From Tribonema minus (lineage: Eukaryota > Sar > Xanthophyceae > Tribonematales > Tribonemataceae): a DNA stretch of 64,000 bases. Shown in pieces: positions 1-64,000 of the stretch; position 1 is the stretch's first letter, and the number at the start of each line of letters is the position of its first letter. The stretch lies in the NCBI GenBank assembly GCA_017506865.1, contig JAFCMP010000335.1:186001-250000 (forward strand). Direction: 5' to 3'. The notes beneath the pieces are model-generated. The model was not told the origin of the DNA, did not search any database, and saw nothing but the letters and a program-made list of their open reading frames with translations. Position numbers and translations under genes: made by a program.

Positions 1-22
1 TGCTCGCCCTGATCTCGTTCCC

Positions 23-3014
23 TTACTCTGACGACGACTCTGATGATGACTGAGACCATAACTCTGGTGACGCCTCCGATGAAGCCTCAGCGCGCACCTT
101 GATCTTGTCCTCCTGCTCCGTCGTCAGCGCCAGCTCCTTGCACAGCAGCGGCCACAGATCCAGCCCCACGCCGCACTGCACCGCCCCGCTCGCCTCCTGC
201 CGGTACTCCACCCGCCCCCCCGCGACCCCCTTGCCCCCCGCGCGCCCCCCCCCCGCGCCGCCCCCTCCCCCGCCCCCCCCCCGCCCCGTCGCGCTCGGCA
301 CGAAGAACTCGTCCGGGCGCTCCGTGAGCCACAGCAGGAAGCGCGAGTACGTGGGCAGCACGATAGACTGCAGCTGGTCAAAGTGGTACGCGACGACGGC
401 AAGCCGCTCGCCGCAGCACGGCCCCAGCCGCAGCACGAGGTCGCGCACGCCGCCGGCGACGGCCGCCTCGCGCGCCTTCAGCGCCTCCGCAGCAACGCCG
501 CCGCCGCCGCTGCTGCTGCCGCGCTCCGCGAGCATGCTGAGCTCGCTCTGCAGGCGCTGCAGCAGCTGCGCGCGCATCGCGCGGAGGTGGCTGCGGCGCG
601 GATGGGGGGGATGGAAGGGGGGGGGTTGAAGCGCCTGCGATGGCCCATTGCTGGTCTGCGGTCACTGGCTCGAAGTTGAATGCACAGCGGGACCGGACGA
701 TGTTGCGTTGCAGTACATGGAAGGGTTTCCGCCCCTCAAGCGGAAGTAAATAAATTACATGAGAGTGTCAGGCAGTCCGGGTCCCACCTGCTGCCAGCTT
801 CAAGCGCACACTGTGAACCGCGCATCACACGCTGTCAATGAAAAAAACTCCTTTGAGAGCGGTCGCAGACTCCATCAGGTGATGCTCAACAAGCATCATA
901 CCTACCGCCATCCACCACCGCAGCTGCCAAGACTGCTGCCAACAGCATCATCAACTTCAACTTTTGTTGAAGTTCCACTTCACCTGTTCGCGTCCTGCAG
1001 GTGCCCCCGCCTCAGCCCCTCCAGCTCCTCCGTCAGCTGCCCCACCTTCTCCTCCAGCAGCTCCAGGTACTGCTTCTTGCGCCTCCGCGACTGCCGTGCG
1101 CTCTCCCTGTTGCGCGCAAGCCGTTTCGCGCGCCGCTCGTCTTGCGTCGACGCAGCTCCGCCGCCGCCGCTGCCGCCGCCGCCGCCAAACGCAATGCCTG
1201 TCGCCGCCGCTGAGTCTGAGCGCTGCGGCTGAGACATGCCTGCGTTGCCAGCATTATTCAACGCGCGTTGATGGCTAAGTGAGTCATTGATAACGGGGTC
1301 AGCATGGCCGTGCCGCGGCAGCTGACGCGGGAGCACAGCACCTTACCATGCAAAGGCAGCGCCGCAATTAAGTGACTGTTAGCAAGCGGAGATAAGCGAG
1401 TCGTTGTAGTGTCAACGGCCGCTTTACTGCACTGTAGTGGATCATGATAGTAGTGGATCATGATGGTACCTGACCAAATACCCGGGGACAAGCGCGAGTA
1501 CCGAGCTCTTGGTTGGAGCACAGTCAGAGCATGTTTCTGGCCAGAAATCTAAACACAGTCTAGTCATGAATGCGTGACTATGTGTTGAGCAAACGAAGGT
1601 TTGATACAACTGCTAGGCCACACAGAAGGTAGGTACACCAGAGAGTGGTCACTAATTGCTGATCGCAAGCACTAGCCAGTTCAGCATGAATGCACCCATG
1701 TCACCATGAGAGTACGCCATAGCCCTAACCGCAGCTCAAACTCTGACCCTCACCTGCCATCATCCCTTGCGACGAGACCATTATACCGTTGCTCACAAAC
1801 GCCTGCTCAGTGCCGCCAACGCTGCTGATGCTACTGCCGCCAGCCCCCCCGCCCTGCGAAGCAAACGAGTAAGGCACCCCCCCCGCGGGAAATGCAAACT
1901 GCGCGCCGGTGGTGGGCACTGCCACCGCCGTCACCGCTCCGCTGCTGCTGTTGCTGGCGAAGCTTGCGGCATGCGAGTTGACCAGCTGCTGCGATGTGTG
2001 CTGGTTGAAAGTGGCGCTGGCGCTGGTCACAAACTGCCCCAGCAGTGGGGAGTCCAGAGCGCTGTCCACCTTCATAGGACTGCTGACCCGCCCGCTTGAA
2101 GTTAGCGTTTGGGAGTCGAGAGGGAGCATCGAGCTGACGGCGGACATTGGCAGCCCCGCAGTGGCTGGAGAGTACAGGAGCTCGGAGGAGGAAGGGGCAT
2201 TTACATTGAAGTTGGTATTGAAGTTGGCGTCCAAGGTGGCGGAGGCCGTGGCGTAGGGGCCAGTGCTGAACGTTGCTGCTTGCGTGACATACTGGTGCTC
2301 TGAAGCCACAGGTGGCATCGAGCTGCCGGGCAGATTTGCAGCAGCTGGCCTGTTGTTAGGAGGCACGGCGCGAGACAATTCATGCATGTAAGATGACATG
2401 CGGCTGCACATGAAAACTGAATACGCCTTAGATTGTCGTTTCGCCAGCAGTGCAGCAACTACAATCGTTTGGTTTCAGGCAGGAGCCCACCACCACATGA
2501 CGGCCAGGCTGCAGGCTTCAACACGCCGTGCGCATGCTGCACTCTACTTCAACATGGCAACTCACCCTCCTAGCAAGAGGCCATGCCCCATTCCCGCGCC
2601 ACCGCCCATGCCCAGACCTGCCGAAAACGCTCCCATTCCGGCTGTGCCTGTTGCCGCTGCCGAGACAGCGGCAGCGGCCGCAGCAGCAGCCGCAGCGCTT
2701 CCTGTAGCATTTGCCTCAATGTCTTGCGACAGAAAGTACTTGAGCATGTCATCCACTTCTGCCTCGCCGTCCCCCGTGCCAAGCATCAGGCTGCTAAGAT
2801 CCATGGGTCCGCCAAAGTCCAGGCTCTGCACAGCTGCGCCTTCAGCCGATGTTGAAGGTGGCATGGCTGCAGGCCGAGTTGCTCCGTCAATGGGCGACCA
2901 TGCCCTCTGCTGCTGTGCGTCATCACCATAGCCGCTCGCAGGCTGAGCACCTGAAGCAGCCGCCGCTGCTGCGGCCGCTGCTGCTGCTGCTGCTGAGGCA
3001 TCGATAGATGCCAT
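23..3014 (-). CDS. bZIP transcription factor, 4 exons
   Basis: Exons 3014-2566, 2349-1754, 1239-984 and 590-23. All three introns are GT-AG and the phases agree, giving about 622 residues. The N-terminus is Ala-, Gly- and Ser-rich and looks like an activation region. Residues about 385-405 hold a canonical basic region (NRESARQSRRRKK, N-x7-R), followed by leucines at 7-residue spacing that continue across intron 3. Exon 4 adds a Gly run and a conserved-looking hydrophobic stretch (LPTYSRFLLWLTERPDEFF, about residues 510-530), then an acidic Ser tail. The product should be a nuclear, dimeric DNA-binding regulator; its targets cannot be read. The start is the first ATG upstream of an open, phase-consistent exon. 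The TAA at 23 overlaps a possible donor (GTAAGG), so the gene could continue beyond the window. It diverges from CSN6. Confidence 0.86.
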
Positions 3015-3389
3015 ATGTCATGTGCAGCGATGGCTTCTCGCAGTCTCACACGACACACACACCCAGGCACACCAGGCGCTGATCGCGCCCACCGTTACCC
3101 ACACATCACTCCCCTCTTAGCTGACACTCTCAGACACCAGCCGCCTGCTGCGCTTTCACCTGTTCCTCTATAGAGGCAAGTCATCGTACAGGTGAATTTT
3201 TTTAGTATCGGAACTTTTTAAATCGCCCCTCGCTACTCATTCAGTACACGCTGCTGCAAGCAAGGCAGCAGTCCTGCGTCGCAAGCATCTGCAAAGCGCA
3301 TTGCAGAATCGGGGGGAGAATCCAGGCTGGCGTGAAAAACGACCGCAGGATCACTCACTAGGCGAGTATCCAAGGATCCAAGGGGGAGC
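3015..3389. promoter_or_regulatory. shared intergenic region between divergent bZIP and CSN6
   Basis: Only 375 bases separate the two start codons, so both promoters and both 5' leaders must lie here. The stretch around 3187-3225 is A/T-rich (runs of T, TTTTTAAAT) in an otherwise GC-rich region. No certain TATA box is recognised; a TATAGAGG string lies near 3169. A bidirectional promoter is inferred from spacing alone. Confidence 0.45.
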
Positions 3390-6300
3390 ATGGAGGTGGA
3401 GGATGCTGCTGCCACGGCGGCGGCAGAGGGTGCTGAGGAGAGCAAGAGCGCTGGAGATGGACAGCTGTCCATACACCTGCACCCTGTGAGTACATATGCT
3501 ACGAGCCGTGAATGGCGCTATCAAAAACGCAAGCAGGATCTCGGCTGCACGCATAGGCGCACCTCCACGACAGATACAGTAATTGTGGTTGCGTTTGGAA
3601 GCCTGTCGGACGCCGTGTTGCTTTGCCATCACAATTTGAGACCTCCAGTCATCGATGAAGGCGCAGTGACACAATCTTTTGTTGGTACAACTCAATGCTT
3701 TTGTACTGGGAAGTGCCCTGCTTTCAGTCTCTCACTTGTGTCTGCAGTCTGCACATGCTTGTCAGGTAAGGGACAGTACCCACAGTTGCGCCAAGCAGAC
3801 CTCAAGACATGTAAAGCTGAAAGCCTCCAGTTCAGCCCAAAGGCCACTGCTGTATATTCATGATGAGTTAGAGGTATCATGCCTGAAAATTAGACCACAC
3901 CTCATCAACATCGGAATTCAGTGCCAGTAGCAGACCACTACACCGAGCACATGTACTTAAGAATATGTACAGATAACTGATTCGGGTCTGCTTCCTGTAC
4001 GACTGGCGCTGAGACATTATCATCCGTTGCCATTTGCTCGGTGCGCAAGCGACGAAAGCTGCTCTTGATGTGCAGCTGCTCACTGACGGGACCAGCAGCA
4101 CTGCTCCTTCGCGTCGCAGTGCCATGATGACACTCAATGATATAGTGCTGCCCTCAGGTGCTGTGTGCTGTCACAGCACCCTGCGGCTGCCGCTCCACAG
4201 TTGTCACGTGCCCAAGTGGCTGGCCACTGTGCTTTTTTTATCCCCCTTTTCAGTGAGAGCTCGTTGGACTTCAGCCAGGGCTGGCGGCTGAACCTCCGCC
4301 CTTGGCCCGAGGCGGTTGCGCCCCGCCCTTGCGCCGTTGCGCCTCGACTGAGCATTTCAGGCCAGCGCAAGAGGCGCAACTTAATTGACCCGAAGAGGTT
4401 GTGCATGTTGCGCCTCGGGCGAAACTGGGTTTAGTCTCAGGACAGGGAGGGGCTAAATACCTTGCGCTCCAGCGGAAGCCCTCGTGACGTCACAGCATGC
4501 TGTTTTCCGGCTGTTTTTGGCTTGTTTTGGAGCAAGAAATCCACCGACTCGAAAATGTCAGCATGTGTGCCTGTTCATTCGACGGTTCACAACCCGCTAC
4601 ACATGCGAAGTCCCGAAGAGTTGCGCACGTTGCGCCTCGGGGCTAAACGTGGTTTAGCCTTTGGGCAGGGGCTAAACACCATGCGCCTATCCCCAAATGG
4701 TTTAGCCGCCAGCCCTGACTTGAGCACTGACCAAAACTGAACGTGAGCATCTTCCTCATCGCCATTTTCAACTTCATGTGGGTGCGTCACCCCTTTCCGA
4801 CGACATGTCAGTTGACCTGACTGATACATACCTACCTCTCCCAACACGCGCGCCCCCCCCCGCTGTGCACTGCCGCGCAGCTGGCCATCATCACCATCTC
4901 ATGACATTACTGACCTGACATTACTGACCTGACTGATACAAACCTAACGAACGTGCGCGCCCTGCTGTGCACTGCCGCGCAGCTGGCGATCATCACCATC
5001 TCGGACCACTACACGCGCGTCAGCACGGGGGGCGGCGTCCCCCCGCGCGATGCCAAGATCCTGGGCGTGCTGTTCGGCGAGCGGAGCGGCGCGGAAATAG
5101 GGATCTACGATGCGTCGGAGATTGGCTACGATGTGGTGGGCGGGGAGATAGTGCTGTCGCAGGCGTCCGTGGCGAAGCAGGTGGAGCTATACGAGGCGGT
5201 GTATCCCACGTACAAGGTGCTGGGCTGGTACAGCGTGGGCCTGGAGCCGTGGTGAGTGGAGTCAGCGAGTAGAGTCAACTGTGGGACTTCAACATGTACT
5301 TCAGTTTTGAAGTACACTTATGTGAAGCACCTTCTCTCATGTGGAACAAATTTGGAGCAGCACGCAGTTTATGTACTTCATTGTTGAATTACACATCTTC
5401 AAATCGTTCCTTGTTTTGTGTGGCTTGAAATATGGAGCGGCGGCTTGTCAGTAGTTTAACGTTTCGGCGGTAGACGAGCGTGGCCGCGCTGCCTCATCTT
5501 GGTGCACATGATGAGCACTGTGGCCATGCGCACAGCACTCATGGAGGCCCTGATGGCTCTGAATGGTTGGCACAGCTGATCAACGTTGTTGAAGCTACAA
5601 CTGGTCAATAATGTTGAAGTTACAACATGACACCCAGCTGTCGGCCTTGGGGCTTGTGCTGTGAAATTTCATCACTCTCAGCTCACAAAGCGCCTTTGTG
5701 AGTCACGCAGCTCCTACTGAGCCCATGAAATGTTGAATTTGGACTCATGGTACGCTGAACTGATCATACATACGGTACGCTGAACTGATCATACATACCC
5801 AGACAGCGTTTAATCAGTGCATGCACCACTTTATGTACTTCTAATGAGCTTGTAATCTGAGGCACATTCATAATAATTGTGCGCGTCGTGTTTGCTCTGC
5901 CTCCTACAGCCCATCGGACATCAAGCTTCAGCAGCAGATGAAGACCCACTGCGCAAATCCCATATTTGTGCTGCTGGATCCAGAGCCTCCCAAAGACGCA
6001 AAAGCGCTGCCGGTGACAGTCTACCAGAGTGAAGACCAGGCTGGCGGCGGCGGCGCTGCGGCGACGGTGTTCGTGCAGGGATCGTTTCAGCTGCAGACGG
6101 TGCAGGCGGAGCAGATTGGCATGGAGCACGTGGCGCGGTCCACGCCTGCTGAGGTACGCACTTCAATGTTGAAGGATTACATCCATGTTGAAGTATGTGA
6201 TGGAGTAGGTAGGTATTGACTGATGACAGTGACTTCAGTAGCTGAGCACGTGGCGCGGTCCACGCCTGCGCAGGTACTCACGTATTGAAGTATGCTAGGG

Positions 6301-8381
6301 TAGGTATCGACTGATGACACAGTGACAGTAGCTGAGCTGTGGCGCGGCCCATGCCTGCTCACGTTCGTACGTCAACTGAAGTATTTTTAGGTAGGTAAGT
6401 ATCGACTGTTGCGGCGAGTACAGTAGCTGGGTATGTGGCGCGCGCGGTCCACGCCTGCTCAGGTGTGCATGTATTGAAGTATGATCAGGTACAGTAGTAA
6501 TCGACTGATGGTGAGCATATGGCAACCCCATGCTTGCAGGTGTGCATGTAATGGCGTAGGCTTGGGCAGGCAGGTATCGACCGATGTGCAACTAGCCCGT
6601 GTGACATATGTTGAGGACATCACTACGTGGTACATTGACTGGCATGCTGGCGCGGGGTACCGTAGTTGAAAGCTGCCTTAGGGCTAGGGTTTGAGCATGT
6701 GGCACCCTTCACATCCTCAGCAACACAGGTGACCTGAAGTACGCAGAGTTCAACTCATTTCACCTGCTGAAACTGCCGTCCGCTGTGCAGTTGGTATGTC
6801 CACTTATTCAAGCATGTTTGAAGTACGCAGGCGCAACTTGATGTAACTGCTCTAACTTGTTTTTTGGTGTACAGTTGGTAATGTCCTTGCACTCGGGCGG
6901 GCAATTGTTCAGCAGAGGGACCCTGACTGGGGCAGCACCTTTGTCGCAAGTTATACAAGCATGCTGGTCATGCCGCTGGTGCTGTTGTTACTCTTTGCTC
7001 TCTTGATGGGAGTCCGTGGTAGTCTCACCATCATCGCTCACTGCGACTGAGCATGCATGTATGTCGCTGTGCTGCTCTCGCGCCGCAGGGATCGAGCGCC
7101 ATTGAGCGACACGCCACCACCATGACCACCAGCCTCACCGCGCTGGCGTCACGGCTGGCGGTGCTACGCCGCTACCTCGTTGCAGTTCGCGGGGGCGACG
7201 TGCCCGCCGACCACAAGCTGCTGCGACAGGTGCGTCATTTTGGCACCATATGTGGCACGCCACAAAATGGTAGACTACATGGACACGAATCAAAAGATTG
7301 TAGAGCTCTAGGTGACAAGGTGTGGTTAGCCGTCAAATTGAATGCCTTCCATATGTATGCATCACGGCTGGCGATATGGTGGTATGTGACAGTCATGGGA
7401 TGTAGGTATGCGTGTTTGAATGCATCACGCCTGGCGGTGCTCAGGCGCTACCTTGTTGCAGTTCGCGCGGGCGACGTGCCCGCTGACCACAAGCTGCTGC
7501 GGCAGGTGTGCGAACATGATGCTGCGCAATAGAAGTAGGACTCACGCTGCATGCTCGCCAGTACTGGCACTTGCTTTGAAGTAATGGAGGCTACAGCTCA
7601 TCTTAATGATCGTTGCAGCTCACTAGGCACCCCGCCAAGGTTCAAGAGTAGTCTGTGAGTGGTCCACTGGGTTGACCTACCTCATTAGCAGCATGCTTCC
7701 ATGACGTGACGTGCCGTCGCACAGCACAGCCACAGCTGTGCACGCAGTCGGAGTTGTCCAGTTGCAGTTGACGTGCCTGCCACCATGAGCCTGACGAGGG
7801 CACGCACAGTTGACCACAAGCTGTTAAACCCCCCAGGGTCTCTTCTGCAAGCACACTTAGCCGGCGACAGATGCTGGCGGCGGCAAGTCACAATGCAGAC
7901 GTCACAAATCATGTCTGCCTTTTTGCTAGTATGCATCTGGCGCAGCGTCACCTCCAAAATGCTCATGGAAACGGATCAAAAGATCGTTGAGCTCTAGGTA
8001 ACAAGGACTGGTTAGCCGCAACTGCCTTCCACCAATACCCGTGGTCGCCGCTGTTGCAGTCATTGGCCACCATGAGCTCAACATCAGTGCGTCACCCCCA
8101 ACCTCAACTTCAACTTCAATTTCAACTTCAACCCGCAGATCACGGCGGTGACCAGCGAGCTGCGCGCCATGGGCAACGCCAGCGGCAGCGGCGGCGGCGA
8201 CGCGGCGCTGAGCGAGGCGCTCGCCCGCGACCGCTGCGACGCGCTCGCCGTGACAGCGCTCGCCGCGCTGCAGAAGGGCGCCGCCGCCATGGACGCCGCC
8301 GCGCACAAGTTCAATCTCGCGCACAGCGACAAGCCGCGCACCGGCGGCGGCGGCGGCCCGCGCGGGGGCGCGGGGCTGTGA
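3390..8381 (+). CDS. CSN6: COP9 signalosome subunit 6 (MPN-domain, non-catalytic), 5 exons
   Basis: Exons 3390-3485, 4983-5251, 5910-6153, 7089-7229 and 8139-8381; all introns GT-AG, phases 0/2/0/0, 330 residues (usual length 310-330). The protein follows CSN6 from end to end: the LHP-LAIITISDHYTRV start of the MPN domain, LGVLFGERSG, the VLGWYSVG strand, the PSDI segment, a QLQTVQAEQIGMEHVAR helix, and RRYLVAVRGGDVPADHKLLRQ, very close to plant CSN6. The JAMM zinc ligands (HxH) are absent after GWY, as expected for this MPN-minus subunit. In the CSN complex it pairs with catalytic CSN5 to remove Nedd8/Rub1 from cullins. The C-terminus ends in a Gly-rich tail. Introns carry a MITE, boundary duplications and a dispersed repeat, listed separately. 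Confidence 0.93.
4276..4717. mobile_element. non-autonomous hAT-type MITE in CSN6 intron 1
   Basis: Ends are inverted: left CAGGGCTGGCGGCTGAACC at 4276-4294, right GGTTTAGCCGCCAGCCCTG at 4699-4717, 18 of 19 positions complementary. It is flanked by 8-base direct repeats, acttcagc (4268-4275) and acttgagc (4718-4725), one mismatch. CAGGG termini with 8-base target duplications are the hAT hallmark. No transposase is encoded. Inside are two related stretches of about 78 bases (near 4392-4470 and 4613-4695) containing GTTGCGCCTCGGG and GGCTAAA words. Confidence 0.8.
6123..6600 (+). repeat. degenerate tandem copies of the exon 3 end and donor in CSN6 intron 3
   Basis: The last 30 bases of exon 3 plus its donor (GAGCACGTGGCGCGGTCCAC... 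to GTACGC, ending 6160) recur at about 6243, 6335, 6430 and 6515. Each copy is followed by similar spacer (CAGGT, ATTGAAGTATG, TAGGTAGGTATCGACTGATG). The period is about 90-115 bases, and similarity to the exon declines with distance. Confidence 0.75.
7422..7506 (+). pseudogene. partial duplicate of CSN6 exon 4
   Basis: About 85 bases copy the 3' two thirds of exon 4 with few changes, still encoding SRLAVLRRYLVAVRAGDVP and ending in CAG|GTGTGC, an intact donor. The first third of the exon and a recognisable acceptor are missing, so normal inclusion seems unlikely. A more decayed third copy (GTTGCAGTTGACGTGCCTGC ... GACCACAAGCTG) lies at about 7757-7826. Confidence 0.75.
7968..8080 (+). repeat. 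dispersed ~110-base intronic repeat, copy near CSN6 exon 5
   Basis: Runs from CATGGAAACGGATCAAAAGA to ATTGGCCACC. Related copies lie at about 7283-7345 (partial), 12083-12195 (minus strand) and 40474-40585. Shared words include AAAAGATCG, GAGCTCTAGGTGA, TTAGCCGCAA, TGCCTTCCACCAATA and GCAGTCATTGGCCAC. This copy ends about 60 bases before the exon 5 acceptor. No inverted ends or coding potential are seen. Confidence 0.72.
8084..8138 (+). promoter_or_regulatory. CAACTT-repeat tract forming the 3' splice region of CSN6 intron 4
   Basis: CCTCAACTTCAACTTCAA-type hexamers run from about 8100 to 8132, directly before CCCGCAG|ATC at 8138. They serve as the pyrimidine-rich tract of the acceptor. The same hexamer occurs at many other places in the window, in introns and in coding sequence. 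Confidence 0.55.
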
Positions 8382-9430
8382 GAATGGACTTGCGTGTGAC
8401 GGCTCGATGCTGCCTGGAGACGCGCTGCTGCGGCGGCGGCAGCGGCAGCAGCAGCGGCAGCGGCAGCAACGGCGGCAGCGGTGCAGCGGCGTCAGCGGCT
8501 GTCGCCGCTGCTAGAGCTGCTGCTGCTGTTACTGCTCATGGTAGCTACTGCTGCGGCTCAGCGATGGCTGCTGCGGGCGGCAGCTGCGCTGCGCAGGCTG
8601 CATACATCAGATGCGGTTATCATGTCACGTGGCAGGAGCCCGGCGTTGGGATGGCCGTGGGTGCTGTCACAGCAGGTGCTGCAGTCGGTCAACAGCCAGC
8701 TGCAGAGCAGGTGCTTCCGCCCCATCTCAAGGATCGCGGCAGAAAAAACATGGAGCGGCAGCAGCAGCAGCGGCGGCAGTTGGCGTGGAGCGTTGCTGTG
8801 CACATCGTGGCGCTGCTCAACACGTCGCAGTGATGCCGCCATCAGTACTCACTGTGCTCATGGCAGGCTGGTGTCCGCGCAGCCGACACGTGTGTCACGG
8901 CCCAGGCACACATGCGAGGTGCATATGTCAGGCAACAAGTTGTGTATGCCGTGCGTGGGAGCCCTGTTGGCCCCGTGTGCGCGTGCGGGCACGCTACCAG
9001 TGCCACGGCCGCAGCAGTGCACGGCGCCGGCGGCGGCAGATGAGATATTTCACACGACTGCCGCAGCAGCAGCGCGCACATCACATACATGTACAAGCTG
9101 GGTGGGGCAACAGACACCGCACACTTGCCTCCTTGTCGCATGCCCTGTCTGTGCTCTTCTCACGCTGGCAACTCTTCCTAATGCATCTGGTGCTGAGCAG
9201 TGCAGCAGCATCACAACAACGTACGTTCAGTGTGCGCAAACACACCACGCATGGCACACACCGCAAATATGCTTTCATTTATTTTAAATGTGTGCTCGTG
9301 TGCTTCAAAAAGCGTGGAGCTTGTACTTTGAGGCACCTGAAGCCTATGTTTGCGCACGGATCACCATGACCCTTTCTTATGGCGGTCCTGTTTTTGTACA
9401 CATATGTGCAACAGTGCAATACATGGCTAC
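8382..9430. other. intergenic region between convergent CSN6 and the IQ/WW gene
   Basis: Two genes end tail to tail here, so this stretch holds both 3' UTRs. It begins with GGC/CAG-type repeats (8405-8500) that open long reading frames in several phases without any recognisable domain. AT-rich sequence near 9270-9290 (TTTATTTTAAATG) may be involved in 3'-end formation. I see no gene. Confidence 0.5.
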
Positions 9431-12400
9431 TCAGTGCGCAGGCTCGACCCAGCTGGCCTCCCCCGTCTCGTCCTTGTACCAGTAGTGCGCCTGCGCGGAC
9501 TCATCCCAGTATTCCGTCCAGCCGTACAGCGTGCGCTGCCCCGCAGCATCCACATTATACCTACCCTCTGCCAGCTCGTAACCGCTCGCATACGCCGGCG
9601 CCCTGATGCCACTCGCGCCATCGCCGCCGCCGCCATCGTCGTACCCGTACGAATCGACGGTAGGCGTGCCGCCGCTGCCGTCGTGGTCGTACGAGTACGG
9701 CAGCAACTGCTGCTGCGCGGCGGCACTGGCGTCTTGGCCGTACGACTGCGCCTGCCACAGCGCTCCGCTGTCGCCAGCAGTGCTCCACGTAGCGTAGTCA
9801 GCGACGCCGCCGCCGCCGCCGTCGACCCAGTTGCCGCCCTCGTCATAACAGCCGTTGCTGCCCTGCGTGAGTCGCCAATCGCCGTCCTGCTGCGCGGCAA
9901 CAGCAGCATCGTCGTGTTGCCCGTAGTACGCCGCGTACTCACCGCTGCCGTCGGCGCCGTACCCCCCGCCCTCCTGTAGGGCGTAGGGGTAGCCGGCCCA
10001 GGCCTGCGGCGCGTAGCTCGCGGCAGCGGCGGCGGCAGCGGCGGCGGCTTCCGCAGCGGGCATCCAGGCGACGTCGAGGTCGTGCCAGCCGTGAAAGCGC
10101 TTGTGGCCACGCAGGTGCACGCGCGCCCAGCACGCGCCGCAGTAGCGGTCGCTGCACGCCTTGCAGAGGCGCAGCGCGTAGGCGGCGTCGCACTCGTCGC
10201 AGCGGCGCCGCGCGTCGCGCGCCTGGTAGAGGGCCGCGTAGCGCAGCGCGAAGGCGCGGCGCGCGGCGGCGCCGCGCCACCACGCCTGTGTTGAGCGATG
10301 ATGCGGTGTCGGAGAGGGGGGGCGGAGGTGGATGAGCATGAGTGTACTGTCGGATCTGGTCGTACATTTCTCGAAGGCGCCGCGCCACCACGCCTGCGTC
10401 AAGCGATGACGTGGTGTTTGGTGGTGATGGGTGTCAGAAGGGGGCAGAAAGGGGGGGGGAGGGGGGGGGGGGGAGGCAGATGAGAATACTTCGGGAAGTA
10501 TGGGCGTGAATTTCCCCAAGGCGTTGCGCCACCACGCCTGTGTTGAGCGATGATGTGGTGTTTGGTGGTGATGATGAGTGTTGAAGGGCGGGGGGAAAGG
10601 GGGTGGGGTAGATGAGCGTGCGTGTAGGGCGTTGGCGTGCATTTCTTGAAGTACCAAAGGTGAGAGGCACGGCAAGCACGTGTGGTGGCACCCGCGGGGT
10701 GTGCAACCGCATGCACATGCCCAGCTGGTGTGCAAAAGGCGTGTACCTCAAAATACATGGCTTCAGATTGCAGCTCAAGTGGTGGGCACTTGCCAGCGGA
10801 ACACTGAGAGCAGATGGATTTCGTGTGCAGCACACCGTGGGTGTCAGCACTACCATCAACTTCAACCACAAACGTCAACTCCACCCAACACGTTACATCT
10901 GCTGCAACACGGACCACGCTCCTCACCTGCACAGCGACAGCCGCTGCCGCCGCCCTTGCCGCCGCCGCCGCCGCAGCCGCCTTACCTCGCCTGCTGCCGC
11001 CGCCGCCACCACTGCGCAGTTCTGCCACCGCTCGCCGCGCCGCAGCGATGCGCCAGCAGCACTGCAGCCTGACGACCATGGTGATGACCATCTCGGCGGA
11101 GATTTCGGGGCAGACCAGCGCGCGCAGGCGGCGGTCCAGCGCTGAGCATTGCCACAGGGATCACACGCAAAGTCAAGTCAGGGTTAATGCTTGAAGTTAC
11201 TGTTTGAAGTCTGAGAGGTGAATAGAAAAGGGGTTGCAGTGGCGCGGCTCCACAAGTCGGGGTGAGCAACTGAAGTTAGTGTGGGAAGTTCGGCAGGAGA
11301 GGGGTTGCATGGTGTGGCTCCTCAGACTGCTTGACTCTATTGCCTGTCCCATGACTCTATTGTATTTGGTGTACAGCGAGGGTCACGATATAAGAGCGGG
11401 TCCGTCCCGGCAACTCCACCGCTCTTATACCGTGACCGCTCTTATATTGTCCTTGGGCTTAACTAGGGTTAGCTCTAACCCTAGGCTAACCCTAGTCCTA
11501 GACCTAGGGTTTGAAGTATTTGAGTAGGGTTAGTGTGCCAACAGTTGAAGTTGGCTACGAATGAAGCCGGCAAGCAATTGCACCGTGCGGTATACGCTGT
11601 GACTTGATCGATATGCGCTTGAGCAGTGTTGAATACCACGCAAAAGCCGCTGTTCAGGCATTGTTTGTGAGGCCGCTAGTGGTAGGTGGGCACGACATAA
11701 GCGGTCTGCCCCGTGCTGCACCAATCCGCTCTTATATCGACCAGATCCGTGTTCAGCCGTCAGACCGCTCTTTACCGTGACCGCTCGAGCGCTCTTATAT
11801 CGTAGCCGTCGCTGTACTTCAGGGGCCCACCCTTTTGAGTGTTGGAATCAGAGCCACTTGCATACATGCACTCATGGGCAGCAGCTATCACGCTCAAACA
11901 CGTGCAACGGCTGGACAGAGAAAGCGTCACTCGACAGTTGTCCATATCCCTTGTAGCCCTTCACTGCGTATGGCAACTGTAACCTAAGTGCTGCTCGTAG
12001 CCGCTCGCCTCGACGGTACCCGCCCTCCGCACGGGCCATGCGGCCGTGCTGCATGCCCTCTTGTTCTGTCTCCATAAGTTATAACATGTTTGCCTCGTGG
12101 CCAATGACTGCAGCAGCGGCGACCACGGTTATTGGTGGAAGGCACTTGCGGCTAACCATCCCTTGTCACCTAGAGCTCTGCGATCTTTTGATTTGTTTTT
12201 CATGAATGAGTTGAGAATATAGAAGTGGACGGTATGTATGAGCCGCTGCGCACGCGCACCTGCCGCGCGCTGCCGCGCCCGCCACTCGCAGCGGCTAGTG
12301 GCGCTGAATGCCCTCTCACTGATACTCGGCTGATTCAAAGTGCATACGGCATGACTCTGGTTTACATGCAATAGCGCACGCGCTCACCTGCTGCTCGCGG

Positions 12401-15400
12401 CCGCATGAGCGGCTTGCCGTGCCTCATGCCCTGTCATCAGATCTACATACGGCATGAGCCTAAAGTTTTTTCTACCTACGTTACACATGAGCCGCTGCGT
12501 ATGCGCGCACCTGCTGCGCGCGCCGCGTGACCGTGCTGCACGCCCTTTCGTTCGACTTACATGCGGCATGAGTTACGTCTACTTCTTTGTGTCTTTTTAG
12601 AGCGCTGCGCACGCGCTCACCCGCCGAGCGCTGCCGCGCGCGCCGCTCGCCACGGCGGTGTCCCGCCTCCGCGCGCGCCGCGTGGCCGCGCCAGTCGCGC
12701 TGCAGCAGCCCCGCTGCGTGCCGCCGCTGGTCGCCGTCGTCCCTGCGCCGCGCGGCGCCCACGTCACACCAGCGAGCACGGCTCTGCACGCCGCGCACCA
12801 TCGCCTGGGGAGTCACGCGTTGCGGAGGGGCAGATGGGGGCGCAAGGGGGCAGGCGGTTGAAGTTGAGGTTGTGTTGAGTAATGCAGCGTGTGAGGCTGA
12901 TTTGAAGGAGAGTCACGCGTTGCGGCGGCGCAGAGGGGCGCATGGGGGGGCAGGCGGTTGAAGATTCGGTTGAGCGAGGCATATGAACAGTGTGAGCCTG
13001 TCCGCAGGAGAGTCGCGCAGTGTCGGCGCGGCGGGCCGTTTTGTGGTTCCGCCGAGCGGCGCGGTGAGTGACAAGTTGACCTCGCGCCAGCGCGCGCGGC
13101 ACCGCACACGCCGCGCGCCAGCGCCTGCGGAATCGTGCATTGCGGCGGCAGCAGAGGGGCACGAGGGATGCGTTTGAGGTGGTGATGAGCGATGCAGCTG
13201 GAATAAAGTCAGCTCTGGACGCTGCGGACGAGCGCCTGCTCTTGCGGGGAGAGTCACGCATTGCAGAGGGGTAGAGGGGCACAGGGAGGCAGGCGGTTGA
13301 AGTTGTGTTGTTGAGCAGTGCTTGAAGTTGTGAGCCCATTCCGGAGGATAATCACGTGCTGCTGCAGTGTCGTAGGGGCAGGCCGTTTTGCGGTTCCGTC
13401 AAGCTGTGCAGTGCACGACAGATTTGAACAAACAAGTTGAAGTAAGAAGCAGGGGCTCGGCTGCAAGGGTCCATCACCATTTACCGCTTCTCTTCCGCGT
13501 GCCGTGGGGACAGCCGCGCTCAGCCTTGCGTATGTGTGCATGTGCCATTCTCATGCGTTCGTACTTGGTTGATGCGGACATCCCTGCGTAGCCGCTGCCT
13601 GCATGCTCGGCGGCGCCATCATTCTCTGGCGCCCTTGCTTGCAATGTTGCAGAGCTACACTAGGTTCGCGTACTTCATGTCCCATGGCTCACCTCACACA
13701 ATTAACGCACTGACTGAAGTGCTACAGCATCAAATATACCTACATACCTACTGGCCTTGCTCCCCAGTGAGTCGGACTACACCAGGGTGGCAAGCATCAT
13801 GTCCCATGCCTCAGGCACTGCTTCAGCTAACGCACCTGTATACTGGTGGCGGCAGCCGCCAGCCTGAGCACCTGCGCGCGCCGCCGCGCGTGTATGCCGC
13901 ACACCAGCACCCGCGCCGCGTGACCGCGCCATGTGCACTGCAGCAGCGCCGCCGCTTGGGCTTGTCGAACTGCCAGTGCTGCTGCGCGTTCGCCTGCGGT
14001 GTAGTGAGCAAAGAATTATTAAGTCATTGACGTCGCGGCTGCGAAGGCATGCCGCAGCAATGCCACAAAGACTGTCCAGCGTGACAGGAGACCATCTGCT
14101 TCACAGTACCCTCGCAGGTAGAAAGCGTACGGAGCAAACGTGGCGCACTGTCAGCGCTGCCGCGCTTTCGCCGGCGGTGCAGTGAGCGGAAAGCTGGCTG
14201 GTAAGATGACGCCACGGCTGCGACGGCATGCTGCATACAGTGCTGCAAGGAGAGAACCATGTGGCAGAAGATGAGCTGCGTGACAGAAGACTTGCAGAAA
14301 AGCGCACAGAGCATACGCCACGTCAAGGTTAATCTGCATCGGTGACTCTTAAAGACAATGGCTGGTGACATACTAGCGCTGCCCTTCCTGCTGGCTGCAC
14401 TTCAAGTTCAAGTACCCTTTGACGCAAGTCATTCTGGAATGTATGATGAGCTTTGTCATGAGTGACATTGCGAGACTGTGTTGAGTACTGCCTCTCTGCA
14501 TCACCACCTACCTAATCATGAACGCTCACCCTTGTGCGGCTGTTGTCACAACCTGGCCTCCGCTTGAGGCACGCTTCTGGCACATCCGTTCATATACCAT
14601 ATCGATCTATACGAACACCAGCACAACGCTCTGGACGATGCAATGTTATGACAGCGGCAAGCTCAAACAAGGCTTGCAGGTACGTGCCAGTGGCTCCTCA
14701 TCATTATCCTCGTCATCAACATCCAATGCCGCCCTCGGCAGCAGTAGCGCACCATTATCCTCGTCATCAACATACAATGCCGCCCTCGGCAGCAGTAGCG
14801 CACCATCCCATATGCAAATGCCGGCGGTTGTGGTGGCAGTTTTTTTACTTCTCAAAATAGCGGGACGGCTGCCATATAAAGGAAGTGCAACTACAATACT
14901 TACCATTTTTGCTTTCACAGCATACTGTGTTATATGTCCAGTGTCGTTGCTGCAAGCCTCAGTTGCCCCACCTCAGCAGTGGGTCTTTTCGAGTGGCAAA
15001 GGTGCTGCCAGGTAATGCAATAGCCGCATTTACAAAATGTGGTGTTGCTGCTTCAACATCTTGTTGTTGAAGTATGCTCAGCGTTGTTGCTGCAACTCAG
15101 TTGCGCCACCTTAGTGTTGGCCTCGCATATGCTTTGCTCGCTGTTGTGCACTGCCCTGACCCTTGCCCTAGCCCAAATTCTGACCCCAAAACCCTAACCC
15201 TAACCTGACCCCCCACCCTAAGTAAGCATGCCGATGCACTCCATCATGCGCTTTTACAAGATCACCACCAGATGGTCCGTTTGAGCGACCACGAGATTAG
15301 CACCTGCCAACCTCAGACGCCTTTCTCAAGCCACGCATTAATTCATGAAGCAAGTGCTGATACGAGCTGATTGCTGTACTGGGACTGGGCCCCCTAACCC

Positions 15401-18400
15401 TAACCCTAACGCTAACCGTAACCCCAAAGCTGTTGTGATACTAGTTGAAGGCTTGCTTTTCATTTATAATTTTTGGTAGCACCGAGTCACACCTGCCAGC
15501 CTCAGACGCTCTTGCTCGAGCCGCGCCGCCTCCGCCGCAGATATGACACCACGAGTAGTGCATCCATGCCTAACGGCAGAACACTAATCCTAGCCCTCCC
15601 CTTACCCTAAACCCAAACCTCAAGCCCTAACACTAACCCTAACCCTGACCGTGACGCAGTTGTGACACCAGATGAGAGCTTGATTTGCTTCTCAGACCGA
15701 GTCGCACCTGCCAGCCTGAGGCGCTCTTGCTCGAGCCGCGCTGCCTCCGCCGCGGCGCGCGCGCGCGCCGCCGCCGCCGCGCGCCGCCGCTCGCGCTCTG
15801 CCGCCAGCAGCGGCGCGACGCGCTTACGCGCAGCGCGGCCGCGGGCCAGCGCCTGTATTCTGCGCACTTGCGGTCCGTGCGCCACCTCCTGTGCGGCCAG
15901 ATACTGGAGCTTGAGGCGGTAGTAGATGGTGTAGGTGCGCGCGGCGGCGGCGAGCGCTGCGGCGGCAGCAGCGGAAGGGCAGGATGCAGTGCAGTCGGAT
16001 GAGCGCGTGAGCAACGCGCTTGTGTGTGTGGCATTGCTGCATTATTTCGGCAACGTGAGCGTGCCATCTATCTGGCGGCGGGGCGAGCGCTGCGGTGGCG
16101 GTAGAAGGGCAGGGATGCGGGTGCGGTTGGACGAGTGCGTGAGCAACGCACGTGCGCATGGCATTGCTGAGTGTACTGTACCAAGCAAGCTGCCCTGCAT
16201 TCTTTCGACAACGTGAGCCTCTGGCAGTGGCGGCGAGCGCTGCGGCGGCGGCGGCGGCGGCAGCGGAAGGGCAGGATGCGGTGCAGTCGGATGATCTTGT
16301 ATGCCGTGCGTTTGGGAGAGCGACTCACAGGCTCATGGCAGCGGTTCTCTGCGCTCGCCGTTCAATGAGTGCATGGGCGATGCGTGTGCGCGTGGCTGTG
16401 CCGAGTTTGATGGTCAAGGATTGCTGCGCTAGGTCAACATAGACATAGATTGACTCAACATGGTGCCACAACACCTCTAAACTGCGCACGGACACCTCAT
16501 GCGCTCACCTTCTTTTCTCACGCGCCCCCCCTCCTGAGCACTGCCTCCCCCATCACCGCCATCAGCGCGCAGCTCATTTCCGCACGCATCACCAGCGCTG
16601 TCGCCGAGCGGCGGCAGCAGCGGACCGGCGGCAGCAGCCAGTTCCTCCAGTTCGCTGCCCTGCAGCCCCTGCATGTGCATCTGCTGGCACAGCGCGCGCA
16701 TGGCACGCACGATGTCGTCGCGCGCGGCCGCCAGCTGCCAGCGCGCCAGGCGCCCGCGCGCCGCCGCCTGTATCGCCGTCGCCGCCGCCGCCGACTGCTG
16801 CGTTGAGCGTGCGCGGCGCGGTGTGAGGCGATGTGGTCATGATGGTGATGCTCAGCATGGTGATGCGAGGCTGTAGGTCGTGGTTGCCGCCGCCGCCGCC
16901 GAGTGCTGCAGGCGCGTGCGCAGCGCAGTGCGCAGCGCGGTGTGGCGATGGCGCGAGGTGGTGTGGTCATCATGGTGACGCTCAGCATGGTGTCGAGAGC
17001 CTGTGCTTGTATCCGACACCATAGCAATGAGGTGACGACTTGAAAATGACAAGTAGAATTGCCGTCGGCGCCGCCGACGAGTGCTGCACTACGGCTGCAC
17101 AGCGCAGTGTGTTATGATGCTCAATGCGGGGTCAACCCTAGCCCTTGTTCAACATTTTGGCGATGAGATGACGACTTGAGAACGAACAAATAGCAAACAG
17201 CAGCGGTACGTGCTGTGGGGACGCGCGCGGTAACCCTACCCCTTACCCTGATGCTCACCCTAAACTCAAAGCTTAGAGCGCTGTGGGGCAGTGGCACAGA
17301 CCAGGGTTAGGGTTAGGGTTAGGGTTAGAGCGTCTGTGGTGAAGATCAATAGCAGCAGTGGCTGGAGCCCTGTTCACCTTGGCGCTTGTTAACCCTTACC
17401 CCACTGCACGACAAGCCACGCTACCCCTGTCCCTTCCCTAACCCTAATTCTAAACCCGACCCTCTCCCAGAACCTCGCCCCCCAACCTCACCTCGGCTGC
17501 GCGCCGCCGCTGCCGCCGCCGCCGCTTCCGCCGATACAGAAACTGCAGCGCGAGCGCCACCGTCATGGCCGCGCGTGCGCGCTCGCCGCTGCTGCCGCGC
17601 TGCGCCGCTGCAGCAGTGCTCCGCTGAAAAGCGTTGTGCTGCTTGCGCACCAGGTGGCGGCGCGCCAGGCGCTGCACCCTGAGCGCTGCTGTGTGTCTCT
17701 CGCGCTGCTCTGTTTTGACGGCTACGACGCGTTTTCGTGCTGTGGCGCCGCGGCAGCGCGGCTGTGCCCAGCGCGCGATCCTGTTTCCAGGTGGGAAGAA
17801 GCGTCCGGGGGGAAGGGGGGGGTCGGAAGGGGTGAGAAGGGGGGGGGTTCACGTGAGGGGTTAGCTGAAGGTTGACACAAGGTGCTGTTTGCGTGCAACA
17901 GATGTTGCTGAAAGGCTCAACATCGGTTGTATGATGATGCGAGAATGAAGAGTGGTGCCATATGCTACATATGCAGTTGCACTTTGAGTGTACACGTTGA
18001 AGAACTCGTTTGCAGTGTACACACATTTGCAGGAAATTGTACGGGAAATATCATGCGTACACGACACTGACTGTCTAAGACACGGCGTTGCTTTCATCCA
18101 CGACAACACTTCGCGTGCTACAATCATAATGTGCAGCTTGAATCGGGTATGTTTGGGTCACGTACAACCTTGTCCATGCCTGTCAACAGCGCCCACAACA
18201 ACCGCATCCGTACACCACTGCATCTCCCCGCAACCCACCTGGCGCCGGCAGCCACCTGTTTCCCCGCGAACATCACAGGCGCCTTCGCCTTCGCCGCCGC
18301 CGCTGCCGCCGCCGCCTTCCGCCGCTCCCGCGCGGCGCAATTGCGCAGCACGGCGGCATCCGCGCGCCGCCGCGCCGCGCGCGCGCGCGCCGCGCGCTGT

Positions 18401-20635
18401 ATCACCGCCGCCCGCCGCTCGCGCTGCCGCCGCAGCCGCGCCGCCCAGCCGCGCGCGGCGCGCTGCAGCTGCCGCGCAGCGCTCAGCTCGGCGCGGCGCC
18501 GCCGCGCTGCGCTGCGGGCGCGGCGCCGCCGCAGGAGGCACTGGATGGCGGTGGCGGCGGCGGCGCGCGCGGCGGTGATACAGCGCACGGCGGCGGCGCG
18601 GCGGCGGCCGCGGTGGCCGTGCCAGCAGCGCTGGATGCGCGCTGCGGCGGCACCTGATGGGGGGGTTGGGTGGGGGCCATGCGTGTGCAAGGGGAGAGCT
18701 GTGTGGCAGGCTGATTGTTGCAAAGTTTGTGGAGCTGCAAGGCCATGTGTCGGGCACGCAGCAGGAGAGCTAAGTAGCGCGTTGTGTGGTGAGCTGTGGC
18801 ACGCTGCGTTACCTGTAACAGGACCAGCGCGCTAGTGCAAGCCGCGTGTAACACATGTTACAGTGGGCATTGAGCGCACGACTGACAATTGTTGGCCAGA
18901 TCGGAGCGCATGGAACCTTAATCCCGGGTTCTGATGCCTCCAGCAGTGATGACTTGAATTCGAAAAGGGCCGGCTGAATGCTCCAACAGGTGGCCTGAAG
19001 TCAGTAAGTAATGAAAACAGTGCCCATACACACACTCACTACTCAACGACACATGCCCAGCGTACGCCCGGCGACAGGCGCAGCTTGCGCGCGTTCACAG
19101 CGACCAGCCAGCCTGAGCGCGGACACCCCCCGGGCTGAGCAGTGACTGACTCGCCTTCGCGCCACGCCCGCCGCTCCACGCGCCCCCGCCGCAGCCCCGC
19201 CGCCCTCCTGTACAGCCCCTGAATTACGGCAGCGGCGCGCCGCCGCCGCAGCGCGCGCCGCCGCCGCACCACCCTCCTCCGCGCGAGCCAGCCGCGCGCG
19301 GCGCTCTGAATGCGCGCCGCCGCGGCTGCGCAGCGCAGGCGCCGCCGCCGCCGCCGCGCCAGAAATCCACGGACAACACGCTGCGCTTCTATTGTTGCCG
19401 CGGTGACCTCCAGGAGGCGCTCGGCGGCGGCGGCGGCGGCGCAGCACTGCAGCGCGCGGCGGAGGCGGCGGCGGTGGAGCGGCGCGAGGACGCACCAGGC
19501 GAGCGCTGCCGCGCCGGCGGCGCGGGAGAAGGCGCGCGCGGTGGGCCGCAGCGCGAGGTACCTGCGCACACGGCGGTGGCGCGAGGGGTGTAAGGAATGT
19601 GGCTACATGTATATGTATGTGGTGACGGAAGGCGGGTCAGTGCACATGCGTGTCGGGAGCAGGGCGAACAGGTCGTCACGAGGTGTACGCCAACCGAAAT
19701 GTGGGTGCTTGCTGGAGTGCGCCAGGGGTGTGTATGCATGTTGTGCGTGTGGCAGCGGACGGCGGAGGGGGGCTTCTTGCGCAGCGGCGCGTATGCGTTC
19801 AAGGCGCCCTTGACACTTTATATTGTGCGTAGCATATTGATCTGCAGTGCTGGCCGCGCTCAGCGAGGAACCACATACTTCAACCTCAACTACTACTTCA
19901 GCATTACACATGCGACCCCAGAAACTGACATTGTGTGCGCGCGCCAGCGAGCACAGGCGCGCGCCACGTGCCGCGCCTCCGCCGTTTCCGCCAGCGCAGT
20001 GAGTCGCTCCAGGCCCCTGCCTATTAGTGCGCGGCGCGCGTCGACTGCCGCCGCGCCGCCGCCGCCGCCCCGCGCACGCTGCTGCTCCCTGCGCTGGCTC
20101 AAGTCCTTGGACCATACACCAACCTGGACGTGTGTAGCAGTGGTAGGAGAGGGGAGAGAGCGGCGTGTGCGTTGGTGTTAGCCGGTGTGGCGAGGTGTCA
20201 GATTTTGCGGACGAGTACAGTACAGTACAGTACGGTACAGCAAGGTACAGCAGAGTACAGTGCTGAACAGTGCAGTGCAGTGCACTGATGAGCCATGTCG
20301 CTCGCGACACGCGCACTGCAGCAGCACGCCACTCAGTGCAGCCGTGCAAGCACCGCAGTCTTGCGTTGCAGCAGCAGCGCACACCGCGTGACTGACAACA
20401 ACTTCACTTCACCTTCCGCCGCGCGGCGGCCTCGTTGTCGTGCGCTGCGCGCTGCGCCTGCTGTAGCTCCGCCCTCAGCTCCGCGATGCTCAGATGGCCC
20501 TTGAACCCCGTGCGCAAGACACGTGGCGTGGACCTAGGCCTAGGCCACGCGCCTGTCGACTCATCGTCATCCAAAAACGCGGTTCGCAACCGGGGCAGGC
20601 CGTGCGGGGACTTGGTGGTTGGGGATGCTGCCGCA

Positions 20636-20672
<37 letters not shown>

Positions 20673-22044
20673 CTTGCTGGTGGTAGCGGCAGAGGAACAG
20701 TGTGACGCAGTGCACCCTGAAGTGCATCGTGCACACGTCCAGCAGCCGGTCCACGCGCAGCAGTGCTCCGCACGACGCGCGCGGCGCTGCCGCGTCACCG
20801 GTAGCAGCGTCAGCGGTGAGTTCTGAGCCGTGTGACGCTGTCGACCGGTCCTCAAGTGTCCCATCCCCGGCCCCTGATGCGTGCTGTCCATACCGCCCGT
20901 CGCCCTCACTCGTCTGCGCCAGTTCCGGGTCGCTGGAGCCGGCGCGCACAGCTTCAAGTTGCTGGTCTCGCGCGCTGCGGTCGGCAGCAGCGCTCATCTC
21001 CTCACAACCCGAACGATGTGCATCTCCATATGGTGCCAGGCAGCCACCGCCGTTCGAACGCGCACCACCCTCCTGCAGCTGCGGCTCCTCACAAGCGGCA
21101 AGCATCGCGTCGATCTCGCCAGCGCTAAACACGCCGCGCAGCGCTCCCTGCGTCAACGCCGCGGCGGCAACGCCCCAGGCGACGCGCCTGTCGACTCCAG
21201 AGCTGAGCGCTGCTGCGTCGCCACCGCTCAGCGCGCGCCGTTCCGCCTTCCGCAGCGCCTTTCCAACGATGCTGCGGAACCGCGCGGCGTCGAACCGCTG
21301 CAGCGCTCCCGCCATGACCCTGGCGGCTGCGGCGTCAGCAGTGCTCAGGTTGGCAGCTCGCAGCAGAGCGGAGGTGTTGGCGATGTCGAAAACCGGCAGG
21401 CTGTGAATGGACAGGGGGGGGCGCAGCTCTACCCTATCCCATTCCGGTCTCAGATCGTAGAGGATGGGCCACTGCTGCGGATTTTGCGGCGGCAGTTGCT
21501 GTTGGTGCTGGAGCTTTGACAGCTGCTGCTCTAAGGTGGATGCGCTGCTGTCGCTGACCTGCACCAGCAGATGCCTCTTGGATTGGTCAGGGAGCTTGAC
21601 GTGGAGTGGCAGCGGCGCGCTACTGCCCTGTACGTGTACGAGCACCGTAGTTGACGGCCGCTGACTGAGTTGGCGGTGATGCTGCATCTCGTGGCCTGAC
21701 TGCGCTGCGGCGTCCAAGGATGCATCATCTCTGCTCAATTGTGGCCGGTGGTTGCAGTTGCGATCGCTTGCAAGCGCTGTGCAAGATGACCAGTCAGTGG
21801 ATGAGGTCGAGTAAGCAGGGTGTTGTTTCTCGTTGCGGCCTGCCGTGTCAATACTCGGCAGTGCAACATAATCGGTCTTGCATGCAATCCATGACGGTTT
21901 CTGCTGCCTCTGCCAGGCATTGCTGGGGACCTGAGGCCGGCCATAAGAGCCTGTTCTGGTGTGGGATACTCTGTCAGCGTCATTGGCACGCGCTCGCCTT
22001 ACACCACCCATGTTAACACACGTTGACGCAAAATCAACCATCAT
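9431..22044 (-). CDS. large IQ-motif, B-box-like zinc finger and WW-domain protein, 11 exons
   Basis: Exons on the minus strand: 22044-20413, about 20093-19897, 19561 to about 19140, 18653-18256, 17761-17492, 16797-16509, 15956-15708, 13993-13872, 12804-12621, 11141-10927 and 10285-9431. Phases agree at every junction from exon 4 to 11; the exon 3 donor is not fixed. The product is about 1600 residues. Exon 1 has no recognised domain and includes an Ala run. Exons 3-9 encode repeated calmodulin-binding IQ-type motifs (e.g. ARIQSAARGWLARRR, AIQAAARGRLARWQ, LLQCTWRGHAARVL). Exon 11 carries CDECD...CKACSDRYCGACW...H (B-box-like) and, at the C-terminus, a WW domain (GWTEYWDESAQAHYWY...W..P). Such combinations suggest a calmodulin-regulated scaffold, perhaps cytoskeletal or ciliary. 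The start is the first ATG of the open frame; an upstream exon is possible. Confidence 0.8.
10276..10660 (-). repeat. tandem copies of the exon 11 acceptor region
   Basis: The exon 11 start with its acceptor (CGCTCAACACAG|GCGTGGTGGCGC, read on the minus strand) recurs at about 10385-10410 and 10520-10560. Each copy is followed by similar G-rich spacer (GATGATGTGGTG, GGTGATG...GGGGGG). The period is about 110-145 bases. The copies still encode QAWWR, but only the one nearest exon 11 continues into coding sequence. Confidence 0.75.
12004..12640 (-). repeat. tandem degenerate copies of the exon 9 end and donor
   Basis: Exon 9 ends ...CAGCGCTCGGCGG|GTGAGCGCGTGCGCAGCGC (to 12604). Decayed versions of the exon end, donor and following intron recur at about 12484-12560, 12365-12450 and 12238-12350, each followed by CATGCCGTATG-like spacer. 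A further copy at about 12008-12065 still reads GRMARAEGGYRRGERLRAA, matching exon 9 GHAARAEAGHRRGERRARQ. Exon 9 joins exon 10 in phase without them, so I treat them as non-coding. Confidence 0.7.
12083..12195 (-). repeat. dispersed ~110-base intronic repeat, minus-strand copy
   Basis: Reverse complement of the element at 7968-8080, with the same order of words: CTCTAGGTGACAAGG, TTAGCCGCAAGTGCCTTCC, CCAATAACCGTGGTCGC, GCAGTCATTGGCCACGAG. It lies in intron 9 of the IQ/WW gene in the sense orientation, as do the copies in CSN6 and VDE. Just downstream is a decayed copy of exon 9. Confidence 0.7.
12795..13420 (-). repeat. tandem copies of the intron/exon boundary upstream of exon 9
   Basis: The exon 9 acceptor neighbourhood (CGCAACGCGTGACTCCCCAG|GCG, minus strand) recurs as AGTCACGCGTTGCGG (plus strand) with G-rich AGGGGCAnnnGGGGCA...GGCAGGCGGTTGAAG at about 12825, 12910, 13010-13040, 13130-13170, 13250-13300 and 13350-13385. 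Periods run from about 85 to 120 bases. The copies lie within intron 8. Confidence 0.65.
13975..14290 (-). repeat. tandem copies of the exon 8 acceptor region
   Basis: The boundary GCCTGCGGTGTAGTGAGCAAAG (plus strand, 13992 on) recurs as GCCGGCGGTGCAGTGAGCGGAAAG at about 14172. Both are followed by CGACGGCATGCYGCA and by AGGAGA.CCAT..G. The period is about 180 bases. This is the same pattern as around the other exons of this gene. Confidence 0.6.
14697..14806. repeat. near-perfect 57-base tandem duplication
   Basis: TCATTATCCTCGTCATCAAC ... GGCAGCAGTAGCGCACCA appears twice in a row, with ATCCAATG versus ATACAATG as the visible difference. It lies in an intron of the IQ/WW gene. The small divergence suggests a recent event. 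Confidence 0.8.
15189..15206. repeat. interstitial telomere-like CCCTAA repeat
   Basis: AACCCTAACCCTAACC lies within an intron of the IQ/WW gene. Related short arrays occur at 15390-15412 and, more degenerate, at 15600-15650, 17303-17329 and 24355-24389. Confidence 0.75.
15285..15720 (-). repeat. three tandem copies of the exon 7 end and donor
   Basis: The exon 7 end with donor (plus strand GTCGCACCTGCCAGCCTGAG, 15701-15720) is repeated at about 15486 (GTCACACCTGCCAGCCTCAG) and 15296 (TTAGCACCTGCCAACCTCAG). Each copy keeps further exon sequence (ACGCTCTTGCTCGAGCCGCG in the second) and a neighbouring CCCTAA tract. The period is about 200 bases, and similarity declines away from the true exon. 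Confidence 0.8.
15940..16300 (-). repeat. three tandem copies of the exon 7 acceptor region
   Basis: GGCGAGCGCTGCGGCGGCAG ... GGAAGGGCAGGATGC ... GTCGGATGA (plus strand) occurs at about 15949, 16082 and 16227. The copies share the acceptor CCGCAG|CG (minus strand) and the pyrimidine tract before it. The period is about 135-145 bases. Only the innermost copy continues into exon 7. Confidence 0.75.
16790..17115 (-). repeat. three tandem copies of the exon 6 acceptor region
   Basis: The unit GCCGCCGCCG...AGTGCTGC...GCGCGGTGT...GATGTGGTCATSATGGTGAYGCTCAGCATGGTG starts at about 16783, 16887 and 17064 (the last one decayed). The boundary used by exon 6 is the first. The period is about 100-175 bases. 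Confidence 0.7.
17303..17329. repeat. interstitial TTAGGG array (four units)
   Basis: Four and a half uninterrupted TTAGGG units lie on the plus strand in intron 5 of the IQ/WW gene. CCCTA-rich degenerate sequence lies on both sides (17225-17260, 17390-17445). The human-type telomere unit is also used by many stramenopiles. Confidence 0.85.
20214..20292. repeat. ACAGT/GTACA microsatellite
   Basis: Degenerate pentamer repeats (GTACAGTACAGTACAGTACG, then GCAGTGCAGTGCA) lie in intron 1 of the IQ/WW gene. Confidence 0.8.
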
Positions 22045-22690
22045 CAATAAGAGCGCGCGTGTCAAATGGCAGTTGCGGTACCGTATCGTCCGGTAATCGC
22101 TTTCGAAGTGAGCAGACAGTGCACAAATATTTGCCCCTCGCCATCAAACTCACGAGCAGCTGACACGGATGCTATTCGAGTGGAATTGCTGCGAGTGGAA
22201 TTGCTGGCGACAATGTAGGCCGACAGCTGTCTGCACCTGCGCTGCAGTGCCGACATGTCTTTCCTCGCCTCAGCCTTGAGAAACATCGTGGACAACGCGC
22301 TCAGTGCATCACGCAGTGAAGTATAGAGCGGTCACAACACTGAGGACAGAGCCATCTCTCGTGGTGCGATCAGGACTGCTGCCACGGCTGCACTACGCCG
22401 CTGTTGCGTGTGTGAGATGGGGGTGTGATATGTGTCAAAAATATGGGACAGACAGACACAACGCTGCTGCGCGAGGGCGACGTTAGGTGACAGTGGCAGC
22501 GGACTCAGCATCATTTCGTTATTGTGGCAGCACACCGGCCCCCGTGGCATTTGACCACCAAGCGCAAGTCCCCGCCAAAGGCAGCGGATTCGGCTTCTTT
22601 TTCACGCAAAGAGAGTAAAAAAAAATCAAATCGTCAAACTAACTACATAACTCACAAATTGTCTTTTTTTATTGTTGGTAATTTTGACAC
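22045..22690. other. region upstream of the IQ/WW gene
   Basis: This holds the 5' side of the minus-strand IQ/WW gene and the beginning of the MYB duplications. One open stretch (minus strand, 22290-22062) has no recognised similarity and may be leader or an unplaced exon. An A/T-rich part at 22610-22680 contains runs of A and T. No promoter element is certain. Confidence 0.35.
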
Positions 22691-22698
22691 ACTGTCTG

Positions 22699-23435
22699 TC
22701 GCTGCGGCATCGCTCAACCACAAGTGGGGGCGTGTGGCGTGCCGCAATCGCTACGTCCAAAGCCTGGGCCCCCCAGCGCAAGAAAGGCGTCTGGACGGAG
22801 GATGAGGAGACTATTCTGGCTGAGCAGCTCAATGTCTGGCGCTGCGGCGTCGCTCCACCACAAGTGGGGGCGTGTGGCGTGCCGCGATCGCTACGTCCAA
22901 AGCCTGGGCCCCCAGCGCAAGAAAGGCGTCTGGACGGAGGATGAGGAGACTATTCTGGCTGAGCAGCTGGCGGCTGGCCGACGCTGGGTTGACATCGCCG
23001 ACATGTTGGGGCGCACCGACCTTGAAGTGAGGAACCACCACTACAACGCGGTCAGAAACGAGCACAGGCGTGGCGGCTGCGTGAGGCTGGACCTTAGCGT
23101 GCATGCTGGCGCTGGCGCTGTCAGCATCGGCGCTGGCGCTGTCAGCATGCACGCCAAGGTCCAGCCTCACGCAGCCGCCACGCCTGTGCTCGTTTCTGTT
23201 TTCTGACCGCGTTGTAGTGGTGGTTCCTCACTTCAAGGTTGGTGCGCCCCAACATGTCGGCGATGTCAACCCAGCGTCGGCCAGCCGCGAGCTGCTCAGC
23301 CAGAATAGTCTCCTCATCCTCCATCCAGACGCCTTTCTTGTGCTGGGGGCCCAGGCTTTGGATGTAGCGATCGCGGCACGCCACACGCCCCCACTTGTGG
23401 TTGAGCGATGCCGCAGCGCCAGCCCAGTTTGGGCC
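22699..23435. repeat. foldback of a MYB-gene segment: two inverted arms plus a tandem partial copy
   Basis: The plus-strand arm (about 22845-23112) and minus-strand arm (about 23150-23435) encode the same MYB-type segment in opposite directions and meet in a short spacer. Before them, 22699-22830 repeats the first 130 bases of the plus arm in direct orientation. The arms differ at scattered positions (e.g. ACCGACCTT versus ACCAACCTT; AGAAACG versus AGAAAACAGAAACG), which argues against a simple read artefact. Confidence 0.85.
22850..23205 (+). pseudogene. inverted copy of the MYB-like gene segment
   Basis: It encodes KWGRVACRDRYVQSLG, then KKGVWTEDEETILAEQ and GRTDLEVRNHHYNAVR in one frame, matching the minus-strand gene beyond 23142. 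The first MYB Trp region and the splice acceptor are missing, and the frame runs into the low-complexity spacer (AGAGAVS repeats). It could be transcribed as part of a hairpin; I see no sign of an independent gene. Confidence 0.65.
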
Positions 23436-24354
23436 ATGCGTATCCACGTACGCCCGCAGGGTCTCGTTGTCGTCTGGCGACCATTTGGTTACTGCAAAAG
23501 CGCAAGTGGTAACAAAAAATAATCATGTTCACGGGGTGATGTGGCCATGTTTTGCACCCTGCAATGTGCGACTGCAGTGCCCTTGTGGGAAAGCAAATGG
23601 GGTTGTACAAAGTGGTGACTCACAAAAACTAATTTTCTAGGCCTCGCAAACCCCAGCCAACGCTGCACAGATAGTGTGGCACACACAGAGACGTGCACCG
23701 TGTGCTCTGATCACAGCCCCTCAGGCTGCGGCAAGGAATGTGTATGTGACACTGCTCAACAACTTGACCATGTAGAGTCAAAGCCATGTTACTGTGTCCA
23801 CCTCCACTATGATGACCCGCTTTCACAGTGCTTGCCATGCAGCCGAATGTGAGTGCCACATCGCGCCACAACAACATGTACAGCTCAAAACCCTCACACA
23901 CCGTTACATACAACCCGTTCCATGAAACACCTGCTGCAACATGCCACTGCCCCACGATGCACTTGTACAATCACTGACAGAAACGCCGTCTCAATGTCAA
24001 ATATACATGCTTCTCAACCTCAAGTCAATGACTTAGAAGCCTACGTCAGTGACGCATACCCGCATCTGAGTAAAGAAAGTTCTAAGAGGTGGACCACCAA
24101 GTTGACTGAGTGGCCCGGCCCCTGGCTGGATCGAAAAATGTGCCCTGCCGCCTCCCCCCCCCCCCCCCCCACTCCCCCCCTGTTGGACCCTTGGGATATA
24201 GGGAGGTACCAGAGAGGGGACAACGATTGAAGCGGACGCACTGACTGCGCAGCTTACCGTTTGTGTTTGCGGCCATTTTTGCGGCCTTTTTCGCGCTGGT
24301 CTTCTCCACCTCCGCGATCGCCCGCTCCTTTGCATCTGGGCCCTCCTTGGCGCC
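23142..24354 (-). CDS. MYB/SANT-repeat DNA-binding protein (REB1/DMTF1-like), partial model
   Basis: Exon 24354-24258 (a Lys/Ala-rich helix ending in AAKMAANTN) joins exon 23491-23142 with matching phase (G|TA gives Val). The second exon begins with TKWSPDDNETLRAYVDTHGP, then NW and CRDRY, and a second repeat VWMEDEETILAEQ...RRWVDIADMLGRT...NHHY. That is two MYB-type repeats with the expected Trp/aromatic spacing, like the REB1/cyclin-D-binding MYB group of nuclear DNA-binding or transcription-termination factors. The acceptor of the upstream exon lies inside a TTAGGG array. The C-terminus as drawn runs into the foldback spacer and stops at 23142; GTGAGG after RL could be a donor instead. Earlier exons must exist but were not identified. 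Confidence 0.6.
23495..24250. other. intron of the MYB-like gene
   Basis: About 770 bases between the two phase-matched MYB exons. It contains a poly-C run at about 24156-24178 and no other recognised feature. Confidence 0.4.
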
Positions 24355-24389
24355 CTTACCCTAACCCTAACCCTAACTCTAACCCTAAG
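24355..24389 (-). repeat. interstitial telomere-like array at a 3' splice site
   Basis: CCCTAACCCTAACCCTAACT on the plus strand, so the MYB gene reads (TTAGGG)n directly before GGTAAG|GGC, where the exon is inferred to start. The array therefore supplies the sequence just upstream of the acceptor. Confidence 0.75.
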
Positions 24390-25100
24390 ATGCGCGCGTC
24401 GTAACTCCCTGCACTCCCTGCACCACACAGCAACATGCGCTGACATCAACATTTACACCAGGTCTGAAGCAATTTAATGGGCGACAATATTCGTGCGAGA
24501 TAGGCTTCAAGTGGCTCGGTATTCAGGACACCAACATTATTCTGTACCCGCAGACATCACCCCCACCGTGCCGCCGAAAGCAAGTGCTACTTGCGCTTAC
24601 ATCCTGCTGAGCATAAACCACGAACGTTGTTTTTTCAAATACGTTTCAATTTCGAATCATTTCAAGGATTTGGCAATTGTTGCAGTACCCAACGTGGTGC
24701 GTTTCGCCAGCCTTCTTGATCTAAACTGTGAACACACACACCGCATCAGGTTGGTGCTGCTCATAGTGCATGCAGTTGGTGGTATCATGACTTTGCTTGA
24801 AGGTGACCCTCTGGACCTGTGTAGGTGCGCGAGCATTCGTGAGTATCCCTCAGCGTGAGTGCGGCGCCGACCGTGACAGGACGCTTTTCATGACAAGGGC
24901 ATTTTGACTTCAACTTCAACTCATACATACACGCAAATGGTGGATGTTTGTGGTTTTAAGTCCAGCCTCAATTACATGCAACTCCAACAGGAGCACTGCT
25001 CGCGCTGAGCCGCGATGCACCCATTTCATTAGCGCTGCCGCCGCCGCTGCTCCGCTGGACAAGCTCGGCCACTGCGCACTTGATGTAGTCATTGAGGGGT
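24390..25100. other. no gene recognised
   Basis: A plus-strand frame of 121 codons (24493-24858) has no recognisable domain and is only weakly gene-like. Sequence near 24990-25040 (GCACTGCTCGCGCTGAGCCG) is repeated at 25642. Confidence 0.3.
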
Positions 25101-25103
25101 GCC

Positions 25104-27940
25104 GTCAACATCTACTGATCACCAAGGGCAGCACGCACCTGCACGGCGGGGTCGTCCGTGACCACATTTGGGTTGTAGTAATTGCCCTGCCGCCACGCCT
25201 GGTGTGCCGCATTGCCTGCATCAGAGGGGGAGGGGGGGGGGGGGGGAGTGAACCAAGTGCCGCAAAAACACTTCTCAGAGGCAGGCAACTGCAATATGTC
25301 AGGCTCACTGGCATCAACGGCTCATGCTTTCATGAGTGCTGCCGCCGCCGCCGCCGCCGCCGCCGCTGCTGCCCAATATGATGGCAACCACCAGCAGCAG
25401 CACCTGCAGCGCGTGACATGGTACTGATCCGCCTAGCCATCTCACCCAATGGCATTTCGCGCGCTGCCTGTCGCAGCAGCGGCGCAGACGGCAGCAGATC
25501 GGTGTCCACAAGTTGCAGTTCTAAGACGTTCACAACACAAACCCATTTGTATGAAGAGAGCGCCATTGACCAAGCTGCATGCATCGGCGACACGAACGAT
25601 CAGGGCGCTTCAAACCTCAACTACATGCAACTTCACCATCAGCACTGCTCGCGCTGAGCCGCAATGCGCCCCATTCCTGAGCGCTGCCGCCCCCAGAGAG
25701 CATGCGCGTGGCGACCGCGCCTGGCTGAGCACTGCTGAGGATGGCGTGCAACCCCAACATATAGATGCGTTGATCAGATCTCACCCCCGGACTGTCCGTG
25801 GGCCTGCAGGACGGCGCGGATGGCGGCGTCTATCACAGATCTCTAGCCACGCTGAGCGCCACACACGAACAGCTGCATCGCACCACACCAGGGGGCTCAC
25901 CTCCCTTCGTACCCCCCTTCGTGTGGTCGTGCTCGGGCCCGCAGGTGCACTGACCAAGAGCGTCCGACTTGCAGCTGCAGCCGGGCTCGATGCAGCAGTT
26001 GGCTGCGACGGAGCATGAGGGGCACAGACGTCAGTCTTGTGAGCGCTGCCTTGTGAAGAACAGGGCTTCGCGAAAGCGGAACACGTCGCATCAACGTCAT
26101 CTGACGTTCATGATGCAAAGGACGTGGCAGGTGCATTTGGCGAAGAGCATGCAGTATGTCATTGAGCAGCAGAAATCTGATGTACCGGACTGACTGAATC
26201 TTCAAGTTTGCATGTCACTTCACGTGTGGTCTTGCACTCCAGCAGCAGCAGCCGCACGGCAGCATGTTGACTCACAGGTGACGCACCAGTGTTGGCAACC
26301 AGGAACGCAGTCAAGCCTCGCAGTCACAGAGCCGTCCTGATTGCGAGAGCATGCACGTGGCAACCGCGCCTGGCTGAGCACTGCTGCGGATGGCGTGCAA
26401 CCCCAACATACATATAGATGCACAATTCGGCACCAACACCCACCATTCTCCTGCAGGGCGGCGCGGATGGTGGCGTTGAGCTGCTCCCCGGAGGCGGCCG
26501 AGGCGATGGCCTCGTCCGTGAGGCCTGCCATGCGCGCTGGCATGTTTCTGTAGGAGCAGCCGTGCTCCGCAAGCAGCTTGTTGCCGGTTCTCCTGCGCAT
26601 GCTGGCCTGCACACGACACGTACGCGGCAACGTCCATGAGCACATGCCAATTCTGAGGCAATTTCAGCGTCAGTGATGTTCATCCGTTCGGGATGCATTT
26701 GGAACCGCGTGCACGCGTGCGCCGCAGATCGGTGCGACGGGTTGCAGTTCTTTCCAGCTGCTGCAAGTGGGTCGTCTCCTTCCAGTAGGCCTGGTGAGGG
26801 TGCTTCCCCGTAGACTACTAGTACACGAAACATATGGTGGTGGTCGTTGCGTGCGTACAGGCTCAGCAAGGTCAGGCCCGCTGATATTGTTGGACGTATG
26901 AGAAAGCATCATCATGGGGCAACAGCCCCCTGCCGCCGATCAGTTGCGTGAGTGCACCACGTACCTGCTTGCAACTCTAAGACTTGTCCTGCACACCTGA
27001 GTCTGGCTGTTAACGTTGTGCACTGCAACACCCGTAGGCACAACTTCAAGTGCTATGTGGACGCAAACTGCGAAGTACAACTCGCCGCCACGGACGCCCT
27101 GCGCGGGGGTGAACCCATACCCCCCCAGCTTGTACTGTGCGACTGCCATCGTGTAGCCATCGCGGGTGGGGTTGACGCGGACCGCGGCGATCGCGCTCTC
27201 CGCTGCAGCTCTCTTCCGCGCCACCCCCCCTCGCTGTCTGCGCTGTCAAACAACCGCGCGTTCCCGCGCGTGCGGCTGTGGTCCTGGGACGAATGCGACG
27301 AGAAGAAAAGCGGTCCCCAGCAGGCGGCGCGCACCACGCTCAGCCTGGCGAAGCGCCTGAACATGCAGTTCGACGACGTGCTTGTGACGTCACACATCTG
27401 CAGATGTGCAGATGTCTGCAGGTGCGCGCCGCCTGCTGGGGACCGCCTTTCTTCTCATCGCATTCGTCCCAGGACCACAGCTGCACGCGCGAGACCGCAT
27501 GATGGATGCAGCGCAGCAGCACGTCTTCGACCGCCCGCCTGCACTCCAGGATTTCAGCGCGGCACGCGGACGCGGGTGCGCAGCATGCTTCGTTGCCGTC
27601 GCTGCTGGGGCGGTGGATGCACGCTCCGCCGAAGATGGCGTTCCACCCTATGCGCCATCCATCATTGCGCGTGTGAGGCTCAAGGGCCCGCAGGATGACG
27701 CCGGTGGCGGCTGTACACGCGGGTGCCCAGCACTCCTCGTGCCCGCGCGCCATGCAATGCCCCACCTCTACGAGCAGCGTGGTGTCCGGTGGTACATTGG
27801 CTTCGCCGCGCACCACGGCCAAGTACCTTGTCGGTACAGTGCAGCTGCGCAAGAGAGTTGCTGCTGAAGGAGAGGCTGTACATTGTCTGAAAAGCTGCCG
27901 TGCCACGAGGGCCTGGCACACATCAGCGACAGCAGGCAAC
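25104..27940 (-). CDS. unresolved multi-exon gene(s) of unknown function
   Basis: Several minus-strand stretches read as good exons but I could not join them. About 27940-27415 encodes VVRGEANVPPDTTLLVEVGH, then a Cys-rich part and SRVQLWSWDECDEKK. About 27225-27060 encodes AVRVNPTRDGYTMAVAQYKL. About 26860-26640 encodes VLVVYGEAPSPGLLEGDDP and KNCNPSHRSAAHACTRFQ. About 26630-26465 encodes NKLLAEHGCSYRNMPARMAG and SGEQLNATIRAALQEN before a donor. About 25210-25145 encodes QGNYYNPNVVTDDPAVQ before a donor. No known family is recognised. A foldback at 27266-27489 splits the first part, and 25650-25860 duplicates 26340-26480, so the locus is rearranged and may be broken. It may or may not belong to the MYB-like gene. 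Confidence 0.35.
27266..27489. repeat. foldback inverted repeat of an exon segment
   Basis: Arms 27266-27334 and 27421-27489 are inverted copies; both encode LWSWDECDEKK and GPQQAAR, in opposite directions. The plus arm continues as TTLSLAKRLNMQFDDVLV, which looks like the natural continuation of the coding sequence now placed on the other strand. Spacer about 86 bases. Confidence 0.8.
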
Positions 27941-28439
27941 AGAACACGTGGTCAATGAGCCAACTCACTTCTGCCGGTGCATCACACACCGCTGTCGCTA
28001 CTGCCATGAGTTGTATATGGTCTGTCATTCGCGCACTAGCGTATGATAACGAGTCATTTATGAAACAACTCACAGTTTTTCGTCAGTCAGTTGTTTGTTG
28101 TACAACGAACAACTACCGAGAGAGCTCGACGCAATATTCGTCGTATCGCTTTTGTTGTGTACATATGCTCCGCAGCTCGTTCATACGAGCTCTGCTGCAC
28201 TGCGTGACGAAAACGGCGGCACGAATGAGATGGGCTGGAGTGTGAAGCAGCATATCGCCACCACTCCCAGACCCACTGCACAGATTCTGATCATGTAGCT
28301 GCACAAAGCATGGATGGCCAAACAGCGCGAAGACTTGCACGGGGGCGCAAAAGCCGAGTGTTCGCTTGCACAGGGGGCACAGTGGAGTGCATGCTTGCAC
28401 ACTCAAGTGCTTGCTTGCAACTCAGTTGGCCACCCCACA

Positions 28440-28945
28440 AGTTTAGCAACTTCAACTTCAACTGCACGTGCTGCCCTGCACTGTCGTGCCGTGCGCGCCT
28501 TTGAGGCGCGCGACAGCGACGACGACGACGCCTTTGAAACGCCGCCAGGCAAAAACAAGCGCGGTAGCGGCGCAGGCGGCGGCGGCGGCGGCAAAAGTGG
28601 CAAGCGCAGGCGCGGCGGCGGCGGCGGCGGCCCCCCGCGCGCCGCCCGCGTCCCCGAGCGGCGCCGCCTTCACGCGCTTCCGGGCGCCGCCGCTGCCGGT
28701 GCTGCTGCCAGCTGTGGCGGCGGCGGGCGCAGCTGATGGAAGCTTGCCGCCGCCGCTGCCGCCGCCGCTGCCGCCGCGCCTGCGCTTGCCACTTTTGCCG
28801 CCGCCGCCGCCTGCGCCGCTACCGCGCTTGTTTTTGCCTGGCGGCGTTTCAAAGGCGTCGTCGTCGCTGCTCTCGCGCGCCTCGGCTGCGCGCACGGCAC
28901 GACAGAGCAGTGCAGCACATGCAGTTGAAGTTGGAGGTGCTGCCA
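28440..28945. repeat. foldback inverted repeat of a low-complexity exon
   Basis: Arms about 28440-28640 and 28745-28945 are inverted copies encoding SDDDAFETPPGKNKRGSGAG followed by a Gly run and KSGKRRR. The minus-strand copy keeps GCGCGCAG before the coding part and is probably the genuine exon; in the plus copy that AG is lost. Confidence 0.8.
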
Positions 28946-29750
28946 GGAAGACAGTGCTGCGGCGGTGCACAGGCGGCACAGGCCCGCAGTCGCGCGCCAG
29001 CGATGCAGGTCTGCACGTACATGTGCATGCGTAAACCTACACGTGCATGTGCATGGTGACCGCTGCCCGGTAGCCTTAGCTGCGAAACCCTCACGAAGAG
29101 TACCAGCACGACACTGCACACAAGTGCATCCACGAATGACAATGCCCCCCCGATAATACCTGCGACGCGCCGCTCCCCCGCCAAGCCCCCCTTGCCCCTC
29201 CCCCCTGCGGCAACCGCCCCGGCGCCGCTGAGCCCGCCTCCGCCACCGCCGCTGCTGCGAGCACTCAGCGCCCTGCTGCCGCTGCTGCCCGTGGCGCTGC
29301 TGCTGGCGTGCCGCGGCGGCCGGTTCTCATCGCCGCCACCGCCGCTGCTGCCTGCGCCGCCGCTGCCGCCATTGCCCGCCCAGCCGCGCGCGTCGTTGTC
29401 GGCGGCGGCGGCGGCCCCCCGCGCGCCGCCCGCGTCCCCGAGCGGCGGCCGGCTCCTCTCCTGCTGCTGTGGCGGCGCGAGCTGCGGCGGCGAGTGCTCC
29501 TGCTGCTGCGGTGCATACTGCTGCAGCTGCTGTTGCACGATATGCGGGGCCTGCTGCTGCCGCTGCAGCGCGTGCGCGCCGCCGCCGCCGCTGCTCCGCC
29601 GCGTGTCCCTGGGCCTCAGCTGCCGCATCCTCCACCGCGCCGCCGCCGCTGCCGTTCTGGGCGCCATTGACTAGGAGCTGCACGTACAGCATGGCGATAT
29701 GGCCAAAGGAGTTGGTGATTGGCGAGGTGAAGACAGCACATAGCCTCAAA
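28640..29750 (-). CDS. hypothetical low-complexity protein, partial model
   Basis: One exon near 29735-29640 reads VFTSPITNSFGHIAMLYVQL. It runs into an Ala/Arg- or Gln/Gly-rich region (the frame is uncertain; one phase gives QQQ-rich sequence with ENRPPRHA). Another exon near 28912-28640 reads DDDAFETPPGKNKRGSG and a basic KSGKRRRGG. The motif PLGDAGGARGAAAAA occurs in both, which suggests internal duplication. The basic and acidic low-complexity parts suggest a nuclear protein, but no family is recognised. Confidence 0.35.
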
Positions 29751-29754
29751 ACAC

Positions 29755-30240
29755 AGTTGCAGTGCTGTCGTGAAGATGAAACATGGCGTCACCTACGAAC
29801 CGCGATGCAGTGCCAACGCCTGGAAGCCTCAGCATGATGGTGCGCACACAGCAAACACAGGCCTTGAGTGCTTCTGTGGATGGTGCGCAATCGTGGAACT
29901 GCGCATTCGAGCAACGCAACCCACAGCCATGCCGATCTGTTGCGCAAACACATACCTGCTGGGCATATATCTTGGCACCATCAGTCCAGCCGCCTGCGCC
30001 ATAGCTCCACACGCCGCTCGGGCTTGCAAAATTTCGAGAACTTGTCCCCAAGGTTTGGGGGCGGAAGCACTGTTTCTGTGCTGAGCTGAGCGCACAGATG
30101 TTGTCCGCTGCCTTTCACATGTAGCACTGACTGCTTTGCTTTCTGCAGCGCTCGTTGCCGTTGCCCTTTGTGTATTTTCTATGCACAGCGTATTTTGAGT
30201 TTGCCGACGACATGCCTTTGCTGACGCTGCATCCCTGTGC
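29755..30240. other. exon-like sequence readable on both strands
   Basis: Minus strand: 30070-29960 gives SGVWSYGAGGWTDGAKIYAQ before GTATGTG, and an ATG at 30213 starts MSSANSKYAVHRKYTKGNGN. Plus strand: after TTTGCTTTCTGCAG (30148) the frame gives RSLPLPFVYFLCTAYFEFAD. I cannot decide between them; both have splice-like borders. A foldback covers part of the region. Confidence 0.25.
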
Positions 30241-30326
30241 AGTTTGTGCTTCCGCCACCAAACCTTGGGGACAAGTTTCCAAAATTATGCTATCCCTAAC
30301 AACTAACCCAAGCCCGAGCGGCGCGT
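30014..30326. repeat. foldback inverted repeat
   Basis: Arms about 30014-30078 and 30237-30326 are inverted copies sharing TGCTTCCGCC, CCAAACCTTGGGGACAAG and AAGCCCGAGCGGCG, with a few differences and a short insertion. The spacer of about 160 bases holds the possible plus-strand exon. Confidence 0.75.
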
Positions 30327-30390
30327 AAACTCATCCTTTTTTTGGCAGCGATCTTCTTAGATGCAAGTTGTGGCCACACTCATCATCATG

Positions 30391-30477
30391 GAGTCTCCAT
30401 CCCCCGCAGCCGCGGATCTGCAGGTGCTGTACGACCAGGCCTGCCAGGCACACCAAGGGCTCTCTTCAACAGAGAGG
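30391..30477 (+). CDS. possible first exon of a gene interrupted by retrotransposons
   Basis: ATG opens MESPSPAAADLQVLYDQACQ and ends at GAGAG|GTACGT, a good donor. No following exon was found before the retrotransposon nest that starts about 100 bases downstream. The family is not recognised. Confidence 0.35.
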
Positions 30478-30578
30478 TACGTGCTGCGTCTACCAAGGTC
30501 CCGGTGAAATACGGGCAAATGAAGTTCTTGAAGTGTCTCATGTTTCTCATGCATGTATCGGACGTAAGACAAGTACTT

Positions 30579-30692
30579 CGCGCCCTGAGCGAGAATTAAT
30601 GAAAAGTACTCAAAGCATTTAGGGTGTCAAAGCATGGCAAGTACCTCAAGTATGCCAAGTACCTCAAGTATGGCAAGTGCACCACGTATGGC
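30579..30692 (+). mobile_element. LINE 3' end remnant with AAGTACCTC-type tail
   Basis: CGCGCCCTGAGCGAGAATTAATGAAAAGTACT is the 3' terminus shared by all LINE copies here. It is followed by a degenerate tail of AAGTACCTC/AAGTATGCC units up to the next, opposite-facing copy. Confidence 0.7.
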
Positions 30693-31790
30693 AAGTACTT
30701 TTTATCAATTCTCGCTCAGGGCGCGAAAAAGCCCAGATGATTGGCATCTAGCTGTAAGGAATCTACATGTCGTATGACAGTCTGAAAGTGTCGCAACGAC
30801 AACCACTCAAACGCCACCGCCGCCAAATGGCATCTCGGGGTCCTCCCCTACGTCCTCCTCCATGTGCCCCCCCCCCCTGGATTCTGCCATGTGTGTCATG
30901 ACACGGCCAGAGTACGCCATGTGGAGCGCTGCCGACAGTGCCGAGCGTAAGCGCGCCAGGGCGATGCCCTTGAGAGCTTTAGGGCGCGCTCCTCGGGCAC
31001 TGACATCCTGCTGGCATACTCCATCGCCACAGCCTCCAGCAGCTTCCGCCCCTGCTCCCCGATGCTGCCAAATGACCCTATTGCCAAAGTGGCAAGTTTG
31101 TAGCAATTCTGATCATAATGGCCAGAATAGTGGGTAGTCTTGGCGGCCTCCTGGTCGCGGCAGCATCGCTCAGGGTCTGCTGTAGTCTTCGCCGCCCGCG
31201 ACGCCACCTGTGCCTCGAAGCAGGTAACGTCCACCATGAGCGGTAGGTGGCGTGTCGGGTCGTCGTAGCCGGTCACCGGGAAGGCGTCGGCAGGCAGCAC
31301 GATGTCCATCCTGCGACTCCCCGGCGGCCCGGCGGACCCCAGAAACGGCGTGTAGTCCTCGTCAACCAGTCCCGTTTTGAGGTTTTGCCGCAGGATGCGC
31401 TGCGTGGCCCTCTTGACGCTATTATGGACGATGGTGTCGTGCGCCTTGACGCGTGGCGCTTGACATAGCCGTGCATGCAGGGTGCCGCCCGGCGACTTCC
31501 CGCACAGCTTGCAGCCTGTCGTCTGTTGCTCTGCTCCGATGGCGCGTTTGACGGCCACTTGCCAGGATAGGCCGTCGAACGAAGCCGTTGTGGAGTACAT
31601 GGGCTCGTTGAGGAATGCCATGCCGATCGAGTGCATGCAGCGCTGCGACCGGAATCGAGCAAGTGCTTGCGTGCGTTGCGTGCCCTGCGGCAGCTGTTGC
31701 AGGTCCGCCTCCACCTTATCTGCAAGCTCAGTAGCGACGGCATCTGCAAGCGCACTCTGATTGGGGCGCTTCTGTGGCAAGTACCTCAAG
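30693..31790 (-). mobile_element. 5'-truncated non-LTR retrotransposon, C-terminal part of ORF2 and 3' UTR
   Basis: An intact minus-strand frame (31822-30896; the first codons come from tail repeats at the truncation point) encodes the region after the RT. It has a zinc knuckle CKLCGKSPGGTLHARLC (C-x2-C-x8-H-x3-C). It then has RRMDIVLPADAF...LPLMVDVTCFE, which resembles the D...VDVT core of a restriction-like endonuclease as in R2/NeSL-type elements. The 3' UTR (30895-30693) ends in GAGCGAGAATTGATAAAAAG (minus strand). A CCHC plus RLE end is family knowledge; assignment to a clade is inference. Confidence 0.7.
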
Positions 31791-31811
31791 TACCTCAAGT
31801 ACCTCAAGGGG

Positions 31812-31990
31812 GGGGGGCACATGGAGGAGGACGTAGGGGAGGACCCCGAGATGCCATTTGGCGGCGGTGGCGTTTGAGTGGTTGTCGTTGCGACACTTTC
31901 AGACTGTCATACGACATGTAGATTCCTTACAGCTAGATGCCAATCATCTGGGCTTTTTCGCGCCCTGAGCGAGAATTAATAAAAAGTACC
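31812..31990 (+). mobile_element. short LINE 3' UTR copy
   Basis: It holds only the last 180 bases of the element in plus orientation (ATGGAGGAGGACGTAGGGGA ... GAGAATTAATAAAAAG) and is followed by AAGTACCTC-type tail. It faces the larger copy at 30693-31790. Confidence 0.8.
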
Positions 31991-32047
31991 TCAATACCTC
32001 AAGTATGCCAAGTATGCCAAGTATGGCAAGTGCAGCACGATGGCAAG

Positions 32048-32142
32048 TACTTTTCATTAGTTCTCGCTCAGGGCGCGAAAAAGCCCAGATGATTGGCATC
32101 TAGCTGTAAGGAATCTACATGTCGTATGACAGTCTGAAAGTA
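32048..32142 (-). mobile_element. very short LINE 3' end copy
   Basis: The minus-oriented terminus (ACTTTTCATTAGTTCTCGCT, plus strand) and about 90 bases of 3' UTR run to GACAGTCTGAAAGT and then pass abruptly into tail repeats. Confidence 0.75.
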
Positions 32143-32445
32143 CCTCATGTATGCCAAGTACCTCAAGTCTGCGTGGAGCTGGGTGGCCCTAAGACGGGTC
32201 TGTCTGTGGGGGGAGAGTCTTGTAGCTTTGTTCAGTATCCCTGCTAGTATGTGGGGGACAGTCGCTTGCGGGTGCTTTGTTGGGGGCGATGTGGGGGGCG
32301 GGGTGCGGCGTGCAAGCTTTGCATGCTACACCCAAGAGTGAAAACAAGGCGACACACCTACAACATGGCATTTCCACAGCCACAAGTGGAATATAATAAA
32401 AGTACCTCAAGTACCTCAAGTATAAAAAGTACCTCAAGTACCTCA

Positions 32446-32604
32446 AGGGGAGGATCCCGAGATGCCATTTGGCGGCGGCGGCGTTTGAGCGGTTGTCGTT
32501 GAGACACTTTCAAAAGTCACACCATATGCAGATTCCGTACAGCAGCATCAAGTTAGACCATCATCTGGGCTTTTTCGCGCCCTGAGCGAGAATCAATAAG
32601 AAGT
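32446..32604 (+). mobile_element. short LINE 3' UTR copy
   Basis: Plus-oriented 3' UTR (GATGCCATTTGGCGGCGGCG ... CGAGAATCAATAAGAAG), somewhat diverged in the middle, with AAGTACCTC units on both sides. Confidence 0.75.
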
Positions 32605-32609
32605 ACCTC

Positions 32610-32880
32610 AAGGGGGGGGGCACATGGAGGAGGACGTAGGGGAGGACCCCGCGATGCCATTTGGCGGCGGCGGCGTTTGAGTGGTTGTCGTTGCGACACT
32701 TTCAGACTGTCATTCGACATGTAGATTCCTTACAGCTAGATGCCAATCATCTGGGCTTTTTCGCGCCCTGAGCGAGAATCAATAAAAAGTTTTTCGCGCC
32801 CTGAGCGAGAATTAATAAAAAGTACCACATCATCTGGGCTTTTTCGCGCCCTGAGCGAGAATTAATAAAAAGTACCTCAA
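32610..32880 (+). mobile_element. stacked LINE 3' ends (three copies)
   Basis: A copy of about 180 bases ends at 32787. A second of about 35 bases follows directly (TTTTTCGCGCCCTGAGCGAG), then a third of about 50 bases ends near 32875. Each ends in GAGAATYAATAAAAAGTACC. Repeated insertion into, or template jumping onto, earlier tails is the simplest reading. Confidence 0.75.
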
Positions 32881-33292
32881 GTATGGCAAGTGCAGCATCA
32901 TGTATGGCAAGTACCTCAAGTACCTCAAGTATTGGTTGCATGGCATACTCAGCGTACATGAGATACTTGACATACATAGGATACTTGGCAAACATAACAA
33001 GCGTGCATTACATAGGTTGCATGGCATACTCAGCGTACATGAGATACTTGACATATATGGGATACTTGGCGTACATGGGTGGCACTGGCATACATGGGCT
33101 ACATGAGATACTCAGCGTACATGAGATACTTGACATGCATAGGATACTTGGCGTACATGGGTGGCACAGGCATACATGAGGGTACATGAGATACTCAGCG
33201 TACATGAAGTACTTGACATACATGGGATACTTGTCGTACACGGGTGGCACTGGCATGCCTAGTATCAATGATTACATGGGGTACTTGGAGGT
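32880..33292. repeat. degenerate minisatellite derived from LINE tails
   Basis: Units such as ACATGAGATACTTGACATAC, ATAGGATACTTGGCGTACAT and GGGTGGCACTGGCATACATG recur in nested order. The element tail word (AAGTACCTC, plus strand) and its complement (GAGGTACTT) bracket the block. Confidence 0.7.
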
Positions 33293-33294
33293 AC

Positions 33295-36200
33295 TTTTTA
33301 TTAATTCTCGCTCAGGGCGCGAAAAAGCCGAGATGATTGGCATCTAGCTGTACGGAATCTACATGTCGTATGACAGTCTAAAAGTGTCGTAACGACAACC
33401 ACTCAAACGCCGCCGCCGCCAAATGGCAGCTCGGGGTCCTCCCCTACGTCCTCCTCCATGTGCTCCCCCCCCCTGGATTCTGCCATGTGTGTCATGACAC
33501 GGCCAGAGTACGCCATGTGGAGCGCTGCCGACAGAGCCGAGCGTCAGCGCGCCAGGTCGATGCCCTTAAGAGCTTTAGGGCGCGCTCCTCCGGGCACTGA
33601 CATCCTGCTGGCATACTCCGTCGCCACAGCCTCCAGCAGCTTCCGCCCCTCCTCCCCGATGCTGCCAGATGACCCTATTGCCAAAGTGGCAAGTTTGTAG
33701 CAATTCTGATCATAATGACCAGAATAGTGGGTAGTCTTGGCGGCCTCTTGGACGCGGCAGCAACGCTCGGGGTCTGCTGCAGTCTTTTTGCGCCCGCGAC
33801 GCCACCTGTGCCTCGAAGCAGGTGATGTCCACCATGAGCGGTAATTGACGCGTAGGGTCGTCGTAGCCGGTCACCGCGAAGGCGTCGGCAGGCAGCACGA
33901 TGTCCATCCTGCGACTTCCCGGTGGCCCGGCGGATCCCAGAAACGGCGTGTAGTCCTCATCCACCAGTCCCGTGTTGAGGTATTGCCGCAGGATGCGCTG
34001 CGTGGCCCTCTTGACGTTATTGTGGGCGATGGTGTCGTGCGCCTTGATGCGTGGTGCTTGACACAGCCGCGCATGCAGAGTGCCGCCGGCGACTTCCCGC
34101 ACAGCTTGCAGCCTGCCTTGTGCTCCTCTACTCCGATGGCGCTTTTGACGGCCAGCTGCCAGGATAGGCCATCGAACGAAGCCGTTGTGGAGTACATGGG
34201 CTCGTTGAGGAATGCCATGCCGATCGAGTGCATGTGGCGCTGCGACCGGAATCGAGCAAGTGCTCGCGTGCGTTGCGTGCCCTGCGGCAGCTGTTGCAGG
34301 TCCGCCTCCACTTTATCTGCAATCTCGGTAGCGACGGCATCTGCAAGCGCACTCTGATTGGGGCGCTTCAGGCTACACTGCAACTGCAGAGCACTGACGT
34401 CAAGTACGCCGTGAGCAGCATCCGCACCGGTGCCACCACCTACCTGCTGGCGGCGGCGGCTGCTGCATATGTGGCTGCTGCTGCAGTGGCATTAGCGCTG
34501 GTGGCAGCATATGTTCCAGCTTGTCACCTGTTGCTGCATGCAGGGATGCGGCAGGTGTGGCAATCGTCCGCATGAGGGGCAGGTGCGCCACCTCTGCTGC
34601 TGCTGCGCCTTGTAGCATCGCTGGTGTGGAACGCCCAGCGCCTGCATTAAAGTTGACGGCTGCCGCTGCTGCGTGCGCTGGTGCTGCAGCTGCGCCGCCT
34701 GCCGTTGCTGCTGCTGCCAGTGGTGTTGCTGCCGCAGGTGCTGGTGCAGCACCTGCCGCATTGGCCGCTGCCACCGCCATTGCCGCTGTCGCAGCCGGCA
34801 CGGTTGCGGCGCCGCCTGCCGCCGCTGCTCCTGTTGCAGATGCTGCAGCAGCCCTAGTAGGGCCTGGAGCAGCTGTGTTGCCTATGCCCGCAGCAGCTGC
34901 TGTTGATGCTGCAGCTACTGGTGATGCCGCCGAGGCCGCTTGAGGTGCAACACGTGCTGCCGCTGCTGCTGTCTCTGATGCTGGAGCAGCTGCTGCTGCC
35001 GCCGCTGCAGCAGCTGCTGCCGCCGCTGCAGCAGCTGCTGCCGCCGGAGTAGTTGCGCCGTGCGCCGCCGCTGCTGCTGCCGCTGGTGCCGCCTGTGCTG
35101 CCGCCGCGACCCCTGATCCAGCGGCAGCTGCGCCGTGTGTTGCCGGACTGGCTGCGCCATCAGCGCGGCCTGCCGCTGATGCAGTTGCCGCTGCCGGAGC
35201 GGTCGCACCTCCACTGGCAGCCGCCGCTGCCGCTGTAACAGTTGCCGCTGCTGGTGCTGCTGGTGCTGGTGCTGCTGCCGCTGCAGCCGGCGCCGCTTGT
35301 GTTTCCGCATCCTCAGCAGCGTTGTCTGCAGCCGCTTGAGGAGCCGCCTGCTGCAGCACCCCCGCCCATCCAGAGAGTGCTGGTTGCAGCGCTTGCAACG
35401 TGCCCGCTATATACGCAGCATCAACGATGTCGCAGGCGCTGGTAATGCCAAGGCCGCCATGCCGTGTTGGGAGTCGCGCTTGCTGTCAGGCTGGGCCGTG
35501 CGCTGCCAGATGGAAGTGGGCCCCACTTTGCTCACACTGGCGCCAGGTCTGGCCTGGTGGCTGCAGGCCCATTGAGTGTTTGAGCACCCATGACCCGATC
35601 CCACTCCTTGGCGGCTGGCGCTGTCTGTTTAGTGGGAATGGTGCGCAGGCAGTACGTCATGCGAGGCACCACGCAGTAGCGCAGTAACCTGAACATAGCC
35701 CTCGGAGATGTCAGGCGCGCGCATCGCTCTGCAAATCGAGCCCCAGGGCCTGCCCCGCCTGCACCCACTTCCCTGCGCAGCCATGCCTCCACAAAGCTGC
35801 TGTGGCCCACCGGCACCCCCAGCAACACAGCTCCGCGGTTCTGATTTTTATCCGTATCCCCCACCAGCTGAACGCCCAGCTGCTGCAGCAGTTGCCGCTC
35901 GCGGTCTGTCACCACATGCCCCCTGCCAGGCAGCGCGCGTGACTTGGTGAGGTTTAGCTCCAGCCCCACCTCCGCAAAGTGTTGTTTGAGCTGCGCCACC
36001 GCCTGTATGTCATCCTGAGTCAGCGTGCAAGCGCCTGTTAGGACGTTGGCATCGTCTATGTAGGCGCCCATCCGCATCCGCGCGCGCTGCGCAGCCGCCG
36101 CCTCATTGAACCGTTTCAAGCACTGAGCAATGGCGCCGCAGAAGAGCATCGGTGCCGCGGGTCCCCCTGCTTAAACCCGCGCTGAGACATGATGACGCGC

Positions 36201-36400
36201 GTGGAGCCGTCGACGTGCTGGAACAGCAGGCGTGGCCGAGTGCGTACGTATGTGCCGATGAAGTAGTCGAGGAAGTCCGGCAGCTGTGCTGCTACCCATT
36301 CCGCTGCCGCCAGGACGAACACCATGTTGAAGGCATTCTTGAGGTCCAGCATGAACTGCCAGTGACCAAGCTCATACGCGAGTTTGCCGGAGGTACTTGA
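33295..36400 (-). pseudogene. longer LINE copy with reverse transcriptase, frameshifted
   Basis: In minus-strand order: RT motif A (LDLKNAFNMV, near 36335), motif B (RGFKQGDP, near 36170), catalytic GAYIDDANVL (near 36060), thumb-like sequence to 35580, an alanine-rich stretch (35400-34430), then the CCHC/RLE-like end (34383-33710) and 3' UTR to 33295. The reading frame changes at least near 36150, 35500, 34090 and 33790, so the copy is dead. The 5' end is truncated at about 36395, before RT motif A. It is closely related to the copy at 30693-31790. Confidence 0.8.
34430..35398 (-). repeat. alanine-coding GCN-repeat region inside the LINE ORF
   Basis: About 320 codons are mostly Ala, with Pro, Thr and Val (e.g. 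AAAAPAPAAPAAATVTAA), between the RT thumb and the zinc-knuckle region. It is built of GCTGCTGCC/GCAGCAGC-type units with two nearly identical 30-base stretches at about 34990-35040. It could be a linker in the active element or a later expansion in this dead copy. Confidence 0.65.
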
Positions 36401-37403
36401 CAAATGTGAGAAACTTCAGGCAATGTTGAAACTTAATGCGAGCACACTATGAAAATCCACATACTTACAGACGCGGGAAACTTTAAGCAACTTAAATAAG
36501 TGTGTTCACCGGAGATGAATGGAGGGGAGGGAGGGAAAGGATCTCAGCGAATCAGAAAATTTTGACCCAATTGTGGTAAATTTGGATGATTTCCGTATTA
36601 GGCAACACTCCTATATTTTGGCGAGTCTTCTCCACAAGCAGTCCCGCGCCCGGGGGGGGGGTCGCCACCGCCGAACAAGGCGTAAAACACCAGCACTCTC
36701 GACGGCGAGGAGCAATGATGATGCAGCAGCTGTTGCTGGGGCATGAGGCGCTTCATGTCTAGGCAGCAAGAACAGCGGATACAGACCCAGCAACAGGAAG
36801 TGTAAATACCGGTGTTGCACTTTGTTGCCACGTGACTGCAGGGCCGCCTGTCCCTGCAGCCCAACTGGAACTATCAGCATGGCCACAGCTAGCCCAAATT
36901 TAAAACGTCCACTCACCGTTCTTTAACCGCCAGTTGAAGTGTAGGAGGCAGGCGGCCCACTAAAAAAGTAGTGTCCTCATCTTTAGAATTGTGGCATGCA
37001 TTAGGGCATTTTTGTGACGTGCTTGCCACTTAACTTGGTGCAGTTTGCAGGCATGGCTCACATGTCAAACTCAGGGAAGTGTTGCCTGACAGGCACTGGA
37101 GGCGGGGGGGCGGCCATTGGATGTGGCGCACATGTGGATCATCAAGTCATGACTGAGATGAGGAAACATGTAGTACAGCACAGCTTGCCACACAGTGGCA
37201 CAGTGATCTTCCGCCCTACAGTGTCGTTGTGAGGAGTAGCAGAAAGTGTGCATCGTGCGGGGGTGGGGAGGGGGGGGGAGGTCATGCGCATACATGTTTT
37301 TGCTAAAGCTCTCTAGTGCAGACCTTGCTTGAAGTGATGATCACGATTCTCTTGGTGACTTCGCGGGGCTAGGCGCGGGAGAGCCCACGGTCGATGCTCC
37401 CTC
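36401..37403. other. region upstream of VDE, no gene recognised
   Basis: It lies between the truncated LINE and the VDE start. Frames at 36519-36746 (plus) and 36611-36916 (minus) are short and have no domain. G runs occur at 36651 and 37260. It should contain the VDE promoter, but no element is certain. Confidence 0.4.
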
Positions 37404-40400
37404 ATGCAACGCCGCAGGCGGGCTGCATTGGTCACCTCTACTACTCTAGTGGCTCTAGCAACGCTGCCGGAGGGCGGGACGGCTTTCCTACAGGGGCGCT
37501 TCTATCACAGAGCATGTGTACGACATCAGCACGGAATCAGGGGGAGCAGCGGCGACGGAAGCGGCAATAGCAGGAGGACGAGGGAGTATGTGCTGCTGCA
37601 CGTCTCGGGGGGTAATTCAGAGCGTGAGGAGGCGGTGTCCGTTGCGGCGACGTACAGGACAGAAGGCGCAGCGCGATTGCAAGATGCTCTCAGGAGTATC
37701 GCAGCAGTGGCGATGGGGGTTGGCCTTCTGCTGGGGAACGGCAGCTCGGTGGGCACCGGCTACGCTGCTCTAGCTGCGGAGCCCGCTGCCAGGCAGATAG
37801 ACTACGGGTGTCTAGCCTGCCAGTGCGGTGCGACGATGCTGCAGGCGGCGACAGACCCTCGGGCATTGCACGAGCTCTCCTGCTTGAGCATGTGCGATGC
37901 CAACGACATAGGGTGCCAGATGAAGTGCGGAGACCTGTACAAGGACGAAGTCCTGAGGGATTTTCAGGTCTGCGCTCTCTCCAAGCACAAGTGCTTGCCA
38001 CAGAGGGTGGACAGCACGGCCTCGCTGCCAGACCCCGCCGCGCTGCCCCGCACTTTCAACCCAGAGCAGTACTCGGGGGAGTGGTACATCACACACGGGC
38101 TCAACCCAATCTTTGATTGCTTCGACTGCCAGCGGCACAAGGTGACGGGAAGGCCGGGGCAGCTCATTGTCGACGTCGAGTACGACGTGCAGCCGGAGGG
38201 GAGGGGCCAGAGGTTCACTCGGCAGCTGAGGCAGGTCTTTGTGCAGAGCGAGGAGCACCCGACCGTGCTGACGGCGGCGGATCCTGGCTACCTGCACCAG
38301 CGCGATGACTGGTACATACTGGATGCGGACCCCGCCAAGTACATGTTGGTGTACTACACGGGTGAGTGCCGTAAAAGTGCCGAGTGAGCTCGTGTTGGAG
38401 CTGTCTGCGTTTTCTATCGTGAGTCGAATGGTACAGCGCTAATGCACAGCATTGCGATGGTGACGATGGAGGCAGCACAAGACAAAAATGCGCAATGTCA
38501 TTTCTCTGCGCTTTCCAACATGCTTCTGATTCCTCTTAGAGCTAGCAGAACAGTTAGTTGCGCCTGTTTGAAACAATACATCACTTTTTATTCAGGTCTG
38601 CCCCAATCGTCATGGGTGACTGTTCTGGCATTGTGTGTGCCATTCGCATAGGCTGGCGATGGCTCTCCTCTCCTTGAGTGGCAGTTGGCTCGTAGAGCTT
38701 GGTCAGCTGATGCTTGCATGTGCAACTGCAACTCCTCGTAACGATATACACATCCTTAAAAAAGAAGTGTAAATGGATGTAAGACATACAGGCGGCGATG
38801 TTTCACGCCGTGTTCTGTATGTTGCGCACAAAGCACAACGTTGTTGTGGCAGCAGCAGAATCTTGCATTCACGTTGTGTGACGCAAATGACACCGCACCT
38901 TCAGCTGCCAGCAGATTGGGCTGTTGGGTTATGCAACAACGCAGTTAGCTTGAGTTTGAATACAGCAGTTGCAGTCTTTGTAGGCAATGTAACCGCTCAC
39001 TGGCCACTGAACAACCCACACAAGGAGTAGGTGCCGCCCTATGTGTCAGTTTGATGTATTGATAGGGTTTTTCAAATCTTCAGCAGCGCAGATGACAATC
39101 CGCCATGTTGAGTTCGCAATCAGAGGCCATTCACACGCATTGCGCACAACCGCACAGTGCGTTTGATTGTGAGAGCTATGTAGTGTGGTTTCAAGTACGT
39201 GAGAGAAGTGTGTTTTGACCAACGATGGCGGCATGTGTCTGTTGGCTGCAGTTATAGAGACAGGGCAAATGAAATTGGCAAAGGGAGAGCAAGCAGAATG
39301 GTGTGATGAGGCAATCATTGTCAAGTTCATCAAGTTGAAGTTAAATAGAACAGTGCAATAGCACTTACTTACCATCACCTGCATGTGCGGGGCTTACCAA
39401 TCTGTTCACTTTGCAATCTGTGGTGGCATCTGCAACATGTATCTCGCAGCACCACACCCTGCTGACATCAATGCGCCATCAGCAGCTGACTTGAGCCTGC
39501 CTCGTCACCGCGCACCTCAGGCAATTCCTGCCGCGTGTGTAGTGGTTGCCTGATTCACAACGCTGGCACACATTACCAGTATCTCATTAGCCTCACACAC
39601 CGTACTTCTGAACGAACCCTTCGAAATTCGATTGGCCTCTCTTCTAGACTGACCTCGCATCAGAACTCTTTATTTGTGAATTATGGTGCTTTGCGGCACT
39701 TGCTCGACTGACTTCCGGCACGGCGTCGGTCTTCCATTTACTCAATTGTTGCCAGCCACAAGCTGCAGCAGCTCATGTGTGGGATTGCACTAAATGGACT
39801 TAGATGCAGGCTGAACAGGGAAAAGGTATCAGCAAGTCCCTTGTACTGACTTCATGGACCCAGATGCACGCTGAAGAGCCCAAAGCTATCAGCAAGTCCC
39901 TTGTTACTGACATTATCCATACCCGCGACTTACCCATCTACAACATGCCAAACCATGCCTGCCAACAACTTCGCTGTGTGCACATGCATTTACCTACACA
40001 CATCATGCCCACACCATACCTACAGTACCCATAACGTCGCTGTGTGCACTGTGTAGCATGGCGCACCATGCACAGGTGGACCCGTAAATGCTAGTTCTTG
40101 GCATTGGCATGCGTGTTGGTGCCTGAATTAAAGTTGGCATTGCAGCCCGCACTTTCAGTCACGTCTTCATGTAGCAGCCGTCAATGAGTGTAACACCCTC
40201 GGGCCCTCCACAGATCCTTCGATCACTGATGTTCCCAAACACTCGCAGACAGTGCGCCCCATCATGCACGCCTATGATTGCTGCGGCACTGTGTACGGCA
40301 GCTACAGAGCCTCTGTTCATCAGCGCTTTTGCTAAGTTCACCCAAGCAAACTTGCAGTGCATGTCTTCCTGACGGTGCGGTAGAGCAGCTCGCACATCAC

Positions 40401-41242
40401 AACACTGCTTGTCCGCACTCGGCAGCTGCATCATGCACTGCAGGAACTCTGTAACAAGCTAATAGCAGTCATGGAAACAAGTCAAAAGATCGTAGAGCTC
40501 TAGGTGATACGGTGTGCTTAGCCGCAAGTGCCTTCCACCAATAACCGTGGTCGCTGCTGCTGCAGTCATTGGCCACGTAATGGCTAAGTGTATGGCAACG
40601 CTCATCTTGCCCGCGCGCGCCCCAGGCTGCAACGACGCGTGGTGCGGCTACGTGGGCGGCGTTGTGTACAGCCGCGCGCCAGTGCTCGACGACGCGACGC
40701 GCGCGCACCTGCAGCGCGTCGCCACCAACTTTGGCATCAAGTTCAGCGACATGTGCCAGACAGACAACTCGTGCAGCCTCAGGGCGCGGCAAAAGGCGGC
40801 GGCGGCGGCGGCAGCGGCGGCGCCGATGGTGCCGGTGGCGGCAGCAGCAGCGCTTTCGCAAGCGGCAGCGGTGCAGGACGCAGCAGCTGCTGCGGCGGCG
40901 GCGCCGGTGAATGATGCAAAGCTGGCAGATGCAAGCGAGGTCATAGCCTTGCCAGCAGAGCCGCCAGATGTGCGGCTGGCTGCGGCAGCAGCGCAGGAGG
41001 CAGCGGTGGCGATGGCAGCGCCGGAAGAGGATGTGCTGCTGGCGTCAGCGACAGAGTTGGATGCATTGCCAGAGGAGCCAGTAGCAGCGGATGTGTCTAT
41101 GTCAGCGGCAGCAGCAGCAGCTGCGGAGGCAGTGCCGGCGGCGGCAGCGGCGGCGGTCGCTGCGGCTGCGGCGCTGGCGGCGCCCATTGACATGGCAGCA
41201 GGTACTGCGCCATCCGCAGCCATGGACATGATGTTTAGGTAG
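37404..41242 (+). CDS. VDE: violaxanthin de-epoxidase family protein, 2 exons
   Basis: Exon 1 37404-38361 and exon 2 40626-41242 join with matching phase (G|GC) to rebuild YYTGCNDAWCGYVGGVVYSR, the counterpart of plant [20 protein letters not shown]; 524 residues. Residues 1-26 look like a signal peptide ending in TAF (26-28), then a basic region, then a hydrophobic segment (about 98-125) ending in ALAA, fitting thylakoid-lumen transfer. Residues 134-197 are the Cys-rich domain (SCLSMCDANDIGCQMKCGDL). Residues 215-345 are the lipocalin fold, with GEWYITHGLNPIFD and DDWYIL; TDNSC follows. VDE converts violaxanthin to zeaxanthin with ascorbate in an acidified lumen. The usual Glu-rich C-terminus is replaced by an Ala-rich, weakly acidic one. 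The enzyme could be the VDE-like (VDL) paralogue. Confidence 0.88.
40474..40585 (+). repeat. dispersed ~110-base intronic repeat, copy in VDE intron
   Basis: Starts GTCATGGAAACAAGTCAAAAG, passes AGAGCTCTAGGTGA and AGCCGCAAGTGCCTTCCACC, and ends GCAGTCATTGGCCACG. It lies about 40 bases before the exon 2 acceptor of VDE, in the sense orientation, as in CSN6 intron 4. Confidence 0.75.
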
Positions 41243-41689
41243 CATAGGCGCAAGTGGCGACGGTAGCTGCTGCTGCTGCTGCCGCTGCCGCTGCTGCGGT
41301 GACGGCAGCAGCCGCAGCAATCGTGTATGCTCCGTATTCCTGTACTGCATCACATGGGCCGCCGTTTGCTCTGCTGCACGTCGTTCGCCCCCCCGTCCTA
41401 GTAACAGCGACATCGTTACATGCTACATATATAACGTTTACATTTTGTGGCGAGCGCGATGGGCGCTGCGCCAGAGATCAATGCATCATCACAATCTTGC
41501 ACTACTTTGGCGTCTTGTCTTGTGTTTTGTGTTGGTTGCCTTATTTTGCATTCCTTTAGCATCTTGTCTTTGTGTTCTGTGTTGGTTGGCTGCCTATTTT
41601 GTATTCCATTAGCATCACAGTACTATGTGAGTGGATATTTAGGATGGTGTCGCCGGCGCGTCATTCAGACTGTTTTTGAAACAAGCTGA
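41243..41689. other. 3' flank of VDE
   Basis: CTG/GCC-type repeats at 41268-41320 continue the low-complexity C-terminus beyond the stop. After that come T-rich sequences with two copies of TTGTGTTCTGTGTTGGTTG-like text (about 41519 and 41571). No gene is seen. Confidence 0.4.
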
Positions 41690-42440
41690 ACTGTATGATA
41701 TAATATCATACAGTTCATGGGCTGTATGTCTCTGTGTGGAAGTCAGTGCATGTGCTGTATGTCATTCAGCGTACATACCATACAGTTCATGTGCTGTATG
41801 TCTCTGTATAAAATTAGTGCATGCGCTGCATGTCTGGTACATGTGCTGTACGATACAGGCCGTAGGCTGTATGTCCTGTGTGACCTATGATGCATAAGTA
41901 ACATACAGTTCGTGGTCTGTATATCTCTGTGTTTCTGTTGTCCCTGTGTGGCATGTAATGCATCATGGACTGTATGTGTTTCAAGTGCTGTATGTCTGAT
42001 GCATGTCATGGGCTGTATGTCCCTGTGTGGCGTGTAATGCATAAGTATCATACAGTTTATGGGCTGTATGTCATGTGTGTCAGTCAGTTCATGTGCTGTA
42101 TGTCATTCACTGCATGTGCTGTATGTCTCATAGAGTTCATGGGCTGTATGTCCCTGTGTAGCATGCAATGCGCGTGCTGCATGTACACATCATGCAATTT
42201 GTGGGCTGTATGTATCTGGGTAGCATTCAGTGCATGTGCTGTATGTCTCATACACTTCATGTGGCTGTATGTCCCTGTGTAGCATGCAATGCATGTGCTG
42301 TATGCAATGATTGTATTATTTAGTGCTTGGGTTGTATGTCACCTGCATAGTGTATCACAAAATCATGGGCTGTATGTCCCTGTGTAGCATACAGTGTATG
42401 TGCTGTATGCAAATCGTGTACATGTATCATTCAGAGCATG
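41690..42440. repeat. degenerate satellite with CATGGGCTGTATGTCCCTGT units
   Basis: At least twelve copies of a unit of about 45-65 bases: TTCATGGGCTGTATGTCCCT, GTGTAGCATGCAATG, CATGTGCTGTATGTC. Units vary in length and spacing. It lies 450 bases downstream of VDE and encodes nothing recognisable. Confidence 0.85.
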
Positions 42441-42539
42441 CCCATCATCGTCATCTGCCTTATGCACGGTCAGTTGCAGACGATGCCCGGCGCTCATCTG
42501 AGGTCAGCACATGGTGGCGCGGATTGCGCTCGTACAAGC

Positions 42540-44160
42540 CCTGGTACTAATCTGACAAGCAAAGAGTTCATAGAGCATTCACAATCTGTGCATAACAGGA
42601 AGTACACATCTGAGAGGTCAGTATATGTGAGACAGCATGTTATGGTCGCCATCACCTGTCGCAAGCATGGTGATTTTGACCTGTGGCCTAACAGCGACAT
42701 GATGGGTCTAGGTGCAAGGAGTGTGATCGTGAGCCCAAGTAGTCGCCTCTGCGAAAGGAGACCTGTGCAGAGGTGGAGCACCTCGTCAAAGCATGGCATC
42801 CCAGTAATGCTTTTTGCCAGCAGAGCTGTCATCGTGGAGCGATGACCCTATCCTGCTCACTTGCCTGCAATGCAACCATGAGCTGATTACAACCGCACAT
42901 TACTGCCACAACGGAATTGTCCGCAGATGCTGCGCAGGCCAAGTTCTCTGTAACGATGTTAGGTGCATCGCCTGTCATTACTGGTCATGTGAGGCACACC
43001 CTCTTGCTCTGTTCTGAAACGAGGCCATGGCACCGCCCCGCAAAGCATTTGTGGCAGAAGCGAGCATGGAACCGTCCACTACGCGCTGAATTGTCAACTG
43101 TGTCACTGTACACTTTTATCACTTGAGCGACCTTTGAGCGTCTCCCTAACATGCCACTGCAGTGCCTCCGCAGATCCTGCCACGCTGCTGTCAAGGCCAC
43201 AAGGCAAAGTATTATGCACCGATGACAAGTGCAACGTATGCTTTGAGCACTCATTCGCCAGCCACCCCGTGCTGTCGTCTATATTGAGGAGATGAACGAA
43301 ATGTCAGCTAGGCAGACCTTCAAGCGAGGAGCAGCCAGAGTTTGGGTGCGCTGCTGCCACTGTGAAAACCCACATTGTGTGAACGCATACAGCATCACCA
43401 CTGACAGTTCGTACGGATGCCTCAAATCTGTACGTGAGTACATCACCAAGCAGTTGCTTGATGAACGTTCATGCGAGTACAGGCGCGAGGTGCGCTGCAC
43501 CAATGAGGATGGTATGCATACATACTCATATTCTCGTATTAAAAAGGGCCGCGAGGGAGGCCGGTTGTTTTGTGTGGACAACATGAGGGGTCTGTGTGTG
43601 GCCCTGTTCAAGCAGGGCCAAGTCCGAGCAGCGCCGACACCGGGCGCGCTACACAGCCAAGCATCGCCGCACCGCGCACATATGCTATGACGCGCTCTGC
43701 AAGCTCCAGCGCCAGCGATCTGCTCAGGGCTGCAACTATTTCTTTCTTGTTGGCTGCAGCCATGCGTTTGATTTGCGCCCCCCTACCCCCTGCGCACAGT
43801 GCTGAGTGCATCGCCAGGTCCTTGACGAATCGGCTCGCCTGAGTTCCTAGCCGCCCGTATGACTCCTGCATACGTACACATTTGACTTTATGTGACACGT
43901 CCCGGTGGCGTGACATTCATCATCGAGAATGATGGGGAACGGCACTTCCGGCCTTGGAGGCAGATTGGCAATAAACCTTGCATCATGCGATTGAGGGCTT
44001 TGGACATCAGATGCACAGGGATGCGCGAAAGCATCGCATCGCAGAGACAATGGGGTGCCCGCTGCTTCGCATCAAGTCAATCACCGCAACAGAAATCAAT
44101 GTATTCATTGATGCTTTTCTGAGGGCCGGATTTACAAGTGATCTGGACATTTGATGCGGT
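42540..44160 (+). pseudogene. decayed giant-virus-type zinc-ribbon/nuclease gene
   Basis: In order: a segment near 42567-42710 with FIEHSQSVHNRKY and ITCRKHGDFDLWPNSDM, matching the pattern F-x-x-HG-x-KY...I-C-x-x-HG-x-F known from nucleocytoplasmic large DNA viruses. A Cys-pair segment at 42845-43015 follows (TCLQCNHEL, then LCNDVRCIAC, then AHPLALF). Further Cys pairs lie at 43350-43500. Near 43908 comes FIIENDGERHFRPW, then in another frame DARKHRIAETMGCPLLRI (about 44013-44070), which resembles a PD-(D/E)XK nuclease end. Stops and frameshifts separate the parts. Family assignment is from motif memory only. Confidence 0.5.
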
Positions 44161-44457
44161 CGGCGCATGTGCTGAGGAGCATTGATGGCATTCTACTGCG
44201 AAGAGTGCCATCTGGAAGACACAAGATGTATTGGCACTGGCGTTCACTCCTACACATATATTGGATTGGGGTGCACAGCAGGTTGCTCGCGCCTGTGGCA
44301 GGTGCACGATGATGCCGGGCTTGTCTGGTTGGCTCCACCCTCGCAAGAGACCTCAATCACACCAATCACCATGTGTGCAGAGCACTTGGAGAATTTCAGA
44401 CGGTGACGGCTATTTGAAAGCGTACATCACCCACGCCAACAGTATAGCTGAAGTTAC

Positions 44458-44736
44458 TCAGAAAGGCGGGTAGCAGGCAAGTTCTTTGATGAACACAAAG
44501 CAGCCTCTCAGTGCCCTATGCCTAGATTGAGAGGTGGAGATCGCCTTCGTCTGCTGAAGAACCTCTTCATAATACGCCTTGAACCGATCTCTGAGATCCT
44601 CGTGACAGTAAAGTGATATGTTTGCCAGGTTGCCTACTGATGTCGCTTTGAAGGACGTCATAGCAACTGGATATAAGGAGCTGGCGTTTGCGCAAGTCAG
44701 CGCTGGCTGCTCTGTGCCTGCATACACCATCAGCAT
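44458..44736 (-). CDS. short open frame of unknown function
   Basis: An ATG at 44736 opens MLMVYAGTEQPALTCANASS and runs to KELACYPPF, about 92 codons; the frame stays open upstream to 44820. The composition is protein-like, but no family is recognised and it lies among viral-type remains. It may be an exon or another decayed fragment. Confidence 0.25.
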   Translation of the reverse strand: MLMVYAGTEQPALTCANASSLYPVAMTSFKATSVGNLANISLYCHEDLRDRFKAYYEEVLQQTKAISTSQSRHRALRGCFVFIKELACYPPF

Positions 44737-44820
44737 ATTCTGCCTGTTTTTCAATTTGCTCAAATGAGGTTTAAACCACGTCCTAGAGAACGGCGTAGCA
44801 TGGCGTGCGTGGCTGTTCAA

Positions 44821-46925
44821 ACCGAACTAATATTGGTTGGCGATGCTAGCACGCCGGTCGCATGCGAGATGTGTACTTGTTGAGCACAGAGCCTTGGCAT
44901 TGCATGTCTCTTATTATGAGAGTGGAACACACAAGCAATTCATGGTAACGCCCATGCACGTTCGCCAAAATGCTCAAGATAAGAGACAGGCAGGCGCTTG
45001 ACCAAACCAGTACAAAAAGTGAAAGAAGGCAGAGGAGAGACACAGAGTCAAATGTAATGCTTCCATTCATTGTGCCCCATCATGGGCATCAGCTCCTCTT
45101 TTGAGAAGCTTGAACCTTTCTGTTGTGCAACTCCTGCTCTGCTGCTTCTCAACGCTGTCCCGCATTGCCAAGGCTCGCAACATACCTGCAGCATCTCGCA
45201 GCAACAGATAATACATGTACCGCTCCGTCTTATCGGAGATGCCGTCGCCCAGCAGGTGACTGAGTGGACCAGCGCAGAAGAATTGCTCTACTGTTGATGT
45301 GCGGAATCATCATCTCTAGATGCGTACACTTCATTCATTCGAACAGAGGTTGCTCAGCAGGCGAAGCAGTCATGAATGGGTATAAATGCGACACACCGTC
45401 ATTTGTGGTGTGTGCGCAGTGCACGTACCACCCCGCTTGCACTGACACCGTTACTAGCAGCATGTGAAACAAGAACGGTCGGTTCATGCCCAGTCATGAT
45501 GTAAGTCTTGCGCTGTGCAAGAAGCAGAAGGGTGCTGTTGTATATGGCAGCTGCACCCCTCTCGTACTGAGCTTGGTCGACCGACGATAGCAGCATGTCC
45601 AGCTTCAGTACAACCTGAATAGCAAAGAGCGCAAGAAAAAGTTAAGTCGTGGTGCTGGTAGCTGCGGCTGCACATCTCAGCTTACCTGGCATGCTGCTGC
45701 ACAACTCAGCATGCCTGGCATGATCAACCGGTTGTGAGCGTAAGCAGTGTTGAGGTGGTGGCTCAGCGCAGAAGTGGACCAAGCGCAGTTCGAACAACCG
45801 CAAAAACTCACTGACCGTGCTCTTCAGCGACGCAGGTTACTTTACGGAGAATATCGACATGCACTTTGTGGCTACAAACTGTTTGACTACAGTGGTCAAC
45901 TGAAGATGGCACCTTGCAAGTCACTCACAAGTCAGCCAGCAAATCACCGCGCAACAGCTGCGTGCATCTCGCAAGACACCGGAAGTCCTTCCGCAAAGGC
46001 AAGGCCCGAAACTGCGGCACTCCCCACACTCACAGGGCTGTGACAATGTTCACAAAAGCCGCCGGGGAAGCAGCTGACGCAGTCGCTCATGAGCTCAGCG
46101 AGGAGCCTACAGATCCGAAAAACATCAAGGCAGTGTGTCAGAACAGTTGCAGAACGCCAGCACAGGCGTGGTTCAGCATGCGGAAGCTCAAATGCAAATG
46201 TGTAACACAAAACACTCCTTCTGTGTGAAAGTCATTGACGTTCTTCAACGTTACATTTATTATACCCAGGTGCAATAGCAGGTGGTGGCTTGCCGTTACA
46301 CCTCGCACAAGGCTACATGGTTGTACAGTAGTGCGCTGCACAGTAGTTGAACAGCGCATGCAACGAGTGCTCGTGTATTCGTGGGTGTAATACGTTCACC
46401 AGTGCGATCTGGCCATTTGCTGTACACTACGCCGGTACAGATGTGCGGCGAGTGATGCCATGTTCATGTTCATGTGGCGCACGTTTGTTGGCGGTGTTGT
46501 TTCAGCACAATAACAAGCTTCTGCCTGCTCCTCATGCACATCATATGCATGTCCGCCGACGTTGAAAGACGCTCGTCCCACGTTGCATTGAAGCTCGTCA
46601 TGGCTGAAGTCTCTGCCCCGCTCCTCTACTTGCACAGTTACTACCTTGGTGGACTTGGCCAAGAATCTGTAATACAGGTCACCTGTGTGTCCAAGCATTT
46701 TAGTGAGATTTAAAACACAGTGCAAGATCACCGGGCTTGTTAGATCAAAGTGCAGCAGCACTGTTTGCCGCTTTCGAACTTGCGCACGCTTTGAATAGCA
46801 ATGGCCCATGTTCTTACATGCCGAGATTACTGAAGCACTGCATACCACAGTTGCATCCATGCAAAGACCCCTGCTTCCATCACTTCGCTTAAGAGCGTGT
46901 CATCACTGCAATGACTTGCTCTAGT
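44821..46925. other. decayed sequence with scattered Cys-rich frames
   Basis: Short frames such as 45340-45465 (YKCDTPSFVVCAQC) and 46040-46225 could be further pieces of the zinc-ribbon gene type seen at 42.5-44.2 kb, but none is convincing alone. No intact gene is seen. Confidence 0.3.
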
Positions 46926-46929
46926 CCAA

Positions 46930-47680
46930 CTGTAGGTCTCAAATGCATTCAAATTCAACTCTGCCATTTTCGAATCTTAATCCAGGAATAGTTTCTATTG
47001 CGCAAAAGCACAAAGGTGCGTGTACAACACTCTCCTGATTTCTGTAAGGCCTCATTAAATTCAACTTCAAGGCTGCATTATATTCAAGTTCAACTCTGCC
47101 ATTCTCGAATCTCAATTCAGAGATAGTTCTATAGCGCGAAAGCAAAAAGGCGCGTGTACCACGCTCTCCTGATTTATGTAATGCCCAGATATAATCAACT
47201 TCAAGTCTCAGTAACATTCAATTTCAACTCAGCCATTCTCAAATCTAACAGGATCAGTTTCTATAGCGCGCAAGCAAAAAGGCGCGTGTACGACACTCTC
47301 CTGATTTCTGTAAGAGTCAAATGATATTCAGTTGCAACAGCGGGTGGTGGCTTGGCCCATGCGTGTGGGGGCGACAGCTCTGACACACCATCATGATATG
47401 GTGCACTCGCCCTCTATACTAATGCTCTAGGGTGCATTTGCCGAGATTACTTTGAAATATGAGAACCTCACAGGCACTGAGCGCAGTGGATGGGCAACTA
47501 CTTACACGCCTGACACAACATCTGAGCATCGCAGTCTGGCAACTGTTGAACCCGCAAGCCAACATTCGACCAGACAAGTGCCCACACCTTTGACCAAGAC
47601 ATTCGCCCCGACATTTCACCAGACAAGTGCCCAACATTCAACCAGATATTTGCCAAGCTATAAGTATGAGACAGGCACTC
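46930..47680 (+). repeat. composite repeat, copy 1
   Basis: Part A: three tandem units of about 120 bases (near 46945, 47078 and 47205), each with TTCAACTCTGCCATT, GTTTCTATAGCGCG, GCAAAAAGGCGCGTGTAC and CTCTCCTGATTTCTGTAA. Part B: AACAGCGGGTGGTGGCTTGGCCC to TTGAAATATGAGAACCTCACAGG and CGCCTGACACAACATCTGAG. Part C: a 12-base minisatellite (GACATTCGCCCC / CAACATTCGACCA). Copies 2 and 3 have the same order. Confidence 0.8.
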
Positions 47681-47689
47681 AGCAATGGT

Positions 47690-49185
47690 AAAAATCTCAG
47701 CACACAAAGCTACATGTTTGACTCAGCCATGTACAAACCTTTCCACCTCCTGCTGCTAAGCCTGCGCTGCCAATACAGCCACCACTGCCACTTCACCGCT
47801 GAACTGCCTCCTCCACGCTGCTTCACAGCTCCTTGACCTTGCTTCGCCGCGCCTAATAATTCTGTCCGCAGGAACATGGCATTCAAGAAATGTCGCATCA
47901 ACTTATGGCGATAATGAGTGTACCAAGTTGGGGGCCGTGTCACACGCAGGGCAACATGTTGCAGGCATTGCAGCAGGATCTCAATAGGAGATGTTTCCCG
48001 AACAGTTGCCATGCATGATGTAGTTGGCGTAGGATGGGGCTCACTAGTTGGTGTCCTCTCGTACGAAACGAATGGATGCACATTGTTACACTCAAACACT
48101 GGCTTTCATGGCACTTGTGCACGTCAACTACTAGAGAAGCAGTCTCAACAATGTCTTTGCGTGCTCAAAAGCACAGGTATCAAGTAAATCAGAGTGGATG
48201 GCATGTGCTTACGTACCCGCTTCAACGTCCCACAAAGTCCAGTGTGATCAATGTGTGCTATGGGTTACATCAGCAATTAGTTCCAAAACGATGAGACTAC
48301 CGGATGAGGTTGTTGATGCTATGCAAGAGCAGAAGGAGGTCCCTTTATCAAATCGAACGAACCTTACATTGCTGAGTGTCTCGATGCTGCATCAGACACG
48401 CAGATCTACTCATGGCAGATGATGAAAATGTTTGCAGAGAAAGAGGGAATAGGGTACGTCAGGTGCCTTCTGTGGGCAGAAAGGCCGCACCCAAGTCGCT
48501 TCTGCTTTCATTGCATGCAACACAAGGGGCTGCTTGTCGCTGACCAGCGGAAGCGCCCCATTTCTCACGGTATTTGGTATCCTGAATGACCTCAGAAGTT
48601 CAGAGTCAATGTTAGGGGTTGACGGCAAGAGAATTCTACACTCGGTTCACTACTCTCTCAACGATGTTGAAAAGCAAGCATGCAGCACTCGGCACGATCG
48701 CGTCACCACTCCGCCATTAAACAAGTTTGTCGACTCTACAATAAGACTCTATAAACTGCTGTGACGGAACTGGTAGATGGCTACTTTCTCGCACCACTCC
48801 TCTGCGGTCGGTGCGCAATCTCATAGCCGCCCATGTTGGTGATGATTTGGGGGGCCGCTACCCCTGTATGAGTTGTATTACGGGGCAATGAGCATCAGCA
48901 GCTGCAGCAGGCCCGCCGAGCATACTTATGATCTGCCAAAACTGCTGAAGTCGCTCGAGGCCGAGATCTGTAGAAATTGGATGGAGTGCTAGAGCTTGCT
49001 GCTCAAAGTGTGAAGGCACCGGGCCAGAACGGACACTCCAAATGTCAGATGTGCAAGGAAAACAGCGCAAGTGCTGTGAAAGAGTATGCGCATACAGCAC
49101 ACGGGCAGCGTAGTCACACTTTAACCAGATTCCAGGATTTTCACAGCTTTACCTGATGTGACATAGCTGCGTGAGGCTTTACACC
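47690..49185. other. region between composite repeats with decayed coding sequence
   Basis: Text at 47937-47975 (TGTCACACGCAGGGCAACAT) recurs at 51477, so the composite unit may extend this far. Near 48780-48890 frames read LLCGRCAIS and YPCMSCITGQ, Cys pairs like those of the viral-type gene. No intact gene is seen. Confidence 0.3.
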
Positions 49186-49194
49186 TGAGTCGCA

Positions 49195-49960
49195 GTTGCT
49201 TCCAAGTTCAACTCTGCCATTCTCAAATCCTCATTTGTTCAAGTTCTTCAACTCTGCCATTTTTGAATCTGAATTCAGAAATAGTTTCTATAGCGCGAAA
49301 GCAAAAAGGCACGTGCACGACGCTCTCCAGAGTTCTGCAAAGGCCAATTATATCCAACTTCAAGTCTAAGTTATATTCAAGGTCAACTCTGCCGTTCTCG
49401 GACTTTAAGTCAGAAATAGTTTCTATGACGCAAAAGCAAGACGCTTGAGTACGACGCTCTCCTGATTTCTGTACAAGTCAGAATATACCCAAATGCAACA
49501 GCAGGTGGTGGCATGACCCACTGATGTGGTGGTGAACACCTTTAAACACCCTCACAGCGGTAACATGCACTGACCCTCCATACTGGCTCTCTGAAGGTGA
49601 ATTGTGACAGATGCCACTCACCCATACCACTGTAAATATGAGAGTCTCAGAGGCACTGAACATTGCAGAGGGTCGAATAGTTGTTACGCCTTACGCAACA
49701 CCTGAACATCCAAGTCTGACAACTCCTGCACGCTCCAGTCAACCTTCGAGCAGACATTCACCCAGACATTGGCCCAGACATTCGCCAAGACTCTGTCGGA
49801 CCCCCCAACAGACAACACGATTGACCTTACATTCGCCCAGACCCTCAACGGATGTTCGCCCAGACACTCAGAGGCTCCGCCAGACACTCACCCAGACCCT
49901 CCACGAGACGTTTGCTTAGACCCTTGACCAGATAGCTCACAGTATGACAGACATTCAGCG
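49195..49960 (+). repeat. composite repeat, copy 2
   Basis: Part A has two units (near 49230 and 49370). Part B (GCAGGTGGTGGCATGACCCA to AAATATGAGAGTCTCAGAGG) follows, then part C minisatellite from 49735 to 49920 (CAGACATTCACC, CAGACATTGGCC, CAGACATTCGCC). Same order and strand as copy 1. Confidence 0.8.
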
Positions 49961-50685
49961 ACGTTGACCCTTGCACAGGGCTACATGGTGAATTTGTCAT
50001 GTGCACTCCATTCAAATAGTCGCGCACTTACTATATGATCTCCGTACCCTCGTAGCACGCTGAGTGCCGCATTTTGAAATGTTGATGTCGGGTGAGGATG
50101 CATTGCATTGAGCAATAAGTCTTGGACGGCGCTCTCAACTACAGTTTTGTAGGCAAGAGCTTTGTGGGGGCCGGGCTGACTCAGCCCCGCGTGAGACATG
50201 GAACATGGCAGGCGCAATTGCAGCGGACGACAGTGCTGCCATGGCCATTACGGAACGGAGCTGAGCTGAGTCAGACATCTCCCTGATTGGAGCGCACGGA
50301 AGCACACGGGTCTTGCAGTGCATGTTGGCAAACGCTGGCCTTGTAGGTGCAGCAACGCACTGCCAAGATTTCACGCACTTTGCAGTGAGCATGCTGAGAC
50401 ACGCAATTGAACATGGGCATATTGGCTTTGTAGATGTGATGTGGCGGCATGCACGGACCCTTACACCTGCATGTTGCGAGTGCTGGCGGCAGCACCCGCG
50501 CCAATGGATCATTGGATGAAGCACACAAGGTGTGTGCTTGTACACGAACACCATGCATGAGCAATCACAAGATGATTTTTGGACATCTTTACAAATGCTG
50601 CGGTCGTGGGCCTGCATCGCTCACTGTATATGTTCACGATGCGCCGACTGTACATGGCCATTAATCTGCTGAGCACTCTTGTTTT
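49961..50685. other. possible exon and repeat-protein-like frame
   Basis: Minus strand 50150-50028 reads SAVQDLLLNAMHPHPTSTFQ and ends at GTAAGT, an exon-like piece. Plus strand 50270-50520 reads MLANAGLVGAATHC, MLRHAIEHGHIGFVDVMW, which recalls ankyrin-type repeats. Neither can be extended into a gene. Confidence 0.25.
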
Positions 50686-50689
50686 CATG

Positions 50690-51300
50690 TTCAAGTTCAA
50701 CTTGGTGCCATTCTCAAATTATAATTCAACAATTGTTTCTATGCGCGAAAGCAAAAAGACGGGTGTACGGCGCTGTCCTGATTTCTGTAATTGCCAATCA
50801 TACTCAACTTCAAGTGTCAATTATACTGAAGTTCAACTCTGCCTTTCTCAAACACTAAACCAGAATCAGACTCTACAGGCGCGAAAGCAAAAACCCGCAC
50901 GTCGGACGCTCTCCTAACCAATTGCAACAGCAGGTGGTGCTTTTGACCCACGAATATGGGCGCGAACAGCTCTGAACACCTTTATGGACATATTCTGCCC
51001 TCGCCTCCATGTTGGGGCTCTCAAGGTGGATTGTGAAAGATGCCAGTCGCCCAGATCACTGTGAAATATGACAGCCTCAGAGACTTTGAACAAGGCGGAG
51101 AGCCCATTAGCTTTCACGCCTTACACAGTATCTGACATGCATGCCTGGCAGATTCTGATCATCCAGGCCAATGTTCGAGCAGACATTCGCCCACGCCTTC
51201 AACCAGACATTCGCCCACACCTTCGACCAGACATTTGCCTACACATTCGACCAGACATGCACCCAGACATCACCAGGCGAGTGGCTTGAAGTATGAGCGG
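50690..51300 (+). repeat. composite repeat, copy 3
   Basis: Part A has two units (near 50698 and 50820). Part B runs from GCAACAGCAGGTGGTGCTTT to AAATATGACAGCCTCAGAGA. Part C minisatellite is at 51165-51285 (CAGACATTCGCCCAC, CTTCAACCAGACATTCGCCC). Confidence 0.8.
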
Positions 51301-52081
51301 GACATTTAGCGATGGTGAACCTTGCACAGGGTACACACCACAAACCTCATCTCTCCTGTTGCTGCTGCTGCCCCGGCCAACACTGCTGCCGCTGCAACCA
51401 GCATCCCAGAAGCTGTCTCCTTAGGCCTTCGTGACCATGCCCACATGCCAACTTGCCGAGTGCCGCGTCACCCTGTGTCACATGCAGTGCAACGTGTTGC
51501 AGGCATTTGAGAACATTTTTTTTCAACTTACAGAACGCAAGTTTCTTTACCTCAAGCTGTCTTAATGGAGCTGCTGTTGAGGATCCAAGGGCTTGCTGTG
51601 GCGTAGCGGTCAATCCCTTTGTCATTTTCAAGGATGTGTTCGGCCGCATCAAGAGTAATACTGCAAACCAGCAACAACTGCCACTCACACTCTCACTCAT
51701 AACCTCTCTCTGATGCATAGCTCCAAAAAGTGCGGCACCCAACCATCAGGGGCAAGCGCCCAAGAAGATCACCAAGGCGGGTGTCTTTTTATACTTGCAT
51801 CAAAGCTATGTTGCATAGAGTCAGGGGGTGAGTAACTGGAAGGGACCAGGACAGCACATTTAGCTTGCTGTCTTGATTTTGAGTATTGCTGTCTTGGTGT
51901 CCTGGTCTGCCGTCCGCGAGACGTGCATGCTTGCAATGTTGTCATGAAAGGCAGCACATCACAGGGGAAGACGAGTGTATTGTGTAGATAACCCAACAGT
52001 AGCCCCAAGAGTAGGCCTAGAGCAGGCCGATAGTAACCCGAGAGTAGCCCAACTTGCTATCGTGCTTACGCGGTGCCCGGT
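51301..52081. other. no gene recognised
   Basis: The first part (51352-51520) matches 47711-47990 in layout (Ala/Leu-coding CTGCTGCTG text, then CATGCAGTGCAACGTGTTGC), so it may be the outer part of the composite repeat. At 51890-52040 there are CAACAGTAGCCC/GAGAGTAGCCC repeats. Confidence 0.35.
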
Positions 52082-52537
52082 TCACCGCCAGACATACACC
52101 CGCGGTATCCAGTTCACCGGAACAGCTGCGGGCTGAAACGCAATGTGTTTGAAAGTGACACCGGTAGGCATGTCAAAGAGGCTGTCTACCCCTCGCGTGT
52201 TGAAGTCATTGATGCTTGTCCACTTCACAATCTCAGGGTAGAAGTCGTCATCATAAGGCGATGCGTCCCCCTTGACGAACCATGGAAGCACACACACATC
52301 TCTCCAGCGTCCTATGACCTCGCCATTGTGCCTGACGTCCAAATCGAAGTGTCCCTCCATCCCGTGGAACCCTATGACGATGCAGTGGCAACTTCGTAAC
52401 GTCTGTTGCTCTGTCCACTGCAAGAAGGCGAGGGCGGCACGCAGTGCTGTCTTTGCACTTGCAATGATGTCAACCGTGGTTGTGTCGACCATGGCCATGT
52501 CCACGACTGTGCTAGTGTCAGAGTCATAATCAGACAT
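52082..52537 (-). CDS. small intronless orphan protein, 151 residues
   Basis: ATG at 52537 opens MSDYDSDTSTVVDMAMVDTT and runs without break to WIPRVYVWR. It has an acidic Ser/Thr start, then a mixed alpha/beta-looking body (HCIVIGFHGMEGHFDLDVRH, GRWRDVCVLPWFVKGD). No family is recognised. The codon composition is less GC-rich than the host exons at the left of the window, so a foreign (viral or mobile) origin is possible. An AT-rich stretch upstream (52605-52635, TTTATTTAATAATATA) could carry its promoter. Confidence 0.55.
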   Translation of the reverse strand: MSDYDSDTSTVVDMAMVDTTTVDIIASAKTALRAALAFLQWTEQQTLRSCHCIVIGFHGMEGHFDLDVRHNGEVIGRWRDVCVLPWFVKGDASPYDDDFYPEIVKWTSINDFNTRGVDSLFDMPTGVTFKHIAFQPAAVPVNWIPRVYVWR

Positions 52538-53595
52538 GGTCCAGGTTCGTGAGTATGGAGTGAGTGAGGGACTGAGACTGCCGCACAAAAGATTCGGCAG
52601 GGCAATTTAATTTGAGTTTATTTAATAATATACCCCTGCAAACCACAAATCATCAGGTCAGGTTCAAGTTGAAGGAGACCACGAACCTTTACAACAGATG
52701 TCAGGGGCTGCCCCCCAGGGGGGGGTGCTTCTGCTGCTCCTTTGGCCTCGCATGTTTCCATGACATTATTCTCATAAGACATCAGGAGCAGCAACGGCAT
52801 GTAGTGTATGAAGTGTGTGAGGTTCTCATATTTCAAACGCTTAAGGTCAGTGAGATTCTCATATCAGATAAAGGCCTGTCTGACCAGGTCGTACACTGAG
52901 CAATGCTCTTGTTTGATAAGGAATCACAACCATGAGACATGTTAAGTCACAAAGTCTCTGAGGTTCTCATATTTCAGGTGTGCAGCGTCAAGCACATGCA
53001 GAGGCATGATGAGTGTGCCAGCACAGTCTCACCTCAGCCTATTCTTATTAACTTCAAATGAAGATGGCGCAAGCGCAAAGCGTAGCAAGGAAACACATTC
53101 TGCATTTAGGTGTGTGTGTGTTGCTGCTACGTGTTGCGCAGTGGTGTGGTGGGAGGCGATGTCGTGGGCGCCGGAAAGTGGCACTCGTCGGCAATCAAAA
53201 CATGATGCAAGTCATGTCCTGTCTTCTCAGACAAGTGAATAATTTGGAAGGTACACATTGTTTTGTTGGGCTCATGCAGGGTTTCGTGGGGCTCATGCAG
53301 GGTTTCATTGAGCTCATGCAGGGTGTTGTTGGGCTGGAGATGAGGTTCGTGTAACTTTAGTCTCGGTAGTCTCAAGGCATTTCGTGTGAAGTCTCTACCG
53401 TTCACTCTAGCATATGTACCTCAATTCTGAAAAAAAGCCAATGCATGCAAAGTGCAAGCGCGCCACACTGCTCCATGCGTGCTCAGTAGTGATGGTGTCC
53501 AGCACCACTTTATCATGGACAATCAATTGACCCCTCCCTCTGAGGCGACGTCAGCCGGTAAAGACATGGAAGTAAGAGTATGTTGTCTAAGGCAT
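52538..53595. other. no gene recognised; part B fragments of the composite repeat
   Basis: GTGAGGTTCTCATATTTCA-type text, the reverse complement of part B, occurs near 52816, 52847 and 52957 in isolation. At 53263-53335 GGGCTCATGCAGGGTTTCGT repeats about four times with an 18-21-base period. Confidence 0.45.
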
Positions 53596-53599
53596 TACG

Positions 53600-54365
53600 G
53601 CGCACTTTGTCTAGGCTAGGTTCAAGGGCTCTGAGGTTCTCATACTTCACATGAGCCTAGCCTAGTCTAGTCCTGACTTGGTTGACCATGTTGTGTAAGG
53701 CCTGAAAGTGCACTATCCCTAGGCAAGGTTCATAGGCTCTGAGATTCTCATATTTCAGAGCAGTCTACTGGGACCACATTCAGGGAAGGCACAGTTGAAC
53801 TTAGTGCAACAAAGTTGAATATTTACGCCTTACAGAAAATGGGAGAGCGTCGTACACTTCACACTTGCTTGACTATATGGTGTGAGGCCAGAAAGCGCAC
53901 AGTCCCTAGGCAAGGTTCAAAAGGTGCTTCATGCCCGACTCTACAGTCCCTCAGTAAGTGATGCGATGCACAAGCAACGGCTGCGAGAGGGCGCACGCCC
54001 GAAACTGTTCTGCAGAGCTCTCGGGGCTACCCGCCCTCCACAGTCATTCACCACTGTTGAATATAATCCGGTTGAAGTTTGACGAATATAAGTTACAGAA
54101 ATCAGGAGAGCGTCGTACGCTGCACGTTTTGCTTTTGCGCTATAGAAACTATTTCAGATCAAAAGATTCGTGGGCAGCACAGTTGAAGTTGAATATAATA
54201 CAGGTGAAGTTGGGCTAATATAAACTACAGACATTGGGAGAGCGTCGTACGCTGCGCGTTTGGCTTTTGCGCTACAGAAACTATTTCAGATCTAAAGATT
54301 CGTGGGCAGCACAGCTGAACTTAATATACTCACACTTGAAGTTGAATATTCGCAGCCAGCACCTA
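53600..54365 (-). repeat. inverted, partial copies of the composite repeat
   Basis: Part B text (GGCTCTGAGGTTCTCATACT) at 53627 and 53732 is followed by part A units in reverse orientation near 53790-53880, 54060-54180 and 54190-54330 (GGAGAGCGTCGTACGCTGCA, TTTTGCGCTATAGAAACTAT, TTCGTGGGCAGCACAG). Minisatellite part C is missing. Confidence 0.75.
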
Positions 54366-55870
54366 TGGAGCAAGTGGTACGGCAAATCAAGGCGTATGTG
54401 GGGGGAAGGGGTTTCAGTACTAGCAAAGCATCAGATATCAGTTGGAGAGATGACTTCTTCGCGCACTATGAAGGGAAGCTCGTGATGTGCATGGGCGTAG
54501 AAACACACCTCCATGAAGGATGGGTGTGCGTCGAAGCAACTCTGTAATGACTGTTTATAGGTGGTCGCAACTCCTGCACTGTGCAGGCCGTAGATTGCAA
54601 CTATGTTGGACCTCCACAGCTCGCCCAATGCCTGCTCCAGCCCAATCCTAGTCCAACTCCCCGAACCCCCTCCCCCCCCCCCCTGGCTCCCCCCTTAATT
54701 TCCCCCCTGTTTGCCCCTCCTCCTTCCCCTAGACCCCCGCACGCCCACCGCCAAACATCATGGGTTCGACCAAGAAGTGGTGCATTCGATGCAGCTCGCT
54801 GAGTGCTCTCAGATGCACCGCTCGAAAAACAGAACACGCACCAAGACGAGCAGTTATGACACAAATCCTGAATTTTTTTAAGTTTTAAACCTTTTGTGCT
54901 CCAAGTGCCCCTAATTCCTGGAAAAGTCCTGCAGGTTTTCGCTTGAGCCTACTGCAAAGGCTGCTGCTGCCTTGCGCACTTCAAGTGTGCACTTGGTGGG
55001 GGCTGTTACCCTTTTTTTGGGGGGGCCCAACTAACTAGTTGGGCCAGGGCTGGCCCAAATATGGGGTCCGCCCGAGACCCTGGGCATTCAGAGCCTATCC
55101 TGTCCAGTTTCGGTGCCCAAGTCCTGAACAACGCATTCAGTTTGGCGTGTTCGGGGCAGTTTCGGCCGCCGAATGAGCCCTGAACGCCGATTCGGTGCTT
55201 GTTCAGTCGCTGAACCAGGCTTGAATGCTCTTTTATGCTGCTTTTCAGCAGTATTTGTGATCTGACCAGCGTGACTGTGTTGCAAGCCATTGCATATGCA
55301 CACTCAGGCTGTTATACCAGACTTGGCCGTGTGCGGGTACATGTGCGGTACCAGCAGTACGTGCGCACCCATGGGACTGCCTCAACTGTGGATATCGACA
55401 CAATGCGCACAAGTACATGAGCAGCACAAACGTCCTCATGGTTGTGTGCAAGTGAGCAGTTGAGCATGAGCTGATGGATATATCTTAGCAGAAAAACTTG
55501 AAGTGTCAATATGAATGCACCATGGGGACTGGATCACAAGCCGCCCCCTCCCCGGGCCTGGTGTCTGTCTGATAGCCCTCTTCAAGGCACAGAATGTGGC
55601 ATGGGCCCCTACTCCCCATGGAAATCAGTTATTCTTATCATGCTGTTGCCTCCTCCGAAGCTAGAAGGCAGTGGGGGTTGTCCTTCAGGGGGCTCGCCCG
55701 GCTGATGTGGTGTACTTTGTTCACACAAACAACCGGCCTCCCTTGCGGCCCCGGCCCTTTTTGATACTTTCATTATTGTGGGTTTTAGGAGCCCCACTCT
55801 ATACAGTATGCCCTACTGTGATACAGTGCCCAATTCTGATACACTTTGCCCAGCACCCCAGAACGTGCGC
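54366..55870. other. no gene recognised
   Basis: C-rich text (54655-54740) and a palindrome GGCCCAACTAACTAGTTGGGCC (55025-55046) are the visible features. Frames are short and lack domains. Confidence 0.4.
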
Positions 55871-56005
55871 GCGGAGTGTGCACGGGCGTGCACGTTTGAC
55901 AGTGGCACCAAATCACGGAGTGTGCACGAGCGTGCACATTTGACAGTGGCACCAACCACGGAGTGTGCACGGGCGTGCACATTTGACAGTGGCACCAAAC
56001 CACTT
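55871..56005. repeat. three 45-base tandem repeats 5' of the transposase remnant
   Basis: GGAGTGTGCACGGGCGTGCA...TTTGACAGTGGCACCAAA occurs three times (about 55875, 55917 and 55960), each with an internal inverted GTGCACGxGCGTGCAC. Subterminal repeats of this kind are often transposase-binding sites. Confidence 0.75.
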
Positions 56006-56128
56006 TCAAACTGCCACTTTTCTTAAAAGGAGCAAAGTGAGCAGTCACAAGCACAAGGCATGCCGCCACAGCAGCAATAGCGTATTTGAACCTCAGCCTC
56101 GACCGCCTTGAGGCAGCGTTGCCTCCTA

Positions 56129-57340
56129 AGTGATGGCGTCGCCAAAGGACTCTGAGCGGGCCATAGGATGCATCACGGGTGGAACGGCTATCAGGGCGGC
56201 TGCTGCTAAAGCACACGGCATAGACCAGATGACGCTGTGCGCAAACATCACGGGGTCGTAGCAGTGGGTACCAAACATGGGCCCAAGCCAGTGCTCAGCC
56301 ACGAAGAGGAGCAGGCGTTGTTGACGCTATTGTACACCTGGCTCATGTGGGTCTCGGCCTCACAACAGATTGAATTTTGCGATGGGAGATCATGCAGATA
56401 ACCGCAGACGGGCGCCAGGTGCCTTGGGATGCGGTTGGTCCAGGCAAAAAATGGGTTGGCTCTTCTTCAATCGCTGGGATGAGCAGCTTTCCATGAGCAA
56501 AGCCTCGGTACACGACGGCCTAGGCGTGCTGCTGACGACCAGGAGCAGCGCTCCTCGAGTACTTCGAGCGTGTGCGCGCCTGCTTCGACAAGCACAAGTT
56601 CCCACCAGACCACATCCACAATTGGGACGAGACAGGTGATCCACTGCTTGATCTTGATGTCAATGCGCGGTGTCACGTGTTGTGGCTTTGCGGGTCGTGG
56701 TGCATTCCTGGTCAGCTGCGGACACACATTCATTGTTACGCAGGTTTTACACCTAAGGGCGCCAAGGCACCACGCGTTATAGCCGCAAAAGGTTGGAAAG
56801 CAGTGTCGGCAAACCGCTCCAGCAGCTGCGAGAACACAACGCTGTTGGTTGCCATCAACGCTGCTGGTGGACACACTGCCCCTATACTGGTATTCACAGC
56901 AGCAGCAAGGATTAGTGCAGTTGGGTGGCAGATGTGCCTGATGACTGGCTTGTATCACGCACGGAGTCATCTATGATGACCACCAACGTATTCCTTGACT
57001 GGACAACTAACTTGAAGTTCATCTCGCAGTTGCCTGCAGGCGGCGGCAAGCATGTGCTGTTCTTTGACGGCCATGTGTCACACATCTCCCTGGAGACTGT
57101 GGCATATGCAGAGGAGCGCAACGTGTCGACATTTCAGTTGCCTTCACATGCATCACACATGCTCCAGCCACTGGACCGTGCGGCATTTGGCAATCTGAAA
57201 GCACAGCACAAGACAGTGTTGCACAAGTTCCACACGGATGAGGGGCGCTACCCCCTCAAGGGTGACATGGGCAAGCTTATCCATGACTGTCAAGGCGCTC
57301 ACAGCAGCGAACATCACAAGCTCCTTTGCAGCCGCTGAGC
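56129..57340 (+). pseudogene. pogo/Tigger-like (DDE_1) transposase, frameshifted
   Basis: From 56129 a psq-type helix-turn-helix reads SERAIGCITGGTAIRAAAAK and AHGIDQMTLC. Near 56620 comes IHNWDETG (first catalytic Asp), then KHVLFFDGHVSHISLE near 57050 (second Asp), then LPSHASHMLQPLDRAAFGN near 57145 (third Asp). These are the signatures of the DDE_1 superfamily of Tc1/mariner-related transposons. The frame changes at least near 56260, 56570 and 56925, so no active enzyme is made. Subterminal repeats lie upstream; a matching right end was not found. Confidence 0.75.
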
Positions 57341-57668
57341 TAGTGCCCTTCGATCCGCAGGGCGCAGCGCGCTATCAGCCGCCTGAGGGGGGAGAAAGGC
57401 AAACGCAAGTACTCTCACAGTGCAGAGTCAATCCCCCCCCTCAACCTGCTAGCTGTGCTGCATGTAGTGAGGCAACCCTAGGTGGAGCAGTAGTTGAAGT
57501 AGGGCTTGCAGTGCGAATGCCTTTTGTGCTATATAAGACACCTGACACCATGACCTCCTGACTGGACTTCCTTTCACTGCCTTGGCTGCTGGTATTGCTT
57601 CCATTTTATATGGGCTTGCACACAGTACACGGGCGTGTGGAATTGAGGTCTCAGGAGTGCTGAGGTGT

Positions 57669-57746
57669 GTAGTTTTGTAGCAGTAGATCATATACACAGC
57701 AGTGAGGAAACTCAAGCTAATTATGGCGATCTACTGCTACAAAACT
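57669..57746. repeat. perfect 19-base inverted repeat (hairpin)
   Basis: AGTTTTGTAGCAGTAGATC (57669-57687) and its exact complement GATCTACTGCTACAAAACT (57728-57746) surround a 40-base spacer. It lies between the transposase remnant and the coiled-coil gene. A small MITE end, a terminator-like structure or a small-RNA hairpin are all possible. Confidence 0.6.
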
Positions 57747-57831
57747 GCTGATGGTATGCAAGCGGTGTGGTGTCTAAACGTACAGGCTCAACAGTGAACC
57801 TGCAAACAAGCGCCCCCAAGAGCCAAACCGC

Positions 57832-59712
57832 TCAAGATGCACTGGTAACACACATGGCGCACAAAAGAGCTGCTGCCGTCTGTGTCTCACAAACATCAGC
57901 ACAATACGTGCTGTGAACAGCATGATCGCTGCTGAAAGACACTGCTGCACTTGTGCGTGCGCCGCTGCGCACATCCGCTGCTGGTGTGTCTGGCGGCTCC
58001 GCGCCAGCGCCACGCCCGCACATGCTTGTGCGCTGTCCGAGCGCCGCCTTGTGACGCGCCTGCTGGTCACGAATGCGCTGTTGCTCCTCAAGCGTATGCG
58101 CCGCCCAGTACTCCCACCGCTTCTGCTGCCGCCGCGAGAGCGGCCGCCCCAAGCCACCGCCTGCGTGCCGCATGCTCCGACGCGCAGCGCTGATGCCCAC
58201 GAGCTGTTGTATCGGCACCGTTGCCGTCGCCGTCGCCGAGCTCGCCGCGCCCGTGCCGCCGCCTTGGTGGCGTGCGCCGCCGCCGCCGCCTCGCGCGCCG
58301 CCGCTGCCGCTCCGCGCGCCGCAGCTACCGCCGCCGCGTGCGCTGCTGCTGCCGCCGCCACTGCCGCCGCCGCGCGCGCTGCCGCTACCGCCGCCGCCGC
58401 CGCTGCCGCGCGCTGGGAGCGTGGCCACAGTGTCGCCACTGTCACGTGCGCCACTGCGTGCGCGCAGAGATGAAAGCGCCGCTGTCGCCGGTGCCGAAAG
58501 CGCGGCCGCAGCGCCGCCGCTGTTGTGCCCGCCGACGTCGCATGCGCGCACAGCTGCATGCGCCGCCGTTGTCGGCGCTGAGAGCATGGCTGCAGTGCTG
58601 CTGCTGCGAAGCGCGCCACTGCTGCATGCTTGCAATGTTGTAAGCGCCTCCGTCGGCGCTGAGCGTGCGGCACATGCGCCGCCGCTGTTGTTGGCGCAGC
58701 TGATGTTGCCCGCGCTGTCGTCGCCTGCGCGCGCCGACGCCAGCACTGTAGCCACTGGTGAGTGTGGCGCTGTGCAAAAGCTGATGTCGCTGCCGCTGTT
58801 GCGAGCGTCAGTGCCGCTGCCGCCCATAGATGCCGTCACCAAGCTGGCCGCTTGTGCGCATGCGAGTTGCTCACGCAGTGCAGCACCTGCGCGCGCTCCC
58901 GCGTCGCACACCATGTGCAAGTGCACACACTGCGCATCAGCAGCCCTCAGCCGCTGTTGCAGCCCCTCTGCGTACGCCCTGCTCCTCGCAGCATCCTCCG
59001 CCAGCTCCGACACCCGTCTCCTCAGCTGCAAAAGCGCTGCTGAATCGGCAGCGCATTGCCGCTCCAACTGCTGCAAGCGAGGAACGTCAACAACACTGCC
59101 TGCCTCCATGTTTGCTGCCGCAGGTACTTCGCAGCTGCTGTCCGTCTGCGTACTTGCAGTGGAGGTTGAAGTGCCTTGAGCAGCTGCTGGATGCTCCCCC
59201 CCAGCACGCAACTGTGCATTCTCTGCTTCCACGCGTTGAAGTCGTTGTTGTAGCTCCAGAACTAGCATACCCGCTGCTGATGACTCCAGCTCCTTGATGC
59301 GTAGCTCAAGCGCATACTGCACGTCCTCGTAGTGTGCTATCTGATCAGAGCACCGCAGCTCCGCCTCCTCGGCCTTGTTGCATAGCTCTGTATTCTGCCT
59401 GTTGAGCTTCTTGATGCGCGCCTGCAGATCTGCTGCTTGCGCTGCCGCATCTGCAACCTGCGACTGCAAGCGCGATTCCGCACCTGCAAAACGCTGCTGC
59501 AAGCTGAGCTCTGCCTGCTGCGCTGCTGCCTCCGCCTCCTTGCTTCGCTGCAGCCGCTCTTGCAGCATGCTGACTCTCTGCTGCTCCGCAGCGACTCCCT
59601 GTTTGACTTCTTCAAGGCGCGCCCTGGATCGGGTTTGTTTCTGAAGCAGCTTCTCCTCAGCCGCGAAGAAGTAGTCCATAGCGCTGAGCACCTCATCGAG
59701 CTTGTCCGACAT
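57832..59712 (-). CDS. coiled-coil protein of unknown function, single exon
   Basis: ATG at 59712 opens MSDKLDEVLSAMDYFFAAEE; the frame is open for 626 codons (and further upstream to 59889 without another ATG). Residues 1-150 and about 205-290 are heptad-rich coiled coil (QARIKKLNRQNTELCNKAEE). The middle is Ala/Ser/Gly-rich with a long GGGSGGG segment. A short conserved-looking block, RRQQKRWEYWAAHTLEEQQR, precedes the C-terminus. A structural, cytoskeletal or centrosomal role is possible, but nothing proves it. The last 60 residues may be read-through past an unseen donor. It points away from the retroelement frame that starts 250 bases to the right. Confidence 0.6.
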   Translation of the reverse strand: MSDKLDEVLSAMDYFFAAEEKLLQKQTRSRARLEEVKQGVAAEQQRVSMLQERLQRSKEAEAAAQQAELSLQQRFAGAESRLQSQVADAAAQAADLQARIKKLNRQNTELCNKAEEAELRCSDQIAHYEDVQYALELRIKELESSAAGMLVLELQQRLQRVEAENAQLRAGGEHPAAAQGTSTSTASTQTDSSCEVPAAANMEAGSVVDVPRLQQLERQCAADSAALLQLRRRVSELAEDAARSRAYAEGLQQRLRAADAQCVHLHMVCDAGARAGAALREQLACAQAASLVTASMGGSGTDARNSGSDISFCTAPHSPVATVLASARAGDDSAGNISCANNSGGACAARSAPTEALTTLQACSSGALRSSSTAAMLSAPTTAAHAAVRACDVGGHNSGGAAAALSAPATAALSSLRARSGARDSGDTVATLPARGSGGGGGSGSARGGGSGGGSSSARGGGSCGARSGSGGARGGGGGARHQGGGTGAASSATATATVPIQQLVGISAARRSMRHAGGGLGRPLSRRQQKRWEYWAAHTLEEQQRIRDQQARHKAALGQRTSMCGRGAGAEPPDTPAADVRSGARTSAAVSFSSDHAVHSTYCADVCETQTAAALLCAMCVTSAS

Positions 59713-59959
59713 ATCGTTGCTGCTGGAGTTGCTGTAAAACCAGCGCCAGCCCCAAAGCTCCTCGTCGATCAACCACGCATGCAGCTTATGCGCTATAGCC
59801 TGACTCGCAGTAGCACGCTCCCCCCCCACTATTTTGCTTCCAGCAAAAGGTGTCAAGGTGCTGTTGATTAGTAGATGAGCACGTGCCACCAGGAAGGTGG
59901 CGGTATGCTAGAGCAGCTGCTATTGCGCTGCTGGTTGAGAGCCGAAGGGCGCCTTGTGA

Positions 59960-62900
59960 AGAGCACGCCCCCAGCTGTTGAATCCCGAAAAACTTCTGCT
60001 ATCGCCGTTTACAGCTGCTGACTGCCCGGACCTCTTAGGTTGCGTGCAGCAGGGGTGCCGACGGAATAGCGGAAGCCGAACACATCTTTCCAGCGCGTCT
60101 CCTGGCCGGTTAAGTCCTGCCGAGATCTGCTTGTCCGCCGAGCTGCGTAGGAGCATTAAGGCGTTCCTGCACGATCATAGGGGCGCTAATGGCGACCTGT
60201 CAGGCAGGCAAATCAGTGCGTTGCATGCTCACCTCAACCGCGAGTATAGTGAGTCAATGCAGCGTAGCAAGGCAGACACAAGGTTGGAGCAGCTGCGCCT
60301 GGAGCCGGGAGTGAGCATCCAGGTATTTTTGTTGGACTTTGAGAAAGTGCTGCAATACACATTGCACGGATTGGAGTTGGGAGAGAAGGTGTTCAGAGAC
60401 AGGTTTGTCAGAAGGCTCATTGACACTCTGGCAAGATCCAAAGATGTGAAGGCCCGAGTTGAAAAGTTCTTGGAGGCACTGGTAGAGTTCAGGGTGGTGC
60501 TCGAGCGCCAAGGGACGGATCAAGTGGACATGGCGTCGGTAAGGCTGAAACTGCAGCAGGCAGAGAGTGTAGTGGCTGCAACGAAGGGCATGTCAGTGCG
60601 CGCATACTTGGCGGCAGAGGTGAGTAAGAAGTCTGAGAAGCGGGGGGGCTCGACATATGCATTTGGTGGTGGCGGGTCAGAATCTGAGTCGGAAAACTCT
60701 GAGGGCGGCGCTTCTGGGGCTGACGTTCTTGCCACGCAGGGCGGCAGCGGCGCTGTGCCTAACACCCGGACTATTGACACTAACGCTGAAACTCCGTGGA
60801 ATGCAGCGCTGGACAGGTTCAGCTCCCATCTTCAACAGCATGCCAGTGACATGAACCAGCGTTTTGACTCACTTATCCGCGCAATGAGTCAGCGTCACGG
60901 TGCTCCTCTGCAGACCGCTCCTCACAGGCAGCTATACTACCCTGCTGACAACCGCCAGGGCCCGCCCAATTACGGCAGGCAGGGCTGGGGCGCCGCGCCC
61001 AACATCGGGGGCAACATCAACTCCAGGCCAAACGGGGGTTTGATCTCCAACACCGGGGGGGGGGCTCGTGTCGCTAACAACTTCCCCCTTGATCCCTCCA
61101 GTCTCTCCCCTGAGTTGGTGCAGGCTGTGCTGGCAATTGTACACGGCGAGAGGCCAGCAGTAGGCCCCACTGCGCCCACGTGGTCCACTGCGTTTGGCGT
61201 GGGGGCGGACAACGAGGCAGAGTACTTCTTCTCGGCGCGCACCTACTTCGCGTGGGATCCCTCGGCAGGCCGGGTGTGTCTGAGCTGCGACCCCAACAAG
61301 TTCGCTGAGTGCTGCTGCTTCGTGGCAGATGATGAGGTAGCAGAGGTGAGTAGTCTGGTCTGCGTGGCAGGTGCTGATGCTGGTGGCCAAATTGGCAGGA
61401 TGGCCCCAGTGGTGCTCATGGTAGAGGCGCAGATTCACAATGTCACGCCTGCAGTGGTTTATCTGGATTCGTGCGCAGGCTGCGATGTGATGCAGTTCAG
61501 GGCATACTGCCTTCTGTTGCGTAAGCTGAGAGACAGGGCAGAGACGGCGCAGCAGGCAGTGCGTTTGGAGCAATCCCAGCGCCAGCCCACATTTAAGGCG
61601 ATTCGTGGGGTTGGCAGGCACCTGGTAGCAGTGATGTTTATGGTGACTGTGCAGGTGGAGATTGCGGGCGTCTCAGCTCAAGTTGACGTCCATGTGAGCA
61701 ACCAAATCGACCCTCAGTTCCTGCTCAGCTACAGCACCATTGCGCGTATGCGGTTGGACATGCTCACGAGTCGCTCGCCTGCCATGGTACAGCATCCTGA
61801 CTTCCCTAACAAAGCAGTCAAGTCGCTGACCCCTGATGAGGTAGCAGCCAAGCGTGACCAATGGCGTAGCGCGCGCAATGCTGGCAACCAACAAGGAGTA
61901 CAGTCGGCCGAAGTTGCAGTTGACCTAGGCTCGGTGTTGAAGTTTGAGTATGGGTCGCTGCCCGCGGAGCTGTTGGAGGAGCGTGCGGAGAATGGTGAGC
62001 CTGGCCCGAAGTTTGTGTTGAGCAAGGGCACGCAGCGAATGCAACCACCTATTGACCTTGACAGTGTTGATGATGAGAGGGTAACCAGTGTGGATGATCT
62101 GCCGAAAGCGGGATGGGAGGTAGACGTGCAGCACCGACACTGGCACAACGGTGAGTCGAATGAGGTAATGTCGGTTAGCTCAGAGTCGATTGACAGTGCC
62201 TCAGAGGACGGAGAGCCGGCTGACAGGTATGTGGAGGAGACAGACTGTACAAAGATGTCAGGTGAAGATTCAGCAGACGACAGTGACATGGAGCTCGATG
62301 CTGCGCGCACTCAGTCTTGTGATGAGACAGTTGAAGTTGAAGTTGACGTGGCGCTTGCTGAGCTTGATGCAGATAGGCGCTCAGGGTGCTACGACAAAAG
62401 GGGGGGGCCAACTTGGGCAGTGCAGGATTGCCACCCAGACAGGTGGGCAGCAATTTCACCAGTGGAGCGCGGTGAGTACCCAAACGTTGAGCACATGACC
62501 GTGTCAAGCCTCACAGTGGTAGACTTGGGGGCGGGCATTGGCAGCTCCGTGAAAGGTGCGATTATGGGAGGGGCGCAGGTAGCATTGGCAGTGGAGATAG
62601 ATGATACATATGCTGCCATCTTTCGCGCATCTCACCCCAACGTGCCCTTGCTGGTGGCAGACTACACATCTGATAAGGTGTGGGACAGGATTATGGAGAT
62701 AGACCCTGACCTAGTAACTGCCAGCACCCGTTGTGAAGGCGCCAGCAGACAGCGCTTCAAGCCAGCTGGGGCGATCAGAGTTGATGCAGAAGCAAATCAG
62801 GTAAACCCAACTTGAAAGTTGGTGGACAAGGCCATTCAGCGAGGCGTGAAATGCCTGATGATTGAGAATGTGCCAGAGATCAGCGAGACAATCAGCGGGC

Positions 62901-63772
62901 AGTTGGCGATTGAGCATGCGCACCAGGCAGGATACCATGTGTTGTCATTTGAGCTCTCACTGGCAGGTGCAGACCTAGGGTTCCCTAACCTGCGCAATCG
63001 CGTGTTCTTTCTCATCACCAGGGGAGACCAAACTGTTGTGGACACCTTGCGTACAGTGGCAGGCAGGATTGAGGAGGCCAAGTATGGCGGTCACAAGCAG
63101 GAGAGAGTGCAGATTAACCCTGGTGAAATGTGGGGCGTGTCTAACCCTGTGTATGTGCTGCCGCCGCGCAATGCCACAGCTCGCTGGACACATGACGCCA
63201 AGCGCAGTGCTCCCACTCTCGTTTCACGCCACTTCCATGTGTTTCGCCAGCCTCCAGACGACCAAATGCGTCGAGGTGACATTGAGTTCTCGCTCTCACA
63301 GCGGTATGTCCCCTCGCAGGCTGACGTGATGCGAGCCAACGGCTTGTGGTGGATCAAGGTGCCGCCGGGGGTCAGTCAGACTGCCCTGGCAAAAGGTTGT
63401 GGCCAGATCGTGCTGGCACCAGTCATGTCATTTATTGTGCGCATCTTGCGCACTGAGCCTGTATTGTTTGACACGCAGCATCGCCTGCACCCAGCGGCGT
63501 CGCGTCTCATTGAGGATGGCATTTTTGTGCAGACACTTGGCCGGTATGCACTGCCTGAGGAACACCCTCAGGGCGGCACTCTCGTGGGGCCTGTACTCAT
63601 TGCCTCCTCTCTGCCTAGCACGCCATTTTTGCGCAAGCTACGGCACATGCAGGGCTCGGTCAAGAGCGCTGGCAACAACAACCGCGAGCCAGGACCACAG
63701 CCGACCTCTACCTCAACTTCAACCTCGTGCACGGCGTCAGCTCATGAGTACTACTCACACCTGGCTGCGTGA
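59960..63772 (+). mobile_element. retroelement polyprotein with Gag-like, retropepsin-like and C5-DNA methyltransferase domains
   Basis: One reading frame from 59960 to 63772, broken only by TGA at 62813; the first in-frame ATG is at 60257. Gag-like helical region at about 60257-60510 (FLLDFEKVLQYTLHGLELGE). Protease-like: YLDSCAGCDVM (61458), FKAIRGVG (61591), then QFLLSYSTIARMRLDML. Methyltransferase: motif I VVDLGAGIGSSVKGAIMGG with VEIDD (about 62518-62610), catalytic motif IV as RCEGASRQ (62726; Pro before Cys replaced by Arg), motif VI IENVPEI (62861), motif VIII LGFPNLRNRVFFLI (about 62976), and motif IX/X-like sequence to 63440 (KGCGQIVLAPVM). That is a nearly complete cytosine-C5 methyltransferase fused in frame behind Gag-PR. 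The Gly of the protease DSG is Cys here. No LTRs were identified. Activity is doubtful because of the TGA and the Arg. Confidence 0.75.
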
Positions 63773-64000
63773 GCCCACCTTAGTTGTTTCTATGGTGTGC
63801 GCGCGCTGACTGGCACGGTGGTGCCCCTGGGCTGGCGTGTTGTTACCCGCCAACAGGGCGTGCAGCAGGGCGACCCATTGGGGCCGCTGCTGTTCGCGCT
63901 GGCACTGCGCGGCACCATGGTGGCTGCCCGCGCCAAGTTCCCGCAACTGGCGCTTCCGGGCTACCTCGATGACCTCACCATCATGACGCCCAGCTGTGAC
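63690..64000 (+). mobile_element. non-LTR-type reverse transcriptase fragment, cut by window end
   Basis: A motif-A-like DLYLNFNLVHGVS (about 63701-63739, another frame) is followed by TRQQGVQQGDPLGPLLFALA (from 63848) and catalytic YLDDLTIM (from 63962). The second part is in the same frame as the methyltransferase polyprotein, with one TGA (63770) between. The fingers region before motif A is missing, so this may be a 5'-truncated LINE inserted in the end of the retroelement. Alternatively it is the element's own RT, damaged. Confidence 0.65.

Follow-up and report, generated by a model that had tools for sequence, protein, structure and literature searches.

The segment at 60127-63723 of the window, by which is meant the whole stretch of 64,000 nucleotides of Tribonema minus DNA that was analysed, is very probably what remains of a Ty3/gypsy LTR element, now truncated and dead, from a family (family A) whose Gag-Pol has a DNA methyltransferase (DNMT) as a lasting part, ahead of RT, RNase H and integrase. 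The host is a xanthophyte stramenopile. An earlier note, made from the letters of this DNA, had proposed that a retroelement here carries a C5-cytosine DNMT of its own. Its main idea is borne out, though less strongly for the copy in question, a dead one among a large set of Ty3/gypsy elements with a DNMT; the Pfam matches and the family-wide coupling of DNMT and RT speak for it, but the window copy itself is decayed. The family letters and the subfamily names A1 (that of the window), A2 and A3 are labels coined in this analysis.

The relic in the window

The copy in the window is a dead relic: it is truncated, stopped and interrupted. Its parts and its borders are as follows.

59960..60126, + strand: flank, not part of the element and open in the same frame by chance; the alignments to the C190 and C533 elements both begin at 60127
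60127..63723, + strand: 5'-truncated Ty3/gypsy copy of subfamily A1 with Gag-like, protease-like and DNMT parts; 98.4% DNA identity, 3597 columns, against C190:955283-958867 and C533
60128..60520, + strand: weak Gag-like region, from its position; Retrotrans_gag E 0.13 in the A2 homologue, no match in A3
61454..61774, + strand: putative protease-like region (LDSCAGC); Pfam and profile comparison gave no support
62507..62812, + strand: DNMT part 1, with motif I (DLGAGIGSS) and the motif IV region with TRC; PF00145 profile 2-77
62729-62731 and 62732-62734, + strand: Arg and Cys codons of TRC in DNMT part 1; pattern match C335:248714-248746
62813..62815, + strand: in-frame TGA splitting the DNMT
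62816..63723, + strand: DNMT part 2, then spacer; PF00145 profile 104-171; family profile aligned by hhalign to the E/F DNMTs over 287 columns
62864-62872, + strand: ENV (motif VI), in DNMT part 2
62987-63001, + strand: NLRNR (motif VIII), in DNMT part 2
63368-63424, + strand: GVSQ..APV (motif X-like), in DNMT part 2
63724..64000, + strand: start of a 2.4-kb insertion, the whole of which is C335:249724-252141; target duplication of ~10 bp

The numbers I, IV, VI, VIII and X given to the DNMT motifs follow general usage or are labels of this analysis. The open frame comprises 951 codons, whereas the longest in 300 mononucleotide shuffles had 315. All the motifs had been placed by the earlier note in one reading frame, which is incorrect, as the TGA separates DNMT motifs IV and VI. 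The feature had also been drawn from 59960 to 63772, of which 60127-63723 is element, while the first ~56 codons are flank and the last ~15 codons (63724-63772) are part of the insertion, which runs beyond the window. Past the insertion, the element sequence restarts at C335:252142 and stops inside RT at C335:254007; the RT of this copy is partial and lies outside the window. LTRs were sought around the copy and none was found.

The two DNMT halves match consecutive segments of the Pfam DNA_methylase profile (2-77, E 0.012; 104-171, E 0.0037) with scores of 15 and 17 bits, each of which alone is under the curated cut-off of 22. Motif IV reads TRCEGAS and not PPCQ. The Gag-like stretch stays weak, with its single marginal profile match in A2. 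The stretch LDSCAGC (61463-61483) had been called retropepsin-like, and for this no backing was obtained: no family A protease was found by Pfam in two subfamilies or by profile comparison with the proteases of the sister families.

Several other features were observed in and around the window. The insertion at 63724 holds a frame of 768 codons, of which 691 codons were tested without a Pfam match, and is related to a repeat at C190:967262-969000. A violaxanthin de-epoxidase-type frame lies at 37359-38384 (+; VDE lipocalin domain, E 3e-56), and a DDE_1 transposase fragment, presumably pogo/Tigger-like, at 56925-57335 (+; E 3e-11). Short tandem arrays are found at 54056-54319 (2 x 132 bp) and 55872-56003 (3 x ~44 bp). 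The neighbouring minus-strand frame of 691 codons (57835-59907), whose later part is rich in Gly, Ser and Ala and coiled-coil by eye, was considered as a part of the element and rejected; its DNA partly recurs beside the C190 A1 copy and is probably another repeat.

Coupling of the methyltransferase to the element

The DNMT is integral to the family A element. It lies 1.23-1.31 kb upstream of RT on the same strand in 44 of 50 near-full-length A-type RT matches; the DNMT is farther off in two of the remainder and absent in four, one of these being near a contig end. The 50 matches, out of 115, are those with at least 91% identity that cover at least 1-348 of 360, the partial matches and those at 37-89% identity having been left out of the pairing.

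Four undamaged frames were scanned, namely two of A1 (C190, 2821 codons; C533, 3105 codons and still open at the end of the contig), one of A2 (C214, 3455 codons) and one of A3 (C550, 3561 codons). RVT_1, RT_RNaseH, Integrase_H2C2 and rve follow in that order in all four. The Pfam DNMT match is present in both A1 frames and in the A3 frame (E 9e-8 to 1e-11; 32 bits in A1 and 45 in A3 against the cut-off of 22), while the A2 frame has no PF00145 match at E 0.01 or better and its DNMT is visible by alignment only. The C550 copy (C550:284441-297652, 13.2 kb) has TG..CA LTRs of 421 and 409 bp, between which 1 substitution and two indels can be reckoned from the alignment figures, and is flanked by a 4-bp duplication, CTCC. 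As the LTR pair is nearly identical and CTCC stands on both sides, this copy is a young insertion; TG..CA LTRs with a duplication were checked in this copy only. LTR-like ends of A1 occur in two different copies and are 99.4% alike over 328 columns.

The near-constant spacing bears on whether an old element merely came to lie beside an unrelated DNMT gene. Such an accidental fusion is suggested only by the broken frame of the window, and both the spacing and the undamaged single frames in independent copies exclude it, so that its probability is negligible; the earlier note had named a separation of the Gag-protease and DNMT parts in other copies as the sign of it, and what was found instead is the near-constant distance from DNMT to RT in 44 of the 50 matches. 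The long frames could also stem from a mis-assembled or contaminating repeat family, for which it may be said that four of eight checked places are on contigs under 0.2 Mb. The other four, however, are inside contigs of 0.5-1.15 Mb, and an NCBI protein annotated as Tribonema minus belongs to the family, which leaves this explanation very improbable, if slightly less so than the fusion.

The DNMTs are numerous. In a genome search with PF00145 the best 123 of 378 candidates were scored and all were over the cut-off; among these 123, 88 are in frames of >1000 codons, 48 of >2000 and 16 of >3000 (lengths transcribed by hand). The union of the searches gives at least 278 distinct DNMT places in several element families, a lower bound composed of 59 of 90 family A matches, all 123 PF00145 matches, and 54 of 120 and 100 of 125 matches of further protein searches. 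These were mostly the best-scoring ones, entered by hand and merged within 1500 bases; the protein searches used the family A, B, E and F domains, each with the best candidates only being scored. At least eleven further DNMT places, each 250 residues or longer, were selected by eye.

The count of 278 includes places that are not in elements, namely stand-alone frames on C223 and C181 and a Dnmt2-like exon on C523. The stand-alone frames (C223:937874, C223:702740 and C181:39962) have 367-390 codons and a GFPCVGLS motif, and in the tree the two from C223 are placed away from the DNMTs of elements. The exon (C523:358815-359333; best structure match E 1.8e-38) probably belongs to a host gene. An E-like DNMT (39% identity) at C311:3907-4851 is in an unusually long frame of 6208 codons.

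In the protein searches, close relatives came from T. minus itself, a single transcriptome and metagenomes only, and a protein search restricted to long polyproteins gave no match. A metagenomic relative (P0001) keeps TRCEGAS. A transcriptome-derived protein (P0003) matches 20% of the query at 96% identity; therefore at least parts of such elements seem to be transcribed.

The active site and its loss in one subfamily

Nine aligned DNMTs of different families, A1 and A3 included and A2 not, all share the Gly of motif I, the catalytic Cys, ENV and RxR. The catalytic motif varies around the Cys: it is PPC in families B and E, APC in F, and RC in A1 and A3. The residue before the Cys is encoded by an Arg codon at 28 of 29 matched places in A1, with His at the other one, and by Arg at all six in A3; these patterns require the Cys codon and are blind to loss of the Cys. 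In A2, a deletion of 25 codons, seen by alignment, removes the catalytic motif. Its junction has identical letters at 28 places; of these, 27 are among the 28 long A2 matches and one is a fragment on C264, and the remaining long match, on C272, falls outside the deletion pattern. When the same A2 flanks were searched for without the deletion, nothing in the genome matched. The A2 frames reach 3455 codons.

Between the A subfamilies, pairwise dN/dS is 0.16-0.23 for the DNMT, 0.11-0.25 for the protease-like region, 0.17-0.36 for the Gag-like region and 0.04-0.07 for RT where computable. These values are rough since dS is high (1.2 to 2.8, and infinite in one RT comparison), and part of the A2 comparison dates from before the deletion. 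Two near-identical A1 copies give about 0.3 for both DNMT and RT, on very few changes. The CpG observed/expected ratio is 0.67-0.80 in six element frames and 0.87 in the window. This depletion was considered as a sign of self-methylation and set aside, being too slight and lacking a DNMT-free element as control.

In intact ancestors the DNMT would have been made within the polyprotein and would have entered the particle with RT and integrase, where it may contact nucleic acid around reverse transcription or integration. For families B and E with the canonical PPC, the simplest role would be methylation of the element's own new cDNA, which is put forward tentatively as something less than an even chance. 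For family A, the substitution of RC for PC and the loss of the catalytic motif in A2 speak against methylation being needed. Methylation was probably altered in family A by the change from PC to RC and lost in A2, the domain surviving as a passenger or as a part without catalytic function. The phrase "able to methylate DNA" in the earlier note accordingly finds no support in the broken copy of the window, and for the family it is doubtful.

The family A domain could be a pseudo-methyltransferase, serving in nucleic-acid or SAM binding or as a structural or spacer part. The Arg before the Cys at all matched A3 places and at nearly all matched A1 places favours this, as do the A2 deletion with its one junction and no undeleted form matched, and the length of the A2 frames. 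Yet the Cys, ENV and RxR are retained in A1 and A3, A2 might spread by means of enzymes from its A1 or A3 relatives or might be a recent burst too young for decay, and the C272 match departs from the pattern. Of the alternatives weighed here it is the most credible one, approaching an even chance without attaining it. The enzyme might instead act on RNA, either the element RNA or a tRNA primer, like Dnmt2, its nearest solved relative. The best structure-database matches of the A, E/F and combined profiles are indeed Dnmt2-type tRNA methyltransferases, with no entry named Dnmt3 among the matches of these profiles. However, M.HhaI and DNMT1 rank next in the combined profile, the family B domain alone prefers 3g7u, another bacterial-type methyltransferase, before Dnmt2, and closeness in sequence does not reveal the substrate; action on RNA is accordingly regarded as improbable.

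Sister families, origin and known systems

The place of the DNMT in the polyprotein differs between families. A metagenomic protein of family B has gag-asp_proteas at 57-150 and the DNMT at 308-429, the protease thus being upstream of the DNMT, and a T. minus copy of family B aligns to it through the protease end; in families E and F the DNMT comes first and the protease after it. The gag-asp_proteas matches in B (metagenomic relative), E and F have E 0.0046 to 1.2e-4, all under the curated cut-off, and the D[SC]GA motif agrees with them. In the DNMT tree, A groups with the relic family D (98/93), E with F and a relative (99/95), A/D with E/F (99/96), and B with C (100/99). Profile comparison links A both with E/F (E 1e-17) and with B/C (E 8e-12); in the spacer before RT no homology was found between A and E/F. 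From the differing order of protease and DNMT together with the relatedness of the DNMTs, there must have been at least one relocation of the DNMT, or more than one capture.

A single common origin of all the element DNMTs was considered and not retained, as its support falls from 91/95 with few references to 49/63 with more; the later version leaves out P0021 and has ten more rows. The trees are weakened by long branches (L028, P0023) and by the rows of relic family D, and the RT tree resolves three deep groups only and cannot test congruence with the DNMT tree. Viral contigs were scanned for a possible source: A and E/F had no match there, and the B/C profile had only nine relatives, all distant (27-40% identity).

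The capture of DNMTs by retrotransposons has been described before. DNMTs are reported in LINE and DIRS elements of Symbiodinium and a Gypsy element of Klebsormidium; these are Dnmt3-type or orphan, and in yeast activity was shown for the DIRS DNMTs, with inconclusive results for others (de Mendoza et al., 2018; PMC5890265). KnitGypsy-Dnmt3 of Klebsormidium nitens resembles the Tribonema elements in being a Gypsy LTR element with the DNMT inside the Pol frame and under purifying selection, and differs in its Dnmt3-type DNMT with conserved key residues, its charophyte host and its DIRS-like repeat arrangement (PMC5890265). The Tribonema elements, in contrast, are in a stramenopile, have Dnmt2 as nearest profile match, ordinary LTRs in the one copy checked, and several families with one active-site-less subfamily. 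SymbioDIRS-Dnmt3 and SymbioLINE-Dnmt share hundreds of copies, purifying selection and some transcription with them, and SymbioDIRS also coexisting different domain orders; unlike them, they are DIRS and LINE rather than Ty3/gypsy, Dnmt3-type or orphan, and conserved in their key amino acids, according to the same paper (PMC5890265).

Other algae of this clade bear on the subject too. Stramenopile Gypsy elements with Tudor or chromodomains, including a Tudor homologue noted in T. minus, likewise acquired epigenetic domains, although these are described as readers and not methyltransferases (PMC12477816). Retrotransposons with adenine or cytosine methylases are stated to occur in stramenopiles among others (PMC6338049). 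T. minus is reported to have DNMT5, HELLS and a putative CDCA7 (PMC10538959), and its brown-algal relative Ectocarpus is described as being without cytosine methylation (PMC12477816).

Among the papers listed in a literature search, mainly outside subscription journals, none dealt with DNMT retroelements in Tribonema. From the known DNMT retroelements these are set apart by the stramenopile host, the Dnmt2-nearest profile, the relocation in the polyprotein and the amplified active-site-less form; to be first in stramenopiles is not claimed. That the capture was independent, as the earlier note had supposed, is plausible because the host group is different, no structure match is named Dnmt3 and close relatives came only from the sources named above; the supposition is tempered by a DNMT tree that is poorly rooted and without Dnmt3 sequences or known element-borne DNMTs.

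The surprise is an amplified subfamily without an active site, together with the varying places of the DNMT in the polyprotein. The fullest account would be that a non-Dnmt3 methyltransferase was captured by the Ty3/gypsy elements of one alga and relocated, and that one lineage changed PC to RC and then suffered the deletion, still multiplying and constrained in the rest; as a whole this is rather unlikely, though clearly less so than action on RNA. If true, the captured enzyme would serve the element other than by methylation. Why retrotransposons capture cytosine methyltransferases has been an open question since 2018 (PMC5890265). The genome of T. minus is a natural experiment in this regard, as it holds canonical families, subfamilies with a changed site and a subfamily without the site, whose copies range from 6 matched places to dozens, long open frames being common among them. 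A comparison of methylation, age and spread among these families would directly test the need for self-methylation.
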